From: Halobaculum magnesiiphilum
GTDB taxonomy: Archaea > Halobacteriota > Halobacteria > Halobacteriales > Haloferacaceae
Length of the DNA stretch: 64,000 bases
Direction of reading: 5' to 3'
Assembly: GCF_019823105.1 (NCBI RefSeq)
Contig: NZ_CP081958.1
Span: 2,294,001-2,358,000 of the forward strand
Numbering within the stretch: the stretch's first letter is position 1; the number at the start of each line of letters is the position of its first letter. Below, one piece after another: positions 1 through 64,000 of the stretch. The translations under genes and the position numbers were made by a program. The notes below the pieces were generated by a model, which saw only the letters and a list, made by a program, of their open reading frames with translations, did not search any database and was not told the origin of the DNA.

Positions 1-185
1 TGCACGCAACCCTGTACGTAGGGTGAGTCGCTGACATCGAGGTCTCCTCCTCCTGCTCAATATTCATCACTACAGTGGTTACATTAGTAGGACTTATGGT
101 TGTTGGTCGTATTGGGTCTGCCGAAGCGAGAAACGAGTCTCCGAAATAGGTGGAGATGCAATGTACAACATACACCCGCTAATTC

Positions 186-2396
186 ATGTCTGAACCAGAC
201 ACCGCAAAGTTAGCCGTTCTGAAAGAAACCCTTCGAGAGCACGTCGGGTTGTCGAAGTACGAGGCAGATGTCTATCTGGCGCTCGTCCGCGGTGGGGCCC
301 AGACAATGACCGAGATCTCAAAGGCGAGTGATGTTCCAAAGCAGCGGGTGTACGATACTGTCGATGACCTACGTGACGAGGGATTTGTCGAGATAATCGA
401 CGACTATCCACAGAAGGCGTACGCAGTGGACCCGATTGAGGCGTTCTCTGACATCCAAACGCAGCTCAAACAGGCCGAGGAGTACCTTGATGAGATGCAT
501 GAGACGGTCGAGAACGTCGAGAGTGGAGTTGCCCTGTTCAAGGACGATCGAACCATCGAGAAGTACGTTAGAGAACTCATCGCGAGCGCGAAGCAGGATA
601 TACTAGTCCTCTGCCCTCGTTCCAAACTGGGACGCATCGTCGACCACTTGGACGAGTGTGAGGACCAGCAGGTACGGCTCATCGTGTCTGATCTCGCTCC
701 AGAGTTGGCAGATGTGGAGTTCGACCTCGACGAGAAGGTCCCCGAGGCGGTCGACACGATTCGAGGAACAACGACAACGGAGCATTTCGCTCTCTCGGTC
801 GACCGTGAACGAGGTCTTTACTGGTCGAGCGCGTCGACGGGTCAGTCGACGGACGACGATCGGGGCTTCTATATCACAAATCCGCAACTCGTACTGGTAC
901 TCGACCGATTCATCTCCGAATCGGTGTGGCCTCTCTCCCGACCACTCCGCTCTCGAATTCCCACGCTTCCACAGCAGTATCTTCGCATCCGCGACTGCCT
1001 CTCTGACCTATCCGATCTCACGAACGCTCGACCGCTCGACAGTATTACAGTCGAATTCGAAGGGTACGACACGAGGACCGGCGAGGAGGTACAGGAAACA
1101 GGAACTCTTAGCAGGTTCTATTACGCGGAGTACGACCGTCGTGCGTCGATCACCCTCAACGTCGGAGATCGCGAAGACGAGGCAGAGTCCCCCCTTGTAA
1201 CGGTCGGCGGAATCGGAAGTCGGACCGAGGATTTCGCCGCGGACACGATCACAGTTCGAGAGACGGTTGAGCGAACGAGTGACTCATTAAATCAAGAGAC
1301 TCGTGAGCATCTCCGCACCTGTCGAGAGGAACTCCCCGGTCAGTTCGGAACCAAATCAGTCGTGACAGGGTTCGACGCATTCGTCGACCGAATGCGGGAC
1401 GTCATCGACGAGTGGACGAACGGGTATCACCAGCAAACTGAGTTCGAGAAATTCAAACAGTCTCTCTTTGAGTTCGACGCGAGTGAGCGGACACCTCGTA
1501 TCGAATGGGCCCAGACGAGCACGGAACCAGGGGGGCATGTCGCTCACTCGGGTCAGACGTTCGCGGGTCTCGGCTACGATGTGACACTCATTGGACCACT
1601 TGGAACGCCAATAGCTTCGGAGTTTAGACGCGCGTTCCGTAATCAGACACTCGTCAGTACCGGTCAAACGACGTACACGGACTACTTGCGGTTCAAAGAT
1701 CAAAAACTGCTCTTCACCGAGCCGAACACGGACCGAATCTCGTGGGACAATCTTCTCGACGAGGTCGGCCTTACGGAGCTCGCGGAGCACATTGATGGGT
1801 CCGCGCTTCTCACGTTAGGAACTGCGTTCTCGACGACGAAACTGCCCTCGATCTTTCGGGGCATTCGTGAAGAGTTGTGGCCGACGCTCTCCTCACCGCC
1901 CAAGCACGTTCAGGTCACTACCGACGCGATCCACCGGTTCGCACCGTCACTGGTTCGTGAGGGATACTCGGAACTCGACCAGTTGGACGACACGGTACCG
2001 GTCACGCTCAACGCCAATCGAAGTCAGACACGACGGTTCCGAGACGTATTCGATGAGTCTCCCGGAACGTACTCAACTTCCACGGTACAGCGAGTTCGTG
2101 ACCACCTAGGTGTAACAAGATACATTATGCACACGAATCAGGGTGGAATGATGGCGACGGAAGATGGCGTGCTCAGTGCCCAGGCACCGAGAGTTGTCAA
2201 GCCACGGCAGGTACGTAATGTCGATGACCACTTCAGCAGCGGAGTCTCGCTTGCACTTGCCGAAGGAATGTCCGATGGTGCCGTCCTTATCATGGGTAAT
2301 TGTATCAGTCGATACTTTATGCAGCATAAGGAGGCTCCCGGCCGTGAGGAGCTTCGGTCGTTCATTAGTGAGTATCAGACATTTTTCGAGGGGTGA
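186..2396 (+). CDS. TrmB-type transcriptional regulator fused to a PfkB-like sugar kinase domain
   Basis: Protein of 736 residues. Residues ~1-80 form a TrmB-type winged helix (the segment with VGLSKYEADVYLALV, then MTEISKASDVPKQRVYDT). A short helical linker (~85-115) and a phospholipase-D-like TrmB core (~115-255, with KQDILVLCPRS) follow, then a part resembling the TrmB sugar-binding subdomain (~285-370, VEFEGYDTRTGE). Residues ~390-725 look like a ribokinase/PfkB fold: GFDAFVD at ~393, a PGGH sugar-contact strand at ~447, LGYDVTLIGPLG after it, and VDDHFSSG at ~678 where PfkB kinases have GAGDxFxxG. The catalytic Asp is kept but the anion-hole glycines are not, so activity is uncertain. 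TrmB proteins control sugar uptake and metabolism genes; the fusion suggests a regulator that binds or phosphorylates a sugar. GC is lower than in the core. No sugar operon is visible beside it. Confidence 0.8.
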   Translation: MSEPDTAKLAVLKETLREHVGLSKYEADVYLALVRGGAQTMTEISKASDVPKQRVYDTVDDLRDEGFVEIIDDYPQKAYAVDPIEAFSDIQTQLKQAEEYLDEMHETVENVESGVALFKDDRTIEKYVRELIASAKQDILVLCPRSKLGRIVDHLDECEDQQVRLIVSDLAPELADVEFDLDEKVPEAVDTIRGTTTTEHFALSVDRERGLYWSSASTGQSTDDDRGFYITNPQLVLVLDRFISESVWPLSRPLRSRIPTLPQQYLRIRDCLSDLSDLTNARPLDSITVEFEGYDTRTGEEVQETGTLSRFYYAEYDRRASITLNVGDREDEAESPLVTVGGIGSRTEDFAADTITVRETVERTSDSLNQETREHLRTCREELPGQFGTKSVVTGFDAFVDRMRDVIDEWTNGYHQQTEFEKFKQSLFEFDASERTPRIEWAQTSTEPGGHVAHSGQTFAGLGYDVTLIGPLGTPIASEFRRAFRNQTLVSTGQTTYTDYLRFKDQKLLFTEPNTDRISWDNLLDEVGLTELAEHIDGSALLTLGTAFSTTKLPSIFRGIREELWPTLSSPPKHVQVTTDAIHRFAPSLVREGYSELDQLDDTVPVTLNANRSQTRRFRDVFDESPGTYSTSTVQRVRDHLGVTRYIMHTNQGGMMATEDGVLSAQAPRVVKPRQVRNVDDHFSSGVSLALAEGMSDGAVLIMGNCISRYFMQHKEAPGREELRSFISEYQTFFEG

Positions 2397-2847
2397 CCCG
2401 ATGACATCGGCTTAGTAGACTCCGAAATATCTGTATCGCCTAAACCGCGCAATCTGAGACGGCCCGTTTAAAATGTGCATTAACACATATTCTTCGATTC
2501 TGCTTCTGCGTCTGCTCCCTGATGACATCTTGTCATTTTGTGAAAATAACCGGACAGCGCGATAACTCAGACCACACATACAAGTCCCGACAACTGGCGG
2601 GTTCGCATCGTTCACCGAGTACTGAGGCTGAGCTCACTCGCGTCCGGTGCGTGCTGACTTTGCGCTGTTCATGCAGCACGCTCGCATAATTATCTACTGA
2701 AACTGGCAGCTTCTCCGACAATCAGTCTGCAGACCCAAGAATCGATTTAGCCGTTTACAGTTTCGGGAGTGTCCCTGAGTAAAGACTCCTCTCTTGCAAC
2801 GCCTGTCACTCTGGAGGTTTATATACAATGCCGTGTATTTTTGAATA
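2397..2847. other. Low-GC intergenic region upstream of the transposase
   Basis: No convincing gene is visible in these 451 bases. The segment holds a TATA-like TTTATATAC at about 2818 and an 8-bp inverted repeat, CTGTCACT at 2803-2810 and AGTGACAG at 2847-2854, which brackets the transposase promoter and the GTG start. Two short words recur downstream of the transposase in direct orientation: CATTTTGTGAAAATA (2533-2547) matches CATTTTGTGATAATA (4896-4910), and TTCTCCGACA (2711-2720) recurs at 4888-4897. They may mark old insertion ends, but no terminal inverted repeats could be defined. Confidence 0.5.
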
Positions 2848-4827
2848 GTGACAGCACGCGCTGGACAGCTCCCGACGGGGTCACGGTGGGAGCACCTCGG
2901 GCCACCAGAGCGTCTCGACAGCGCGGGCTACGAATCTACGCCCAGAGACTACGACGTAGACGGCCTCTTCGCTACAAACAATGGCGATCTTGTCGAAGCC
3001 CACTCCTTCGATATGACCTACCGGGAGATGGTTGATGGGGCCCTCCAGACCTATCCCCGCGAACAACAACTCCGCTACGACCGCGACGTCTCTCTGGAGG
3101 ATCTCGTCGCCGAGGTCCCCGCCTGCTACCTCCGCTTCTACGACACCTACGACCACGAACAGGGCCGCCCCAAACCTTGGAGCGCCGTCTTTCGAGCGCA
3201 CGTCCTCCGGTGCGTCAAGGGATGGAAGAACGCGACGGCGCTCTGGCGCTACCTCAAGCAGAAGCCGTTCCTCTGCACACAGCTCGGTTTCGAGGATATC
3301 CCCAACCAGTCTACTCTCTGGCGGGCCTGGGAATACCGTCTTGAAGCCGTCCACGACGCGGTCCGGGATGCTGCCGAAATCATTGTCGACATCGCTCGAT
3401 ACCACGACATCCCAGCGCCCGAGCCCGAGTTCCTTCCCGATCAACCGACAGAGACGGTCACGACTTCGAAGAGCAAGGACACCCTCGCCCGCGAGAAAGC
3501 GCGTGAGGTCTGGAAGGGCGCGAAGCCTATCGTTGGTGACTGCTTCAACCTTGACCGCGCTGAGAATGCCTCGATCCCGGAAGGCGCGTTTTGGGAACAA
3601 CAGGCCTACCTCGGGATGCGGTCGGATATGCACCCCCACGACGGTGCCGGAATCTTCGCCGAGGAATCGACCCGGCGGAAGACGCCATCGGGCGACTCCC
3701 ATCGGCTACAGACGAAGACGCTCGGCGTCGAGCGCATCCGAACGATGCTCCGAGAAACGGGCCGGACGCTCGTTGCGCAGGCGAAGTCGAAGGACAAGAT
3801 GGGACGCAAACAGATGGCGGCTATCGACATCACGAAAGGCCACCCGTGGAGCGGCCACGTTGAACGCGATAGCAGCGGCCAGAATCAGGAGCCGTGGATT
3901 CTCGGGTACAAGGGTGACGACGGGCCGTTCTTCCAATGGGCGGTCATCAAACTCGTCGGCCACGATGTCCCGTTGATTCTCGATGCCGTCCCGGTTGTTC
4001 GTGGGCGGAAGCGGGCGGATATCGTGGACGACCTCCTTGACGGCGCGACCGGCATTGTTCCCGAACTCAACTTGGTGATGATGGACCGTGAGTTCGCACT
4101 TGACGGCGTGAAAGACGCTTGTGAGGATCACGATGTCCATTACCTGAACCCCGGCGTCGTGCGGTCCAGTAGCGTTCATGAGCATCAGATCGCCAAGCTC
4201 GCCAGCGCGGACAAAGACTTCGACGTGGTCGAGCAAGAACGACTGGACGACAGGCCGACTCGAAAGGCGGTCTACCTCCCGAAACGCGAGTGGGAACGTG
4301 AAGAGGAAGACGACGATGGAACGGACGTGACGATTCGCCAGGAACTCATCGAGGACTTCGAGGAGGTCGGCGACGCCACGCCGCTCTCAGATAGCCGCGA
4401 CGGGGACTCGCCGCTGAGCAATCTCCTCGATGAGGTTGCCGACGAGGAGGAAATCGAGGAACCGGCGCGTGTTGACGCGCCAACAGTGCCCTTCGAGACG
4501 AATCTTCCGTGGGTAGACATCGAGCCCGCCGGCGAGCGGGAAATGAAACACCAGGTCGGGCGGCTGATGGCTCGGTATACGCAGCGCTGGGGCATCGAGA
4601 ACGGCTTCAAGAAGCTGAAAACGTTTCTCGCGGAGACGCAGTCGCCTGACCATCGATTCCGTTACTTTAATTTCGCGTTCGCCTGCGTGCTGTACAACTG
4701 CTGGCGACTCGTAGATATCCTCGTACAGCTAGAGATGAATGGCGAGGTCGGGGACAAGCCGGCAATCACAGCGAACTCGTTTCTGACGTTCGCCAAGAAG
4801 AGCTACGGTCTCGACCCGCCCGACTAA
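2848..4827 (+). CDS. Large DDE transposase (IS4-like superfamily, haloarchaeal)
   Basis: Transposase of 659 residues if the GTG at 2848 is the start; an ATG at 3014 is the next good candidate and the first ~55 residues look less conserved. The catalytic triad can be placed: D327 in AIDITKG, D413 in VMMDREF and E584 in RWGIENGFKKLK, the last being the Y-R-x-E region typical of the IS4/DDE_Tnp_1 superfamily. An acidic insertion of ~90 residues (roughly 470-560, rich in EEDDD and DEEEIEEP) lies between the second Asp and the Glu, which makes the protein longer than common haloarchaeal IS transposases (~400-550 residues). The frame is intact. It lies with the TrmB fusion in the low-GC left part of the window, which suggests a mobile or island-like segment. 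IS family and ends are not resolved. Confidence 0.85.
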   Translation: MTARAGQLPTGSRWEHLGPPERLDSAGYESTPRDYDVDGLFATNNGDLVEAHSFDMTYREMVDGALQTYPREQQLRYDRDVSLEDLVAEVPACYLRFYDTYDHEQGRPKPWSAVFRAHVLRCVKGWKNATALWRYLKQKPFLCTQLGFEDIPNQSTLWRAWEYRLEAVHDAVRDAAEIIVDIARYHDIPAPEPEFLPDQPTETVTTSKSKDTLAREKAREVWKGAKPIVGDCFNLDRAENASIPEGAFWEQQAYLGMRSDMHPHDGAGIFAEESTRRKTPSGDSHRLQTKTLGVERIRTMLRETGRTLVAQAKSKDKMGRKQMAAIDITKGHPWSGHVERDSSGQNQEPWILGYKGDDGPFFQWAVIKLVGHDVPLILDAVPVVRGRKRADIVDDLLDGATGIVPELNLVMMDREFALDGVKDACEDHDVHYLNPGVVRSSSVHEHQIAKLASADKDFDVVEQERLDDRPTRKAVYLPKREWEREEEDDDGTDVTIRQELIEDFEEVGDATPLSDSRDGDSPLSNLLDEVADEEEIEEPARVDAPTVPFETNLPWVDIEPAGEREMKHQVGRLMARYTQRWGIENGFKKLKTFLAETQSPDHRFRYFNFAFACVLYNCWRLVDILVQLEMNGEVGDKPAITANSFLTFAKKSYGLDPPD

Positions 4828-5028
4828 TCCCCTCATTTCCTCTGGGCGTGATCGGTCGTAAGCGGCAGCGCCGTTCCGAACCCCGATTTCTCCGACATTT
4901 TGTGATAATATTTAGACAAGTTTCTTAGAGGTCCGATCCCAGCGGGCCTTAGACACTTCTTTCAGTACATAGGAGAGTGAAACCTGTGCATCATAGAGGT
5001 ATCTTCGCAACATCAGGGGGTCGGTCGC

Positions 5029-6081
5029 TCAGTCGGAGGTCGCGACCGCGTCCTCCTCGGCCTCGATGCTGCCCACCTCGGGCGCGGAGTCGTCTCCGCG
5101 GGCCTCCAGCAGCTTCCCGACGACGACGGTCGCGGCGTAGATGGCGACGGCGACGAGGACGATGACGCCCCCGGCGGTCGCCTCGCCGTAGTAGGAGAGG
5201 CCGATGCCGAGCAGGACCGCCAGTTCGGCGAGCACCACGGAGATCAGCAGCGACCCGGTGAAGCTACGCGACACCTGCGAGGCGCCCGCGACGGGAACGA
5301 CGAGCATCGCGGCGACGAGGATGACGCCCATGATCTGCATCGCGCCGACGACGACCAGCGCGGTGAGCATCACCATCACGCGGTTGTACCAGGCGACTGG
5401 GATGCCCGACACCTCGGCGGCCGTCTCGTCGAAGGTGACGTACAGCAGTTGGTTGCGCGTGAGCGCGACCGTGGCGACGATGATCCCGAACAGCACCAGC
5501 AGGATCGCGGCGTTCTCCGCGGAGACCGTCGAGAGGTTCCCGAAGAGGTACTGGTTGATGCCGACGGCGAGCCCGCCGGCGTTGAGGCTGATCAGCACCG
5601 TCCCGAGCGCGAACCCGGTCGAGAGGACGATCGCCATCGAGACGTCGTTGTACGCGTCGGTCACCTCCGAGATCACCTCGATCAGCAGCGCGGCGATCAC
5701 CGCGACGACCACGGCGGTGAGGTACGGCGAGACGCCGACGCTGAACACGCCGTTGAGGAACAGGCCGACGGCGACGCCGGCGAAGGCGGTGTGGGCGAGC
5801 GCGTCGCCGATGAGCGCCAGCTGGCGGTGGACGAGGAAGGTCCCGATGAGTGGCGCCATCACGCCGATACACAGCCCGACGAGGATCGCGCGGTGCATGA
5901 ACCCGTACTGGAGCAGCCCGACCCCCGTGGCGTCGCCGAGCGCGCCCAGCAGGAGCGACCACAGGTCGAGGAGGGTGTAGATGGGCGCGAGCACGGGATC
6001 GAGCGGGCTCCCCTCGGACTGGAGGATCGGCGCCGCGAGCGCGGAGACGGTGCCGGTCGAGAGTGCGGCGGTCACCGTCAT
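5029..6081 (-). CDS. znuB: Zn/Mn-type metal ABC transporter, permease subunit
   Basis: Integral membrane permease of 350 residues of the ABC-3 family (ZnuB/MntB). About eight hydrophobic segments are visible, with the family stretch GTFLVHRQLALIGDALAHTAFAGVAVG near residues 85-110. It would move divalent metal across the membrane, powered by the ATPase encoded just before it. Its ATG overlaps the stop of that ATPase (ATGA at 6078-6081), so the genes are translationally coupled. The C-terminus carries an acidic tail (EVGSIEAEEDAVATSD). The metal (zinc or manganese) cannot be told from sequence alone. The gene converges on the transposase region. Confidence 0.9.
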   Translation of the reverse strand: MTVTAALSTGTVSALAAPILQSEGSPLDPVLAPIYTLLDLWSLLLGALGDATGVGLLQYGFMHRAILVGLCIGVMAPLIGTFLVHRQLALIGDALAHTAFAGVAVGLFLNGVFSVGVSPYLTAVVVAVIAALLIEVISEVTDAYNDVSMAIVLSTGFALGTVLISLNAGGLAVGINQYLFGNLSTVSAENAAILLVLFGIIVATVALTRNQLLYVTFDETAAEVSGIPVAWYNRVMVMLTALVVVGAMQIMGVILVAAMLVVPVAGASQVSRSFTGSLLISVVLAELAVLLGIGLSYYGEATAGGVIVLVAVAIYAATVVVGKLLEARGDDSAPEVGSIEAEEDAVATSD

Positions 6082-6899
6082 CGGTCACCCCCGCCGTCAC
6101 CGCCGAGGCCGACGGCGGTACCGAACGCCCGCGCGAGCGCGTCGCTCTCGACGAACTCGTCGGTCGGGCCGTCGAAGTACACCTCGCGGTTCAAACAGAC
6201 CACGCGCTCGGCGTGGTCGACGACGGCGCCGAGGTCGTGCTCGATGAGGAGCACGGTGATCCCGTCGCCGTTGAGCGCCTCTAGGAGGTCGTAGAACGCC
6301 TCGACCGACTCGGCGTCGACCCCGACGGTCGGCTCGTCGAGCACGAGCAGGTCGGCCTCGCTCGCGAGCGCGCGGGCGATGAAGGCGCGCTGGCGCTGCC
6401 CCCCGGAGAGCTTCGTGATCCGGCGGTCGGCGAAGTCGCTCATCCCGACGGTCGCGAGCGCCTCGTCGACGATCCGCCAGTCGTCGGCCGACAGCAGGCC
6501 GAAGCCGACGTGCGGGAACCGACCCATCTTCACCACCTCGCGGACGGTGATCGGCATCTCCTTGGCCGCGCTGGCGTGCTGGGAGACGTAGCCGACGCGC
6601 TCGCCGTCGTCGAAGCGGCGGGCCGGCTCGCCGAACAGGCGCGTCTCGCCCACGTCGGGGCGCAGCAGGCCGAGCATGAGCTTCATCAGCGTCGACTTGC
6701 CCGAGCCGTTCGGGCCGACGACGGCGACGTACTCGCCCGCGGCGATGTCGAGGCTCACGTCCTCGACGACCGGCGTCGCCGTGTAGCCGAACGTCACGTC
6801 CGACAGGGAGATCACGTCGTCGTCAGTCGGCCGAGCCGCCCCGTTGTCCGCGGGATCGGTGGCGGTCGTGGACTCGGCCGTCGCGTCGGCGCGGCTCAT
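6078..6899 (-). CDS. znuC: Zn/Mn-type metal ABC transporter, ATP-binding subunit
   Basis: ABC ATPase of 273 residues from the ATG at 6899 (MSRADATAES...); an upstream in-frame start at 6926 would add nine residues, but 6899 gives the ATGA overlap with the stop of the binding-protein gene at 6896. Walker A is GPNGSGKST, the Q-loop is YVSQH, the signature is LSGGQRQR, Walker B is LLVLDEPT and the switch His is in LLIEHD. A disordered, threonine/alanine-rich N-terminal stretch of ~35 residues precedes the ATPase fold. It acts on the cytoplasmic face with the permease downstream. Order on the minus strand is binding protein, ATPase, permease. Confidence 0.92.
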   Translation of the reverse strand: MSRADATAESTTATDPADNGAARPTDDDVISLSDVTFGYTATPVVEDVSLDIAAGEYVAVVGPNGSGKSTLMKLMLGLLRPDVGETRLFGEPARRFDDGERVGYVSQHASAAKEMPITVREVVKMGRFPHVGFGLLSADDWRIVDEALATVGMSDFADRRITKLSGGQRQRAFIARALASEADLLVLDEPTVGVDAESVEAFYDLLEALNGDGITVLLIEHDLGAVVDHAERVVCLNREVYFDGPTDEFVESDALARAFGTAVGLGGDGGGDR

Positions 6900-8002
6900 T
6901 CGAAGTTCCTCCACTCGTCGTTCCACCCGTCGTAGCCGGCATCCTCGGGCGCCGTGTTGCCGAGGACGACCTCGAAGGTGGGCATGTTGATGTTGTACGC
7001 GATCTCCTCGTACCCCCAGTCGTTTTCGACCCAGTCCTCGCGCACGCCCGCGTACGGGGTCACCGGGTAGTACGCCTCCACGTCGGTCTCGGCGATCAGC
7101 TGTTTCGCGGGCCGGCGCGTCTCGAAGACCCCGGCGCCGATGTAGCGGATGTCGTTCTCGTCGATAACGCGCTTGGCCTCGATGATGTCCGACGGCTTCA
7201 CGTCGCCGCTGGCGGCGAGGTTGACGACGAGCGGGCGCATCTGCACCCCGTAGCGGTCGGCGATGTACTGGAAGGCGTTGTGCGCGGCCAGCTGGACCAC
7301 GTCGCGTTCGGCGGCCTCGAAGATCTTCTCGTAGTCGGCGTCGATCCGGTCCAGTACCTCAGTCTTGTACGTCTCGGCGTTGTCGCGGAGGGCGTCCCCG
7401 TGCTCGGGCGCGAGTTCGACGAGCCCCTCGGTGATGTTGTCGACGGCGATCTTCGCGCGCCGCGGGTCGAGCCAGAAGTGCGGGTCCCGCCCACGGCCCT
7501 CGCCGACGCCCTCCTCGTCGCGGTCGAGGGTGTCCGCGAGGGGAACGAGCTCGACGCCCTCGCGGACGTTGATCAGCTGCGTGTCCACGTCGTCGTCCTT
7601 CAACGTCTGGATGGCGCGGTCGGCCCACGGCTGGAAGTCCTCCCCGACGTGGATGAACGCGTCTGCGTCGATGATGTCGCGCGTGACGCTCGCGTCCGGC
7701 TCCCACCCGTGGCCGTGCAGGCCGGTCGGGACGAGGTTCCGTACCGTGATCGGGGTGTCCGCGGCGATCTCCCGGGCGAAATCGTAGAAGCTGAAGAAGG
7801 AGGCGACCGCGACCGGGCCGTCGCTCCCGTCGTCGCCACCGGACCCGCCGCTGTCGGCGTCGTCGCTTCCGTCGTTCGTACCGCTCCCCACTGCACTGCC
7901 CAGACAGCCGGCGAGCCCCGCCGCGGCGAGGCCGCCCCCGCCCGCGAGGAACCGCCGCCTGGTCGTTCCCGGCGAACCCGCCGGGTCACGTGTGTCGGTC
8001 AT
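6896..8002 (-). CDS. znuA: Zn/Mn-type metal ABC transporter, Tat lipoprotein substrate-binding subunit
   Basis: ZnuA/TroA-family periplasmic-type binding protein, exported and lipid-anchored: the N-terminus has a twin-arginine motif (TRRRFLAGG) followed by a lipobox ending LAGC, then a Gly/Ser/Asp-rich linker. Likely metal ligands are the His of GLHGHGWEP, DPHFWLDPR, the AAHNAFQYI helix and an acidic residue near the C-terminus. The ATG at 8002 (368 residues) is preferred; a GTG at 8008 adds two residues. A TATA-like TATAAC lies ~28-34 bases upstream, so the transcript may be leaderless. An 18-bp palindrome sits just beyond, which suggests metal-dependent repression. First gene of a three-gene operon. 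Confidence 0.9.
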   Translation of the reverse strand: MTDTRDPAGSPGTTRRRFLAGGGGLAAAGLAGCLGSAVGSGTNDGSDDADSGGSGGDDGSDGPVAVASFFSFYDFAREIAADTPITVRNLVPTGLHGHGWEPDASVTRDIIDADAFIHVGEDFQPWADRAIQTLKDDDVDTQLINVREGVELVPLADTLDRDEEGVGEGRGRDPHFWLDPRRAKIAVDNITEGLVELAPEHGDALRDNAETYKTEVLDRIDADYEKIFEAAERDVVQLAAHNAFQYIADRYGVQMRPLVVNLAASGDVKPSDIIEAKRVIDENDIRYIGAGVFETRRPAKQLIAETDVEAYYPVTPYAGVREDWVENDWGYEEIAYNINMPTFEVVLGNTAPEDAGYDGWNDEWRNFE

Positions 8003-8055
8003 ACTCACCTGTACGAGGGTGAGCGAATGTTATAGTTGTTGCGACCGAAGACAAA

Positions 8056-8073
8056 GATTAGACTAGTCTAATC
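8056..8073 (-). promoter_or_regulatory. Perfect 18-bp palindrome upstream of the metal importer
   Basis: GATTAGACTAGTCTAATC is its own reverse complement. It lies ~50 bases before the binding-protein start and ~20 bases before the TATA-like box on that strand. The TTAG-N6-CTAA core resembles operators of DtxR/MntR-family metalloregulators. No other gene starts nearby except the cell-division regulator at 8329, so the metal operon is the likeliest target. The regulator itself is not in the window. Confidence 0.6.
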
Positions 8074-8328
8074 CAATGGCGGTCGTGGTGGTGATCGCGA
8101 CGAGTTGCCCGTATACGGTACCGAGAGCGGCGGCCGGTTCCGAGAGGCGCCCGGGGCCGGGGACCGCCCACGCGGATCGGGAAGGGGTTCATCGGGCCGA
8201 TACGGGAAGGGGCTCATCGGGCCGGTGCGGGAGGGAAGGCTCTACCGGTCGAACTGGCGTTTGCGCGTCCTACGCGCGGCCGGATCCGTGGGATAGATTG
8301 ATATGCATCCTGTGAAAACGGGGCGGGT
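8074..8328. other. Intergenic region between the metal operon and cdrL
   Basis: No gene is supported here. The segment contains a 25-bp tandem duplication (8178-8227) and, near 8298, a TATA-like TTGATATGC that sits about 27 bases ahead of the cdrL ATG. Confidence 0.5.
8178..8227. repeat. Two tandem 25-bp repeats
   Basis: CGGGAAGGGG(T/C)TCATCGGGCC is repeated head to tail with a 25-base period (8178-8202 and 8203-8227), differing at only a few positions. A third degenerate start (CGGGAGGG) follows. It lies ~100 bases upstream of cdrL; function is unknown. Confidence 0.7.
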
Positions 8329-8997
8329 ATGAGCAAGATAACCTTCCGCGCCGATGCGGACCTCGTCGACCGCCTCGAGGGCCTCGAGGGGTCGAAAAGC
8401 GAGGTCATGCGGGAGGCGCTCCGCGAGTACCTCGACGCCGCAGAGGAGCGGAGCGACGCCGAAACGCGAGAGCCGGTCGGAGGCGACGCCGGGACCGCCG
8501 GGTCGCTCGACGACGCGCTCGCGGCCCGCGTCGACGAGCTGGTCACGGCCCGACTCGACGAGGTGTTCGGGGGGCGGCGCCACGACAGTGGGTTCTCCCA
8601 TGGCGGCGCGCGCCCGTTCGGCGTCCCGGGGGCGGCCGCCGACCGCGTCCCGTCGGTCAACCTCACGGTGAACGTCGACGGCGCCGACACCGCAGTCGAG
8701 TCGTCCGCGGACGAGGTCCGGCCCGTGGACAACCCACAGCCCGCGGACGCCGACCGGACCGCGGGCGGGGAGTCGCGCTCGGCGGGTTCGGTCGCCGGCG
8801 CGTCGGATACGGGCGAACGAAGCTGCGCGCAGTGTGGCGAGGGGGTGTCCGCCGAGCACGTATACTGCCCGAACTGCGGGGAAAAGGCGACCCGGCGCCT
8901 GTTCTGCGAGTGCGGCGACGAGCTCCGCTCCGACTGGGGGTTTTGCCCGGGATGTGGGCGTCGAACCCCGGCGGCCGACGTGCTCGACAGGACGTAA
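8329..8997 (+). CDS. cdrL: CdrL-like ribbon-helix-helix regulator with C-terminal zinc ribbons
   Basis: Protein of 222 residues. The N-terminus (MSKITFRADADLVDRLEGLEGSKSEVMREALREYL) is a ribbon-helix-helix DNA-binding domain. An acidic, low-complexity linker follows, and the last ~60 residues carry four CxxC pairs forming two zinc ribbons (CAQCG, CPNCG, CECG, CPGCG). It lies directly upstream of the short RHH gene and ftsZ2. In other haloarchaea the long regulator CdrL is encoded in this position and controls cdrS-ftsZ2. Its stop codon falls inside the first of five GTAAGAC half-sites that surround the next promoter, which are candidate binding sites for it or for CdrS. Confidence 0.75.
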   Translation: MSKITFRADADLVDRLEGLEGSKSEVMREALREYLDAAEERSDAETREPVGGDAGTAGSLDDALAARVDELVTARLDEVFGGRRHDSGFSHGGARPFGVPGAAADRVPSVNLTVNVDGADTAVESSADEVRPVDNPQPADADRTAGGESRSAGSVAGASDTGERSCAQCGEGVSAEHVYCPNCGEKATRRLFCECGDELRSDWGFCPGCGRRTPAADVLDRT

Positions 8998-9194
8998 GAC
9001 ACATCGCCGGGTCGACCACGTCGGTCCTTCGGCGTAAGACATCGTGGCCGTATCGGTCATACAACCGCCGACATCTTTATATACAAACGGTATATTGGTA
9101 GTGGTGCGTAAGACGACCTGTCTTACAGGGGCGTCGGAGCGGGGAAACTCCGGCCGCCGATGTGAGGGTACGCGTGTGCGTGCCGTCGTCTTAC
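8994..9194 (+). promoter_or_regulatory. cdrS-ftsZ2 promoter with five GTAAGAC half-sites
   Basis: A TATA box (TTTATATAC, 9076-9084) is surrounded by GTAAGAC on the plus strand at 8994-9000, 9034-9040 and 9108-9114, and its reverse complement GTCTTAC at 9120-9126 and 9188-9194. The pair at 9108-9126 forms a dyad with a 5-base spacer close to the expected transcription start, ~25-40 bases after the TATA box. This layout is typical of an operator bound by a dimeric ribbon-helix-helix protein; the factor is inferred from the neighbouring genes. Confidence 0.65.
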
Positions 9195-9209
9195 CGGGGG
9201 AATGAACCA

Positions 9210-9401
9210 ATGGAGCGTGTGACACTACGAATCCCGAAACAGCAGATCGAGGAGGTCGAACAGATGGTCGAGACGGGGGAGTTCCCGAATCGCAGCGAAG
9301 CGATTCGGTCCGCCGTCCGCGACATGCTCAACGAACAGGCCGACACGTCCGGCGAGCGCACGCGCGGCGAGCGCAGTAAGCGCAGCTGGGCCAAGGTGTA
9401 A
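9210..9401 (+). CDS. cdrS: CdrS, short ribbon-helix-helix cell-division regulator
   Basis: Protein of 63 residues starting at the ATG at 9210 ([20 protein letters not shown]); an upstream ATG at 9162 would add 16 residues with no resemblance to the family. The beta strand RVTLRIP followed by two helices is the Arc/MetJ-type fold, and a basic tail (RSKRSWAKV) follows. In Halobacterium and Haloferax this small regulator is co-transcribed with ftsZ2 and controls cell division. Here its stop lies two bases before the ftsZ2 ATG. Confidence 0.85.
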
Positions 9402-9403
9402 CG

Positions 9404-10609
9404 ATGCAGGACATCGTTCAGGACGCGCTCGCGAACGCGGAAGCCGAGCAGCGCGACATGGAGGCGGCGGCCGGCGACGACGACGAGTTCGGGGAGCCCC
9501 GGATCGTCATTGTCGGCGCGGGCGGCGCCGGCAACAACACCATCAACCGGCTGTACAACATCGGCGTCGACGGCGCCGAGACGGTGGCGATCAACACCGA
9601 CAAGCAGCACCTCAAGATGATCGAGGCCGACACGAAGATCCTCGTCGGCAAGTCCCTCACGCAGGGCCTCGGTGCGGGCGGCGACCCCTCGATGGGCGAG
9701 CGCGCCACCGAGATGGCCCAGGGCACGATCAAGGAGGTGCTCGGCGACGCGGACCTCGTGTTCGTGACCGCCGGTATGGGCGGCGGGACGGGCACCGGCG
9801 CGGCGCCGGTCGTCTCGAAGATCGCCAAAGAGCAGGGCGCCATCGTCGTCGGCATGGTGTCGACGCCGTTCAACGTCGAGCGCGCCCGCACCGTCAAGGC
9901 CGAGGAGGGGCTCGAGAACCTCCGCAACGAGGCCGACTCGATCATCGTCCTCGACAACAACCGTCTGCTCGATTACGTCCCGAACCTGCCGATCGGGAAG
10001 GCGTTCTCGGTGATGGACCAGATCATCGCCGAGACGGTCAAGGGCATCTCCGAGACCATCACCCAGCCGTCCCTGATCAACCTGGACTACGCGGACATGT
10101 CCACGATCATGAATCAGGGCGGCGTCGCGGTGATGCTCGTCGGCGAGACCCAGGACAAGAACAAGACCCAGGAGGTGGTCAACGACGCGATGAACCACCC
10201 GCTTTTGGACGTGGACTACCGCGGTGCATCGGGCGGGCTGGTCCACATCACCGGGGGCCCCGACCTCACGCTGAAGGAGGCCGAGGGCATCGCCGACAAC
10301 ATCACCGAGCGCCTGGAGGCGAGCGCGAACGTGATCTGGGGGGCGCGCATCCAGGAGGAGTACAAGGGCAAGGTCCGCGTCATGGCGATCATGACCGGCG
10401 TCCAGAGCGCGCAGGTGCTCGGGCCGAGCACGCAGAAGCAGGCCGACAAGTCGCGCGCGTCCATCGAGGGCGGGCCGGCCGACGACGTCGACTTCGACGC
10501 GAAGTCGAACGCCCAGAGCGCCCAGAACGGGCAGGAGGCCGCCTGGCAGTCCGACGGCGGCCGCGAGGAGTCCAGCGAGCGAAGCAATGGCCTCGACGTC
10601 ATCCGCTGA
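9404..10609 (+). CDS. ftsZ2: FtsZ2, tubulin-like cell-division GTPase
   Basis: Protein of 401 residues. The tubulin/FtsZ signature GGGTGTG is at about residues 126-132, with [12 protein letters not shown] near 38 and NTDKQHLK for nucleotide contact. Identity as FtsZ2 rather than FtsZ1 rests on the N-terminal extension ([20 protein letters not shown]) and on the cdrL-cdrS-ftsZ2-ncsA neighbourhood, which matches Haloferax volcanii, where FtsZ2 drives ring constriction. The C-terminal tail is disordered and ends GLDVIR. It forms the division ring at midcell and is presumably controlled with cdrS. Confidence 0.93.
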
Positions 10610-10800
10610 CGGCGACGCCGACTGAACTCCGGGTGGGACCGAATGCGGCGGCGACGAGACGAACACAACGGGACGGCGAACGGTCCGGTTCCGAGTGGAG
10701 CGCCTCCGTCCGGGCCGGCATCGACGCGTCGCACTTTTCACGCGCTATCCACGGCGACCGAGGAGTCGTATTACAGGACTGAACCGACTCACACGGCCGT

Positions 10801-11772
10801 TTACGACGCCTCGATCGCGTCGATCAACTCGCACTTGCGACACACGTCGCGGGCGGTCTTCGACCCGCACCGCTCGCACGGCGAGAGGTCGGGGCCGTCG
10901 CCGTCGTCGTCGCGGTACTCGTCGGCGAGCACGCCCGACAGCTCCTCGTAGCCCGCCATGATCGAGTGGCGGACGCCCGGGTGTCGCTCCTCCATGTCGA
11001 GCAGAAGCTGTTGGATCTCCCCGCGGTAGGCCTCGCTCGCGTGCGGGCACTCTGCCATGTGCGACGGGAGATCACGGAGATGGCAGTAGAGGGCGACCTC
11101 CTTCTCGGGCACGTCGCGCAGGGGCTTCGCCCGCGGGACGAAGTGGTCGCTCTCGCGGCGCTCGGGGAACGGGCCGATGGAGGCGTCGAAGTGCTTCGCC
11201 ATCTGGGCCACGTCGCCCTCGAGGAAGTTCATCAGCGCCGTCTGGGCCTCGTCGTCGAGGTTGTGCCCCGTGAGGAGCTTGTCGGCGCCCAGGTCCTCGG
11301 CGTACGTCTCCAGCAGGTCGCGCCGGAACACCCCGCAGTAGGCGCAGGCGGCCATGTTCTCGGGGTCGTCCTCGACCACGTCGTCCATGCGGACGCCCAG
11401 CTCGTCCTCGTAGCTCACCACCTCGTGGCGCATGTCGAGGTCCGCGGCGAGCTCCTCGCACGCCTCCAGCGACTCGTCGCGGTACCCCTCGATCCCCTCG
11501 TGGATGGAGAGCGCGACCAGCTCGATGCGGGGGTCCTCGGCGAACGTCTCGTCGAGCACCGTCGCGAGCACGACGCTGTCCTTCCCGCCCGAGAGGCCGA
11601 TCACCCAGCGTTCGGGGTCCTCGGGCGTCGCGTCGTCGGGCAGCAGGTCGTCCTCGCGGACGCGCCGACGGACGCGCCGCTCGACCGACTCCGAAAAGTG
11701 CGACTCACAGAGGTGTGCTCCCGAGTAGGCGGCGTGCATCACCGCGTCGGCGCCGCACCTGTCGCAGTCCAT
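10801..11772 (-). CDS. ncsA: NcsA, tRNA wobble-uridine 2-thiolation enzyme (TtuA/Ctu1 family)
   Basis: Protein of 323 residues from the ATG at 11772 (MDCDRCGADAV); the upstream extension is basic and unlike the family. An N-terminal zinc finger (CDRCG...CESHF) precedes the PP-loop SGGKDS, the core CAYCG pair follows, and a C-terminal zinc finger (CERCG...CRKC) closes the protein, as in TtuA/Ctu1. It thiolates tRNA wobble uridine using sulfur carried by ubiquitin-like SAMP proteins activated by UbaA, encoded at 28810. In Haloferax it also neighbours ftsZ2. It converges on ftsZ2. Confidence 0.9.
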   Translation of the reverse strand: MDCDRCGADAVMHAAYSGAHLCESHFSESVERRVRRRVREDDLLPDDATPEDPERWVIGLSGGKDSVVLATVLDETFAEDPRIELVALSIHEGIEGYRDESLEACEELAADLDMRHEVVSYEDELGVRMDDVVEDDPENMAACAYCGVFRRDLLETYAEDLGADKLLTGHNLDDEAQTALMNFLEGDVAQMAKHFDASIGPFPERRESDHFVPRAKPLRDVPEKEVALYCHLRDLPSHMAECPHASEAYRGEIQQLLLDMEERHPGVRHSIMAGYEELSGVLADEYRDDDGDGPDLSPCERCGSKTARDVCRKCELIDAIEAS

Positions 11773-11896
11773 TACCGGCGGGTTGTGGCGGCGCGGGCAT
11801 ACCCGTTTCGCACGGACGCCGTTCGTGACTCGCACGCGCGGCCACCCGCTCGTCGCGGACGGACAGGCTCAACACGCGGCCCCGTCGACCCAGTGT

Positions 11897-12358
11897 ATGA
11901 CGCGACTCGACCGGCTTCGGGCGTGGCTGTTCCGCCTGGGGTTCTCCCACTACCCGTCGTACTGGATGACCGGGGCGACGGTCACGTCGCTCGCGCCGGA
12001 CTTCTCCTCGGCGGAGGTGAAACTCCCGCTCACGTGGCGTACGCGCAACGGGATGGGGACGCTCTTCGGCGGCAGCATCTACGGCGCGGTCGACCCGGTG
12101 TACGTGGTCCTGCTCCAGCGCCGCCTCGGCGACGGCTTCACCGTCTGGGACAAGGCAGCCGAGATCCGATTTCGGAAGCCCGGGCGGTCGACGTTGACAG
12201 CGACGGTCGACGTGCCCGACGAGGAAGTCCGCGACATCCGCGAGTCGCTCGCGCCCGGGGAGTCCTGCGATCGCGTGTACGATGTGGAGTTGACCGACGA
12301 CGAGGGGGTCGTCCACGCCGAGGTCGAGAAGACCGTCTACGTCCGCCGGGACGAGTGA
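11897..12358 (+). CDS. DUF4442-type hotdog-fold protein (putative thioesterase)
   Basis: Protein of 153 residues from the ATG at 11897 (MTRLDRLRAWLFRLG). The segment RTRNGMGTLFGGSIYGAVDPVY resembles the hotdog-fold N-terminal helix region of DUF4442/PaaI-like proteins, and later strands (KAAEIRFRKPGRSTLTA) fit that fold. Such proteins often hydrolyse acyl-CoA thioesters, but no substrate can be inferred. It diverges from ncsA and precedes the gene at 12442. Confidence 0.65.
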   Translation: MTRLDRLRAWLFRLGFSHYPSYWMTGATVTSLAPDFSSAEVKLPLTWRTRNGMGTLFGGSIYGAVDPVYVVLLQRRLGDGFTVWDKAAEIRFRKPGRSTLTATVDVPDEEVRDIRESLAPGESCDRVYDVELTDDEGVVHAEVEKTVYVRRDE

Positions 12359-12441
12359 CTCCCGGGAGAGGGGAGCGACCGGCCGGCGATAGCGGGTCGT
12401 GACGCGTAAGACGCTTGCCCGTCGCCCGCCCAAGGGCCGTC

Positions 12442-13089
12442 ATGGAGCGAGAGGCGGCCCTCGACCGCGTGGAGGCGATCATCGACGCCGTCGACGAGGG
12501 GCCGATGCCGGTGCCGGTGCGCGAGGTGTGGGTGTACGGCGACGTGGCGCTCGGCCTCGATCCGATCGACCGGCTGGACGTGTACGTGACGAAGGACCTG
12601 CTCATGCGGAGCGACGATGCCGACGCGGCCGCCGAGTTCGAGCGCTCCCACGGCGTGAAAGGTGTCGGGAAGTCGGTTTCCGCGGAGTGGGCGCGCGAAC
12701 ACCCCGAGTACCTGCGCGCCAACGACAACGGCTACGCTGCCCCCGAGAAGTGTCTCGCCGCCCAGTTGCTGCCGGACGACGAGCCCGTCCACCTGGAGGT
12801 GTGCAACGCGCCCTTCGACAAGAACGTCAGACAGCGGTTGAAGGGCGCGTTCGACCGCGGCGCGTACGAACAGGTACTCGATCCGCGCGGCGTACAGTTG
12901 TACGGCGAGGGGCAGCGGGCGACCGAGACGATGGCGAAGCTGCGCGGCGGCGAGCTCCCGTTCCCGACGCTGTCTGGGGCGCTGGAGATGCTCGGCGTCG
13001 ACGAGGCGGAGGCCGCCGAGATCGCCGACGCGGTCGCGGCCTACCGCGACCGGCAGGAGGGCGCGACCGTCCGCGGCGACGTGGTGTGA
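12442..13089 (+). CDS. Conserved haloarchaeal protein of unknown function
   Basis: Protein of 215 residues from the ATG at 12442 (MEREAALDRVEAIIDAVDEG); an upstream start at 12415 is possible but adds a basic, unlikely extension. I do not recognise a characterised family. The segment VWVYGDVALGLDPIDRLDVYVTKDLL is faintly like the start of a nucleotidyltransferase fold, but the usual GS-D-D pattern is not complete. A single GTAAGAC word, like those at the cdrS promoter, lies at 12406, about 36 bases upstream. Confidence 0.6.
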   Translation: MEREAALDRVEAIIDAVDEGPMPVPVREVWVYGDVALGLDPIDRLDVYVTKDLLMRSDDADAAAEFERSHGVKGVGKSVSAEWAREHPEYLRANDNGYAAPEKCLAAQLLPDDEPVHLEVCNAPFDKNVRQRLKGAFDRGAYEQVLDPRGVQLYGEGQRATETMAKLRGGELPFPTLSGALEMLGVDEAEAAEIADAVAAYRDRQEGATVRGDVV

Positions 13090-13093
13090 GGAG

Positions 13094-13258
13094 TTACTGA
13101 TCCGAGTCGTCCGTATCTGACTCCTTTCTGGCGTTTCCGCCGCTCTTGCTCAGCGACTCCATTTTCAATTGTTTCTCGCCGTCCTCCTCGACGACCGCGT
13201 CGGAGTCGTCGAGTGAGCGTTTCTCCTTTTCGTACGTCTCTCCTTCGTCGCTACTCAT
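13094..13258 (-). CDS. Small acidic protein coupled to the upstream membrane gene
   Basis: Open frame of 54 residues beginning MSSDEGETYEKEKRSLDD and ending DTDDSDQ. It is highly charged and has no hydrophobic segment. Its ATG (13256-13258) overlaps the stop of the membrane protein gene (TAG at 13251-13253), so the two are translationally coupled on the minus strand. I do not recognise a family. The coupling suggests it works with or restrains the membrane protein, but that is inference. Confidence 0.6.
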   Translation of the reverse strand: MSSDEGETYEKEKRSLDDSDAVVEEDGEKQLKMESLSKSGGNARKESDTDDSDQ

Positions 13259-13883
13259 AGTCCTCGTGTTGTCGCTCCAGAGTCAAATACTCTTCCTGCT
13301 CTACGTACTCAATGAGACCGATAAGTCCGAGAACGAGCAAAAATGTGAGAACAAGGTTCGATTGCGTCGAGAGATCAACCACTACTCCCGTGATCCCCGC
13401 GGACACGAGGGTCATCGAACAGAGGAAACTCAACAGCGACCGACGAAACCGACGCGAGTTTGCATTGACAACTCGCCGATTGTTTTGAATACTGTTACTG
13501 TATCCGTCTAACAGCCGATCTCTGTATTCCTGACCGTCTACTTGATACTTAGACATGAACCGGCCGAGTTCGACTGTGGGGCCGAACTCGAATACACTCC
13601 CGAGGTAGGTGATCACGCTGTATCCAAGCGACAGGAGTAACGTCCCGAGCCCGACTGCGAGTACAATCAGTGGAACTGGACCCGAATCAGACACTCGGAT
13701 ACCATCCACCGAGATCAAAACCGAGAAAGCTGTCAGAAATCCACCCAAGAGTATCGGGATTATGCGCATGATCCGGGCCGCTTTCTCATCGATCCCGTTC
13801 AGCGTCTCGATTTGTGTTTCGACCATCGACTCATAGCGGTTGAGTACATCTGTCTCCGGATCGAAGTCGTCCCTCTCGCCCAT
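13251..13883 (-). CDS. Four-helix membrane protein of unknown function
   Basis: Protein of 210 residues. An acidic N-terminal helix (residues 1-40) is followed by a hydrophobic pair at ~41-60 and ~70-95, a cytoplasmic-looking middle with many Asn/Arg (NNRRVVNANSRRFRRSLL), and a second pair at ~145-168 and ~172-192. The layout recalls SLATT-type effector membrane proteins of bacterial conflict systems, but I see no diagnostic motif and would not assign it there. The gene is less GC-rich than its neighbours and forms a two-gene unit with the 54-residue acidic protein, suggesting a recent acquisition between core genes. Confidence 0.6.
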   Translation of the reverse strand: MGERDDFDPETDVLNRYESMVETQIETLNGIDEKAARIMRIIPILLGGFLTAFSVLISVDGIRVSDSGPVPLIVLAVGLGTLLLSLGYSVITYLGSVFEFGPTVELGRFMSKYQVDGQEYRDRLLDGYSNSIQNNRRVVNANSRRFRRSLLSFLCSMTLVSAGITGVVVDLSTQSNLVLTFLLVLGLIGLIEYVEQEEYLTLERQHEDYE

Positions 13884-13930
13884 TCCTGGGTGACTACTGG
13901 CTCGTCATCCCGTTTCAAATCCCGGAACGA

Positions 13931-14764
13931 TCACACGTTGCCGACGGTCACGTCGAACGGCACCCGCTCGACGCGCTCGTACTCGCGGTCGGCCGCCTGC
14001 CCCGCGGCGGTTCGGCCCATCTCGCGCCACTCCCTGCGGAGCGCGTCGTAGCCGTCGTCGTCGAGTTCTCGCCGGAGTTCGGCCTCGTGGTCGGCGATGC
14101 CGTCGCCGCTGGCCTTGCGGGCGATGCCGCGGAGGTCCGCCTCGGAGTACGGCGGCTCGACGCGCTTCTCGTGGCGGTAGCGTCGCGCGTCGATGTCGGA
14201 GAGGCCGGCGTCGGCGAACAGCTCGCGCACGCGGTCGCCCATCGCCACGTCGGTCTCGACGCCGGCGATGTACGCCGCGCGGACGCGGGCCTCCAGTCCC
14301 GCCTCGGCGTCAACGGTCGACTCGACGGCCACGTCGGCGTTGTCGGGCTCGACGGCCGCGACGAGGTCCGCGGAGACGCGGGCGAACTCCCGCACCGCCG
14401 CGGCGGGGTCGGGGAGGTTGATCAGCAGCGCCTGACAGACCACGAGGTCGAAGGCGTCCTCGGGGAACGGGAGGCGGGTCGCGTCGCCGGCGCAGTAGGC
14501 GATGTCGCGGTCGGTTCGGGTGTCGGGGTCGGCGTCCCCCTCCCCGGCGTCGCGGGCGGCCGCGAGCAGGTCCGTGTCAGCGTCGACGCCGACCACCGTC
14601 GCGTCGGGCGCCTCTTCGGCGAGCACGCGCGTGAGCTCGCCGGTGCCGCAGCCCACGTCGAGGACTCGCGAGCGGGTGGGGAGCGCGAGCGGGGCGAGCG
14701 CCTCGCGCGACTCCCACATCCCGCGGCGCGTGCGTTCGAGGTAGTCGGCAGTGAAGCGGCGCAT
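13931..14764 (-). CDS. Class I SAM-dependent methyltransferase
   Basis: Protein of 277 residues from the ATG at 14764 (MRRFTADYLERTRRGMW); a start at 14839 would add 25 residues. SAM-binding motif I is VLDVGCGTGELT, motif II is VVGVDAD, and YCAGDATRLPFPEDAFDLVVCQ covers motifs III-IV. The substrate cannot be read from the sequence; small molecules or tRNA are both possible. A TTATCA element lies ~35 bases upstream. It shares a short gap with the convergent M32 peptidase side. Confidence 0.8.
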   Translation of the reverse strand: MRRFTADYLERTRRGMWESREALAPLALPTRSRVLDVGCGTGELTRVLAEEAPDATVVGVDADTDLLAAARDAGEGDADPDTRTDRDIAYCAGDATRLPFPEDAFDLVVCQALLINLPDPAAAVREFARVSADLVAAVEPDNADVAVESTVDAEAGLEARVRAAYIAGVETDVAMGDRVRELFADAGLSDIDARRYRHEKRVEPPYSEADLRGIARKASGDGIADHEAELRRELDDDGYDALRREWREMGRTAAGQAADREYERVERVPFDVTVGNV

Positions 14765-14867
14765 CGAGCGGTTGTCGGGTTCGTGGTCGGCTCGGGGTGA
14801 TAAGATGCCGGATCGAGTGTCGCCTACTCCGTCCGACACCGACGGTCCGCGTCCGAAGAGACGGATG

Positions 14868-14872
14868 AAAAA
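14868..14872 (-). terminator. Short T-tract after the M32 carboxypeptidase gene
   Basis: Five A residues on the plus strand, i.e. TTTTT on the transcribed strand, ~40 bases after the stop at 14910. Haloarchaeal transcripts often end at such U-tracts; there is no strong hairpin. Confidence 0.35.
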
Positions 14873-14909
14873 CTGCGTTTACAGCCGGTACTCCTCGATC
14901 CGATTCGAT

Positions 14910-16439
14910 CTAAACGGACTCCTCCAGATCGTACAGGTCGCCGTACTTCGTCGTCACGTAGTCGACGAAGTAGTCGGCGGTGAAGTCCTCGCCGGTGGCC
15001 TCGCGCACCAGCTCGTTCGTCTCGTAGCGGGAGCCGTGCTCGTGGATGTTCTCGCGGAGCCACTCCTGGAGCGCCTCGAAGTCGCCGTCGCGGACCGACC
15101 CGTAGATGTTCCCGATGTCGTCCTCGGCGGCGTTGAACAGTTGGCTCGCCATCACCGAGCCCAGCGAGTACGTCGGGAAGTAGCCGAAGTTGCCGTGGCT
15201 CCAGTGGATGTCCTGGAGACAGCCGTTCGCGTCGGTCTCCGGCCGGATGCCGAGGTACTCCTCGTACTTGTCGTTCCAGACCTCCGGCACGTCCTCGACC
15301 GCCAAGTCCCCGGAGATGAGCGCCCTCTCGATCTCGAAGCGGATGACGATGTGGAGGTGGTAGGTGAGCTCGTCGGCCTCGACGCGGATGAGGTTGTCCT
15401 CGTACACCTGGTTGGCCGACTCGTACGCCTCCCGGGCGGTCGCGTCGGTGTCGAAGCGGTCCGCGAACTTCGGCGTCACCAGCTCCCAGAACGCCGGCGA
15501 GCGGCCGACGTGGTTCTCCCACAGTCGCGACTGGCTCTCGTGAACCGACAGGTCGCGCGACTCGCCCAGCGGCGTGCCGAAGTGCTCCTCGGGCAGCCCG
15601 AGGTTGTAGAACGCATGGCCGAACTCGTGGACGGTGGCCATCAGCCCGCCCAGCGGGTCCGTCTCGTCGTACCGCGTCGTGACGCGGCAGTCGTACACGT
15701 TGCCGGAGGTGAACGGGTGTGAGGACACGTCGAGGCGCCCGCGGTCCCAGTCGTACCCGAGCGTCGAGAGCACGTCCCGCGAGAGGTCCTCCTGGGCGTC
15801 GGCGGGGAACTCCCCGTCGAAGGCGTCGGTGGTCACGCCGGCGTCGCTCTCGCGGATCTCGTCGATCATCGGCACGAGCGTCTCCTTGAGCGTCTCGAGG
15901 ATCTCCTCGGCGCGCTCCAGCGACAGGCACGGCTCGTAGTCCTCGAACAGCACCTCGTAGGCGTCGCGGTCGGGGTCGATGTGCTCGGCGTACTCGCGCT
16001 TCAGCTCCACCAACTTCTCCAGATACGGCGCGAACTGCTCGAAGTCGTCCTCGGCTCGGGCCTGCTCCCACGCGCCGAGCGCCTCCGTGGAGGTCTCGGA
16101 GATCTCCTCGACGAGCTCGGTCGGCACCGCGTCGGCGCGCTCGAACTCGCGGCGTGCCTCGCGAAGGAGCGCCCGCTGGTCGTCGTCCAGGTCCATGGAC
16201 TCGACCTCCTCGAGCAGTTCGGCGGTCCGGTCGTCGGTGAGCAGTTCGTGGCTCAGCGACGACAGCACCGACAGCTGCTTCGAGCGGGCGGGCGTGCCGC
16301 CCTCCGGCATCATCACCTGCTGGTCCCACCCGAGGACGCCCGCGGCGCCCTGCACGCCGTTGATCCGTTCGAATCGCTCCACCAGTTCGGCGTACGCGTC
16401 GGCCTGCTCGGCCTCGCTCCCGTGTGCGTCGGTAGCCAT
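14910..16439 (-). CDS. Carboxypeptidase Taq-type metallopeptidase (M32), copy 1
   Basis: Protein of 509 residues, the usual size for family M32. The zinc site is HEFGH (in TVHEFGHAFYNLGLP, near residue 270) with a downstream Glu in HESQSRLWENH. Other family blocks are DWDRGRLDVSSHPFTSGN and ADELTYHLHIVIRFEIE. It trims amino acids from peptide C-termini in the cytoplasm. A paralogue lies at 44032, with the same motifs in the same order, so the organism carries at least two M32 enzymes. Confidence 0.92.
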   Translation of the reverse strand: MATDAHGSEAEQADAYAELVERFERINGVQGAAGVLGWDQQVMMPEGGTPARSKQLSVLSSLSHELLTDDRTAELLEEVESMDLDDDQRALLREARREFERADAVPTELVEEISETSTEALGAWEQARAEDDFEQFAPYLEKLVELKREYAEHIDPDRDAYEVLFEDYEPCLSLERAEEILETLKETLVPMIDEIRESDAGVTTDAFDGEFPADAQEDLSRDVLSTLGYDWDRGRLDVSSHPFTSGNVYDCRVTTRYDETDPLGGLMATVHEFGHAFYNLGLPEEHFGTPLGESRDLSVHESQSRLWENHVGRSPAFWELVTPKFADRFDTDATAREAYESANQVYEDNLIRVEADELTYHLHIVIRFEIERALISGDLAVEDVPEVWNDKYEEYLGIRPETDANGCLQDIHWSHGNFGYFPTYSLGSVMASQLFNAAEDDIGNIYGSVRDGDFEALQEWLRENIHEHGSRYETNELVREATGEDFTADYFVDYVTTKYGDLYDLEESV

Positions 16440-16477
16440 CGCGCAAACCTTGCCGTCGCCCCGCCTTCAACCAACCG

Positions 16478-17653
16478 TTACGCGAACGCGCTCGCGCCCT
16501 CCGCGACGCCGCGATAGATCCGGTAACAGCGGTCGAGGACCGCCCACGAGACGCTCTCGGTGTCGGTGTGCGCCTCCCCGGACTCGGCGGCGCCGCAGAT
16601 CACGCAGGCGGTGCCGGCGTCGGCGAGCCAACCGGCGTCGGTCGCGTGCGGCTTCACGACGTGCTCGGGCGCTCCCGACTGGGCGTCGCGGGCGGCAGCG
16701 AGCACGGCGTCGGCGAAGGCGTCGTCCGAGCAGGCCATCGGCGGGAGGTCCTGCTCGACGCGCCACTCCACCCCCTCGATCGACCCGGCGCGCTCCAGGG
16801 GCGCGCGCTCGCCGGGGACCGTCCGCTCGTCGACGGTCACCTCGCACTCGTCGGGGACGACGTTCCACGCGGTTCCGCCGTCGATCTCGGTGACTGCGAC
16901 GCTCCCGCGCACACGCTCGCCCATGACGGTCGTCTCGGGGAAGTCCAGTTCGCGGACCACGTCGACGGCGTCGCAGGCGCGGTAGACGGCGTTGTCGCCC
17001 TCATCGGGGATGCTCGCGTGCGCGCTCTCGCCCGAGGCGACGAGCGTGCTCGCGCGCCGGCCCTTGTGCGCGACGACCACGTCGGTGACGCCCTCGCCCG
17101 AGTAGTTCGTCGAGCCCTCCCCGACGACGGCGAACTCCGGGGCGAAGCCGTCCTCGATGGCCGCGCGGGCGCCGACGCCGCCCAGTTCCTCGCCGACGAA
17201 GGAGGCGAAGCACAGCTCCACCCCGTCGGGGTCGGCGTCGCGCACGGCGCACATCGCGGCGGCGACGGCGCCCTTCATGTCGGCGCTGCCGCGGCCGTAC
17301 AGCCGGCCGTCGCGCTCGTCGATCACGTATCGCTCCTCGCCGTCGTCGCCGACGGTCGTCTGCGACTCCGCCGGCGGCACCACGTCGTGGTGGCCGACGA
17401 GCGCGACGGTCGGCGCGTCGGGGTCGCCCGTGCGGGCGAACACGTTCCCGTGGTCGTCGCGCTCGACGGCGGCGTCGGTCTCCGAGCGCAGCCACGACTC
17501 GACGGCGTCGCCGGCGGCGGTCGCGTCCTCGTGGCTCGGGATCGACACCAGTTCGCGCGTGAGCGCCCGGAGGCCGTCGGTGTTCGGGGCGGTCGCACCG
17601 CCGTCGGGGACGGCGGTCGTGTCGCGGTCGGCATCGGCGTCGCGGTCGCTCAT
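16478..17653 (-). CDS. M20-family metallopeptidase/deacylase (ArgE/DapE-like)
   Basis: Protein of 391 residues from the ATG at 17653 (MSDRDADADRD). Metal ligands are visible in order: GHHDVVPP, the bridging Asp in GRGSADMKGA, the catalytic Glu in VGEELGG, GEGSTN, and the last His in EAHTDTESV. Known members hydrolyse N-acyl amino acids, dipeptides or N-succinyl-diaminopimelate; no neighbour fixes which. The same strand stays open far upstream through the PINA gene, but only this region has M20 motifs. Confidence 0.85.
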   Translation of the reverse strand: MSDRDADADRDTTAVPDGGATAPNTDGLRALTRELVSIPSHEDATAAGDAVESWLRSETDAAVERDDHGNVFARTGDPDAPTVALVGHHDVVPPAESQTTVGDDGEERYVIDERDGRLYGRGSADMKGAVAAAMCAVRDADPDGVELCFASFVGEELGGVGARAAIEDGFAPEFAVVGEGSTNYSGEGVTDVVVAHKGRRASTLVASGESAHASIPDEGDNAVYRACDAVDVVRELDFPETTVMGERVRGSVAVTEIDGGTAWNVVPDECEVTVDERTVPGERAPLERAGSIEGVEWRVEQDLPPMACSDDAFADAVLAAARDAQSGAPEHVVKPHATDAGWLADAGTACVICGAAESGEAHTDTESVSWAVLDRCYRIYRGVAEGASAFA

Positions 17654-17764
17654 ACCCGACCGGGCGGGCGGCGCGAGCATAACTCCGGCGTCCCCCTTCG
17701 AACGCGACCCGGTCGGTCGACCGCGTGCAAGCAGTCTTAAACGGCTCGCGGCCGCACGACCGAT

Positions 17765-19657
17765 ATGAACGTCGTGCCGGACACGAGCGCGGTCATCGAC
17801 GGCCGCGTGTCGGAGCGCGTCGCGGACGGGGACTACCAGGGAGCGACCGTCTACGTCCCGGAGGCCGTCGTCGGCGAACTGGAGGCGCAGGCCAACGCCG
17901 GCCGCGACACCGGCTGGGACGGCCTCGCGGAGCTCCAGCGCATCGCCGAACTGGCCGATGAGGGCGAGATCACCGCCGAGTTCGTCGGCCGTCGACCGAC
18001 CGTCGCCGAGCAGGAGGGCGCCGGCGAGGGCGACATCGACGCCCTGATCCGCGAGCTCGCGGTCGAACACGACGCCGTGCTCCTCACCTCCGACTTCGTG
18101 CAGGCGGAGGCGGGGAAGGCAACGGGGCTCGACGTGGAGTACGTCGAGGCGGTCCCGCGGGGCGTCACCGAGGACGACGGGCTCGATATCGAGCGCTTCT
18201 TCACCGACGACACGATGTCGGTCCACCTCAAGACGGGCACCCACCCGAAGGCGAAGCGCGGCGACATCACCGACCTCCGCTACGTCCGCATCGACGAGGT
18301 CGACGGTCCCACCGACGAGGAGCAGATGGCCGCGTGGGCCGACGAGATCGAGGCGACCGCCCGCACGTCGAGGCAGGGATTCATCGAGCTGTCCGAGCCC
18401 GGGATGACGATCGTCCAGTACAGCAACTACCGGATCGCGGTCGCTCGCCCGCCGTTCTCGGACGCCATCGAGATCACGGCGGTCCGGCCGATCGCGAAGA
18501 CGACGCTCGACGACTACGAGTTCGCCGACGAGCTGCGCGACCGCTTCACCGAGCGCCAGCGCGGCGTGCTCATCGCGGGGGCGCCCGGCGCCGGGAAGTC
18601 CACGTTCGCGCAGGCGGTCGCGGAGTTCCTCAACGACAACGACTACGCGGTGAAGACGATGGAGAAGCCGCGCGACCTGCAGGTGAGCGACGAGATCACC
18701 CAGTACACCGCCCTCGGGGGCGACATGGCCAGCACCGCGGACTCGCTGTTGCTCGTCCGGCCGGACTACACCATCTACGACGAGGTGCGCAAGACCCACG
18801 ACTTCGAGGTGTTCGCGGACATGCGCCTGGCGGGCGTCGGGATGGTCGGCGTCACCCACGCGACGCGCGCCATCGACGCGCTCCAGCGGCTCGTCGGCCG
18901 CGTCGAGCTGGGGATGATCCCGCAGGTCGTCGACACCGTCGTGTTCATCGAGGCCGGCGCCGTCGACACCGTCTACGACGTGACGACGCAGGTCAAGGTG
19001 CCCGAGGGGCTCACCGCCGAGGACCTCTCTCGCCCGGTGATCCAGGTCGTCGACTTCGAGACCGGAACCCCGGAGTACGAGATCTACACCTTCAACAACC
19101 AGGTCGTCACGGTGCCGCTCGACGGCGCCGACGGCGGGGGCGGCGAGACGGGCGTCGGCCGCATCGCCAAACAGGAGATCGAACGCGAGATCCGGTCGGT
19201 CGCCCGCGGTCACGTCGACGTGGAGCTGCAGGGCCAGAACAACGCGGTCGTCTACGTCGAGGAGGACGACATCAGCTACGTGATCGGCAAGGGCGGCGGC
19301 CGGATCACCGACATCGAGAACCGCCTCGGCATCGACATCGACGTGCGTACCCACGCCGACCGACCGGGGAGCGCGGGCGACGGCTCCGGGAACGGTGCCG
19401 CGGGCGCCGGCGGTCCGGCATCGACGCCGAAGCCCCAGGGCGAGGTCGTCCAGCCGGAGATCACGAGCCGCCACGTCGTGATCCGGATGGACGAGCACGT
19501 CGGCGAGACGGTCGAGGTGCGCGCGGACGACGAGTACCTGTTCACGGCGACCGTCGGTCGCGGCGGCGACATCCAGGTGTCCCGGGGGAGCGCCATCGCC
19601 GAGGAACTGGAGGACGCCATCGACCGCAAGCGGACGATCACCGTCGTCCCCGCCTGA
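17765..19657 (+). CDS. PINA ATPase (PIN domain, type-II-secretion-like ATPase, KH domain)
   Basis: Protein of 630 residues. Residues 1-130 are a PIN nuclease-like domain (PDTSAVIDGR, the E of GELEAQA, D of LLTSDF). Residues ~270-470 are a PilT/VirB11-type ATPase with Walker A GAPGAGKST near 280. Near 500-520 is a KH-like segment (YVIGKGGGRITDIENRLG), followed by a Gly/Ala linker and a beta-rich end. This order matches archaeal PINA, a hexameric ATPase linked in Sulfolobus to Holliday-junction processing with Hjc. A TATA-like CTTAAACG lies ~30 bases before the ATG, so the transcript is probably leaderless. Confidence 0.88.
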   Translation: MNVVPDTSAVIDGRVSERVADGDYQGATVYVPEAVVGELEAQANAGRDTGWDGLAELQRIAELADEGEITAEFVGRRPTVAEQEGAGEGDIDALIRELAVEHDAVLLTSDFVQAEAGKATGLDVEYVEAVPRGVTEDDGLDIERFFTDDTMSVHLKTGTHPKAKRGDITDLRYVRIDEVDGPTDEEQMAAWADEIEATARTSRQGFIELSEPGMTIVQYSNYRIAVARPPFSDAIEITAVRPIAKTTLDDYEFADELRDRFTERQRGVLIAGAPGAGKSTFAQAVAEFLNDNDYAVKTMEKPRDLQVSDEITQYTALGGDMASTADSLLLVRPDYTIYDEVRKTHDFEVFADMRLAGVGMVGVTHATRAIDALQRLVGRVELGMIPQVVDTVVFIEAGAVDTVYDVTTQVKVPEGLTAEDLSRPVIQVVDFETGTPEYEIYTFNNQVVTVPLDGADGGGGETGVGRIAKQEIEREIRSVARGHVDVELQGQNNAVVYVEEDDISYVIGKGGGRITDIENRLGIDIDVRTHADRPGSAGDGSGNGAAGAGGPASTPKPQGEVVQPEITSRHVVIRMDEHVGETVEVRADDEYLFTATVGRGGDIQVSRGSAIAEELEDAIDRKRTITVVPA

Positions 19658-19746
19658 GCCGGCGGAGCTCCGCGACGTTCGTGAGGGAGTGGCGGACACC
19701 GGGGTCGCGTCGATCCGCACGCCGTCGGACCCCGGAGTTTCGCGGG

Positions 19747-19809
19747 ACGGCGCGCGGCGGCGGTCACCGCACGCGCCGTGTGGTCCCGGCCTCCGAGTTC
19801 AACGTTCGC
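19747..19809 (+). repeat. Dispersed repeat with variable stem, copy A
   Basis: Bases 19764-19809 align without gaps to 59091-59136. TCACCGCACG is identical, the next seven bases differ completely, and TGGTCCCGGC, TCCG and TTCAACGTTCGC are shared (36 of 46 identical). The variable bases pair with upstream sequence here (ACGGCGCG at 19747-19754 with CGCGCCGT at 19772-19779). It sits between convergent genes. Confidence 0.65.
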
Positions 19810-19836
19810 AGCCGCTGCTCGGGGGAAGTGGGTCCG

Positions 19837-19842
19837 AAAAAA
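19837..19842 (-). terminator. T-tract after the winged-helix gene
   Basis: AAAAAA on the plus strand gives TTTTTT ~35 bases after the stop of the minus-strand gene ending at 19877. It is a candidate intrinsic archaeal terminator. Confidence 0.4.
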
Positions 19843-19876
19843 CGGCGTTCGGGTCGGCGAGTCCGTCGACCCGAGG

Positions 19877-20155
19877 TTACTCAGCGCAGCAGGCCTCGCG
19901 CCCCCCGTCGGCCTCGGCCTTCTGGGGCGCATCGAGCTGATAGAGGTTCTGTCGGGCGTCGGCGAAGTAGACGTCCTCGTCGACGATGCCGATGTTTTCG
20001 AGCCGTTCGAGTGCGTAGCGGACGGTCCGCGCCGACAGCATCGACTCCTCGACGATGCCTTTCTGCGTCAGCGGTCCGTTGTACTCCAGTACCTTGAACA
20101 CGAGCTTCGCGCTGGGAGGGAGATCGTCGAGGGACTCCTCGTCGGTTCCGGTCAT
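19877..20155 (-). CDS. Winged-helix DNA-binding regulator (MarR-like)
   Basis: Protein of 92 residues from the ATG at 20155 (MTGTDEESLDDLPPS). The segment LVFKVLEYNGPLTQKGIVEESMLSARTVRYALERLENIGIVDE is a winged helix-turn-helix. The C-terminus ends ACCAE, a Cys pair that could bind metal or sense redox. A TATA-like CCTTTATCA on this strand (20181-20189) places the transcript start near the ATG. A 19-bp perfect palindrome lies immediately upstream, probably its own operator. It diverges from the EMC6-like and ABCE1 genes. Confidence 0.8.
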   Translation of the reverse strand: MTGTDEESLDDLPPSAKLVFKVLEYNGPLTQKGIVEESMLSARTVRYALERLENIGIVDEDVYFADARQNLYQLDAPQKAEADGGREACCAE

Positions 20156-20191
20156 CGTTACGAATCGAAACACCGCGTCCTGATAAAGGTT

Positions 20192-20210
20192 CACCGAACA
20201 CTGTTCGGTG
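20192..20210. promoter_or_regulatory. 19-bp perfect palindrome between divergent genes
   Basis: CACCGAACA-C-TGTTCGGTG is a perfect inverted repeat with a 1-base centre. It abuts the BRE/TATA region of the winged-helix gene and lies 61 bases before the EMC6-like start, so it could control both directions. Autoregulation by the 92-residue regulator is the simplest reading. Confidence 0.6.
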
Positions 20211-20270
20211 TCCGCGCTCGGCCGTCGTCCAAGCGAACCCCTTTTGTCGCCGGCTGGCGGACCTACGGCC

Positions 20271-20588
20271 ATGGCTACGGAAACAGCTTCGGGGCTCTCC
20301 GACCACCTACGCGGGGTGACCGTCACCACCGTCGCGTGTCTGGCGGGGATCGCCGCGGCGCTCGTCTCCGCCTCCCTCCCGTTCCTCGGGGTCGGTGTCG
20401 ACGCCGCGACGAACCGGCTCGCCCTTCTGGTGGTCGCGGCCGCGGTCTTCATACAGATACCGCTGTTGAAGCTCCTCGGGGTGGAGGTCGAGGACTTCGG
20501 CATCAAGGACAACCTGTACGTCGCGTTCATGACCTTCACGCTGTGGTTCATCTCCTACGGCGTCATCCTCTCGGCGAACCTCCAATAG
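20271..20588 (+). CDS. EMC6-like small membrane protein
   Basis: Protein of 105 residues from the ATG at 20271 (MATETASGLSDHL). Three hydrophobic segments are visible (~20-42, ~48-65, ~80-103) separated by an acidic loop (GVEVEDFGIKDN). This matches archaeal EMC6-like proteins, related to a small subunit of the eukaryotic membrane protein complex that inserts transmembrane segments. Its stop codon is immediately followed by the ATG of the ABCE1 gene, so the two are surely co-transcribed. Confidence 0.7.
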   Translation: MATETASGLSDHLRGVTVTTVACLAGIAAALVSASLPFLGVGVDAATNRLALLVVAAAVFIQIPLLKLLGVEVEDFGIKDNLYVAFMTFTLWFISYGVILSANLQ

Positions 20589-22418
20589 ATGGCCGACGAC
20601 AGCATCGCGGTCGTCGACCTCGATCGATGCCAGCCCGACAGGTGCAACTACGAGTGTGCGAACTTCTGTCCGCCCAACCGCACCGGCAAGGACTGCATCG
20701 TCGAGCGCGGCGACCACTACGCCGAGGACGAGCCGTACGACGGCGGCCCCGACCAGGTGTGGATCTCCGAGGAGATCTGCCTGGGCGAGACGTGCGGGAT
20801 CTGCGTCGAGAAGTGCCCGTTCGACGCCATCGAGATCATCAACCTCCCGTCGGAGCTGGAGAACGACCCGGTCCACCGCTACGGCGACAACGCGTTCGGG
20901 CTGTACGGCCTCCCGGTGCCCGAGCCCGGCAAGGTGACGGGCATCCTCGGGCCCAACGGGATCGGGAAGTCGACGGCAGTGAAGATGCTCTCGGGGGAGC
21001 TGATCCCGAACCTCGGCAACCACGCCGAGGAGGCGAACTGGGACGCCGTCCTTGAGCGGTTCAAGGGGACGGAACTCCAGAACTACATCGAGCGCGTCAT
21101 CGACGGCGAGGTCAGCGTGGCCCGCAAGCCGCAGTACGTCGACCAGATCCCCAAGCAGTTCGACGGCAACACCCGGGAGCTGCTGGAGCGCACCGACGAG
21201 CGCGACGCCCTCGACTCGCTGGTCGAGCGCCTCTCGATCGGCCCGGTGATGGACCAGGACATCGACTCCATCTCCGGCGGCGAGCTCCAGCGCGTGGCGC
21301 TGGCGGCGACGCTCGCGCGCGACGCGGACTTCTACTTCCTCGACGAGATCACGCCGTACCTCGACATCGGCCAGCGGATGACCGCCGCGCGGCTCATCCG
21401 CGAGCTCGCCGACGAGGGCGACCGCTCGATGATGGTCGTCGAGCACGACCTCGCCATCCTCGACCTGTTGGCGGACACGCTCCACGTCACCTACGGTGAA
21501 CCCGGCGCCTACGGTGTCGTCACGGACCCGAAGTCCACCCGCAACGGCATCAACGAGTACCTGAAGGGGTATCTCGACAACGAGAACATGCGGATCCGGC
21601 CGAACACGATCACCTTCGACGAGCACGCGCCCCGGGAGATCACGCGCTCGCAGGTGCTGTTCGAGTACCCCGATATCACGAAGTCCTACGGAGAGGGGGA
21701 GTTCTCGCTGGCGGTCGACGGCGGCGCCGTCCACGAGTCGGAGGTGCTGGGCATCGTCGGCCCCAACGGGATCGGGAAGTCGACGATGGCGAAGCTGTTC
21801 GCCGGGCAGCTCGACCCCGACGAGGGCGATCTCGACTTCCGGCTCGACATCGCCTACAAGCCGCAGTACATCGAGATCGACCAGCCGATGCGCGTCGACG
21901 CGTTCCTCTCGTCGATCGCCGACGACTTCGGCTCCTCCTACTGGGACACCGAGATCGCCCGCCCGCTCCAGCTCAACCCGATCATGGAGCAGAACCTCAC
22001 CGACCTCTCGGGCGGGGAGCGCCAGCGCGTCGCCATCGCGGCGTGTCTCTCCGAGGACGCCGACCTGTACCTGCTGGACGAGCCGTCGGCGCACCTCGAC
22101 GTGGAGCAGCGCGTGCAGGCGACGACCGCGATCCGCCGGTACGCCGAGAACCACGACGCGACGGTGATGGTCATCGACCACGACATCTACATGATCGACC
22201 TGCTGGCCGACCGTCTGATGGTGTTCGACGGCGAGCCGGCCGTGCACGGCCACGCGACCCAACCCCAGCAGATGCGCTCGGGGATGAACGACTTCCTCGG
22301 CGACCTGGACATCACGTTCCGCCGCGACGAGCGGACGGGGCGCCCGCGGATCAACAAGCCCGGTTCGCAGCTCGACCGCGAGCAGAAGCGCGAAGGCGAG
22401 TACTACTACTCCGGGTAG
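20589..22418 (+). CDS. ABCE1/Rli1 ribosome-recycling ATPase
   Basis: Protein of 609 residues. The N-terminal ~90 residues carry two 4Fe-4S clusters (DRCQPDRCNYECANFCP and CLGETCGICVEKCP). Two ABC ATPase domains follow, each with Walker A GPNGIGKST, signatures SGGELQRV and SGGERQRV, and Walker B YFLDEITPYLD and YLLDEPSAHLD. It splits terminated ribosomes into subunits and is essential in archaea. It follows the EMC6-like gene with no gap. Confidence 0.96.
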   Translation: MADDSIAVVDLDRCQPDRCNYECANFCPPNRTGKDCIVERGDHYAEDEPYDGGPDQVWISEEICLGETCGICVEKCPFDAIEIINLPSELENDPVHRYGDNAFGLYGLPVPEPGKVTGILGPNGIGKSTAVKMLSGELIPNLGNHAEEANWDAVLERFKGTELQNYIERVIDGEVSVARKPQYVDQIPKQFDGNTRELLERTDERDALDSLVERLSIGPVMDQDIDSISGGELQRVALAATLARDADFYFLDEITPYLDIGQRMTAARLIRELADEGDRSMMVVEHDLAILDLLADTLHVTYGEPGAYGVVTDPKSTRNGINEYLKGYLDNENMRIRPNTITFDEHAPREITRSQVLFEYPDITKSYGEGEFSLAVDGGAVHESEVLGIVGPNGIGKSTMAKLFAGQLDPDEGDLDFRLDIAYKPQYIEIDQPMRVDAFLSSIADDFGSSYWDTEIARPLQLNPIMEQNLTDLSGGERQRVAIAACLSEDADLYLLDEPSAHLDVEQRVQATTAIRRYAENHDATVMVIDHDIYMIDLLADRLMVFDGEPAVHGHATQPQQMRSGMNDFLGDLDITFRRDERTGRPRINKPGSQLDREQKREGEYYYSG

Positions 22419-22876
22419 ATCGTTCGGCCGTTCTCCGTCGATTCGGTCGGCGCGTGTACGCCGCTCTCGATTTCGCTACCGCCACCTCGACAGCGACTGC
22501 GACGATCGTGACTGGGGACGGTGACTGCGATGACCGTGAAAGTCCCCGCGGGTCTCTTCCTCCCCACCCGCCTGCGCGCGCTCGCTTCGCTTGCGTCGAG
22601 CGCGCCGACAACCGACCACCCGCAGAGTGTGCACACCGTGCGAACGGCCAGATCGCTCGGCGCGTCCATCCCCCGGGTGGGACTGAAAGGGGCTGACCGG
22701 CTCGTGAGCCGAGGCGATGCAAGCACTACAGCGAGGTGAGCGAAGCGAGCCGAGCGAAGCGCACAGCGAGCCGCAGGACACGAGCCGGTCAGGGGCTTTC
22801 GCGGACAGCGGACCGTCGATACCGACAACAGTGTTCGGGACGACGAGAACGACAGGTACGACCGAAACGACCCGAT
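22419..22876. other. Gene-free region with the first structured repeat element
   Basis: The gap lies between the convergent ABCE1 and ferritin-like genes. It contains a GC-rich hairpin at ~22566-22596 (GCGCGCTCG ... CGAGCGCGC) and then the structured element at 22675-22800. Sequence similar to the element at 50.8 kb begins ~55 bases upstream of its G-rich box. No protein-coding gene is supported. Confidence 0.6.
22675..22800 (+). repeat. Structured G-rich repeat element, copy 1
   Basis: Box A GGGTGGGACTGAAAGGGG (22675-22692) is followed by a 14-base arm CTGACCGGCTCGTG (22693-22706), a 72-base loop holding GCAAGCACTACAG, the complementary arm (22779-22792), and box B GGGCTTTC (22793-22800). 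GAAAG of box A can pair with CTTTC of box B. Three other copies in this window keep this plan while the arm sequence changes with pairing maintained. No ORF is conserved, so an RNA or DNA structure is the likely functional unit. Confidence 0.8.
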
Positions 22877-23329
22877 CTAGTCCCGCTTGTACTCCTTGCG
22901 GTACCCCTTGAACTCCGAGCGGTGGGCCTCCTCCTCGGAGAGGATCGTCACCGCGAGGTCCTCGGTGACGGGGTCGTCGGCCGCCTCCGCCGCGTCGATG
23001 AGGTCGCGGTACGTCGCGATGGCGTCCTCCTCGGCGTCGATGACGCCCTCGATCACCGACAGCACGTTCGTCGAGTCCTCCGGCGGCTGCAGCGAGTGCT
23101 GGTTCGCGGTGAACTCCGCCGACCCCGGCGGTCGCGCGTCGAGCTGCTTCAGTCGGTTGCCGAGCTGCTCGGCGTGGGTGAGCTCCTCCTGGATGTCGGC
23201 CTGGAGGCTCTCTTTGATCTCCTCGGCGCGCACGCCGTCGAGGACGATGGCGTTCGTCTGGTAGTTCATCACCGTCTCCATCTCGTCGCCGTACGCCTTG
23301 CGTAGCAGGTCGATGACTTCCTCGGACAT
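22877..23329 (-). CDS. Ferritin-like di-iron protein
   Basis: Protein of 150 residues from the ATG at 23329 (MSEEVIDLLRKAYGDE). It is all-helical with ferritin-like ligand motifs: E in DEMETVMNYQ, EELTHAE (ExxH), EEDAIATYR and SEEEAHRSEF (ExxH). This fits the rubrerythrin/bacterioferritin/Dps superfamily of iron-oxidising or peroxide-reducing proteins; the exact subfamily is unclear. It converges on ABCE1 across the structured repeat element. Confidence 0.8.
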   Translation of the reverse strand: MSEEVIDLLRKAYGDEMETVMNYQTNAIVLDGVRAEEIKESLQADIQEELTHAEQLGNRLKQLDARPPGSAEFTANQHSLQPPEDSTNVLSVIEGVIDAEEDAIATYRDLIDAAEAADDPVTEDLAVTILSEEEAHRSEFKGYRKEYKRD

Positions 23330-23524
23330 GACAGCTCGATGTCGTCGCCCCGCGGGCATATACCTGTCCGCCGAAACGGGACCGTCGGAACGGGAGATCG
23401 AACGAGGACGCCGGGGTAGAGACGTGGATTCGGGTGGCGGCGGTGAGGTGGAGGGCGGCGGTGAAGAGAAGTGGAGTGCGGAGTCGAGGCGGGGAGACTG
23501 GATGGGGTACCGTCGGCGGAGGGA

Positions 23525-24046
23525 CTACAGGTACTCGCGAGCGCAGGTGCCACAGAGGTGCTCCTCCTTCACGTCGACCTCGCGCACCGTCGGGGAGAAG
23601 GACATCACGCACTTGCTGTTGTCGCAGTGCTCCAGGCCGAGCGTGTGGCCGATCTCGTGGACGATCTCCTTGCGGACGCGGTCGGCGAACACCTCGCTGG
23701 AGGGCTTGGAGGTGACGCCGCCGTCCGAGGAGGTCTGCAGGCGGTAGGTGGAGACGACCGAGCCGTTGCCGTTGAGATACGCGAGCCCGAAGACGTAGTT
23801 ACGCCGCCGGTAGTACAGGTCCTGCGGGGTGATACCGATGTTCTTCTCGCCGTTGCCGGTACGCGAGACGAGCTCGATGAACTGCTCGGCCCGGTACTGG
23901 TTGCGGCTGCGATCGTACGCGCCCTCGGGGATCGACTGCTCGTCGTGAACCGTCACGTCGCAGTCGTACACCGAGCGGAGGCCCGCCGACGCCTCGCGCT
24001 TGACCTGCGCGGAGACGTCCCCGATGGGCACGATGTCGACATGCAT
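23525..24046 (-). CDS. amzA: Archaemetzincin zinc metalloprotease
   Basis: Protein of 173 residues from the ATG at 24046 (MHVDIVPIGDV), the usual archaemetzincin size. The extended zinc motif HEIGHTLGLEHC is followed by CVMSFSP with the Met-turn and by CGTC, which binds a second structural zinc in this family. It is a soluble aminopeptidase-like protease of unknown physiological substrate. It diverges from the UPF0146 gene, the two starts being 40 bases apart. Confidence 0.92.
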   Translation of the reverse strand: MHVDIVPIGDVSAQVKREASAGLRSVYDCDVTVHDEQSIPEGAYDRSRNQYRAEQFIELVSRTGNGEKNIGITPQDLYYRRRNYVFGLAYLNGNGSVVSTYRLQTSSDGGVTSKPSSEVFADRVRKEIVHEIGHTLGLEHCDNSKCVMSFSPTVREVDVKEEHLCGTCAREYL

Positions 24047-24086
24047 GCACGTGTTTATGACGGGTGCGAACATAAGTTACCCGACC

Positions 24087-24551
24087 GTGTCAGACGATCG
24101 TCGGGCCGCAGTCCGTCGGAAACTCGCCGGATTCGGACGGCACTGTGAGGTCGGAATCGGTGTGCGCCACGAGGTGGCCGCGGGCCTCGCGGACGACGGC
24201 CGCGCGGTGACCGCGACGGACGTGGTCGAGCGCGAGCCACCGGAGGGTGTCGAGTTCGTCCGCGACGATATCGTCGCCGCCGCGGAGCGCGCGGCCGGCG
24301 GTTCCGGTGGCGACCGTTCCGACCTGGACGACGCCCTCGGAGACCACTACCGCGTCGATTGCGTGTACGCGCTCAACTGCCCGCCGGAGCTGCACCGCCC
24401 GCTCGTCCGCGTCGCCGCCGCGGTCGACGCCGCCTGCTGTTTCACGACGCTCGGCGGCGACCCGCCCGCGGTCGACGCGACGCCGCTGGCGCTGCCCGGC
24501 GGCGACACCCTCCACGTCGCCCGCGACCCCGAGGGCGTCCTCCTCGGGTGA
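24087..24551 (+). CDS. UPF0146 family protein
   Basis: Protein of 154 residues from a GTG at 24087 (VSDDRRAAVRRKLAGFG). It resembles the archaeal UPF0146 family, which looks like a shortened Rossmann fold: CEVGIGVRHEVAAGLADDG near the N-terminus, then ATDVVEREPPEGVEFVRDD, and a central VDCVYALNCPPELHRPLVRVA. No activity is known for the family. It shares a 40-base divergent promoter region with archaemetzincin. Confidence 0.75.
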   Translation: MSDDRRAAVRRKLAGFGRHCEVGIGVRHEVAAGLADDGRAVTATDVVEREPPEGVEFVRDDIVAAAERAAGGSGGDRSDLDDALGDHYRVDCVYALNCPPELHRPLVRVAAAVDAACCFTTLGGDPPAVDATPLALPGGDTLHVARDPEGVLLG

Positions 24552-24677
24552 GGCACGCGCCGCGGAGTCGGAACGCCGCACCGCCCGGCGGAGGCGACCC
24601 ACCGCGCTGCCCGTCCCCGGCGTCCCACGCCGCCCGGAGTCGCAACGCCCATACGCGGGCCACCCCCTTCGGTCGGT

Positions 24678-25544
24678 ATGCGAGTCGACACGGTCGTGTT
24701 GGACGTGGACGGCGTGCTCGTCGACGTGGCCGATTCCTACCGCCGGGCGGTCGTCGAGAGCGTCGACCGACTGTACGGCGACACCCTCGCCCGCGCGGAC
24801 CTCCAGGCGTTCAAGGACGCCGGCGGGTTCAACAACGACTGGGAGCTGAGCGACGCCGTCGCGCTGTACGTGCTCGCACGCGAGCGCGGCCTCGACGCCG
24901 ACGTGGACGCGTTCACCGACGCCGTCGCCGCCAACGGAACCGGGCTCGACGGCGCCCGCGCCGCCGTCCGCGACGCCCTCGGCGACGACACGGCCGACGC
25001 GATCGAGGCCGAGTGGGACCCCGAGCGCATCCGGGAGACGTTCCAGGCGTTGTACCTCGGTGCCGAGCTGTACCGCGACATCGAGGGCGACGCGCCGCCG
25101 TTCGAGGCGCCGGGGTTCATCCACGACGAACCGGTAATCGTGACCGAGGCGACCGTCGACGCGTTGACAGAGCGCTACCCGGTGTGCGTCCTCACGGGGC
25201 GCCCCGCCGCGGAGGCGGATATCGCCCTCGACCGCGTCGGTCTCGACGTGGCCGAGGAGCGCCGCTTCACCATGGACGATTGGGAGGAAGGCAAGCCCCA
25301 CCCCCGGGCGCTCGTGACGCTCGCCGAGCGCACCGACGCCGACCGGGTGGCGTTCGTCGGCGACACCCTCGACGACGTGCGCACCGCCGTCAACGCCGAC
25401 GCCGCGGACGACTCGACCGCCTACTACGGGGTCGGCGTCCTGACGGGCGGGCTCACCGGCGAGGAGGGCCGCGCGAAGTACGCCGACGCCGGCGCCAGCG
25501 CGGTGATCGAGAGCGTGAACGACCTGCCGGACCTCCTGGAGTGA
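24678..25544 (+). CDS. HAD-superfamily subfamily IA hydrolase
   Basis: Protein of 288 residues. Motif I is LDVDGVLVD at the N-terminus, motif II is VCVLTGRP, the conserved Lys is in EEGKPHP, and motif III/IV is [12 protein letters not shown]. The cap domain is all-helical (residues ~20-150). The pattern matches a HAD-IA subgroup found in haloarchaea and cyanobacteria (TIGR01548-like). A phosphatase role on a small metabolite is likely, substrate unknown. Confidence 0.85.
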
Positions 25545-25551
25545 CCGCTCC

Positions 25552-25827
25552 GTGAGCGAGCGAGGCGGCACGGAGCGGCGGGACGCCAGTGACCAGCGAG
25601 GCGACGGCGACCGCCGGGGTGGCGACGACCGCCGGACGCGAGTCCCCCGGCTCGTCCGGTTTCTCACCTTCCTCGCGATGCTCGACCTGCTGGCGCTCGC
25701 GCTGGCGACGCGGTTCGTCCCGCCGGACCTGCTGACGCTGGCGATCACGGTCGGCCCGATGCTGGTCGTCTCGCCGGTGCTGGCGTACTGGTTCGTCTAC
25801 AAGTACGGCGGTGCCGGCGGGCCCTAA
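25552..25827 (+). CDS. Small two-helix membrane protein, unknown function
   Basis: Frame of 91 residues from a GTG at 25552, seven bases after the HAD hydrolase stop. The first ~30 residues are charged and Gly-rich; two hydrophobic helices follow (~35-55 and ~62-82), ending WFVYKYGGAGGP. I do not recognise the family. The tight spacing suggests it is read together with the hydrolase gene. Confidence 0.55.
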   Translation: MSERGGTERRDASDQRGDGDRRGGDDRRTRVPRLVRFLTFLAMLDLLALALATRFVPPDLLTLAITVGPMLVVSPVLAYWFVYKYGGAGGP

Positions 25828-25850
25828 TCCACTCGGCCGGGAGTATCCGG

Positions 25851-26330
25851 TCAGCCATCGAGCGACAGCAGACGCGTCCGTCCTCCGGGATCGAACACCG
25901 ACGGGTCGCCGCCGGCGGCGCGCGCCCGGTCGCGGAGCGCCCGCGCCAGCGACACGGCCTCCGCACGTTCGTCGTCCGACCGAAACGCCAGCCGAACGTC
26001 CTCGCTACGACCGTCGACGCGGAGGTGCAGCGAGAAGCCGGTCGGTCGCGCGAACGGCGCGAGCCCCGTCAGCTCGCCGTAGCGGATCCGCACCGTTTCC
26101 GGGTCGTGGACCGCCTCCGTTCGGGATACCGCGTGCGGGTCGTACAGCCCCAATGTCTCCGGTAGATCGCCGAAGAGGCCGCTTGCGGCGCCGGCGACCA
26201 GTCGGGTGAGGCGACCGTGACGCGTCGGCGCGAGCAGGAGTTCGTCGTCGCCGAGGAACGCCCGTCCCGGGCGGGCGCGCTCCTCGGGGGTCGGGCGGAG
26301 GAGGACGTCGACGGCGTCGGGACCGGCCAT
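25851..26330 (-). CDS. Conserved haloarchaeal protein of unknown function
   Basis: Protein of 159 residues (MAGPDAVDVLLRPTPEERARP). It has mixed alpha/beta character, no transmembrane segment and no recognised motif. The segment VRIRYGELTGLAPFARPTGFSLHLRVDGRSEDVRLAFRSDDERAEAV looks like an antiparallel sheet with a following helix, as in PH-like domains, but that is a weak structural guess. It diverges from the F420:NADP reductase gene. Confidence 0.55.
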   Translation of the reverse strand: MAGPDAVDVLLRPTPEERARPGRAFLGDDELLLAPTRHGRLTRLVAGAASGLFGDLPETLGLYDPHAVSRTEAVHDPETVRIRYGELTGLAPFARPTGFSLHLRVDGRSEDVRLAFRSDDERAEAVSLARALRDRARAAGGDPSVFDPGGRTRLLSLDG

Positions 26331-26472
26331 GAGGGCGGATCCGGGCCCGGTCGTATCAACGCGTCGCCGCGGCCGGAGGGGGTCGCCGCCGGCGCCGGAC
26401 GCGTCCCCCTCGGTACCGTCAGCCCTGTCCGGTCACGCAACGCTTACTCCCGGGCCGCCCGCAGGTCCGCCC

Positions 26473-27141
26473 ATGCGAATCGCGCTACTCGGCGGCACCG
26501 GCGACATCGGCGAGGGGCTCGCCGTGCGCTGGGGCCGCGACACGGACCACGAACTGCTCGTCGGCTCCCGGGACCCCGAGAAGGCCCGCGCGGCCGCCGA
26601 GAGCTACGTCGCGGCTGTCGCCGACGCCGGCGGCGACGCGACGGTGAAGGGATTCGACAACGCGATGGCGGCCGACCGCGCCGACGTGGTCGTGCTCGCG
26701 GTGCCGCCGTACCACGTCGCCGACACGGTCGAGGCGGTCGAGTCGACCCTCGACGCTGACGACGTGGTCGTCACGCCGGCCGCGGGGATGAAACGCGAGG
26801 ACGACGGCTTCCACTACCACCCGCCGAGCGCGGGCAGCGTGACCGCGCTCGTCCGGGACGCGGTGCCCGACGAGGTGCCGGTCGTCGGCGCGTTCCACAA
26901 CCTCGCGGCCGGCCGGCTCGCGGACCTCTCACAGGAGTTGGGGATCGACACGCTGGTCGTCGCGGACGACGACGACGCGGCGGCGACGGTGTCGCGGCTG
27001 GCCGAGGAGATCGAGGGGCTGCGCGCGCTCTCGGCGGGCGGGCTCTCGAACGCCGCCGAGGTGGAGTCGCTCACGCCGCTGTTGATCAACGTCGCGACGA
27101 ACAACGACGACCTGCACGACCTCGGCGTCCGGTTCGACTGA
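26473..27141 (+). CDS. npdG: F420H2:NADP oxidoreductase (NpdG/Fno family)
   Basis: Protein of 222 residues from the ATG at 26473 (MRIALLGGTGDIGEGLA). The N-terminal Rossmann motif GGTGDIGEGLA, SRDPEKA for the NADP phosphate, and the C-terminal block GLSNAAEVESLTPLLINVA match the family. It exchanges hydride between coenzyme F420 and NADP(H) in the cytoplasm, linking F420 redox pools, which haloarchaea possess, to NADPH. Confidence 0.88.
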   Translation: MRIALLGGTGDIGEGLAVRWGRDTDHELLVGSRDPEKARAAAESYVAAVADAGGDATVKGFDNAMAADRADVVVLAVPPYHVADTVEAVESTLDADDVVVTPAAGMKREDDGFHYHPPSAGSVTALVRDAVPDEVPVVGAFHNLAAGRLADLSQELGIDTLVVADDDDAAATVSRLAEEIEGLRALSAGGLSNAAEVESLTPLLINVATNNDDLHDLGVRFD

Positions 27142-27188
27142 CCGTCGCGCGCGGGCCGGCCGGTGCGCGACGGCTGTCCGTCGTCTCG

Positions 27189-28202
27189 TTACTCGCCGTC
27201 CGCGTCGGCGACCTTCACGACCTGCTTGCCGACGTTCTCGCCCTCGAACAGTCCGAGGAACGCCTCCGGCGCGTTCTCCAGTCCCTCCGTGACCGTCTCG
27301 CGGTACTGGAGGTCGCCGGCGGCGACGAGTTCGCCGAGGTGTTCGGTCGCCTCGCGGAACCGCGGCGCGAAGTCGCGCACGAGCAACCCCTCGACGCGGG
27401 CGCGGGTCTCGATGAGTGTCGAGAGCTTCCGTGGCCCGGTGGGCAGCTCCTCGGCGTTGTAGAGGGCGATCTGCCCGCAGATCGCGACGCGGGCGTCGAC
27501 GTTCAGCCGTCCCCACACCGCGTCCGTGACGGGGCCGCCGACGTTGTCGTAGTACACGTCGACGCCGTCGGCGACCTCGTCGAGGCGGGCGCCCACGTCC
27601 TCCCCCTTGTAGTTGATCGCGGCCGTGAAGCCCAGCTCCTCCGTGAGCCAGTCGCACTTCTCGTCGGAGCCGGCGATCCCGACGACGTCCGCGCCCTGGA
27701 GCTCCCCGAGTTGGCCGACGACCGATCCGACCGCGCCGGCGGCGCCGGAGACGACCATCCAGTCGTCGGCCTTCGGCTCGGCGACCTCGCGGGTGCCGAA
27801 GTAGGCGGTGCGGCCGGGCATCCCGAGCACGCCGAGGGCGGTGGAGACGGGGAGGCCGCCGGTGTCGACGGGCGTGAGATCCGACCCGTCGACGGTCGCG
27901 TACTCGGCCCACGGGAGCTCGCCGACGACGGTGTCGCCGGGCTCGAAGCCGGCGCCGTTGGACTCGACGACCTCGCAGACGGCGCCGCCGCGGAGCGGGT
28001 CGCCCACCGCCCACGGCTGGGCGTACGACTCGCCGGCGCGCATCCGGTCGCGCATGTACGGGTCGACCGAGAGGGACAGCACGCGCACGAGCGCCTCGCC
28101 CGGCGCCGGCTCGGGGCGGTCGACCTCGCGGAGGTCGAAGGTATCCGCGCTCGGTACGCCCTCGGGTCGCTTCGCGAGGTGGAAGCGCCTGTTGTCGGAC
28201 AT
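27189..28202 (-). CDS. NADP-dependent MDR oxidoreductase (CurA/prostaglandin-reductase-like)
   Basis: Protein of 337 residues of the zinc-free medium-chain dehydrogenase/reductase superfamily. Characteristic features are SVDPYMRDRM near residue 47, nucleotide-binding SGAAGAVGSVVGQL near 153 and YYDNVGGPVTDAV near 220. Members reduce carbon-carbon double bonds of enones using NADPH; the natural substrate here is unknown. It converges on the F420:NADP reductase gene. Confidence 0.88.
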   Translation of the reverse strand: MSDNRRFHLAKRPEGVPSADTFDLREVDRPEPAPGEALVRVLSLSVDPYMRDRMRAGESYAQPWAVGDPLRGGAVCEVVESNGAGFEPGDTVVGELPWAEYATVDGSDLTPVDTGGLPVSTALGVLGMPGRTAYFGTREVAEPKADDWMVVSGAAGAVGSVVGQLGELQGADVVGIAGSDEKCDWLTEELGFTAAINYKGEDVGARLDEVADGVDVYYDNVGGPVTDAVWGRLNVDARVAICGQIALYNAEELPTGPRKLSTLIETRARVEGLLVRDFAPRFREATEHLGELVAAGDLQYRETVTEGLENAPEAFLGLFEGENVGKQVVKVADADGE

Positions 28203-28280
28203 GGACCGTGTGAGGGCCCCGCGTCGCCTAACCCTTCGGGAACGGGCGACGACGCGCCGGCGGTTTCCCGGTCGGGCCGC

Positions 28281-28628
28281 CTACAGGTGGAACACGTACT
28301 CGACGGCGTGGTCGGCGTCGTGGACCCGCAGCGCCGACCCGTCGTCGGCGACTTCCACCGCGTCGACGCCGTCGCGGGCGAACTCGTGGCGGGGCATCGA
28401 CCCCGAGACGGTGCCCTCCCGGGTCACGACGAACCGCGCGGTCCCGTCGTCGACGGCGATCTCGTCGGCGCTGTCGGTCGCCGTCGCGTCGAGGTCGCGC
28501 ACGCGGTCGCGAAGCGCGTCCCACTCCCCGATCGGGAACCGATCGAACGCGACCTCCTCGCCGGTGTCCGACGGCCGACCCTCCGCGCTTTGCGCCTCGG
28601 ACTTGTGCTGTCCGTTCTGGTCGTTCAC
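28281..28628 (-). CDS. Conserved small haloarchaeal protein, unknown function
   Basis: Frame of 115 residues from a GTG at 28628 (VNDQNGQHKSEAQSAE). An upstream ATG at 28835 would add a basic, unlikely segment that overlaps the promoter of ubaA. The C-terminal ~50 residues form short strands (ARFVVTREGTVSGSMPRHEF, DGSALRVHDADHAVEYVFHL). No family is recognised. Confidence 0.5.
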   Translation of the reverse strand: MNDQNGQHKSEAQSAEGRPSDTGEEVAFDRFPIGEWDALRDRVRDLDATATDSADEIAVDDGTARFVVTREGTVSGSMPRHEFARDGVDAVEVADDGSALRVHDADHAVEYVFHL

Positions 28629-28809
28629 ACCGGCCGGATCGGGCCCGCGGACACGAAAGCTCGGCGGCCGCACGTCGGCGCCCGTCGACGCTCGGCCGCC
28701 GTCAATCGACACCCGACGGTCGCCCGTCCGGAGTCGACGGCGACCCGTCGAGGCTCGACGGTTGTCCGGCGGCAGGGCGCTTATGCCCTCACGGAACCGA
28801 CGCCCGAGT

Positions 28810-29625
28810 ATGACCGGACTCGCGCTCGATTCCACCCAACTCGACCGCTACTCGCGGCACATCATCCTCGACGAGGTCGGTCCCGCGGGCCAGCAGGCGT
28901 TGCTGGAGGGCTCGGCGCTCGTCGTCGGCGCCGGCGGGCTCGGCTCACCGGTCGTCCAGTACCTCGCGGCCGCGGGCGTCGGCCGACTCGGGATCGTCGA
29001 CGACGACGAGGTGGAGCGGTCGAACCTCCAGCGGCAGATCGTCCACGCGGACGCCGACGTGGGCAGGCCGAAGGCCGAGTCGGCCGCCGAGTACGTCCGC
29101 CGGCTCAACCCCGACGTGGACGTGGAGCCCCACGAGACGCGCCTCGACGACGGCAACGCCGAGGACCTGATCGGCGACTACGACGTCGTCGTCGACGCAT
29201 CCGACAACTTCGGCACCCGATACCTCGTCAACGACGTGGCGCGGCTGACCGACACGCCGGTCGCCCACGGCTCGATCTACAAGTTCGAGGGGCAGGCGAC
29301 CACGCTGGTGCCCGAGGGGCCCTGCTACCGCTGTCTGTTCCCCGAGGCGCCCGAGCCCGGCGAGATCCCCGACTGCGCGACGACGGGCGTGCTCGGCGTG
29401 CTTCCCGGCACCGTCGGCTGTATCCAGGCGACCGAGGCCGTGAAGCTCCTGCTGGAGGCGGGCGAGGTGCTGGAGGGTCGGCTCCTGTTTTACGACGCGA
29501 TGGACATGACCTTCGAAACGGTACCGTACCGCCCGAACCCCGACTGCCCGGTGTGTGGCGACGACGCCATCGACTCCATCGAGGGGATCGACTACGAGCA
29601 CGGCTGCAGCGTCACGGCCGACTGA
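28810..29625 (+). CDS. ubaA: UbaA, E1-like activating enzyme for SAMPs
   Basis: Protein of 271 residues from the ATG at 28810 (MTGLALDSTQLDRYSRHIILDEVG). It is a ThiF/MoeB/UBA-type adenylyltransferase: GAGGLGSPVVQYLAAAG binds ATP, the zinc pairs are CYRC and CPVC, and the probable catalytic Cys is in PDCATTGVLG. In Haloferax the single enzyme of this type activates the ubiquitin-like SAMPs for protein conjugation, molybdopterin synthesis and tRNA thiolation. The thiolation partner NcsA is encoded at 10801-11772. Confidence 0.93.
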   Translation: MTGLALDSTQLDRYSRHIILDEVGPAGQQALLEGSALVVGAGGLGSPVVQYLAAAGVGRLGIVDDDEVERSNLQRQIVHADADVGRPKAESAAEYVRRLNPDVDVEPHETRLDDGNAEDLIGDYDVVVDASDNFGTRYLVNDVARLTDTPVAHGSIYKFEGQATTLVPEGPCYRCLFPEAPEPGEIPDCATTGVLGVLPGTVGCIQATEAVKLLLEAGEVLEGRLLFYDAMDMTFETVPYRPNPDCPVCGDDAIDSIEGIDYEHGCSVTAD

Positions 29626-29660
29626 CCGGCGGCCCGCGCCGGTCGCGGCGGGTCGGTCCG

Positions 29661-29665
29661 TTTTT
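29661..29665 (+). terminator. T-tract after ubaA
   Basis: TTTTT 36 bases after the stop, preceded by a GC-rich stretch; a plausible haloarchaeal transcript end. Confidence 0.35.
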
Positions 29666-29728
29666 GCTCCCCGGTGTCGACGCGGGAGGTATGCATCAGT
29701 TCGCCGGAGTCGACCGGGGGCCGAGGAG

Positions 29729-30169
29729 ATGAGCGTCGCCGACCTGCTCAACGGGATGCCGTTCGCCGACCACATGGGTATCGACGTCGTCGAGGCCGCC
29801 GACGGCCGCGCCGTCGTCGAGCTCCCGATGCACGAGGACCTCTCGTCGGTGCCGGGGCGGAAGATCGCCCACGGCGGCGTCACCTACGCGCTGGCGGACA
29901 CGGCCGCGGGGGCGGCGGTCATCTCGCTGCACCACAAGCCGACGCCGACCGTCGACATGCGGATGGACTACCTCGCGCCGGCGACGACCGACCTGCGCGC
30001 GGAGGCGACCGTCGTCCGCGACGGCGGCAGCGTCGCCACCGCGGAGGTGCGGATCGAGGACGTGGACGGCACCCACGTCGCCAACGCGCGCGGGACGTTC
30101 AAGACCGGGGGCGGCGGCGACGGCGGCGCGTGGGGCGTCACGCCGGGCGACGACTCGCTCGACGGGTAG
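29729..30169 (+). CDS. PaaI-family hotdog thioesterase
   Basis: Protein of 146 residues from the ATG at 29729, preceded by GAGGAG as a ribosome-binding site. The fold is marked by GMPFADHMGIDVVEA, KIAHGGVTYALADTAAG (catalytic HGG region) and PTVDMRMDYLAPA. It would hydrolyse acyl- or aryl-CoA thioesters; the substrate is unknown. The C-terminus has a Gly-rich tail. Confidence 0.85.
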   Translation: MSVADLLNGMPFADHMGIDVVEAADGRAVVELPMHEDLSSVPGRKIAHGGVTYALADTAAGAAVISLHHKPTPTVDMRMDYLAPATTDLRAEATVVRDGGSVATAEVRIEDVDGTHVANARGTFKTGGGGDGGAWGVTPGDDSLDG

Positions 30170-30306
30170 CGCGTCGGGAGATCGCCGGCGACGCCGCCCG
30201 GTCGCGAGCGAGGACGCGCGGCCGTCCCCGCGGGGCCCGGTCGGGGGAGTGTGTGGGTTCTTCCCGAAAGATAACGCTTTTCGGCGGCCCCTCGGAAGTC
30301 CGAGGT

Positions 30307-31443
30307 ATGTCCGACGAACTCAAGCGGGGACTGGAGGGCGTCCTCGTCGCCGAGTCCGACCTCAGCTTCATCGACGGTGACGAGGGCAAACTCGTCTACC
30401 GCGGGTACGCCATCGAGGATCTCGCCGAGCACGCCTCCTACGAGGAGACGCTGTATCTCCTGTGGAACGGTGAACTCCCGACCGAGTCGGAGCTGTCCGC
30501 GTTCGAGGAGGCGATGAGCGCCGAGCGCGGTCTCGACGACGACACGCTTGAGACGGTCACGCGCCTCGCGGAAGCCGACGAGGAGCCGATGGCGGCGATG
30601 CGCACCGCCGCCTCGTCGCTGTCGGCCGCGGACCCCGACACCGACGCCGACCCGACCGACCCCGAGGCGAACGTCCGCAAGGCGCGCCGGATCACGGCGA
30701 AGCTGCCGACGGCGCTGGCGGCGTTCGCGCGCGTCCGCGACGGCGAGGAGCCGGTCGACCCGCGCGAGGACCTGGACCACGCCGAGAACTTCCTGTACAT
30801 GCTCAACGGCGAGGTGCCCGACGAGGTCACCGCCGACGTGTTCGACCAGGCGCTCGTGCTCCACGCGGACCACGGCCTCAACGCCTCCACGTTCTCGGCG
30901 ACGGTCACCGCCTCGACGCTCGCGGATATGCACTCGGCGGTCACCTCCGCCGTCGGCACGCTCTCGGGGAGCCTCCACGGCGGCGCCAACGCCAACGTGA
31001 TGCGGATGCTCCAGGAGATCGACGAGGCCGACCAGGAGCCCGTCGAGTGGGTGACGCAGGCGCTCGAGGAGGGCCGCCGCGTCGCCGGCTTCGGTCACCG
31101 CGTGTACAACGTGAAGGACCCGCGCGCGAAGATCCTCGGCGACCGCTCGGAGGCGTTGGGCGAGGCCGCCGGCGACATGAAGTGGTACGAGATGAGCGTC
31201 GCCATCGAGGAGTACATGGCCGAGGAGAAGGGCCTCGCGCCCAACGTCGACTTCTACTCGGCGACGACGTACTACCAGATGGGCATCCCGATCGACATCT
31301 ACACGCCCATCTTCGCGGTCTCGCGCGTCGGCGGCTGGGCCGCCCACGTGATGGAGCAGTACGAGGACAATCGGCTGATCCGGCCGCGCGCCCGCTACGT
31401 CGGCGAGGAGGACGCCGAGTGGGTGCCGATCGAGGACCGGTAA
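30307..31443 (+). CDS. citZ: Citrate synthase
   Basis: Protein of 378 residues from the ATG at 30307 (MSDELKRGLEGVLVAESDLS). Active-site features are the His in LSGSLHGGANANVM, FGHRVYNVKDPRAKIL and the Asp in NVDFYSATTYYQMG. It condenses oxaloacetate with acetyl-CoA in the TCA cycle. An acidic insertion (residues ~105-125, DPDTDADPTDPE) is typical of halophilic forms. The last 73 bases of the gene are duplicated 235 bases downstream, with a hairpin-bearing cassette between the copies. Confidence 0.95.
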   Translation: MSDELKRGLEGVLVAESDLSFIDGDEGKLVYRGYAIEDLAEHASYEETLYLLWNGELPTESELSAFEEAMSAERGLDDDTLETVTRLAEADEEPMAAMRTAASSLSAADPDTDADPTDPEANVRKARRITAKLPTALAAFARVRDGEEPVDPREDLDHAENFLYMLNGEVPDEVTADVFDQALVLHADHGLNASTFSATVTASTLADMHSAVTSAVGTLSGSLHGGANANVMRMLQEIDEADQEPVEWVTQALEEGRRVAGFGHRVYNVKDPRAKILGDRSEALGEAAGDMKWYEMSVAIEEYMAEEKGLAPNVDFYSATTYYQMGIPIDIYTPIFAVSRVGGWAAHVMEQYEDNRLIRPRARYVGEEDAEWVPIEDR

Positions 31444-31604
31444 CCCGAACGGGACACTATCGACCGCAAGCGGAGCGAGCGGTCGGCCGACGACCGAGCG
31501 GCGGGCGGCGGAGCCGCCCAGAGAGAGGGAGGAGTGCTTTTGATCCACGTTTTGCCGAGCGAGTGACCGCAGGGAACGAGCGCAGCGTAAAACGTGGGTG
31601 CGTG
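31443..31604 (+). repeat. Hairpin cassette inserted after citrate synthase
   Basis: About 162 bases separate the functional 3' end of the gene from a second copy of that end. It contains CGACCGC ... GCGGTCG near 31457-31485, GGCGGAGCCGCC, and a longer stem with CCACGTTTT (about 31548) pairing with AAAACGTGG (31590-31598), whose loop carries GAGCGAG and GAGCGCAGC words. No ORF. The position suggests a small element that integrated at the gene terminus. Confidence 0.65.
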
Positions 31605-31677
31605 ATCGGCTGATCCGGCCGCGCGCCCGCTACGTCGGCGAGAAGAACGCCGAGTGGGTGCCGATCGAGGACCGGTA
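31605..31677 (+). pseudogene. Displaced duplicate of the citrate synthase 3' end
   Basis: These 73 bases match 31370-31442 at 71 positions, in the same orientation, and end in a TAG stop instead of TAA. The two changes turn Glu-Asp into Lys-Asn in the old reading frame, i.e. loss of the acidic residues kept in the functional copy. The fragment is probably the original gene end, displaced and decaying. It has no start codon. Confidence 0.8.
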
Positions 31678-31706
31678 GACGGCGACGACACCCCACGATC
31701 GATCGA

Positions 31707-31711
31707 TTTTT
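31707..31711 (+). terminator. T-tract after the displaced citrate synthase end
   Basis: TTTTT following GATCGATCGA, ~30 bases past the displaced stop. It was probably the original terminator of the citrate synthase transcript. Confidence 0.4.
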
Positions 31712-31787
31712 CGCCGCAATTCCGACCGAGACGCGTGATCGCACGGGTCCGAGAAACGGTTATCCCCTCTGCGGGAGTATCATGTGT

Positions 31788-32048
31788 ATGGACCTGAAGA
31801 TCAGAACCCCCCGAAGCGACGACTACAGCGAGTACGCCGAGAAGGTTCGAAGCGGGGCGCGGAGCCGAGCCGGCGAGCGCGGCCAGCTCGTCCGCCACGA
31901 GGTCGGCGAGCGTATGTTCGACCTCATGACCGAGTACTTCCCCGAGGAGTACCGCGAGCGCCGCCGCGAGGAACTGATCCGAACGTTCGGCGCCGGCATC
32001 GCCGTCGGCTTCCTCGGCCGCGAACTCGTCCGGTACGCGCGCCGATAG
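31788..32048 (+). CDS. Small conserved haloarchaeal protein
   Basis: Protein of 86 residues from the ATG at 31788 (MDLKIRTPRSDDYSEYAEKV); another ATG two codons earlier is possible. The first part is charged and helical; the last ~20 residues are more hydrophobic (FGAGIAVGFLGRELVRYARR) and could be a short amphipathic or membrane-associated helix. No family is recognised. Confidence 0.6.
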   Translation: MDLKIRTPRSDDYSEYAEKVRSGARSRAGERGQLVRHEVGERMFDLMTEYFPEEYRERRREELIRTFGAGIAVGFLGRELVRYARR

Positions 32049-32121
32049 GCGCCGCATCCGGCCCGAACCCGCTCACCGCTCCCGGCGCGTCGCCGCGTTC
32101 CGTTCACCCGTTTTCGCTCCG

Positions 32122-33633
32122 TCATCCGTCCGAGCCGACGCTCCCGCGCTCGTCGAGCATCGCCGTCGCCCGGCCGACCCAGTCGGTTCGAACGAGCCCC
32201 CACGCCGTCACCGCGAGCATGAGGACGTAACAGGCGAACTGACCGGCGTAGGCCGCCTCGATACCCCACCCGAGGAGTTCGTACAACCCCCACGAAACCC
32301 CGACGTAGCCGCCGAACATCCCGATCACCCGGGAGGCCAGCGGGACGCGGGTCTCCCCGGCGGCGTCGAGCGACGCCGACGCGACGACGTTGGTGATGCC
32401 GAGCACGCCCGACAACCCGAGCACCGTGACGAACGGGGTCGCGGCCGCGGCGACCGCCGGGTCCTCGGCGAGCAGTCGCGCGATCGATCCGGCCGCGAGG
32501 GCGACGCCACCCCCGAGCGCGAGGGCAACGCCGCCCCCGAGGACGACCAGCGCGGTCGCCATCCGCGCGACCGGGAGGGTTGCCGGATCGTCCCGGGACC
32601 CAGCCGGACCCTCGCTCGTCCCGTCCGTGCTGCCCGCCTCGCTCGTGCCGCCCGCGCCGTCCGTGTCATCCCCAGCTGCCGCGGCGCGCTCGCCGAGGCG
32701 CTGGCCGACGACGATGCTCGCGCCGCGGCCGACGCCGCTGCCGACGGGCGCGAGCACCTGGGTGTACACCCGCCACGCGAGCTGGTAGCCGGCGTTCGCC
32801 GCCGTCCCGAACTGGAGCACGAGCGTGTTGAACGGGAACACCGCGACGGCCGTGACGACGCCGGCGGCGCTTTGCGGGACGCCGATCCGGACGATCTGAC
32901 GTGCGATCGTGGGGTCGCGCGGCCGGACGAACCCGACGGGACCGCGCAGGTGGGTATAGCCGACGAGCACGAGCGACCGTGCGGTCATCGCGACGAGCGA
33001 GGCGGCGCCGATGCCGACGATGCCCAGGCGCGGCGCCCCGAGCAGCCCGAGCCCGAACACAAGCGAGGCGCCGGCGTTGAACACGGAGGCGGGCACCGAC
33101 ACGTACGTCGGGGTCCGAGTGTCGCCGGTGGCCTCCAGCGTCGCGCTCGACACCGCCGCGAGCGCGCCCAGCGGCATCGGCACGGAGACGAGCGCGAGGT
33201 AGCGTGCACCCTCCCGGGCGGACTCTGCGTCGGCGCCGACGAGCCGGAGCACCTCCGTACCCAGGCCGATCCCGACGAGCGCGAACGGGAGCGTTACGAG
33301 CGCCGCCAGCAGGGCCGCCTGCGTGAACGCCTCGTCGCGGTTGGCGTCGGCACCCGCGCCGGTGTCCTGACTCGTCAGGGTCGCGGACGCGCCGACGACG
33401 CCGCCGCTCGCCCGGAACGGCAGCGAGGCGAAGAGATCCGCGATGCCGAGGCCGACGACCGCCGCCGGCGACAGTGCCGCGGAGATGACGACGTCGGTCG
33501 TCCGCATCAGCTGGCCGACGCCGTTGCGGGCGGTCACGGGGGCGCCGAGCCCGACGGCCCGACGCCACGTCGGGTACCAGCCGGCCGGGAGCGCGTCATC
33601 GAGCGCGGCGGCGACACGGGAACGGAGGGACAC
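32122..33633 (-). CDS. MATE-family efflux transporter, copy 1
   Basis: Protein of 503 residues with twelve predicted membrane helices in two similar halves. Family features are RTTDVVISAALSPAAVVGLGIADLF near the start and ATLEATGDTRTPTYV in the first half, echoed as ASLDAAGETRVPL in the second. A long low-complexity cytoplasmic loop (Gly/Ser/Asp-rich, ~320-350) divides the halves. It exports organic cations or drugs by Na+ or H+ exchange. A paralogue follows on the same strand (33696). Confidence 0.88.
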   Translation of the reverse strand: MSLRSRVAAALDDALPAGWYPTWRRAVGLGAPVTARNGVGQLMRTTDVVISAALSPAAVVGLGIADLFASLPFRASGGVVGASATLTSQDTGAGADANRDEAFTQAALLAALVTLPFALVGIGLGTEVLRLVGADAESAREGARYLALVSVPMPLGALAAVSSATLEATGDTRTPTYVSVPASVFNAGASLVFGLGLLGAPRLGIVGIGAASLVAMTARSLVLVGYTHLRGPVGFVRPRDPTIARQIVRIGVPQSAAGVVTAVAVFPFNTLVLQFGTAANAGYQLAWRVYTQVLAPVGSGVGRGASIVVGQRLGERAAAAGDDTDGAGGTSEAGSTDGTSEGPAGSRDDPATLPVARMATALVVLGGGVALALGGGVALAAGSIARLLAEDPAVAAAATPFVTVLGLSGVLGITNVVASASLDAAGETRVPLASRVIGMFGGYVGVSWGLYELLGWGIEAAYAGQFACYVLMLAVTAWGLVRTDWVGRATAMLDERGSVGSDG

Positions 33634-33695
33634 GACGGTCGGGCGCGGGCGCCGGACTTGTAGCTATCGGCGCGTTGGCACGCGGTGACGAGGGG

Positions 33696-35099
33696 TCACA
33701 CGCCCTCCCCGTCCTCCACGCTTTCGGCCCCGTCGCCGTCGCCGCTCCCGCGCTCGGCCATCATCTCGGCCGCCCGCGACGCCCACCGGGTGTACCGGAA
33801 GCCCCAGAGCACGACCGCGGTCATACAGACGTACTGGAGGCCGACCCCGAGGTACGCCCCCCGGGCGCCGAAGCCGAGCACCTCGCCGACGAGATACGTC
33901 GTGCCCAGCAGGAAGCCGAAGGTGCCGACGAGCCGCCCGACCAGCGGGATCCGCGTCTCGCTGGCGCCCTGGAGCGCCCCCGAGAGCACGGTGAAGGCGA
34001 CGAGGAACGCGGCGGTGGCGCCGTACACCCGCGCGAACGCGACCGCGTGCGGGACCGTCCCGGCGTCGTCGGTGAACACCGAGACGAACGCGGGCGCGAG
34101 CGCGACGAGGAGGACGCCGATGACCCCGACGGTCGCCAGCCCGAGTCCGGTCACGGCGTAGCCGTTGTACCGCGCGCCCGCTGCGTCGCCGTCGCCGAGC
34201 GCCTGCCCGACGACGACGCTGGCGGCGACGTTGTAGCCGCGCGAGAGCGGCCCGGTCACCTGCTGGTACATCCGGCGGCCGATCTGGAAGCCGGCGTTGA
34301 CCTCCGTGCCGAACCCGAGCAGCAGGGCGTTGAACGGGAACTCGGCGATCGTCGCGGAGAAGCCCTCCAGCACCCGCGGCGCGGAGACCCGAACGAGCTG
34401 TTTGGCGATGACCCCGTCGCGGGGGCGCACGAGGCTCGCCTCGGCCCACGAGGTCGCCATCGCCCCCAGCAGGAGCACGGCGGTGAGCACGTTCGCGCCG
34501 GCCGTGGCGATGCCGACGCCGACGATGTCGAGCCGGGGCGCCCCCAGCAGGCCGAGGCCGAGGACGAACGACCCGGCGATGTTGAGCGCGTTCGCGAGCA
34601 CGTTCACGTACATCGGCGTGCGCGTGTCGCCGGTGCCCTGCAGCGAGCGCGCGCCGATGAGCGCGACGTGGCGGGCCGGCGCCGTGGCGAACACGATGGC
34701 GAGGTACGTCCCGCCCAGCGCGGCGGTGTTCGCGTCGGCGCCCAGCAGCGCGATGATCGGCTCGCCGAACAGCAACCCGATGAACACGAACGGGACGCCC
34801 GCGAGCAGGCCCATCAGGACGGCCTGCGTCACGGCCTCGTCGCGGTTGGCGTCGGCGGCGGCGCCGGTGTCCTGGCTGGAGAGGGCGATCGCGCCGCCGC
34901 CGAGGCCGAGTCCGATGCGCAGCGGGAACCGGGCGTACAGGTCGGCGAGGCCGATGGCGACGACCGCCGCCGGCGAGAACTGGGCGGTGACGATGATGTC
35001 GGTCGTCCGCATCGCCGTGCGGAACGTCTGCTCGGCCATGACGGGCCACGCGAGCGAGAGCACGCGCCGCCAGACGCCGAGCAGACGCTCGCGACTCAT
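33696..35099 (-). CDS. MATE-family efflux transporter, copy 2
   Basis: Protein of 467 residues from the ATG at 35099 (MSRERLLGVWRRVLSLAWPV). It has the same family blocks as its neighbour (RTTDIIVTAQFSPAAVVAIGLADLY, RSLQGTGDTRTPMYV, GALQGASETRIPLVG) and twelve helices, without the low-complexity central loop. The two genes are adjacent, same-strand paralogues. Sequence divergence is substantial, so the duplication is old. Substrate unknown. Confidence 0.88.
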   Translation of the reverse strand: MSRERLLGVWRRVLSLAWPVMAEQTFRTAMRTTDIIVTAQFSPAAVVAIGLADLYARFPLRIGLGLGGGAIALSSQDTGAAADANRDEAVTQAVLMGLLAGVPFVFIGLLFGEPIIALLGADANTAALGGTYLAIVFATAPARHVALIGARSLQGTGDTRTPMYVNVLANALNIAGSFVLGLGLLGAPRLDIVGVGIATAGANVLTAVLLLGAMATSWAEASLVRPRDGVIAKQLVRVSAPRVLEGFSATIAEFPFNALLLGFGTEVNAGFQIGRRMYQQVTGPLSRGYNVAASVVVGQALGDGDAAGARYNGYAVTGLGLATVGVIGVLLVALAPAFVSVFTDDAGTVPHAVAFARVYGATAAFLVAFTVLSGALQGASETRIPLVGRLVGTFGFLLGTTYLVGEVLGFGARGAYLGVGLQYVCMTAVVLWGFRYTRWASRAAEMMAERGSGDGDGAESVEDGEGV

Positions 35100-35198
35100 A
35101 TCGGCCCGTCGAACGGCCGCGGTTTGGCGGTTCCGGAAGCGGCATGCGCCGGCTGCGCTCGCCCCAACAGCCAAGCCCGCGGGCGGGCTGTGGCCTCC

Positions 35199-35711
35199 AT
35201 GGACGTGTTCGTGTACGGAACGTTGACCGAGCCCGACCGGGTGCGCGAGGTGCTCGACTCGTTCGCGTTCGTCGGCGCGGCGAGACTGGAGGGGTTGCGC
35301 GTCGTCGAGGGCCGATACCCGGCGCTCGCGCCGCCCGTTGAGGCAGGGAACGCCGGAGACGGGACCGACGGCGACGCCGGTACGAACGGCGGCGACGGCG
35401 TCGCCGGCGACGACAGTGTCTGCGGGGACGACATCGGCGTCGACGCGACGGTCGGCGGTCGGCTGCTTCGAACCGACGAGATGGCGGCGCTCGACGCGTA
35501 CGAGCGGGTCGACGACGGCCTGTACGTGCGGGTGTCCGTTCCGCTGGTCGGTCCCGACGGCGAGCGTCGGGGCGAGGCGGCGGTGTACGTCGGCGACCCC
35601 GCGCGGCTCGACGCGCCGGCGTCCTGGCCGGGCTCGGACCCGTTCGAGGAGCGGGTGGCGCGGACGGTCCGCGAACGCGGCGTCACGGTTCGAGTTCAGC
35701 CGCAAGGTTGA
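35199..35711 (+). CDS. Gamma-glutamylcyclotransferase-like (AIG2/GGCT) protein
   Basis: Protein of 170 residues from the ATG at 35199. YGTLTEPDRV is the substrate-binding loop and LDAYERVDDGLYVRVSVPL carries the conserved Glu region of the GGCT fold. An unusual Gly/Asp-rich insertion (~residues 48-85, NAGDGTDGDAGTNGGDG) interrupts the domain. Family members cyclise gamma-glutamyl amines or peptides; haloarchaea use gamma-glutamylcysteine as a thiol, a possible substrate class. Confidence 0.8.
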   Translation: MDVFVYGTLTEPDRVREVLDSFAFVGAARLEGLRVVEGRYPALAPPVEAGNAGDGTDGDAGTNGGDGVAGDDSVCGDDIGVDATVGGRLLRTDEMAALDAYERVDDGLYVRVSVPLVGPDGERRGEAAVYVGDPARLDAPASWPGSDPFEERVARTVRERGVTVRVQPQG

Positions 35712-35994
35712 AACGCGAGACGGGAGGCGGACAAGCGTCTGACGCCGGCGAGAGGAGGCCGCTGTCCGGCGATTTCACTTACACTCCGCGTGACTTACTT
35801 TTATATACTCGGGGTACCTGTCTGCTGTTGCACGTCACACGCGTGCATTCCCCCTCTTTCCCCACGTTCGAGCCGCGAGCCGTCGGCTCGCTCGCCCGTC
35901 GGCCGGGTCGATCAGCCGTGCTGTGGGGGTCGCCTCCCGATCGGTCGACTGCGGCGACCACAACCGATACACCGGCGACCGGCGAAGCCGGGGT

Positions 35995-37206
35995 ATGCTC
36001 AGTTACGACGACGTGCTCGCCGCCCGCGAGCACGTCGAACAGGTCGCCGTACGGACGCCGCTGAACTACTCGTTCGGCTTCGCGGAGATGACCGGGGCGG
36101 ACGTCCACCTGAAACTGGAGAACACCCAGCGCACCGGCGCGTTCAAGATCCGCGGCGCGATGAACCGGATCGCCGCGCTCACCGACGAGGAGCGCGAGCG
36201 GGGCGTCGTCACCGCCAGCGCCGGCAACCACGCGCAGGGCGTCGCGCTCGCGGCGACGCGGGCCGGGGTGGACTCGACCATCGTGATGCCGAAGTACGCG
36301 CCCGTCTCGAAGGTCGAGGCGACCAAACGCTACGGCGGCGACGTGGTGCTCCACGGCATCGACTACGACGAGGCGCAGGCACACGCCCACGAGATCGAGC
36401 GCGAGGAGGACAAGGTGTACCTCCACGCCTTCGAGGACGAACTTGTGATGGCCGGGCAGGGGACGATCGGCTTGGAGATCGCGGAGCAGTGCCCCGAGGT
36501 CGACACGGTGGTCGTCCCCATCGGCGGCGGCGGGCTCATCGCCGGCGTCGCGACGGCGCTGAAGGGCGCGCTCGACGACGTGCGCGTCGTCGGCGTCCAG
36601 GCCGCCGGCGCCGACTCCGCCGCGCGGTCGGTGCGCGAGGGCGAGCGGGTCGAACTGGAGGGCGTCGACACCGTCGCCGACGGGATCGCGGTGCGGGAGG
36701 TGGGCGAGCACACGTTCCCGTACATCCGCGAGCGCGTCGACGAGGTCGTCACCGTCGACGACGAGGAGATCGCCGAGACGCTCACGCTCCTGCTGGAACG
36801 CTCGAAGACGGTCGTCGAGGGCGCGGGCGCGGTGGCGCTGGCGGCGGTGCTTGAGGAGAAGTTCGAGTACGAGGACGGCGAGACGATCGTTCCGGCGCTG
36901 TGCGGCGGGAACATCGACATGAACACGCTGATCACGGTGATCCTCCGGGGGCTCGTGCGGATGGGTCGCTACCTGAAGATCTCCCTGGAGCTGAAGGACC
37001 GCCCCGGGGAGCTGGAGCGCGTCGCGAGCATCATCGCCCGCGAGGACGCGAACGTGTACGCGCTGAGCCACGACCGCACCTCTCGCGACATCGCCGTCGA
37101 CGCGGCGGATCTCGAGATCGAGCTGGAGACCCACGGCCACGACCACGCCGCCGAGGTCGTCGCCGCGCTGGAGGAGGCGGGCTACGAGGTCGAGGTCGAA
37201 ACCTGA
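35995..37206 (+). CDS. ilvA: Threonine ammonia-lyase (catabolic/biosynthetic type, ACT domain)
   Basis: Protein of 403 residues from the ATG at 35995 (MLSYDDVLAAREHVEQVAV). The PLP lysine is in GAFKIRGAMNR, the phosphate cup in PIGGGGLIAG, and SAGNHAQG contacts substrate. Residues ~325-403 form an ACT domain (LKISLELKDRPGELERVASII) for allosteric control. It makes 2-oxobutanoate from threonine, feeding isoleucine synthesis. RidA, encoded 100 bases downstream, removes the enamine intermediate it releases. Confidence 0.93.
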   Translation: MLSYDDVLAAREHVEQVAVRTPLNYSFGFAEMTGADVHLKLENTQRTGAFKIRGAMNRIAALTDEERERGVVTASAGNHAQGVALAATRAGVDSTIVMPKYAPVSKVEATKRYGGDVVLHGIDYDEAQAHAHEIEREEDKVYLHAFEDELVMAGQGTIGLEIAEQCPEVDTVVVPIGGGGLIAGVATALKGALDDVRVVGVQAAGADSAARSVREGERVELEGVDTVADGIAVREVGEHTFPYIRERVDEVVTVDDEEIAETLTLLLERSKTVVEGAGAVALAAVLEEKFEYEDGETIVPALCGGNIDMNTLITVILRGLVRMGRYLKISLELKDRPGELERVASIIAREDANVYALSHDRTSRDIAVDAADLEIELETHGHDHAAEVVAALEEAGYEVEVET

Positions 37207-37309
37207 GGCGACGCAGTCCTCGCGGAGGTCGCCGGGGCGACGAGTGTGCGCCACACAGCGCCGACCGACTCCCCCGCGATTTATGCGCCGGCCGGTCGGA
37301 CCCCCGGAC

Positions 37310-37690
37310 ATGAAGGAAATCGTCTCCACCGACGAGGCGCCGGCGGCGGTCGGCGCGTACAGCCAGGCGACGACGAACGGCGACCTCCTGTTCACCGCGG
37401 GGCAGATCCCGCTCACCCCCGACGGCGAGTTGCGGGACGACGCGCCGATCGCCGAACAGACCGAGCTCGCGCTCGACAACCTCCTCGCGATCGTGGCGGA
37501 GGCGGGCGGGGACGCCTCGGACGTGCTGAAGACGACGGTGTTCCTCGCGGACATCGACGACTTCGAGGAGATGAACGAGACGTACGCCGCGTACTTCGAG
37601 TCCGAGCCGCCGGCGCGCTCGGCGGTGCAGGCGGGCGCGCTCCCGAAGGGCGTCGGCGTCGAGATCGAGGCGGTCGTCGACGTGTCGTAG
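37310..37690 (+). CDS. ridA: RidA enamine/imine deaminase
   Basis: Protein of 126 residues from the ATG at 37310 (MKEIVSTDEAPAAVGAYSQA). The RidA signature is visible (GDLLFTAGQIPL, a run around DVLKTTVFLADIDDFEEMNE, and PPARSAVQAGALPKG with the catalytic Arg). It hydrolyses 2-aminoacrylate and related reactive enamines produced by threonine ammonia-lyase, encoded just upstream, so the pair forms a functional unit. Confidence 0.94.
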   Translation: MKEIVSTDEAPAAVGAYSQATTNGDLLFTAGQIPLTPDGELRDDAPIAEQTELALDNLLAIVAEAGGDASDVLKTTVFLADIDDFEEMNETYAAYFESEPPARSAVQAGALPKGVGVEIEAVVDVS

Positions 37691-37693
37691 GCG

Positions 37694-37897
37694 GTGTCCC
37701 GCGAGAAGTCGGCGCTGCTGTGGGGCGCCATCGGCCTGTTGGTCGTGCTCGTCGGCGGGCAGGCGTTGGTGCTGGTCGGCCCCGGACTGCCGTTCGGCTT
37801 CGCCGCGCTGTTCGCGCTCGCGGCGGTCGTGGGCGCGGTCGTCGCCGCGGCGTCGTACGGTCTGGAGCATCGACTGACGCGGAAGGGACAGGCTTAA
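37694..37897 (+). CDS. Small two-helix membrane protein
   Basis: Frame of 67 residues from a GTG at 37694, four bases after the RidA stop. Two hydrophobic helices (~8-30 and ~34-55) with a basic C-terminus (EHRLTRKGQA). Tight spacing suggests it is co-transcribed with ridA. No family is recognised. Confidence 0.6.
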   Translation: MSREKSALLWGAIGLLVVLVGGQALVLVGPGLPFGFAALFALAAVVGAVVAAASYGLEHRLTRKGQA

Positions 37898-37925
37898 AAC
37901 TCGCAGTAGGGTAGGATCAGTGCGA

Positions 37926-38007
37926 GCCAGGATGGCCGAGTGGTAAGGCGCACGCCTGGAAAGCGTGTTCCCCTATGGGATCCAGGGTTCAAATCCCTGT
38001 CCTGGCG
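37926..38007 (+). tRNA. tRNA-Ser (GGA anticodon)
   Basis: The acceptor stem GCCAGGA pairs with TCCTGGC, with discriminator G at 38007. The anticodon stem-loop is CACGC-CTGGAAA-GCGTG with GGA, followed by a long class-II variable arm (TTCCCCTATGGGATC) and the T arm CAGGGTTCAAATCCCTG. There is no intron and no encoded CCA. Its 3' end is copied twice downstream (38144-38164 and 38303-38322). Confidence 0.95.
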
Positions 38008-38164
38008 TTTCTGACGGAGCCACACGGCGAGCGGAGCGAGCCGTGGCTCCGTGAAACCCGCGTGCAGGGATTTGAACACGGAAGTCGCAGCGCCGAGCGC
38101 GACCGAACGAAGTGAGGTCGACGCGAGGCGACCGTCTTCAGGAGTTCAAATCCCTGTCCTGGCG
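38008..38164 (+). repeat. tRNA-tail module 1
   Basis: The module begins right after the tRNA and ends with GTTCAAATCCCTG plus TCCTGGCG (38144-38164), identical to the tRNA 3' end 157 bases earlier. Inside are a hairpin (ACGGAGCCAC 38014 onward with GTGGCTCCGT to 38052), an inverted copy of the T-arm sequence, CAGGGATTTGAAC (38065-38077), and AGTCGCAGC (38083-38091). Confidence 0.75.
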
Positions 38165-38322
38165 TACTGTTCGGGGCGATACAGCGAACGAACGCAGTGA
38201 GTGAGTCGTCGCCCCGTACGTACCTGTTCGACGGGGATTTGAAGTAGACGAGTCGCAGCCCGCGCAGCGAGCGAAGCGAGCGAGCAGGACCGCCTCGGCG
38301 TGGTTCAAATCCCTGTCCTGGC
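38165..38322 (+). repeat. tRNA-tail module 2
   Basis: Same plan as module 1: a hairpin (CGGGGCGA 38172-38179 with TCGCCCCG 38209-38216), an inverted T-arm fragment GGGATTTGAA (38234-38243), AGTCGCAGC (38251-38259), and a final direct copy of the tRNA tail (38303-38322) that ends with T in place of the discriminator G. The period is 159 bases. Confidence 0.75.
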
Positions 38323-38394
38323 TCTTTAGACTTGGTAACCCGCCACGAGAAGGTCCGATACCGCTGTTGGTACTGACACCGTAGTGAAGACCGC

Positions 38395-38506
38395 GAAAGC
38401 CCCCGGTTCGCTCGTGGCCTGCGTCTCGCTGCGCTCCTCGGCCTTCGGCCTGCGGTACTTGCGTCGCCTCGGCTCACGAGCGAACCGGCCCCTTTCAGTC
38501 CCACCC
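38395..38506 (-). repeat. Structured G-rich repeat element, copy 2
   Basis: Read on the minus strand: box A GGGTGGGACTGAAAGGGG (38506-38489), arm CCGGTTCGCTCGTG, a 58-base loop with GCAAGTACCGCAG, the complementary arm CACGAGCGAACCGG, and box B GGGCTTTC (38402-38395). The 14-bp stem is perfect but differs from the other copies. It lies between tRNA-Ser and riboflavin synthase. Confidence 0.8.
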
Positions 38507-38641
38507 GACCGCACCGCAGCCACGACCTCCCCAGCCGATTCGGTCGTCGCGCTCGCTTCGCTCCCGCTCCTCCCTCATCCCTCGCGCGCTTCCGGCGGGC
38601 ACACAGGCCCGCCGGCACGCGCCGACCGCAGAACATCGGCC

Positions 38642-39322
38642 TCAGTCGTCCGCCGACGGAGCCGACTCCGGCGCGTCCGCCAACAGCGACTCGGCGTACC
38701 CCTCCAGCATGTTCTCCACGTACTTCGCGACCACGTCGACCTCGACGTGCACCGGGTCGCCGACCGCCTTCTCCGAGAGCGTCGTCAGCTCGTAGGACGT
38801 CGGGATGATCGCCACGTCGAACTCGTCGCCGCGCTTCTCGGCGACCGTGAGCGAGATGCCGTCGAGCGCCACCGACCCCTTGTCGACGACGTAGCGGCCG
38901 AACCCTTCGGGGATCGAGAACGTGAAGCGCCAGTCCTCGCCGACGCGCTCGATGCCGGTGATCTCGGCGGTCGTGTCGACGTGGCCCTGCACGACGTGGC
39001 CGTCGAAGCGACCGTCGGCCGCGAGCGCGCGCTCGACGTTGACCGCGTCGCCCTCGCGCAGGTCGTCCAGATACGTCTTCGCGACCGTCTCGGCCGCGAG
39101 GAACACGGAGAACCACGAGCGGTCGCCGGCGTCGCCGTCCCCGGTCCCCGCGGCGTCGACCGCGCCGAACTCCTCGACGGTGAGACAGACGCCGCTGACG
39201 GCGATCGACTGGCCGTGGTGGAGGTCGTCGAGCCCCTCGGCGGCGACGCGCAGGCGGAGCCCGTCGGGCGTCTCCTCGCGCCCGGCGACCTCGCCGGCGG
39301 TCTCCACGATTCCGGTGAACAT
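38642..39322 (-). CDS. ribE: Riboflavin synthase, bacterial-type alpha subunit
   Basis: Protein of 226 residues with two repeated lumazine-binding barrels: MFTGIVETAGEV starts the first and FDGHVVQGHVDTTAEI begins the second, with GVCLTVEE and GISLTVAE as matching strands. It joins two lumazine molecules to make riboflavin. Methanogens use an unrelated archaeal enzyme; haloarchaea carry this bacterial-type one. A short acidic insertion near residue 60 interrupts the first barrel. Confidence 0.93.
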   Translation of the reverse strand: MFTGIVETAGEVAGREETPDGLRLRVAAEGLDDLHHGQSIAVSGVCLTVEEFGAVDAAGTGDGDAGDRSWFSVFLAAETVAKTYLDDLREGDAVNVERALAADGRFDGHVVQGHVDTTAEITGIERVGEDWRFTFSIPEGFGRYVVDKGSVALDGISLTVAEKRGDEFDVAIIPTSYELTTLSEKAVGDPVHVEVDVVAKYVENMLEGYAESLLADAPESAPSADD

Positions 39323-39406
39323 ACCCGATCCGAGTGTCCCGCAAACGGAAAGCGTTCCGATAGCGTGACGCGAGGAGTTAAGTCGGCCCCCGACCCGTCG
39401 GCCGGT

Positions 39407-40057
39407 ATGGACGCGATCGCGCGGCTTCGTTCGAGCTTCGTGGCGGGGCTGTTCGTCGTGCTCCCGTTGGCGGTGACGCTGTTCCTGCTCGATCTGGCGG
39501 TCGACCGGCTCTCGGGAACGCTCGCGCCGACCGTCCGCGGGACGGGGCTGGCGGCGCTGGTCGGCAACGAGGCGGTGGCGACGGCGCTCGCGGTCGTGCT
39601 CATCGCGCTCGGGGTCACCGTCGTCGGGTTCGTCGCCTCCCACGAGGCCGGCCGGCGGCTGTTCGGCGGCTTCGAGCGCGGCGTCCGGCTCCTCCCGGTC
39701 GTCCGGGCGGTGTACTTCGGCGTCCGGCAGGTGAGCGAGTCGCTGGCGTCGCCGGGCGACGGCTTCGACCGCGTCGTCGTCGCGGAGTTCCCCCGCGACG
39801 GCACGTGGTCGATCGGCTTCGTCACGAACCCCGCCCCCCGCAGCGTTCGCCGGACGGCCGGCGAGGAGCTGATGACCGTCTTCTTCCCGCACAGCCCGAA
39901 CCCCACCGCCGGCAAGCTGGCGATGATGCACCCCGACGACTACGCGGAGATCGACATGAGCGTCGCCCGCGGCCTCCGGCTGCTCGTCACGACGGGGCTG
40001 TCGGTCGAGGACCCCGAGCGACTCCCCGCGGCGGTCGCCTCGGACGCGGCCGAGTGA
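39407..40057 (+). CDS. DUF502 family membrane protein
   Basis: Protein of 216 residues. Two membrane helices at ~10-32 and ~50-75 precede a soluble domain with RLLPVVRAVYFGVRQVSESL and FVTNPAPRSVRRTAGEELMTVFFPHSPNPTAGKLAMMHPDD, the conserved core of DUF502. Function is unknown in archaea; plant relatives (COV1) act in membrane trafficking. It diverges from riboflavin synthase. Confidence 0.85.
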   Translation: MDAIARLRSSFVAGLFVVLPLAVTLFLLDLAVDRLSGTLAPTVRGTGLAALVGNEAVATALAVVLIALGVTVVGFVASHEAGRRLFGGFERGVRLLPVVRAVYFGVRQVSESLASPGDGFDRVVVAEFPRDGTWSIGFVTNPAPRSVRRTAGEELMTVFFPHSPNPTAGKLAMMHPDDYAEIDMSVARGLRLLVTTGLSVEDPERLPAAVASDAAE

Positions 40058-40126
40058 CTCCTCGCGATCTATCGCGACCGGAGCGCGGGCGACAGGGTTT
40101 CAACGTCCGCCGGTCTACCGGCGAGC

Positions 40127-40384
40127 GTGGCGCTCGGCATCCTCGAACAGGTCGGACTCGCGGCGACGCTGATCTTCGCGCTCCCGGTCGCAGTCTACGG
40201 CGTTCAGACGATCCTCGACGGCAGCACGCTGTTCGGCGCGGTGGCCGTCCTGATCGCGGTCCTGATGGTCGTGTTGCCCCGTCGGCTCACGAGCCCCGAC
40301 GACGTGCCGGCGAAGGCGGCCGAGACGGCCGTCGACGCCGTGGTCGACACGCCAGACGGTTCCGACGGGCGCGACGATCGGTAG
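40127..40384 (+). CDS. Small membrane protein, unknown function
   Basis: Frame of 85 residues from a GTG at 40127. Two helices (~5-28, ~33-51) are followed by an acidic, probably disordered tail (RRLTSPDDVPAKAAETAVDAVVDTPDG). It is conserved-looking in composition but not recognised. It converges on the M24 peptidase gene. Confidence 0.6.
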   Translation: MALGILEQVGLAATLIFALPVAVYGVQTILDGSTLFGAVAVLIAVLMVVLPRRLTSPDDVPAKAAETAVDAVVDTPDGSDGRDDR

Positions 40385-40393
40385 CTCGACCGG

Positions 40394-41635
40394 CTACTCG
40401 CGACGCCGCGGCACCAGCGAGAACGGGTACTCGCCGAGGAGTTCGTAGCCGTCGTCGGTGACGAAAATCAGGTCCTCCAGTCTGACTCCACCCTCCTCGG
40501 GGTCGTACACGCCCGGCTCGATCGTGACCACGTGGCCGGCCGTCAGTTCGTCGTCGCTCCCCAGCGACGGCCCCTCGTGGAGGGAGACGCCGACGCCGTG
40601 GCCCGTCGAGTGGATGAACCCGACCTCGTCGGAGTCGACGCGGAAGCCGTGGGCCGCGAGTTCGGCGGCGGCCTCCTCGTGAACGGTCGAGGCGGGGACG
40701 CCGGCGGCGACCTCGTCGAGGGCGGCCTCCCGGGCGCGCTCGACGGCGAGGTATGCCCGGCGCTCCCAGCCGCCGTCGGGGTCGACGGCGAAGGTGCGCG
40801 TCACGTCGCCGTAGTAGCCGTCGGGCCCCCGGGGCGACACGTCGAGCAGCACCGTCTCGCCCGGGCGGATCACGTCGGTGCCGGTGTAGTGGAGGTCGGC
40901 GGCGGTCGCGCCCGCGCCGATAACCGTGTTCCCGGCGTCGCGGACGCCGTGGGCCGCGAGGGTCTCGTTCACCTGTCGGCGGAGGCGCTCGGTCGAGAGC
41001 ACGCCGCCGTTCCAGCGGACCGCGTCGGCGTCGACGGTCGCCTCGGCGAGGATCTCCTCGCCCCGGGCGATCCCGCGGATCGCCGCGCGCTGGACGCGCC
41101 GCAGGCGATCGATCTCGGCGTCGGTCTTCGTCTCGCGGGCGCGGGCGACGGCGTCGGTCGAGGTGACCTCGTAGCCGGCCCGTTCGAGATACACGACGGC
41201 GTCGTGAGGGATCCCCTGCGGAACGAGCACGGCCCCGCCGTCGGCGCCGCGGTCGGCGAGCGCGGCGGCCGCGCGGACGCCGGCCGGATCCCCCTGGTCG
41301 CCGACGCGGACCTCGTCGCCGGGGAACTCCCGGCGCGCTTGCTTGTCGAACAGCGCCGGCGCGCACAGCGCCGTGTGGACGCCGTTGGGGTACCCGTCCG
41401 CCTCCGAGTCGCCGTCGCCGCCGCTCGCGGGCGTCGCCACGAACGCGTAGTCGCGATCCGGGCCCGAAACGCGCGTGAGCCACCGGAGGTCGTCGTCGAA
41501 GCGGTCGCCGACGGCGACGAACCCCGCGGCGTCGCGGTCGGCGAGTTCGGTCGCGAGCGGCGCGTAGCTCGTGTCGAGCGCGTCGTCGCCGGCGGCGTCG
41601 TCACCGTCGGCATCGCCGTCTCGCTGCGGGGGCAT
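40394..41635 (-). CDS. M24 metallopeptidase (Xaa-Pro aminopeptidase-like)
   Basis: Protein of 413 residues. The pita-bread catalytic domain has metal ligands in VLLDVSP and GDVTRTF (two Asp), HSTGHGVG (His), TIEPGVY (Glu) and VRLEDLI (Glu). The N-terminal ~150 residues are the creatinase-type lobe. It removes N-terminal residues ahead of proline. The gene starts one base after the helicase stop, so the two form an operon. Confidence 0.9.
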
Positions 41636-43495
41636 CTACGCCTCGACTTCGGGGTCGGGCGCCTCGACCGTCTCGACGATCTCGTCGACGATCTCCTGGG
41701 GGTCGCCCTCGCGGATCTCGTTGTGGAGGACCACCGAGATCGGCAACGTCGGCGCGCCGGTGACGAGGTTCTGCATGAGGACGAGCCGTTCGCGGGCGCG
41801 CGACATGCCGACGTAGAAGACCCGGCGCTCGTTGTCCGTGAGCACCGGCACCGGGCTGGTGGACTTGGTGAACTCCTCGCCGTCGCGGCCGGTCACGTCG
41901 AGCCCCTGCTGGTCGGCCTGGGCGGCCATCTGCTCGACGACCTTCTCGGTGAGGTCGGTGTTGACGAACACGTGGTCGGCCTCGCGACCCTTCGCGGAGT
42001 GGATCGTGCCGAGGCGAACCCGGTCGGGGTCCTCGCCGGCGTACTCGCCCGCGAAGTACGCCTTCACCGACTTCCGCTGGAAGCTGGTGATCTTGCGGGC
42101 CATGTCCCCGGCGGACGGTCCGTCGGGCATGAACGGGACGTACTCCTTCACGTCCTCCGGCGACAGCGGGATCTCCGCGAGGTCGTCCTCCTCCGCGGTC
42201 TCATCGACCTCGTCGAGGAAGTCGTACAGCTCGTCGCGGTCGTTGCTCCCGAACGCCGAGTCCTGGAGGATGTCCGCGAGGCGCCGGGCCTGCAGCGCCG
42301 TCAGCGCCTCGCCCTTGTCGACGGCCTCGACCGCGCGGACGTAGTCGGTGAGCCGGTCGGTCCACATCCGCTGGTCGGTGAGACACGAGAACGGGATGCC
42401 CTCGGAGATGAACTCGTCGATGAAGTCGAACATCTGGTAGCGCGCGCGGAACAGGACCATCACCGTCTCGTCGTCCGTGCTCTGGACGGTGTGGCGGACG
42501 TTCCTGACGAGATCCAGCATCGACGGGGAGTCGACCGCCTCCACTGCGCCGCCCTCCTTGCGCGGCTTGAGGTCCTTCTCCTGGCGCTTGTCGATGTGGC
42601 GGATCTCCGTGTTGACGACGTTGAGGATGTTCGAGGGGAGGCGATAGGAGTTGGGCAGCACCTCGTCCTCGTCGACCTCGGTGTCGAGCAAGAGGGCGGG
42701 GTCGGCGCCCTGCCAGGCGTACACGACCTGGTCGTCGTCGCCGGCGATGAGACACGAGTCCATGTGCGGCTTCCACTCCTCGAACACCTCGTACTGCAGC
42801 GTGGTGATGTCCTGGAACTCGTCGATCACGAGGTGGTCGACGCTGGGGAGTAGCGAGCGCTGTTTCACCCGTTCGAGCATGTCGGCGAACCCGACCAGCC
42901 CGTTGTCGCCCTTGTAGGCGCGCCACGCCCGGATCGCCTCCGGCACGTCCAGGCGGTCGTCGTCGCCGGGCCACGTCGGGGTGTACTTGTTCCCCTCCTG
43001 GGCGTTGGGGTCGATCTCCGGCGGGAGCCGGACCTCCTCGACGTCCCACTGGAACGGCACGTCGTACCAGTCGGCCACGTCACGCTTGGTGCGCTGGAGC
43101 CACTGCGAGGTGGCGATCACCTTGTTGCCGAGCGTCGTCGACCGCGCGGTGCGGCGGCCGCCGCCTGAGTACTCGTCCTCGTACTCGACGCCGTAGTCGT
43201 CGCAGAACGCCTCCTTGTCGTCCTCGCCGACCACGTCGCCCCGGGAGAGGTTCAACAGCTCGTACGCCTTCGCGTGCATCGTCGCGACGTTCCCCTGCAG
43301 GTGACGCGGGGTGGTGTCGAGACGTTCGGCGAGGCGCTCGCGCACCTCGGATGCCGCCGCGCGCGTGTACGAGACGACGAGGATGTCACGGATGTCCGCG
43401 CCCTCGTCGATGAGCCCCTCGACGCGGTCGAGGAGCGCGGTCGTCTTCCCGCTGCCCGGGCCACCGAACAGGCGGGTCACCGTCGGGTCGCTCAT
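41636..43495 (-). CDS. UvrD/Rep-family superfamily I DNA helicase
   Basis: Protein of 619 residues from the ATG at 43495 (MSDPTVTRLFGGPGSGKTT); upstream in-frame starts add only nine residues. Motif I is GGPGSGKTT, motif II VIDEFQDITT, motif III DDDQVVYAWQGADP, motif IV PNSYRLP, motif V TIHSAKGREADHVF and motif VI YVGMSRARERL. It is a 3'-5' translocase likely to act in repair or recombination. The order with the M24 peptidase gene is helicase first. Confidence 0.93.
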   Translation of the reverse strand: MSDPTVTRLFGGPGSGKTTALLDRVEGLIDEGADIRDILVVSYTRAAASEVRERLAERLDTTPRHLQGNVATMHAKAYELLNLSRGDVVGEDDKEAFCDDYGVEYEDEYSGGGRRTARSTTLGNKVIATSQWLQRTKRDVADWYDVPFQWDVEEVRLPPEIDPNAQEGNKYTPTWPGDDDRLDVPEAIRAWRAYKGDNGLVGFADMLERVKQRSLLPSVDHLVIDEFQDITTLQYEVFEEWKPHMDSCLIAGDDDQVVYAWQGADPALLLDTEVDEDEVLPNSYRLPSNILNVVNTEIRHIDKRQEKDLKPRKEGGAVEAVDSPSMLDLVRNVRHTVQSTDDETVMVLFRARYQMFDFIDEFISEGIPFSCLTDQRMWTDRLTDYVRAVEAVDKGEALTALQARRLADILQDSAFGSNDRDELYDFLDEVDETAEEDDLAEIPLSPEDVKEYVPFMPDGPSAGDMARKITSFQRKSVKAYFAGEYAGEDPDRVRLGTIHSAKGREADHVFVNTDLTEKVVEQMAAQADQQGLDVTGRDGEEFTKSTSPVPVLTDNERRVFYVGMSRARERLVLMQNLVTGAPTLPISVVLHNEIREGDPQEIVDEIVETVEAPDPEVEA

Positions 43496-43642
43496 TACCA
43501 TGCCCTCTCGTCCACGACTCATAAGCGCCGTGGCTCGCGCTCGCGGACGGACGTGTTCGGAACGGAGAAGGTCGTCTCGACGCGCTCGCGCCGCGAGCGG
43601 GCGGCGACGAGCGCGCGGGTCGGTCGGTCGGTCGTCAGCCGG

Positions 43643-43831
43643 TCAGTTCACCGCCTCCGGTCGCCAACCGCACACCGAGCACTCGGCCGCGTCGCCGTCG
43701 TGAAGGCCGCCACAGTCGGGACACTGTTTCTTGTTATACGACTCCTCCCATCGGGCCGTCTCCACGTCGTGGCCGCGACTGGTCAGGAACTCGTCGAACA
43801 GGTCGCCATCGGGGCTCGGTGCCGACGCCAT
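43643..43831 (-). CDS. HVO_0416-type small zinc-finger protein
   Basis: Protein of 62 residues from the ATG at 43831 (MASAPSPDGDLFDEFLTSRG). One zinc finger is formed by CPDCG and CSVCG, 15 residues apart; an acidic helix precedes it. It matches a haloarchaeal family of short zinc-finger proteins with no established role. A TATA-like box on this strand (CTATATCA, 43858-43865) implies a leaderless transcript, with an inverted repeat sitting between box and start. Confidence 0.8.
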   Translation of the reverse strand: MASAPSPDGDLFDEFLTSRGHDVETARWEESYNKKQCPDCGGLHDGDAAECSVCGWRPEAVN

Positions 43832-43832
43832 A

Positions 43833-43851
43833 CATGGTACGCTATACCATG
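43833..43851 (-). promoter_or_regulatory. Inverted repeat at the zinc-finger gene start
   Basis: CATGGTA-CGCTA-TACCATG, 7-base arms with a 5-base spacer, lies between the TATA-like box (43858-43865) and the ATG (43831). A bound protein here would block transcription initiation. Confidence 0.5.
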
Positions 43852-43993
43852 GCGGGTGATATAGCTTGTGGCGACTCTCTCGTTCGTGAAATCGGCAGAC
43901 GGCGGCGGGAGAGCGTCCCCACCGGCCGCGGAGTGGTCGGATCGCGGTTCGGACGCGGGCCGCGTTCGGTTCGTCCTCGGGGGCCGTCTCTCG

Positions 43994-44034
43994 GCGATCG
44001 TCGGTCAGCGATCGTCGGTCGCGATCGTCGCTCA
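43994..44034. repeat. Three short tandem repeats at the 3' end of the second M32 gene
   Basis: GCGATCGTCGGTC(A) is repeated three times (43994-44007, 44008-44020, 44021-44034) just beyond and overlapping the peptidase stop codon. Function unknown; possibly slippage. Confidence 0.6.
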
Positions 44035-45561
44035 GAGATCGTACAGCTTGCCGAACTTCTCCTCGACGTAGTCGAGGAAGTACTCGGCCGTCAGCGGCTC
44101 GCCGGTGGCGACCTCGACGAGTTCGTCGGTCGGATAGCGGCGGCCGTGGCGGTGGACGTGTTCGGTCATCCACTCCCACAGCGGCCGGAGGTCGCCCTCG
44201 CGGATCAGCGCGTCCACGTCGCCCAGGTCCTCGCGCATCGCGTGATCGAGCTGTGCCGCCAGCACCGAGCCGATGGTGTACCCCTGGAACGCGGCGAAGC
44301 GGCTGCTCCAGTGGATGTCCTGCAGACAGCCGTCGGCGTCGGTGTCGGGCACGACGCCGAGGTAGTCGTCCATCTTCTCGTTCCAGACGTGGGGGATCTC
44401 CTCGACGGAGACGTCGCCCTCGACGAACGCGCGGTCGATCTCACACCGGAGGATGATGTGCAGGTGGTAGGTGAGCTCGTCCGCCTCGACGCGGATGAGG
44501 TTGTCCGGGTAGATCTGGTTCACCGCCTGGTACGCCTCCCGCGCGGTGGCGTCGGTGCCGAGGTGGTCGTTCGCCTCCTCGACGAACCCCTCCCAGAACG
44601 GCTCGGTGCGCGCGACGTGGTTCTCCCAGAAGCGCGACTGGCTCTCGTGGAGGCCCGACGAGAGCGAGGCCCCCAGCGGCTCGCCGAAGCGGCCGTCCGG
44701 CAGGCCGAGCTCGTAGCTCGCGTGCCCGAACTCGTGGACGGTGGCGGTGAACGCGTCCATCGGGTCCTCGGGCTTGAAGCGTGTCGTGATGCGAGCGTCG
44801 AACTGGTTGCCGGAGGTGAACGGATGCGCGGACACGTCCAGCCGCCCGCGGTCGTCGGGGTAGTTCAGCAGATCCAGCACGGATTCCGACAGGCCGCGCT
44901 GGGTCGCGTCGTCGTAGGGACCCGCCGCGACGAACGGCGACGCGAGGTCGACGTCGGACGCCTCTATCTCCTCGATGAGGGGAACGAGCCCCGCCTTCAG
45001 TTCCTCGAAGACCTCCTCCAGCCGCTCCAGCGGGAGGTACGGCTCGCCGTCCTCGTACATGACCTCGTAGGACGGGCGATCGGGGTCGATCGCCTCGGCG
45101 CGCTCGACGTGGAGGTCCCGAAGCGTCTCCAGCGTCGGCGCGAAGCGGTCGAAGTCGTCGTCGGCCTTCGCCTCCTTCCACACTTGCTGGCTGGCGGACT
45201 GCTGCTCGGTCAGCTCCTCCACCAGTTCCTCGGGGACGCTGCGGTTGCGCTCGTGGCGTCGCCGGATCTCGCGGACGTTCGCCGCGCGCTCGCCGTCGAG
45301 GTCGGCGGCCTCGGCCGCAGCGAGCGCGTCGGCGATCCCCTCGCCCGTGAGCTTCTCGTGGGTCGTCGCCGACAGCGCCGCGAGCTGCTTCCCGCGGGCG
45401 GCGGTGCCGCCGGTCGGCATCGTCACCTGCTGGTCCCAGTAGAGGACGCCGCTGCCGCTTTCGAGGTGCGAGATGCGCTGGTACCTGTCCATGAGGTCCC
45501 GATACGCGTCGGGCGCGTCGTCGGAGACCGTCGAGTCGAGGTCGGCGTTCGGCGGTGCCAT
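44032..45561 (-). CDS. Carboxypeptidase Taq-type metallopeptidase (M32), copy 2
   Basis: Protein of 509 residues, the same length as copy 1 at 14910. The zinc motif HEFGH (VHEFGHASYELGLP) and HESQSRFWENH are conserved, as are DDRGRLDVSAHPFTSGN and ADELTYHLHIILRCEID. Overall the two are clearly paralogous but diverged, with many differences in the helical N-terminal half. Both look intact and should be active. Confidence 0.92.
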   Translation of the reverse strand: MAPPNADLDSTVSDDAPDAYRDLMDRYQRISHLESGSGVLYWDQQVTMPTGGTAARGKQLAALSATTHEKLTGEGIADALAAAEAADLDGERAANVREIRRRHERNRSVPEELVEELTEQQSASQQVWKEAKADDDFDRFAPTLETLRDLHVERAEAIDPDRPSYEVMYEDGEPYLPLERLEEVFEELKAGLVPLIEEIEASDVDLASPFVAAGPYDDATQRGLSESVLDLLNYPDDRGRLDVSAHPFTSGNQFDARITTRFKPEDPMDAFTATVHEFGHASYELGLPDGRFGEPLGASLSSGLHESQSRFWENHVARTEPFWEGFVEEANDHLGTDATAREAYQAVNQIYPDNLIRVEADELTYHLHIILRCEIDRAFVEGDVSVEEIPHVWNEKMDDYLGVVPDTDADGCLQDIHWSSRFAAFQGYTIGSVLAAQLDHAMREDLGDVDALIREGDLRPLWEWMTEHVHRHGRRYPTDELVEVATGEPLTAEYFLDYVEEKFGKLYDL

Positions 45562-45726
45562 GCGAGAGGCTCCGTGTCCCGCGGTATCAAGCTCCGGGTG
45601 GCCCGCACGGATGGCCGATAGTCGGGCTGGCGGTCGGGGAGATGGCGGTCGGGAAGATACCGGCCGAGAAGACCCGGTGCCGTCACCGAGGCACCGCGCG
45701 GTCCAAGCGGTGCGGGCGCCGATCCG

Positions 45727-46635
45727 TTACGCGTCCCCGGCGCCGGCGGACCGCCCGAGTCGCCGGTAGCTCCGGACGAACGAGTACGCCAGCCCGATCA
45801 GTCCGCCGAGGGCCGGAACGCCGAGGCCGACGCTCACGGAGATCTCCTCGGGCGTGTTGACGTACCCGACCACGTAGGTGATCGTCCCCGGCGTGCCGAC
45901 GGTGAACGACCCGACGCCGAGCGCGTCGAGGAGGAACAGGCCGCCGAAGCTCAACGCGACCAGAATGCCGACGGACGTGACCGCCGCGCCGACGAGCGCG
46001 TCCCACACGACGGCGGTCATCGAGAGCTCTCGCGGGCGGTCCGTCTCCCGACCGAGGATCCGGATCCCGGTCCTGTGGTCCTCGACGTCGACGTGCGACG
46101 GGTACCCCAGCAGCGTCATCGACATCCAGAGGTCGCCGACCGCGCCGCCCGCGTTCGCCGCGAGGGGGATGACGAGCCAGCTCCACTCGAAGACGATCAG
46201 CAGCGGGACGCCGACCGCCGTTATCCCGATCAGCGGCACGAGCAGGACGACGAGAAACTGGTCTCGGGTGAAGCGGTGGTCGGTCGTCGCGTACGCGTAC
46301 GGGAGGATGAAGTGCGCGAGGCCGACGCCGTACCGCGGCTCCCCGCCGTAGTATCGGATCGCCAGCCCGTGGAGCCACTCGTGGGGAACGAGGATGACGG
46401 TGGCCAACGCGGCGACGGCCAGGACGTTCATCGGCCCCACCCACCAGGCGACATCGGCCGACGCGAACTGGAACGTCACCGCCTCGCCGGTGAACAGCTG
46501 ATAGAGGGCGCCGAAGGCGGCGACCGCGACGCCGAACCCCATCGTCCCGACGACCGTCCATTGGATCGTGAGGCTTCGGGATAACTGGAGGTCGGCGAGC
46601 ACGGTCTCGGGATCGCCGGAGGACGCGGTGACCAT
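45727..46635 (-). CDS. Membrane zincin-like protein (DUF3267-type)
   Basis: Protein of 302 residues with about seven membrane helices. The motif HEWLHGLAIRYYGG, an HExxH within a hydrophobic segment near residue 85, suggests an intramembrane zinc protease of the DUF3267 group. A second candidate ligand region is in helix ~165 (NAGGAVGDLWMSM). Substrates unknown. The gene follows the second M32 gene region on the same strand. Confidence 0.75.
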   Translation of the reverse strand: MVTASSGDPETVLADLQLSRSLTIQWTVVGTMGFGVAVAAFGALYQLFTGEAVTFQFASADVAWWVGPMNVLAVAALATVILVPHEWLHGLAIRYYGGEPRYGVGLAHFILPYAYATTDHRFTRDQFLVVLLVPLIGITAVGVPLLIVFEWSWLVIPLAANAGGAVGDLWMSMTLLGYPSHVDVEDHRTGIRILGRETDRPRELSMTAVVWDALVGAAVTSVGILVALSFGGLFLLDALGVGSFTVGTPGTITYVVGYVNTPEEISVSVGLGVPALGGLIGLAYSFVRSYRRLGRSAGAGDA

Positions 46636-46689
46636 GCTCGCACCTCTCAGCGGGCTTACTAAACTGCTTGTCCGGTTCGCGCCGGACGG

Positions 46690-47109
46690 CTACCGCGGCC
46701 CCGCGAACGTCGCGGCGCCGTCCTCGACGATGACGCCCCGGCGGACGACGCCGTCGAGGGCCCAGCCGACCGTGTACGCGAGGGCGACGAACACGCCGTA
46801 GCCGCCGGCGAGGGAGAGGAACTGGTCCACGGTCGACGCGTCGGCGCCGAACGCGGTCGTCGACAGCAGGGTGAGGAGGACGGTGCCGACGAACACCCCG
46901 ACGATGTCCCGGCCGTACATCGACAGCGGCGACACCGCGAGGGCGCCGACGGCGACGCAGGCGCCGACGAGCGCGGCGTCAGCGAGCGCCGCCGGGTCGA
47001 GCGCGCTCGCGGGCGACCCCCACGAGACGCCGAGGACCAGTTGCACCCCGACGGCGCCGGCGGTCCAGAGTGCGAACTGCGCGATCATGGAGTGGGGACT
47101 TCGGGTCAT
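46690..47109 (-). CDS. Four-helix membrane protein, unknown function
   Basis: Protein of 139 residues (MTRSPHSMIAQFALWTAGAVG) with hydrophobic segments at ~8-28, ~42-60, ~68-88 and ~98-120. No catalytic motif is evident and no family is recognised. It is on the same strand as, and downstream of, endonuclease IV. Confidence 0.55.
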   Translation of the reverse strand: MTRSPHSMIAQFALWTAGAVGVQLVLGVSWGSPASALDPAALADAALVGACVAVGALAVSPLSMYGRDIVGVFVGTVLLTLLSTTAFGADASTVDQFLSLAGGYGVFVALAYTVGWALDGVVRRGVIVEDGAATFAGPR

Positions 47110-47167
47110 CGGGCCGGGTGAGTTCGCGGTAGCGTCGCCGGGGTGGTACTCGGGGACGCGGGCGCGG

Positions 47168-48019
47168 TTACTCCCGCAGTTCCTTCACGCGCTGGATGTT
47201 CCACGCGAAGGACTTGCCGTCCTCCGTCGGCGTCTCCAGCACGAGCGGCACGTCGCGCAGGTCCTCGTGGTTGACGAACGCGCGCATGCCCTCCTCGCCG
47301 ATGAGCCCCTCGCCGACGTGGGCGTGCTCGTCCTTGTTCGTCCCGCACTCGTGTTTCGAGTCGTTGAGGTGGACGCACCGGAGGTGCTCCAGCCCGACGA
47401 CCTCGTCGAGTTCGGCGACAGTCCCCTCGACGCCCTCGGCCGTCGAGAGGTCGTAGCCGGCGGCGAACGCGTGGGCGGTGTCGAGACAGATGTCGAGGTC
47501 CTGCTCGGAGCGCTCCAGCACCGCCGCGAGGTGCTCGAAGTCGCCGCCGAGCTTGGTGCCCGAGCCGGCGTCGGACTCGACGAGGACGGTCACGCCGTCC
47601 GGGATGTCGAGTTCGTCCAGCGCGCTGGCTGCGTTGTCGAGGCCCTGCTCGACGCCGGCGCCGGTGTGGGCGCCCAGGTGGACGTTCACGTACGGGATGC
47701 CCAGCTTGTCGGCGGCGTCGACCTCCTGTTGCATCGAGTCGACCGATTTCTCGCGGAGGTCGTCCTTCGGCGTGCAGAGATTCACGAGGTACGACGAGTG
47801 GATGACCCACGGGCCGACGCCGTGCTCGTCGCTGGCGGCGCGGAACCGCTCGGCCTCGTCGTCGTCGATGTTCGGGTCCTGCCACACCTGCGGGGAGTGG
47901 GTGAAGATCTGGCCGCAGTTGCCGCCGTCGTCGACCAGCGCGTCGACCGCGTTGTACGTGCCGCCGGCGATGGACTCGTGTGCCCCGACGCGCAGCGTCG
48001 GGTCGCTGTCTGCGCTCAT
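47168..48019 (-). CDS. nfo: Endonuclease IV (AP endonuclease)
   Basis: Protein of 283 residues, the normal size. Metal ligands of the TIM barrel are visible: [77 protein letters not shown] and LVLETP. It cuts DNA at abasic sites in base-excision repair, so it would act after the uracil-DNA glycosylase encoded at 53583. Confidence 0.95.
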
Positions 48020-48166
48020 ACCCTCCGGTCACGAGGCGGGGGGCAAAGCGGCTTCGGAAGCGGCCGCCGAGTCGCGGCGGATCCACGGGGTTCCCGGTTC
48101 CCGCTAGTGACCACACGGCCACCGTCCCTTTCCGTCCCAACGGCATAGCCGACGGGTACACACGCC

Positions 48167-48868
48167 ATGCAGGTCGACACGGTCGTCAGTCGCCTCGAAC
48201 GCGCCTTCGAGCCCGCCCGCGAGCTGTTCGTTCCCCCGCTGTCTGACCCGCGCGTGATGGGCGCGTGGGCCGTCGTCGTCGCGGTCTCGACGGCGGTGCT
48301 GCTGTGGGACCTCCGCGAGCGCAACGAGGCGATCCCGTCGCTAATGAAGGGTGTCTGGACGCTGACGGTGCTGTACTCCGGACCGTTCGGGCTGGCGGTG
48401 TACTGGTACGCCGGTCGAACTCAGATCCCCCGCGATTCGCTGGCGCGGCGCGGTTTCCGGTCGACCGCTCACTGCTACTCAGGCTGCGGCGCCGGCGAGG
48501 TGACGGGTATCCTGCTGGCGCAGGGACTGCTCGGACTGGCGGTCGGCTGGGTCGCGGCGACGACGTTCGGGTTCGCGTACCTGTTCGGCTTCTCGTTGAC
48601 CGTCGGACCCCTGCTGCAGGAGGGCGTCGGCCTCCGCGAGGCCGTCGCCGACGCGTTCTACAGCGAGACGCCGTCGATCACGGTGATGGAGGTCGTCGCG
48701 ATCGGCACCGACCTCCTGCTCGCGGCCGACGCGCACGTCGGCGACCTCCTGTTCTGGGGCGCGCTGGCGTTCTCGCTGTCGATCGGCTACCTCGCCGCGT
48801 ACCCGGTGAACGTCGCGCTCGTCCGCGTCGGCGTCAAGGAGGGGATGGCGAACCCGGCGGAGCTGTGA
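48167..48868 (+). CDS. DUF4396 family membrane protein
   Basis: Protein of 233 residues with six or more hydrophobic segments. HCYSGCGAGEVTGILLAQGLLG near residue 103 carries the His/Cys cluster seen in DUF4396 proteins and may bind metal. The middle segment SLMKGVWTLTVLYSGPFGLAVYWYAGR is also family-like. Function unknown. Confidence 0.7.
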   Translation: MQVDTVVSRLERAFEPARELFVPPLSDPRVMGAWAVVVAVSTAVLLWDLRERNEAIPSLMKGVWTLTVLYSGPFGLAVYWYAGRTQIPRDSLARRGFRSTAHCYSGCGAGEVTGILLAQGLLGLAVGWVAATTFGFAYLFGFSLTVGPLLQEGVGLREAVADAFYSETPSITVMEVVAIGTDLLLAADAHVGDLLFWGALAFSLSIGYLAAYPVNVALVRVGVKEGMANPAEL

Positions 48869-48970
48869 CGGGAGCCGATGTCGTCCGCGACCCCGTCCGT
48901 CGCGCTCGATTATCACCCCCGACAGCGGGGACCCCACGCTTATTGACGGGACCGCCGTCCGGACCGCTAC

Positions 48971-49519
48971 ATGCCACGGTCGGACCCAAAGGATCGGCCG
49001 AGCGACCCGCTCGATGTGGGCGATCCCGCCCCCGAGTTCACCGCGACGCTCGTCACTCCCGAAGGGGAGACGCGCGAGGCGTCGCTCTCGGAGTTGCTCG
49101 ACAGGCCCGTCCTCCTCAGTTTCTACACCGTCGACTTCAGCCCCGACTGCATCGAGGAGTGGTGCGCCTTCCGCGACTTCGACTGGTTCGCCTCCGGCGA
49201 GGAGGTGAACGTCGTCGGCGTCTCGAAGTCCGGCCCGCGCCTGCACCGCCAGTTCATCGACCGACTGGATCTGGGCTTCCCGCTGTACGCCGACACCGAC
49301 CTCGCGATCTCGGAGGCCTTCGGCGTCGCCTACCGGACGTTCGGGGTGTTCCGCCGCTCGCGCCGCTCGTGTTTCCTCATCGACGAGGACGGCGAGATCC
49401 GCTACCGTTGGCTCGGCGAGCACTGGCTCGACCCGACGCGCGACACGCCGCCCGTCGCGGAACTCCACGAGGCGGTGCGGGCGGAACTCGGCGACGAGCC
49501 CGAGACGTTCGGGTTTTAG
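48971..49519 (+). CDS. Peroxiredoxin (AhpC/TSA, Bcp-like)
   Basis: Protein of 182 residues. VGDPAPEFTATLVTPEGE opens the thioredoxin-like fold; the peroxidatic Cys lies in SPDCIEEWCAF with a second Cys five residues later, as in Bcp/PrxQ. The usual Thr three residues before the Cys is Ser here. VVGVSKSGPRLHRQFIDRLDLGFPLYAD follows as expected. It reduces peroxides using thioredoxin, for example the one encoded at 56391. Confidence 0.85.
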   Translation: MPRSDPKDRPSDPLDVGDPAPEFTATLVTPEGETREASLSELLDRPVLLSFYTVDFSPDCIEEWCAFRDFDWFASGEEVNVVGVSKSGPRLHRQFIDRLDLGFPLYADTDLAISEAFGVAYRTFGVFRRSRRSCFLIDEDGEIRYRWLGEHWLDPTRDTPPVAELHEAVRAELGDEPETFGF

Positions 49520-49607
49520 ACGTTTTCCGGGACGATCGGTTCGCTTGACGCCGGTCGATGTTCTCGTGACCGCAACCGCGGCGACGCGACCGCACAGCCA
49601 CCCGTCC

Positions 49608-49726
49608 GGAAGCCCCCGCGCCCGTCGGCTCCCGCGGCCCGAGCTGTGCTCCTCGCTCCCTGCGGTCGCTGCGGTGCTTGCGGGGCCGAGGTTCGCCGAC
49701 GGACGCGGCCCCTTCCATTCCCTCCC
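49608..49726 (-). repeat. Structured G-rich repeat element, copy 4 (most diverged)
   Basis: On the minus strand: GGGAGGGAATGGAAGGGG (49726-49709), arm CCGCGTCCGTCGGC, a 65-base loop with GCAAGCACCGCAG, arm GCCGACGGGCGCGG and GGGCTTCC (49615-49608). The stem has one G-T (G-U in RNA) pair. The outer pair GGAAG/CTTCC replaces GAAAG/CTTTC of the other copies. It lies just past the lipoate-ligase stop. Confidence 0.75.
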
Positions 49727-49811
49727 TGCGGCCGTCCGGCGATCGTCGCGGTCGGACTGCCGAGCGTGTACGCGACGAGCAGTCAGCAGTCGCGACGGGC
49801 GGGCGTTCCGG

Positions 49812-50672
49812 TCACCGGCGTCCCGGCCGCTCGCGCACCCAGTCGTCCGATCGGTACTTCTCGTCGGCGATCTCCTCCGCCCGCGCAAGCTCCGCCTCGG
49901 TCCACTTGCCCGCCTCGGCGTCGGTCCACCCCGCCAGCGACTCCTCGAAGGCGGCGACGGCGTCCCCCCGCGTCGCGTCCGCGTAGTCCGTGATCCCCCC
50001 GACGCGCTCGGCGAACCGCTCCTCGCTCACGCCGTGGTCTCGGAAGACCGCCAGGTGCTCGCGGGGCTTCGCGTCGAACGTCACCGAGCCGTGCTGGATG
50101 ACGCTCTCGTCCCGCCTGTACTGCGCGTTACCCGAGAGCTTCCGGCCGGCACCGCCGTCGGCGCACACGTCGTGGGCCGGGTGCAGCGCGCGGAGGTAGC
50201 AGGCGGGCTGATAGATCGCCGGGCGCTCCTCGTCGGCGTAGCCGGCGTCGACGCCGAGCGCGCGGAGAGCGTCGAGGACGGGCTCACACAGCAGGTGGTA
50301 GGCGTCGAGCAGCTTCCCGGGCAGCTCCTCGGCGGGCGCCGTGATCGAGTAGGAGATGTCGCCGTCGCGGTCGTGGTAGATGCCGCCGCCGCCGGTCTGC
50401 CGGCGCGTCACGTCGACTCCCGCGTCGGCGCAGTGATCCCAATCAACCGTCTCGGGATCCTGCGCGTACCCCATCGACAGACAGGAGGGCTCCCAGCGGT
50501 ACACGCGGACCGTCCGCGGGCCGCCGTCGGCGGCGGTCTCGGCGGCGACCTCGTCGAGCGCCATGTTCAGCGGGCCGGGGCGCGCTTCCTCGCGGATCAG
50601 GCGCCACTCGCGGGCGGCGAGGGGGCCGCGGTCGACCCCGGCGGCGTCGCCGTCGGCGTCCGTATCGCTCAT
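49812..50672 (-). CDS. lplA: Lipoate-protein ligase A-like protein
   Basis: Protein of 286 residues from the ATG at 50672 (MSDTDADGDAAGVDRG). BPL/LplA domain features: GPLNMALDEVAAE, YRWEPSCLSMGYAQ, the motif RRQTGGGGIYHDRDGDISYS and the conserved GRKLSGNAQYRRDESVIQHG with the lysine that contacts the adenylate. It attaches lipoate or octanoate to dehydrogenase subunits. Its gene is bracketed by two structured repeat elements in opposite orientation. Confidence 0.88.
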   Translation of the reverse strand: MSDTDADGDAAGVDRGPLAAREWRLIREEARPGPLNMALDEVAAETAADGGPRTVRVYRWEPSCLSMGYAQDPETVDWDHCADAGVDVTRRQTGGGGIYHDRDGDISYSITAPAEELPGKLLDAYHLLCEPVLDALRALGVDAGYADEERPAIYQPACYLRALHPAHDVCADGGAGRKLSGNAQYRRDESVIQHGSVTFDAKPREHLAVFRDHGVSEERFAERVGGITDYADATRGDAVAAFEESLAGWTDAEAGKWTEAELARAEEIADEKYRSDDWVRERPGRR

Positions 50673-51010
50673 ACCGACCCTCCGTCGTCGCCGGCCAAAG
50701 AGCCCCCGGTCGTCTCGCCGGGCGGCCGCGATTCGCGCGCACACCGAGCAGACGGCCGCGACGCTCGACGGGACAGCCGCCGGGTGGGACTGAAAGGGGC
50801 CGCGACGCTCGGGGAAGGCGCGGACCGACAAGCACCGCAGGGGAGCGACCGGACGGGAGCGAGCCGAGGAGCGCAGCGGCCGCACCGACCCGAGCGTCGC
50901 GGGGGCTTTCGAACCGTTCCGGTCCGACCTCACACCGACGATCCCGTACACCCCCACCACTCAGGATCGCCACGAACCCCTTTTCACCTCGCGGCGACGA
51001 CACACGGGCA
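50673..51010. other. Divergent gap between lplA and rio2 with a structured element
   Basis: These 338 bases hold no supported gene. The structured element occupies 50782-50910; the ~55 bases before it resemble the sequence before copy 1 (GCACACCG, ACGGCC, CGCTCG words). No clear TATA box was recognised for rio2. Confidence 0.5.
50782..50910 (+). repeat. Structured G-rich repeat element, copy 3
   Basis: Box A GGGTGGGACTGAAAGGGG (50782-50799), arm CCGCGACGCTCGGG (50800-50813), a 75-base loop with ACAAGCACCGCAG, arm CCCGAGCGTCGCGG (50889-50902) and box B GGGCTTTC (50903-50910). The 14-bp stem is perfect and differs in sequence from the other copies. Confidence 0.8.
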
Positions 51011-51934
51011 ATGGTCGGAAACGTCGCCGAGACGATGGCCGAACTCGAGCCCGAGGACTTCTATCTCCTCTCGGGCGTCGAGCAGGGCATGCGCTTCTCG
51101 GAGTGGGTCAACGTCGAGAAGATCCCGGAGTACGCCGGACTCTCCGAGGAGAACGCCGAGTACCGGATCGACCGCTGTGCCGACCGCGACCTCATCCGGC
51201 GCAAGACGATCCAGTACGAGGGGTACCAGCTCACCTTCGAGGGGTACGACGCGCTGGCGCTGCACACGTTCGCGGAGCGCGAGACGGTCACGGGGATGGG
51301 GTCGTCGCTGGGCGTCGGGAAGGAAAGCGACGTGTACGAGGTGGAGACGTACCGCCCGATGGCGCTGAAGTTCCACCGCGAGGGGTACACCAACTTCCGC
51401 GAGGTGAACAAGGAGCGCGACTACACCAGCGACAACAACCACGTCTCCTGGCAGTACACCGCGCGCAAGGCCGCCGAGCGCGAGTACGGCGCGCTGGAGG
51501 ACCTCTACCCGCAGGTCTCGGTGCCGCGGCCGATCGACCACAACCGCCACGCGATCGTGATGGAGAAGCTCCCCGGCCCGGAGCTGGCGGACGCGAAGCT
51601 CCGATCCGAGCAGGCGGTGGGGGTGCTCGATCTGGTGCTCCGGGAGATGGACCTGGCGTACCGCGCGGGCTACGTCCACGCGGACATCTCCGAGTACAAC
51701 GTCGCCGTCAGCGACGACGGGATCGTGATCTTCGACTGGCCCCAGTCGGTCGAGACGGACCACGAGAACGCCGACGAACTGCTCGCGCGCGACGTGGACA
51801 ACATCGTGAGCTACTTCGGGCGGAAGTACCCGAGCGAGACGCCCGACGTCGACGCCGACGCGGTCGCGGACGCGATCGTCGACGGCGAGTTCGAGTCGGT
51901 GCGCGCCTTCGCCGGGTCGGAGCCGGAAGCGTAG
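51011..51934 (+). CDS. rio2: RIO2-type atypical protein kinase
   Basis: Protein of 307 residues. The N-terminal ~90 residues form the RIO2 winged helix (EDFYLLSGVEQGMRFSEWVNVEKI). The kinase lobe has GVGKESDVYEVE (nucleotide loop), ALKFHREG (Lys), the catalytic HADISEYNVAV and the metal loop IFDWPQ. RIO2 drives late maturation of the small ribosomal subunit. The gene neighbours L15e, in keeping with a ribosome role. Confidence 0.93.
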   Translation: MVGNVAETMAELEPEDFYLLSGVEQGMRFSEWVNVEKIPEYAGLSEENAEYRIDRCADRDLIRRKTIQYEGYQLTFEGYDALALHTFAERETVTGMGSSLGVGKESDVYEVETYRPMALKFHREGYTNFREVNKERDYTSDNNHVSWQYTARKAAEREYGALEDLYPQVSVPRPIDHNRHAIVMEKLPGPELADAKLRSEQAVGVLDLVLREMDLAYRAGYVHADISEYNVAVSDDGIVIFDWPQSVETDHENADELLARDVDNIVSYFGRKYPSETPDVDADAVADAIVDGEFESVRAFAGSEPEA

Positions 51935-52152
51935 GCTCGAGGGGGATCGCCTCCGCCGGTCCCAGCGGGACCGCAGTGTGACCGGTCCGCACGGTGACGA
52001 GCCGAAACGGAGCCCTTACAAGCGCCTGTCCGGAACTACTGGTAACTCGCTGGCAGGTGGGCCGCCAGTGGGCACCCGGTACGCCGGGACGAAATGTGAC
52101 CGCTCGGGGTCCCCCGACGCGGTTGAATCGCAAGCGCCCGCGGAGACCACCA

Positions 52153-52743
52153 ATGGCACGAAGCTTCTACTCCCACATCAAGGAAGCCTGGCGGAACCAG
52201 GACGAGGGCAAGCTCGCGGAACTGCAGTGGCAGCGCAAGCAGGAGTGGCGCGACGAGGGCGCCATCGTCCGGATCGACCGGCCGACCCGCCTCGACAAGG
52301 CGCGCGAACTCGGCTACAAGGCCAAGCAGGGCGTCGTGATGGCGCGCGTCTCCGTCCGCAAGGGCGGCGCGCGCAAGCAGCGCCACAAGGCCGGCCGCCG
52401 AACGAAGCGCCAGGGCGTCAACCGCATCGGTCGCCGGAAGTCCATCCAGCGCATCGGCGAGGAGCGCGTCTCGCGGAAGTACCCGAACCTCCGCGTGCTC
52501 GCCTCCTACCCGGTGGGCCAGGACGGCTCCCAGAAGTGGACCGAAGTGATCCTCGTCGACCCCGAACACCCCGCGATCGAGAACGACGACGAGCTCAACT
52601 GGATCTGCGACGACTCCCAGAAGGGCCGGGCGTTCCGCGGCCTCACGAACGCCGGCAAGCGCAACCGCGGCCTGAGCCAGCGCGGCAAGGGCACCGAGAA
52701 GACCCGCCCGTCGGTGTCGCGCGGCGACCGCGGCGGAAAGTAA
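52153..52743 (+). CDS. rpl15e: Large-subunit ribosomal protein L15e
   Basis: Protein of 196 residues from the ATG at 52153 (MARSFYSHIKEAWRNQDEG). It is basic for a halophile, with GARKQRHKAGRRTKRQGVN and the ending RPSVSRGDRGGK that follow the archaeal/eukaryotic L15e pattern. It binds 23S rRNA. Start choice rests on family alignment; upstream in-frame sequence is not conserved-looking. Confidence 0.96.
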   Translation: MARSFYSHIKEAWRNQDEGKLAELQWQRKQEWRDEGAIVRIDRPTRLDKARELGYKAKQGVVMARVSVRKGGARKQRHKAGRRTKRQGVNRIGRRKSIQRIGEERVSRKYPNLRVLASYPVGQDGSQKWTEVILVDPEHPAIENDDELNWICDDSQKGRAFRGLTNAGKRNRGLSQRGKGTEKTRPSVSRGDRGGK

Positions 52744-52863
52744 CGCCGGCCGCAACCCAGAGACCGAACTCGAACTTTTCGCCGACGCCACCTACACAGC
52801 GGCGGCCACATCGAAGCCGGACCCGAGGAAGTGCTAAGGGCGTCTGTCTCCGAGCACCGCTCG

Positions 52864-53550
52864 ATGCAGCCAGCGGACCGACCGGCCTCGACCGCCGACT
52901 GGCGCGCGTTCGTCTCCACGCTCCGTCGGCAGTACCGTGCGGCACGCACGCGGACGACGCTGACGGTCGTCGCGCTCACGTCGACGGTGTTTCTCCTGCA
53001 GGTGGTCGCGGCGTGGGCCACGGGAGCACCGTCGGTACGCGCGCTGACGGCGCTGCTGTACCTCGAAGGGGGCGACGCGGTGTTCCTCCTCTCGCCGTTC
53101 CTGCACCGGGGCGTCCCCCACTTCCTCACGAACGTGCTCGTCCTGCTCGTGCTCGCACCCCAGGAGCGGCACTTCTCGCCCGGCGGCTACTGGCTCTTTC
53201 TGGTCGCGGGGGCGACGCTCGCGCTCGGCGTCGGCTACGCGGTGCTGCTCGCGTACAGCCCGGCGTCGAACGTCGCCGTCTACGGGATCAGCGGGCTCGG
53301 CTACGCGCTCGGGGGGTTCGCGCTGACGCGGGGGATCGGCCACCGGGACGACATCTCCGAGCTTGATCTCGTCGCCGCCGTGGTCGGCGTGTCGTCGGTC
53401 CTCACGGTTTCGGTCGACCTCCTCGCGAACCTCCCGGGGGCGCCCGCAGCGGTGAACGGCGGGCACCTCTCGGGGCTCGTGTTCGGACTGCTGGTCGGCG
53501 CGCTGTGGCGCGGGACGCCCGGCGTGTCGGGAACCACAGACGAGTCGTAG
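52864..53550 (+). CDS. Rhomboid-family intramembrane serine protease
   Basis: Protein of 228 residues with six membrane helices. Catalytic elements are visible: Ser in VYGISGLGYALGG (GxSG) and His in NGGHLSGLVFG, with HRGVPHFLTNVLVLLVLAPQER matching the HxxxxHxxxN helix of the family. It would cleave transmembrane segments of unknown substrates. A soluble basic N-terminal stretch of ~35 residues precedes the first helix. Confidence 0.88.
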   Translation: MQPADRPASTADWRAFVSTLRRQYRAARTRTTLTVVALTSTVFLLQVVAAWATGAPSVRALTALLYLEGGDAVFLLSPFLHRGVPHFLTNVLVLLVLAPQERHFSPGGYWLFLVAGATLALGVGYAVLLAYSPASNVAVYGISGLGYALGGFALTRGIGHRDDISELDLVAAVVGVSSVLTVSVDLLANLPGAPAAVNGGHLSGLVFGLLVGALWRGTPGVSGTTDES

Positions 53551-53582
53551 GCTCCCCGCAGCGCTCGGCGTCGCCGACGCGC

Positions 53583-54191
53583 TCAGTAGTCGCCCAGCGA
53601 GGATTGCCCGCCCGACCCCCCGTCCGCCAGTCCCGACAGCTCCGCAGCCGTCCGGATCGTCTCCTCGAACGCGTCGGCCTGGTTCCGGTCGTACAGCGTC
53701 GCGGCCGGGTGGAGACACACCAGCAGGCGGACCGCCGCGTCGCCGACGCGGGCGTCGAACACCTCGCCGGCCTCCTTCGTCACGGCGACCGAGCGGCCGA
53801 GGAGGTGCTGGGAGGGCACCTTCCCGAGCGTGACGACGAGCTCGGGGTCGACGCGCGCGAGCTCCTCGGCGAGGTAGCCGCGACAGTTGTCCAGCTCCTC
53901 GCTGTGGGGGTCGCGGTTGTCCGGCGGGCGGCAGCGCACGCAGTTCGTGATGCGAACGTCGGCGCGCGCGAGCCCGACGTCGCGCAGCGCGTCGTCCAGC
54001 ACGGTCCCGGAGCGGCCGACGAACGGCTCTCCCTCCTCGTCCTCGTTCGCGCCCGGCGCCTCGCCGACGAACACGAGGTCGGCGTCGGTCGGGCCGGCGC
54101 CGTTGACGATCCGCGATCGCGACTCCACGAGCGCCGGACAGCGCTCGCAGTCGGACACGCACAGGTCCGCGTCCAGCGACTGCTCGCTCAT
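53583..54191 (-). CDS. udg: Family 4/5 uracil-DNA glycosylase (iron-sulfur type)
   Basis: Protein of 202 residues. Cysteines for a 4Fe-4S cluster are in CERCPAL at the start and CVRC/NC later; motif A is GEAPGANEDEEGEPFVG and motif B is LHPAATL. This fits family 4 UDG. It removes uracil from DNA, creating abasic sites for endonuclease IV (47168). Confidence 0.9.
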   Translation of the reverse strand: MSEQSLDADLCVSDCERCPALVESRSRIVNGAGPTDADLVFVGEAPGANEDEEGEPFVGRSGTVLDDALRDVGLARADVRITNCVRCRPPDNRDPHSEELDNCRGYLAEELARVDPELVVTLGKVPSQHLLGRSVAVTKEAGEVFDARVGDAAVRLLVCLHPAATLYDRNQADAFEETIRTAAELSGLADGGSGGQSSLGDY

Positions 54192-54221
54192 ACGCGAACG
54201 CGACCCGCCGCGGAGGTAAAC

Positions 54222-55040
54222 CTACCCGTCTCGGGCCCCGTCCGACGCCGAGTCCGGCGCGTCACCCGACACGGTCCCCGTCCGGCGGTCGACGTACGAC
54301 CGTCCGGCGCGCGCCGCGAGCCGGGCGACCCGAAGCGGCTCCGGACGACCCTGCCCGTCCGGGGTGTGTGCGGCGACGACCTGCGCGGCAGCCTCGGTGT
54401 CGACGCCGACGGAGCGAAGCCAGAGATCGGGGTCGCAACCGTTCTCCGGGTCGTCCCTGTTCTCCGGGTCGTCCCTGTTCTCCGGGTCGTCCCTGTTCTC
54501 CGGGTCGTCCCTGTTCTCCGGGTCGTCCCTGTTCTCCGGGTCGTCCCCGTCATCCGGATCGTCTCCGCGTTCCGCTCCGTCTCCGTCACCCCCGCCGCCC
54601 CCGACCTCGTCGCCGTCGAGGCGGATCGGTTCGCGCTCGGGAAGCGACCCGTAGACGGCCAGCCGACGGTCGAGCGCGTCGTCGGCGAAATGCTCGCGCA
54701 GGTGCGGCTCCAGCCCCGCGCTGGCCTCGAACGAGACTGCGACGACGGGCCGATCGGCCGCCTCGTGCACCCCGCGGAGGTCGATCAGGTTGAACCACGC
54801 GGGGGCGACGCCCGCGATCAGCACGTTGCGGGCGTCCGGCCGGTCTAAACGGTCGAGGCAGTCGACGACGGCGGCGGTCGCGTCGCTGCCGCCCACGGTA
54901 CACGTCGAAAACGAGAGTCCGTCGACCACGCGGTCCCCGCGGACGACCGCCGCCGCGACCGTCGCGCGCGCCGGCGGGTCGGCGTCCGACCGACCGTCGG
55001 CCGAGACGGCGACGCCGATGGCGCGGGTTCCGGAGGTCAC
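54222..55040 (-). CDS. DUF99 (endonuclease V-like) protein with DDPENR repeats
   Basis: Protein of 272 residues. The DUF99 core (RAIGVAVS, VLIAGVAPAWFNLIDLRGVHEA, PVVAVSFEASAG) has the RNase H-like fold of the endonuclease V family. A hydrophilic insertion near residues 150-200 consists of six tandem DDPEN(R) units flanked by acidic sequence. The insertion lies between core and C-terminal segments, so the fold should be tolerant. Function of DUF99 is unknown. Confidence 0.8.
   Translation of the reverse strand: MTSGTRAIGVAVSADGRSDADPPARATVAAAVVRGDRVVDGLSFSTCTVGGSDATAAVVDCLDRLDRPDARNVLIAGVAPAWFNLIDLRGVHEAADRPVVAVSFEASAGLEPHLREHFADDALDRRLAVYGSLPEREPIRLDGDEVGGGGGDGDGAERGDDPDDGDDPENRDDPENRDDPENRDDPENRDDPENRDDPENGCDPDLWLRSVGVDTEAAAQVVAAHTPDGQGRPEPLRVARLAARAGRSYVDRRTGTVSGDAPDSASDGARDG
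54441..54548. repeat. Six 18-bp tandem repeats inside the DUF99 gene
   Basis: The unit GTTCTCCGGGTCGTCCCT is repeated six times with essentially no variation, encoding DDPENR on the minus strand. Near-identity at the DNA level implies recent expansion or conversion. Confidence 0.9.
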
Positions 55041-55100
55041 GAGCTGGTGCGAGAGTGAGTGCGATGGCGCGATGCGGTGCCGTCCGACGAACGCGGCCCG

Positions 55101-55271
55101 TCAGTCCTTGATCTGCTCGAGCTTGTCGAGGAGTTCGTCGTTCGAGGCTTCGAACTCGAACTCGACGTCGCCGTCGTGGTCGGCCTCGCCGCCGCCGACG
55201 GTGTCCTGGTCGAGATCCGAATCGAGCTGCTGGTTCTCCTGTTCGGATTCGTCGTAGCTTCCGAAGCCCAT
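55101..55271 (-). CDS. DUF5786 family protein
   Basis: Protein of 56 residues starting MGFGSYDESEQENQQLD and ending LLDKLEQIKD. The very characteristic N-terminus matches haloarchaeal DUF5786. It is highly acidic with a short C-terminal helix. Function is unknown, though it is nearly universal in haloarchaea. Confidence 0.85.
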   Translation of the reverse strand: MGFGSYDESEQENQQLDSDLDQDTVGGGEADHDGDVEFEFEASNDELLDKLEQIKD

Positions 55272-55421
55272 ACCGTGTGTACGTAGCCGGTACCGACAGA
55301 AATAATTGTGGGCCGGCGAGGTTCGGTCGACGCGACGCGCGCGACGACCGCCCGACGACCGCGCGACCGCGTCGCTGCCGCGGCAGGTCGGCTTTTACGC
55401 GCGGCTCCCCAGTGCCCGGAC

Positions 55422-56048
55422 ATGGACGCGGTCAACGTCACGGCCGACGCGGAGGAGTTCACCTGCAACGCGTACTTCGTCGACGGCGCGGCGTCGACGC
55501 TCGTCGACGCGGGGACGATGCCCGGCGTCGTCGACGTGGTGGCCGAGCACGCCGACGACCTCGACCGGGTGATCCTCACCCACCAACACCACGACCACGT
55601 GGGCGAGTTGGACGCCGTGCTCGACGCGTTCGACGCCGAGCTGTACGCGTACGGCGATCACCCGCGACGCGATCACGCGCTCGCCGACGGCGACGAGGTC
55701 TCGATCGGCGACGAGACGGCAGAGGTCGTCTACACACCCGGTCACGCCGCCGACCACGTCTCGCTGGTCGCCGAGACCGCGCTGTTCTCCGGCGACGTGG
55801 TCGTGTACAACGACGGCGCCTTCGACGACGGCTCGTTCGGCAGAACCGACATGGCCGGCCAGTCGCGCGAGCGCCTCGTCGAGAGCCTCCGGGAACTGCT
55901 CGACCGGCTTCCCGACTCCGTCGAGTCGCTGTACGCGGGCCACGGCGACGCGTTCCACGCCGACCCCGGCGGCGACGCCGTGCGCGACGTGATCGAGCGG
56001 GCGCTCGCGCGCGCCGAGCGCCGCGAGCCGAAGTATCCGGAGGAGTAG
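55422..56048 (+). CDS. Metallo-beta-lactamase-fold hydrolase
   Basis: Protein of 208 residues from the ATG at 55422 (MDAVNVTADAEEFTCN). The zinc site is THQHHDHVGE, then H in TPGHAADHVSL, D in FSGDVVV and H in YAGHGD. It is glyoxalase II-like in size and motifs, but the substrate cannot be assigned. Confidence 0.88.
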   Translation: MDAVNVTADAEEFTCNAYFVDGAASTLVDAGTMPGVVDVVAEHADDLDRVILTHQHHDHVGELDAVLDAFDAELYAYGDHPRRDHALADGDEVSIGDETAEVVYTPGHAADHVSLVAETALFSGDVVVYNDGAFDDGSFGRTDMAGQSRERLVESLRELLDRLPDSVESLYAGHGDAFHADPGGDAVRDVIERALARAERREPKYPEE

Positions 56049-56165
56049 GGCGCGGTCGACGCCGGCTGCGGGGACCGGAGAGCCGCGTCCGGCGTCGCCG
56101 TCGCTGGCGACGCTGCGGGCCGAAACAGAAGGCGGTGTCCGCGGGCGCGACGCCGACCCGCGACG

Positions 56166-56315
56166 TTACGCGGTCCGCGGCTCCTTGGCCTTGGGGCGGA
56201 GGTTCCCGTAGCCGCACTTGCGACAGTTCTCCGCGCGCTGGGGGTTGCGAGCGTTGCACCGCATGCAGATGAGCTTGTTGAGCGTGCGGCGCTCGGCCGC
56301 GTCGAATTGAGCCAT
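56166..56315 (-). CDS. rpl40e: Large-subunit ribosomal protein L40e
   Basis: Protein of 49 residues ([20 protein letters not shown], with CRKCGYG). Four cysteines (CMRC, CRKC) form a zinc finger as in archaeal and eukaryotic L40e. Confidence 0.95.
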
Positions 56316-56390
56316 ACGTGTGGGAAGCGGCGCCGTGCGTGTTAACGGTTGCGAGTCGGATCCGGGCCGTCGGTACGACGTGCGGGGGCC

Positions 56391-56657
56391 TTACGCGCCG
56401 GCCTGCGCGAGCGCCTCCTCCAGGTCCTCGCGCTGGGTGACGCCGACGAACCGGTCGACGACGCCGTCGTCGTTCTCGACGATGAGGGTGGGGAGCGAGC
56501 GCACCTGGTACTGGTTCGCGATCTCCTGTTCCTCCTCGACGTCGACCTTCTCGAAGTCCACGTCGGGATAGTCCTCCTCGAGCTCGTCGAGGATCGGGTC
56601 CTGGGTCTTACAGGGGCCACACCAGTCCGCGTAGAAGTCCTTGAGTCGGACGCTCAT
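56391..56657 (-). CDS. trxA: Thioredoxin
   Basis: Protein of 88 residues from the ATG at 56657 (MSVRLKDFYADWCGPCK). The active site WCGPC, VDVEEEQEIANQYQVRSLPTLIV with the cis-proline, and a final helix complete a short thioredoxin fold. It provides reducing power to enzymes such as the peroxiredoxin at 48971. Confidence 0.94.
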   Translation of the reverse strand: MSVRLKDFYADWCGPCKTQDPILDELEEDYPDVDFEKVDVEEEQEIANQYQVRSLPTLIVENDDGVVDRFVGVTQREDLEEALAQAGA

Positions 56658-56791
56658 ACCGACCGCCCGTTGCGACGGGCCGCGCATAAGGATTACTCAC
56701 TGGTCGCTCCCTCGGGCGGTCGCCCTCCGCCGCCGGCCGCGCTCGACCGCCGGTCGAAAGGCTTAGGCGGGGGACTCGCGATCACCGGTGT

Positions 56792-56953
56792 ATGAGCAGC
56801 GGCCAGAACAGCGGCGGCCTGATGTCCAGCGCGGGGCTCGTCCGCTACTTCGACGCGGAGGACCGCAACGCGATCCGGATCGACCCGAAGACCGTCGTGG
56901 CCTTCGGGCTCCTCTTCGGGATCCTCGTGTTGATCCTCGGGTTCGCGTTCTGA
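56792..56953 (+). CDS. sec61b: Sec61beta/SecG preprotein translocase subunit
   Basis: Protein of 53 residues ([25 protein letters not shown] is the cytosolic part), ending in a single membrane helix ([19 protein letters not shown]). This is the archaeal Sec61beta pattern with conserved GLVRYFD. It stabilises the SecYE channel. Confidence 0.93.
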
Positions 56954-57047
56954 GGCTCCACGGACGACCCACCCGCAGACGACACACCGCCGATCGGCGC
57001 CCTGACCGAACGACACCTTTTCACCCGAAGCCCGTCGATTCTCCCCC

Positions 57048-57731
57048 ATGAAAGCGGGCGTTATCGCCGTCCAGGGCGACGTCTCCGAGCACGCCGACAC
57101 GGTCCGCCGCGCGGCCGCGAGCCACGGCGTCGACGCGGCGGTCGTCGAGATCCGCGACGCCGGCGTCGTTCCGGAGTGCGACGTGTTGCTGATGCCGGGC
57201 GGCGAGTCGACGACGATCTCCCGGCTGCTGCGCGAGGAGGGGATCGACGAGGAGGTCCGCGACCACGTCGCCGCCGACAAGCCCCTGCTCGCGACGTGTG
57301 CGGGGCTCATCGTCGCCTCCCGCGACGCCAAGGACGACCGCGTCGCGACGCTGGACGTGCTCGACGTGAGCGTCGACCGCAACGCGTTCGGCCGGCAGGC
57401 GGACTCCTTCGAGGCGCCGCTCTCGGTGACCGGGCTCGACGAGCCGTTCCCCGCGGTGTTCATCCGCGCGCCCGTCATCGACGAGGTCGGCGAGGGCGTC
57501 GAGGTGCTCGCCGAGTGGGACGGCGACCCGGTCGCCGTCAAGCAGGGCTCGGTGATCGCCACGTCGTTCCACCCCGAGTTGACGCCCGACTCGCGGATCC
57601 ACGACCTGGCGTTCTTCGGGCAGGAGCACGCCGCGATCCCGGCGGACGACGATGCCGAGGCGGACTCAGGTTCCGGCGCGGACGCCGACGCCGATTCCGG
57701 TGCCGACGCCGACGCGGGGGTCGACGCGTGA
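57048..57731 (+). CDS. pdxT: PdxT, glutaminase subunit of PLP synthase
   Basis: Protein of 227 residues. GGESTTISRLL, the catalytic Cys in ATCAGLIV, IRAPVID and the His/Glu pair in TSFHPELT are all present. With PdxS it makes pyridoxal phosphate. After the conserved end the protein has an unusual ~30-residue tail of repeated Asp-Ala (ADADADSGADADAGVDA). Its stop overlaps the HisE start (GTGA). Confidence 0.93.
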   Translation: MKAGVIAVQGDVSEHADTVRRAAASHGVDAAVVEIRDAGVVPECDVLLMPGGESTTISRLLREEGIDEEVRDHVAADKPLLATCAGLIVASRDAKDDRVATLDVLDVSVDRNAFGRQADSFEAPLSVTGLDEPFPAVFIRAPVIDEVGEGVEVLAEWDGDPVAVKQGSVIATSFHPELTPDSRIHDLAFFGQEHAAIPADDDAEADSGSGADADADSGADADAGVDA

Positions 57732-58069
57732 GCGACGACGCCGCGGCCGGCGATGACATCGAACCCGAGTCGGAGACGGTTCCCGACGAGGAGGTGCTCG
57801 ACGCGCTGTTCGCGACGATCGAGGACCGCAAGGAGCGCCTCCCCGAGGGCTCCTACACCGCCTCGCTGTTCACCCACGAGAAAGGCGAGAACGCGGTGCT
57901 GGAGAAGATCGGCGAGGAGGCGACCGAGACCATCCTCGCGGCCAAGGACGACGACCTCGAGGAGCTGACCGCCGAATCGGCCGACCTCGTCTACCACCTC
58001 CTCGTGCTGTTCGCGCGAAAGGACCTCGACGTGGCGGACCTGCGGGCGGAGCTGCGCGACCGCTTTTGA
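57728..58069 (+). CDS. hisE: Phosphoribosyl-ATP pyrophosphohydrolase
   Basis: Protein of 113 residues from a GTG at 57728 that overlaps the pdxT stop. The helical MazG-like fold is marked by SYTASLFTHEKGENAVLEKIGEEATETILAAK and ESADLVYHLLVLF. It catalyses the second step of histidine biosynthesis. The overlap indicates co-translation with pdxT. Confidence 0.92.
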   Translation: MSDDAAAGDDIEPESETVPDEEVLDALFATIEDRKERLPEGSYTASLFTHEKGENAVLEKIGEEATETILAAKDDDLEELTAESADLVYHLLVLFARKDLDVADLRAELRDRF

Positions 58070-58159
58070 GGCGTGACTCCCGATCGTGGGCGACCGCGAT
58101 CGTGTGGAAGTTCTGACGAACCCGGTGTCCTTATCGGGGTCGACGGCGCACGGCGGGGT

Positions 58160-58981
58160 ATGCAGGCAGTCACGCTCGGTCCCGCCGGTACGTACTCACA
58201 CCGCGCCGCGCGGGCCGTCGCCGACGATGTCGCCTTCCGCGAGTCGGTCACCGCCATCGTCGAGGCGGTCGCCGGCGGGGAGTACGACCGCGGGGTCGTC
58301 CCCGTCGAGAACAGCATCGAGGGGAGCGTCACCGAGAGCCTCGACGCGCTCACCGAGGCGGACGTGGCGGTCGTCCGCGAGATCGTCACGCCGATCCGCC
58401 ACGCGCTGCTCGCGCAGGCGGAGACGTTCGAGGTGGTCGCCTCCCACTCGCAGGCGCTCGCGCAGTGTCGCGACTACCTGGAGCGCGAGTATCCGGACGC
58501 GCGGCGGGAGGCCGTCGCCTCCACCGCCCGCGGCGTCGAGCGCGCCCGCGAGGACCCGTCGGTCGCCGGCATCGGCCACCCCGCCAACGCGGCGTCCGAC
58601 GACGGCGGCGTGGACCTGCGGGTGCTGGCCGAGGACATCCAGGACCAGTCGTCGAACGCGACGCGCTTCCTCGTCGTCGCCGGCGACGACGAGCGGACCG
58701 AGGCCGGCGGCAAGACCTCGGTGGTCGTCTACCCCGACGCCAACTACCCGGGGCTGCTGCTGGAGCTGCTCGAGGCGTTCGCCGACCGCGACGTGAACCT
58801 CTCGCGCATCGAGTCGCGCCCGAGCGGCGAGCGGCTCGGCGACTACCTGTTCCACATCGACTTCGAGGCCGGCCTCTACGAGGAGCGTGCGCAGGCGGCG
58901 CTCGGCGATGTCGAGGAGCTCGTCGGCGACGGCTGGGTCCGCGTCCTCGGCTCGTACGACACCGAACACGTGGTGTACTGA
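58160..58981 (+). CDS. pheA: Prephenate dehydratase
   Basis: Protein of 273 residues from the ATG at 58160 (MQAVTLGPAGTYSHRAARA). The catalytic domain has VPVENSIEGSV, and QSSNATRFLVV with the conserved Thr-Arg-Phe; a C-terminal ACT domain (YPGLLLELLEAFADRDVNLSRIESRP) gives feedback control by phenylalanine. It makes phenylpyruvate in phenylalanine synthesis. Confidence 0.93.
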   Translation: MQAVTLGPAGTYSHRAARAVADDVAFRESVTAIVEAVAGGEYDRGVVPVENSIEGSVTESLDALTEADVAVVREIVTPIRHALLAQAETFEVVASHSQALAQCRDYLEREYPDARREAVASTARGVERAREDPSVAGIGHPANAASDDGGVDLRVLAEDIQDQSSNATRFLVVAGDDERTEAGGKTSVVVYPDANYPGLLLELLEAFADRDVNLSRIESRPSGERLGDYLFHIDFEAGLYEERAQAALGDVEELVGDGWVRVLGSYDTEHVVY

Positions 58982-59084
58982 CCGTCGGCGACCCGGTCGG
59001 ACAGGACGTGTTCGGTTTGCGAACAGGCGACGCCCCGCGTCCGCGCCCCGACGCCGGCGTCGCGCACCCGCTTCCCGTCGGGGA

Positions 59085-59136
59085 CAGTGCTCACCGCACG
59101 GCGGCACTGGTCCCGGCTTCCGGTTTCAACGTTCGC
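59085..59136 (+). repeat. Dispersed repeat with variable stem, copy B
   Basis: Bases 59091-59136 are the ungapped partner of 19764-19809. The seven variable bases are replaced by a different word here, and CAGTGC (59085-59090) pairs with GCACTG (59104-59109), so a hairpin is possible in both copies. It lies between convergent pheA and hisH. Confidence 0.65.
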
Positions 59137-59217
59137 GAGAACGAGTTGATCCGTCGTCGTCTATGGTCGGTCGGCGGGTCGCGCGATCGTCGCCTCGTCG
59201 CGGGACGCGAGCGTCCG

Positions 59218-59862
59218 TCACTCGGCGGCGGCGACCTCGCCGGCGTGGTACGCCTCCGCGTAGTCGACGAAGTTGCTCAGAATCTGCAGCCCGGTCTCGC
59301 CGCTCTTCTCGGGGTGGAACTGCGTGCCGATCACGTTTCCGGCCTCGTTGGCGGCGACGGCGGCGAAGCGCCGACCGTACTCGCAGGAGGCGATGGTTCG
59401 ATCGGTCACGTCCGCGCAGTAGGAGTGAACGAAGTACGCGTAGTCGCCGGCCTCGATCCCGTCCGTGATCGGGTGGTCGCGCTCGGGCGTCAGCTCGTTC
59501 CAGCCCATGTGCGGCACCTTCACGGAATCGGGGAGCCGCTCGACGCGCCCCGGAATGAGGCCGAGCCCCTCGACGGTCTCGCCCTCCGGTGCGCCCTCGG
59601 TGCTCTCCTCGTACATGAGCTGGAGCCCGACGCAGACGCCGAGGATCGGCGTGTCCTCGGCTTTCTCGACGAGCACGTCGTGGAACGGCTCGGAGTTGTT
59701 CACGCACTCCCGGAACGCGCCGACGCCCGGCAACACGAGCGCCTCCGCGTCGCGGATCGCCCCGGGGTCGTCGGAGACGGTCACGTCCGCGCCGGCCCGT
59801 TCGAGTCCGCGGCGGAGGCTCCGGAGGTTGCCAACGCCGTAGTCGATGACGGTGACGTTCAT
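59218..59862 (-). CDS. hisH: Imidazole glycerol phosphate synthase, glutamine amidotransferase subunit
   Basis: Protein of 214 residues. It starts MNVTVIDYGVGNLRSL; the nucleophile Cys is in GVCVGLQLM, and the His/Glu pair in QFHPEKSG. It supplies ammonia to HisF in histidine biosynthesis. It converges on pheA. Confidence 0.95.
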   Translation of the reverse strand: MNVTVIDYGVGNLRSLRRGLERAGADVTVSDDPGAIRDAEALVLPGVGAFRECVNNSEPFHDVLVEKAEDTPILGVCVGLQLMYEESTEGAPEGETVEGLGLIPGRVERLPDSVKVPHMGWNELTPERDHPITDGIEAGDYAYFVHSYCADVTDRTIASCEYGRRFAAVAANEAGNVIGTQFHPEKSGETGLQILSNFVDYAEAYHAGEVAAAE

Positions 59863-60009
59863 ACCCGATCTGCGGGGCGGGCGGTGAAAACGGTTGCCCG
59901 TCCGGCGGCGTGCGCCGCACGGTCACGTGCTTCGGCTCATCGACCAACCGAAACTCGCAGATGTGTCGAATCCGGCGGCGTGAGCTAGGCTATCACGCGT
60001 TCAGCGACG

Positions 60010-60017
60010 TTTAATAT
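60010..60017 (+). promoter_or_regulatory. TATA box of the Hsp20 gene
   Basis: TTTAATAT, 33 bases before the ATG at 60051, in a short AT-rich patch within GC-rich DNA. Confidence 0.55.
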
Positions 60018-60050
60018 CTCAGCGAGCGTACTACGTGTCGGTGAGATTCA

Positions 60051-60506
60051 ATGAGTAACATCGCTCCCTTCGACGAGATGAACCGGATGTTCGACCGCAT
60101 GTCCCGCAACGTCGGGCGGATGGACTGGGGTGACCTCGACGCGATGCGACGGTCGGGCATCGACGTCGACATCGCCGAGTACGACGACGAGATCGTCGTG
60201 ATGGCGGACCTCCCCGGGTTCGACCGCGAGCACATCGACCTGACCGTCCGCGACGACGTGCTCTCGATCGTTGCCGAGCGGGAGTTGACCCGCGACGACG
60301 GCGACGACGGCGACACGGGCGCGTACCTCCGCCGCGAGCGCCGCGCCGAGTCGCTGCGCCGCTCGATCACCCTCCCCGCGGAGGTCGTCGAGGACGACGC
60401 GAGCGCGACCTACTCGAACGGCGTGCTCACCGTCACCCTGCCCAAGGTCCACATGGACGAGGAGGGCGACGAGGGACACCACATCGAAGTGAACGAGTCG
60501 GACTGA
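60051..60506 (+). CDS. Hsp20/alpha-crystallin small heat-shock protein
   Basis: Protein of 151 residues. The alpha-crystallin domain runs from ~35 to ~135 (VDIAEYDDEIVVMADLPGFDREHIDLTVRDDVLSIVAERE) and ends with the hallmark NGVLTVTLPK. A short N-terminal helix (FDEMNRMFDRM) and an acidic tail flank it. It holds unfolding proteins in solution. Confidence 0.93.
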   Translation: MSNIAPFDEMNRMFDRMSRNVGRMDWGDLDAMRRSGIDVDIAEYDDEIVVMADLPGFDREHIDLTVRDDVLSIVAERELTRDDGDDGDTGAYLRRERRAESLRRSITLPAEVVEDDASATYSNGVLTVTLPKVHMDEEGDEGHHIEVNESD

Positions 60507-60744
60507 GTTCACACCGATACCGACGGGACACCGCTACCGACGGGGAAACGCAGCGCCCGAGCGCCCGCTCGTTCCCGTTCCGGTTTTCCCTCGTTTCCTG
60601 CCCTCGCTTCGTCTTCTGCCCTCGTCCTCTGCTTCCTTCCCGTCTACTTCCCTCATCCCGCCTCCCAACCGCCTTCCGTAAGCTGCCGGCACCCCTCTCC
60701 GGTCGTCCGATACCGACTTGCCCGTGCCGACCGTCGCTCCGGCC

Positions 60745-61221
60745 GTGTCCACAGATCGCCGACCCGGAACCGTCCGCGACCGGGCCGTCGCCGGCGCCGC
60801 GTACGCGCTCGCGACGGTCCATTTCGGGATTTCGCTCGCCGGGCTCGCCGCGTTCCTCGACGCCCCGGGCTGGACCGGCGGGTTCGCGGGACCGGCCGAC
60901 GGCGCCCTGATAGCCGCCGCGGTCGCCCTCGCGGGCGCCGTCGGCGCGTGGCGCGGCGGGCTCCCGGCGACGACGACCGAACGCGCCCGGCGGATCGAAC
61001 TCGCCGGGGGGCTCGTCGTGCTTCCGGGCGCGTGGGTCGCGCTGCTCATTGCGTTCGTCCCTCGGAACGTTCTCGCCGGCGTCCCGTTCGACCTCCTCCC
61101 GCTGGCGGCCAACGCGCTGCCGGCGCTGGCGGTGTTGGTCGTCGTGTACGGTTTCGGCCCGTTCGCGGCCGGCGAGGACGCCCGCCGCGACGTGGACCTG
61201 GACTGGAACGAACGGAACTGA
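60745..61221 (+). CDS. Four-helix membrane protein, unknown function
   Basis: Protein of 158 residues from a GTG at 60745 (VSTDRRPGTVRDRAVAGAAY); GTG at 60724 or TTG at 60718 are alternatives. Four hydrophobic segments at roughly 12-38, 52-72, 88-108 and 118-138; the C-terminus is acidic (GEDARRDVDLDWNERN). No family recognised. Confidence 0.55.
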   Translation: MSTDRRPGTVRDRAVAGAAYALATVHFGISLAGLAAFLDAPGWTGGFAGPADGALIAAAVALAGAVGAWRGGLPATTTERARRIELAGGLVVLPGAWVALLIAFVPRNVLAGVPFDLLPLAANALPALAVLVVVYGFGPFAAGEDARRDVDLDWNERN

Positions 61222-61280
61222 CGCGCGGGACCGCGAGGCGCGGGACCGGCTCCGTGCGAGGTCTCGCCCGCGGCGCCTCC

Positions 61281-63980
61281 CTACTCCGCGATGTCGATCG
61301 CGGGACGACCCGGCTCGGCCTTGTTCGCGACCGCGTCGTCGGCTTCCTCGGCCGACAGCACTCTAACCGGCGCCTCGAACTCGCGCTCGATCAGCCACGC
61401 GGCGGCCTCCAGCGCCTCGTGCTCGCGGTCGGGTGCCAGCGCGGGACGCAGCGCCTCGCGCTCGGCCTGCAGGTCCTTCGCGTAGTCGGACGCGGCGGAG
61501 CCGTGCCGCTGGATCTCGGGCGTCTGCATCAGTTCGCCGACCAGGTTGTCGGCGTCGCTGTCGATCGCGATCGCCAGCGCCTCGTGTTTCCACTCGGGGG
61601 CGACGACCACGTCGACCCGCTCGGGGTCGTCGATCCCCGCCACGTCGACGATGTTGCGGACGTCCTCGCGGGTGTTCTCGACCAGCTGGCGGCGCTTTTC
61701 GGCCTCGTCGGTGTCGACCTCGGCGGTCGGCCAGTCGGCGTCGACCAGCATCCCCTCCCCGTCGCCGGTCAGCTCCGCGTACAGCTCCTCGGTCAGGTGC
61801 GGCGCGACCGGCGCCAGCAGCTTCAGCGCGACCGTCAATCCCCGATCGAAGGTGGGGGCGTGCACCTCGTCGACGTACGCGCGGTAGCTGCGAAGCGTGC
61901 CGACCAACTGCTGGGCCTCCCGCGTCGCCAGGTCGAAGCCCAGATCGTCGAAGTTCTCGGTGGCGACGGCGACCGCGGCGTCGACCTCCGAGCGGACGTA
62001 CCGCGCGGCCGGATCGGTGTCGTCGTCCCCGCCGGCGCCGCCCGCGTCGACGCCGCCTGCGTCGCTCCCGGCGAACGACCGCACGGTGTCGGCCAGCCGA
62101 CCCAGGAACCGGTGGGTCGACTTGACGCCCTCCTCGGACCAGTCGAACGCCGTGTCCGGGCGGGCGGCCTGCATCATGAACAGCCGCGCGGTGTCCGCGC
62201 CGTACTCGTCGACGATGCGCTGCGGGGAGACGGTGTTGCCCTTCGACTTGGACATCTTCTCGCCCTCCAGCTGCACCATCCCCTGCCCCAGCAGGTTCGT
62301 GAACGGCTCCCGGTGCTCCAGCATGTCCATGTCCGCGATGGCCTTCGTGGCGAAGCGCGCGTACAGCAGGTGCATCACCGCGTGCTCCAGCCCGCCGACG
62401 TACTGGTCGACGGGCATCCAGTCGTTCGCGCGCTCGGCGTCGAACGGCGCCTCGTCTAGGTCCGGCGAGACGTAGCGCAGGAAGTACCACGAGGAGTCGA
62501 CGAACGTGTCCATCGTGTCCGTCTCCCGCACCGCGTCGGCGCCGCAGTCGGGACAGGTCGTGTGTTTCCACTCGTGGGCCTCGTCCAGCGGGTTCCCCGT
62601 CGTGTTGACGAACTCCGGCAGCTCGACCGGCAGGTCCTCCTCGGGGACCATCACGGGGCCGCAGTCGTCGCAGTGGATCACCGGGATCGGGGTGCCCCAG
62701 TAGCGCTGCCGGGAGATCAGCCAGTCGCGCAGGCGGTACTGCGTGTGGAACTCCGCCGAGTCGATGTCCGCCGTCAGCGCCTCGCGCGCCTCGGCGCTGG
62801 ACAGACCGTCGTACTCGCCGCTGTTGACCAGCACGCCGTCCTCGGTGTAGGCGCCCTCGCTCACGTCCGGCGCCTCCGGCTCGGCGTCGCCGTCGCCGCC
62901 CTCCTCCGGCTCGGGTGCGACGACGGGGACGATGTCGACGCCCATGCGCTCGGCGAACGCGTGGTCGCGCTCGTCGTGGCCGGGGACGCCCATCAGCGCG
63001 CCCGTGCCCACGTCCGAGAGGACGAAGTCGGCGACGAAGACGGGCACCTCCTCGCCGGTCGCGGGGTTGGTGGCGGTCAGGTCCGTCTCGATCCCGTTGG
63101 GCTCGTCGCCGTCGGGGTCGGCCACCTCCTCGATGAAGTGGGCGACCTCGTCGTCCTCGGCGGCCAGCTCCTCCGAGATGGGGTGGTCCGGGGCCAGCGC
63201 GAAGAACGTCGCGCCGTAGATGGTGTCCAGTCGGGTGGTGAACGCCTCGACCGGCCCGTGGTTCCCGATGTCGAACTCGACGCGGGAGCCCTCCTGCTTG
63301 CCGATCCAGTTGCGCTGCATCTCGCGGACGCTGTCGGGCCACCCCTCCAGGTCGTCGATGGCCGAACGCAGCTCGTCGGCGTACTCGGTGATGCCCAGCG
63401 TCCACTGGTCCAGCTCGCGCTGTTCGACCAGCGTGTCACAGCGCCAGCAGCGTTCCTCCTCGCCCTCGACCTGCTCGTCGGCCAGTACCGTCTCACAGGA
63501 GGGACACCAGTTGACCTCGGCGGCGCGACGCTCGACCAGCCCCTCCTCGTGGAACTGCTGGAACAGCCACTGGTTCCAGCGGTAGTACTCCGGCTCGCAG
63601 GTGGTGATCTCCCGCTCCCAGTCGTAGCCGAAGCCCATCGCCTCCATCTGCCCGCGCATGGTCTCGATGCAGTCCATCGTCCAGTCGCGGGGGTTCGAGT
63701 CGCGCTCCTTGGCGGCGTTCTCGGCGGGCAGCCCGAAGGAGTCCCACCCCATCGGGTGGAGCACGTCCTCGCCCTGCATCCGCCGGTAGCGGGCGTACGC
63801 GTCCGTGATGGTGTAGTTGCGGACGTGGCCCATGTGGAGCTTCCCCGACGGGTACGGGAACATCCCCAGCACGTACGTCGGGTCCTCGGCGTCGTCCGGC
63901 GTCCGGTAGGCGTCGGCCGCCGCCCACGCCTCCTGCCAGCGTCGTTCGACCGCCGCGTGGTCGTAACCCTCCTCGGACAT
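61281..63980 (-). CDS. leuS: Leucyl-tRNA synthetase, bacterial type
   Basis: Protein of 899 residues starting at 63980, 20 bases before the window edge. HMGH at PSGKLHMGHVRNY and KMSKSKGNTVSP form the class I active site; zinc-binding cysteines are in CPSC and CWRC; the editing domain (TTRLDTIYGATFFALAPDH) splits the catalytic core. The arrangement is bacterial-like, as known for haloarchaeal LeuRS. Acidic insertions (EEGGDGDAEPEAPD) are halophile features. Confidence 0.96.
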   Translation of the reverse strand: MSEEGYDHAAVERRWQEAWAAADAYRTPDDAEDPTYVLGMFPYPSGKLHMGHVRNYTITDAYARYRRMQGEDVLHPMGWDSFGLPAENAAKERDSNPRDWTMDCIETMRGQMEAMGFGYDWEREITTCEPEYYRWNQWLFQQFHEEGLVERRAAEVNWCPSCETVLADEQVEGEEERCWRCDTLVEQRELDQWTLGITEYADELRSAIDDLEGWPDSVREMQRNWIGKQEGSRVEFDIGNHGPVEAFTTRLDTIYGATFFALAPDHPISEELAAEDDEVAHFIEEVADPDGDEPNGIETDLTATNPATGEEVPVFVADFVLSDVGTGALMGVPGHDERDHAFAERMGVDIVPVVAPEPEEGGDGDAEPEAPDVSEGAYTEDGVLVNSGEYDGLSSAEAREALTADIDSAEFHTQYRLRDWLISRQRYWGTPIPVIHCDDCGPVMVPEEDLPVELPEFVNTTGNPLDEAHEWKHTTCPDCGADAVRETDTMDTFVDSSWYFLRYVSPDLDEAPFDAERANDWMPVDQYVGGLEHAVMHLLYARFATKAIADMDMLEHREPFTNLLGQGMVQLEGEKMSKSKGNTVSPQRIVDEYGADTARLFMMQAARPDTAFDWSEEGVKSTHRFLGRLADTVRSFAGSDAGGVDAGGAGGDDDTDPAARYVRSEVDAAVAVATENFDDLGFDLATREAQQLVGTLRSYRAYVDEVHAPTFDRGLTVALKLLAPVAPHLTEELYAELTGDGEGMLVDADWPTAEVDTDEAEKRRQLVENTREDVRNIVDVAGIDDPERVDVVVAPEWKHEALAIAIDSDADNLVGELMQTPEIQRHGSAASDYAKDLQAEREALRPALAPDREHEALEAAAWLIEREFEAPVRVLSAEEADDAVANKAEPGRPAIDIAE

Positions 63981-64000
63981 TTCTTACTTCCTCGTTCGGC

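Follow-up and report, generated by a model that had tools for sequence, protein, structure and literature searches.

What are the repeated tRNA ends that follow the tRNA-Ser gene of Halobaculum magnesiiphilum, and do they represent anything beyond the scars that integrating elements leave behind? The window, by which we mean the whole stretch of 64,000 nucleotides that was analysed (contig NZ_CP081958.1, positions 2,294,001 to 2,358,000), carries on its forward strand a tRNA-Ser gene with the anticodon GGA at 37926..38007, as called by ARAGORN and matched by Rfam RF00005 with 63 bits. The 20-base tail GTTCAAATCCCTGTCCTGGC, whose first copy is the 3' end of this gene from the T-loop to the acceptor 3' end (37987..38006), recurs on the same strand without difference at 38144..38163 and again at 38303..38322, where it closes the array; the steps of 157 and 159 given in the sequence-only reading are exact to the base. 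Module 1 consists of hairpin 1 (38007..38064, forward strand, beginning with TTTCTG and with main arms at 38005-38023 and 38043-38061), an inverted T-arm piece, CAGGGATTTGAAC (38065..38077, reverse strand), and hairpin 2 (38078..38143, forward strand), in which GTCGCAG stands at 38084, ACCGTC ends at 38136, and the structure is that of the family. Module 2 comprises a hairpin 1 of unrelated sequence (38164..38229, forward strand), the inverted T-arm piece GACGGGGATTTGAA (38230..38243, reverse strand), and a hairpin 2 (38244..38302, forward strand) that runs from GTCGCAG at 38252-38258 to ACCGCC. The module interiors measure 137-139 bp. Both the inverted pieces and the AGTCGCAGC words lie where the sequence-only reading had placed them, and its description can be refined in that a second hairpin has AGTCGCAGC as its left foot and closes with ACCGTC or ACCGCC before the tail. 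The complete order is thus tail, TTTCTG or another T-rich start, hairpin 1, inverted T-arm, hairpin 2 (AGTCGCAG-loop-ACCGTCT), and tail.

The longest exact inverted match to the tail extends over 13 nt in module 1 (CAGGGATTTGAAC) and 10 nt in module 2 (GACGGGGATTTGAA), against a shuffle mean of 5.3-5.7 nt, and these lengths were reached by 0 of 2000 and 1 of 2000 shuffles, respectively. The window contains two occurrences of the pattern GATTTGAA-N3..9-GTCGCAG, both of them inside the array, against a shuffle expectation of 0.00. Since the inverted matches are longer than in essentially all shuffles and the pattern is found in such excess, chance is excluded as the origin of the arrangement. 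The modules had also been proposed to fold on themselves, and each half-module, whether tail, hairpin 1, and inverted piece or inverted piece, hairpin 2, and tail, is indeed predicted to form one long hairpin. The predicted folds range from -41 to -57 kcal/mol with z from -2.5 to -8.1; the hairpin 1 half of module 1 (37987-38077) reaches -56.6 kcal/mol with a z of -8.1, while z is -5.4 for the hairpin 2 half of the same module and -4.9 and -2.5 for the hairpin 1 and hairpin 2 halves of module 2. Just past the array, at 38395-38496 of the window, there is a 22-nt inverted repeat, GAAAGCCCCCGGTTCGCTCGTG, and in several congeners a comparable GC-rich stretch comes after the array.

The search for the same modules behind other tRNA genes, suggested by the sequence-only reading, found them both in the window genome and across the order. 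In the 3.7-Mb window genome (G000), the same design stands behind about 20 tRNA genes, which include Ser-GGA and Ser-CGA, Asp, Glu, Leu, Tyr, Arg, Gly, Lys, Val, and Gln. The 200 modules sampled from haloarchaea, for which the tRNA survey drew on individual genome regions, are uniform in layout and cover 37 annotated tRNA types, these being ARAGORN labels of which a few are possibly misnamed; the modules have a median length of 136.5 bp (range, 69-261 bp). In a scan of GTDB genomes, nearly all haloarchaeal matches lay just downstream of a tRNA, usually by 45-190 nt and behind 23 anticodons, and every one was behind a tRNA or its cut-off tail, with the exception of one in a coding-like stretch; the matches outside haloarchaea were isolated, in other contexts, and without an upstream tRNA. 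An exact pattern that combines the commonest hairpin 2 type with the TTCAAATC tail was present in at least 145 of the 293 genomes and at least 59 of the 87 genera of the order, both being lower bounds, as modules with other hairpin types or T-loops escape the pattern. The same pattern was absent from all 242 genomes examined elsewhere in the phylum, and the reversed control gave 0. Many tRNAs lack modules altogether, and a module present in one genome may be absent from a close relative.

The inverted T-arm piece, which had been singled out as an unexpected addition to the tails, proved to be a regular part of the module and to track its own tRNA. Over 19 nt, the direct tail has a mean of 0.87 mismatches to its own tRNA and of 6.9 to other tRNAs, and the inverted 11-mer shows 1.45 mismatches, compared to 4.4 in shuffled modules. 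Where the T-loop of the tRNA reads TTCGAAT, the inverted copy reads TTCGAAT as well, in eight of eight cases, with Val-CAC, Gln, and Lys-TTT as examples from the window genome. Positions of the T-stem agree with the module's own tRNA in 494 of 624 instances, whereas 341 would be expected from other tRNAs. On the other hand, one version of the outer stem of hairpin 2, CGAG/CTCG, is found behind 20 different anticodons. The direct and inverted copies thus follow their own tRNA, while the interior, as represented by hairpin 2, is common to different tRNAs.

Hairpin 2 itself is conserved as a structure. Among 96 distinct sequences of its type A, eight stem positions retain Watson-Crick pairing in 88-96 sequences, with GC, CG, AT, and TA all among the pairs and three positions using 3-4 pair types; at the three most variable pairs, shuffles reached at most 57 of 96, and in shifted registers pairing drops to 6-49. 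The T.T mismatch that separates the two helices is retained in 94 of 96 sequences, and the CAG/AC internal loop is invariant or nearly so, although the constancy of the loop is partly by construction, as the search word fixes most letters of the hairpin 2 core, which does not apply to the compensatory changes. Because the T.T mismatch is kept and palindrome correction would erase it, recognition of a folded single strand is the better reading, and hairpin 2 is probably recognised in this form, either as RNA or as single-stranded DNA.

We read the modules as small DNA cassettes that are bounded by T-arm copies, turn over by site-specific and short-homology recombination, and offer their tails as extra att sites, a reading to which we give slightly less than an even chance. 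The cassette would be a discrete non-coding unit composed of hairpin 1, the inverted T-arm, hairpin 2, and a tail copying the 3' end of its own tRNA. Its behavior would follow from several features: (i) the T-arm copies may act as attB-like sites for tRNA-targeting recombinases and for short-homology recombination, and recombination at them would keep the copies matched to their own tRNA; (ii) the folded hairpin 2, with its fixed mismatch, may be bound as a single strand by a putative recombinase or nuclease; (iii) as T-arm copies bound the hairpins on both sides, these could be exchanged without damage to the tRNA; and (iv) spare tails would give integrating elements landing sites besides the tRNA. 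In these terms, what stands behind many haloarchaeal tRNA genes appears to be a type of genomic insertion that is widespread. Among the points against the cassette reading are that no recombinase gene stands consistently beside the modules in the loci examined and that the T-arm copies would have to be re-matched whenever a cassette moved to another tRNA.

Comparison of related genomes points to turnover of the arrays. The tRNA-Ser(GGA) gene is followed by two modules in the window genome, by three in each of G007 and G002, and by none in several other relatives; types of hairpin 1 and hairpin 2 combine differently among congeners, indicating reassortment, and neighboring modules within an array often carry unrelated hairpins. 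The window genome differs from a close relative at Ser, Leu, Tyr, Gly-TCC, and Gly-GCC. At Leu and Tyr, it resembles G007 minus the stretch between two inverted pieces, and at Gly-TCC the breakpoint between these two genomes falls within the loop of hairpin 1. The tRNA-Glu gene of G296 is followed by a five-module array of the form P-Q-P-Q-P', which contains exact tandem duplicates. In G092, the genes for tRNA-Ala(GGC) and tRNA-Ala(CGC), about 128 kb apart, bear near-identical modules whose identity stops at TTCAAATCC, within the T-arm of the tail; we take this as sharing between tRNA genes, although the paralogues are alike enough for ordinary gene conversion. Judged from these comparisons, the cassettes are lost, duplicated, and reassorted, with breakpoints at T-arm copies and in hairpin loops. 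A separate arrangement was seen at tRNA-Gly(GCC) of G228, where two complete genes lie about 600 bp apart and modules with identical tails follow each.

A turnover of this kind might also be passive, with inverted copies arising from the misreplication of palindromes, modules multiplying by unequal crossing-over, and tails held identical by gene conversion with the tRNA. Identical tandem duplicates and deletions within hairpin loops are what such processes would leave, palindrome correction could account for inverted pieces that follow the tRNA, and the losses from strain to strain can be plain short-repeat deletions, for example, within hairpin loops. We nevertheless consider it rather unlikely that the modules are by-products of this sort, since (i) the unrelated hairpins of adjoining modules are not given by tandem duplication, (ii) the same hairpin 2 core stands behind many tRNA types throughout the order, and (iii) palindrome correction would erase the invariant T.T mismatch and the internal loop.

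The modules could alternatively be a structured non-coding RNA that is co-transcribed with the tRNA, in which the inverted T-arm would pair with either the T-arm of the tRNA or the downstream tail and so switch tRNA maturation, or which would be processed to a stable RNA. The strong compensatory changes and the conserved mismatch and internal loop of hairpin 2, the fixed place and strand directly behind tRNAs, the very stable predicted folds, and the annotation of an analogous E. coli locus as the non-coding RNA rttR are all in line with this explanation, which we still judge unlikely. If RNA of the tRNA sense strand were the selected form, G.T pairs might be favored over A.C, but the counts are 59 versus 43 in the T-arm stem (p 0.14) and, by a crude gapless method, 13 versus 19 in hairpin 1 and 7 versus 20 in hairpin 2, which show no sign of selection on tRNA-sense RNA, although related modules are not independent cases. 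Furthermore, close relatives differ in whether a module is present and many tRNAs do without one, the T-rich run immediately 3' of the tRNA may stop transcription, the predicted fold would, if transcribed, take up the T-arm of the tRNA itself, and a search of the array region against Rfam returned the tRNA alone above the cut-off.

It had been argued that direct tails alone would be att sites, which holds in that the tails reproduce the tRNA 3' end exactly, in the manner of att sites, and integrase elements were found next to them. The tRNA-Gly(TCC) gene of G092 is followed by a module and its tail, then by 2.9 kb, a further tail, a near-identical module, and a last tail; the 2.9 kb form an element that codes for a tyrosine integrase (PF00589, 1.8e-14) and for a DUF7342 protein. 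A module likewise stands between the tRNA and an integrase element at tRNA-Glu of G272 and at tRNA-Gly of G240, bringing to three the loci (the last with an assembly gap) in which an integrase-encoding element adjoins the tail of a module and not the tRNA. Relatives of the G092 integrase lie behind a tRNA in 29 of the 30 loci inspected, usually directly; another integrase survey gave few tRNA neighbors and no module. In two other genomes, integrases with 89-91% identity to it lie directly at the same tRNA. Either the elements would have used the module tail as attB, or the modules would have entered at the tRNA later, as an integrase element could predate the module beside it; under both orders of insertion, the T-arm and tail would be a working junction. 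The ends of the 2.9-kb element bear no resemblance to hairpin 1 or hairpin 2, and it is therefore not obviously the engine of the cassettes.

It is very unlikely that ordinary integrated plasmids or viruses left the modules behind on deletion, with hairpins 1 and 2 as their left and right ends, for although the tails are of the exact att type and the same tRNAs are used by integrase elements, the ends of the sequenced element are unlike either hairpin, the layout is uniform in 200 modules, the phage collection scanned held no module, plasmids gave a single weak match (in a 987-kb Natrinema replicon), and a tighter pattern run on the viral collection hit nine contigs, of which one, with a tRNA-Gly and one complete module, was real. 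No large element came to light that would explain the tails as plain att remnants: integrase elements of relatives do sit at tail copies, yet the hairpin modules beside them are separate units. The real viral-collection contig, IMGVR_UViG_3300010222_000002, is classed as viral, and its tRNA could lie in host sequence flanking a provirus or be carried; an exact tail search of this contig gave no further tail copy. A preceding scan of viral contigs with a loose pattern was discarded, its matches being mostly due to chance. Elsewhere in the window genome, at G000:C1:722172-724011, several divergent tRNA genes, some of them low-scoring, form a cluster that looks element- or virus-derived, and no clear module was seen at any of these genes. 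Two further candidates were dropped, a guide RNA of the H/ACA or C/D type for T-loop modification because the boxes are absent by eye and an IS200/IS605-style insertion because the tail proper to each tRNA would not be copied by it.

Among known systems, the best analogue of the modules is the set of 178-bp repeats of the E. coli tyrV-rttR-tpr region (the rtT RNA locus), which are likewise tandem repeats directly behind a tRNA, each closing with a copy of the tRNA 3' end. Over positions 1285700-1287300 of E. coli K-12, the tail copies recur at a 178-bp step and enclose an inverted T-stem piece, GGGGAAGGAT, that matches exactly over 10 nt, a length attained in 4 of 2000 shuffles; the order of tail, inverted piece, and tail is thus the same. 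Unlike the modules, the E. coli repeats are seen behind a single tRNA, have a shorter tail copy (the last ~14 nt exact), possess no common hairpin 2 core, and contain an annotated RNA with a small ORF; the haloarchaeal array has no sequence or covariance match to any Rfam family other than tRNA and hence none to rtT RNA. Integron attC arrays are made up of small tandem cassettes whose imperfect hairpins carry conserved unpaired bases and are recognised as folded single strands. The modules resemble them in being tandem small units with a covarying hairpin that contains a conserved T.T mismatch and internal loop, but they appear to lack IntI, contain no ORFs, and have a tRNA end as the bounding site, and recognition of their hairpin is putative.

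Tyrosine-recombinase elements that target tRNAs (reviewed in PMC8371274) have att sites in which the 3' end of the tRNA is copied exactly behind the gene, and the modules share this feature. Unlike these elements, they hold no integrase and no genes between tail copies, and unlike plain att sites, they contain an inverted T-arm and two hairpins and stand in tandem behind many tRNAs per genome. The casposase of A. boonei recognises the T-loop word TCAAATC and duplicates its target at the tRNA end, producing a target site duplication of 14-15 bp that starts about 8 bp past this word (PMC6614799). In the modules, by contrast, the repeat is about 20 bp long, takes in the T-loop, and extends to the tRNA end, and there are no terminal inverted repeats, the unit having a variable T-rich start of hairpin 1 and a GTGG or CGG end before the tail. 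The PATEs, MITEs, and small mobile repeats of Haloquadratum, described as dispersed repeats, are also short, non-coding, palindromic haloarchaeal repeats (PMC3119063), whereas the modules are found only behind tRNAs (with the one exception in a coding-like stretch in the GTDB scan) and carry tRNA-specific copies.

The cassette reading can be carried further, to a dedicated haloarchaeal system in which an enzyme acting on the folded strand would insert, excise, and exchange hairpin cassettes at the T-arms of nearly all tRNA genes, rewriting both copies to match the host tRNA, in which the arrays would be spare sites shielding the tRNAs, and of which a bacterial relic, built on the same principle, would survive in the E. 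coli tyrV/rttR repeats; we regard this extension as speculative and unlikely in its full form. In the open-access literature, which was the scope of the search (subscription papers lying outside it), we found no earlier description of the haloarchaeal modules.

In archaea and bacteria, mobile DNA docks chiefly at tRNA genes, and tRNA fragments downstream of them are usually dismissed as att scars. Here, such fragments belong to a regular, structured, and order-wide class, whose members track each tRNA and show signs of selection on the folded strand. If confirmed, the modules would amount to a new minimal family of mobile cassettes, to a way of sparing tRNAs from integration, or to a tRNA-linked RNA family, and the long-unexplained rttR repeats of E. 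coli would gain hundreds of cases for comparison.
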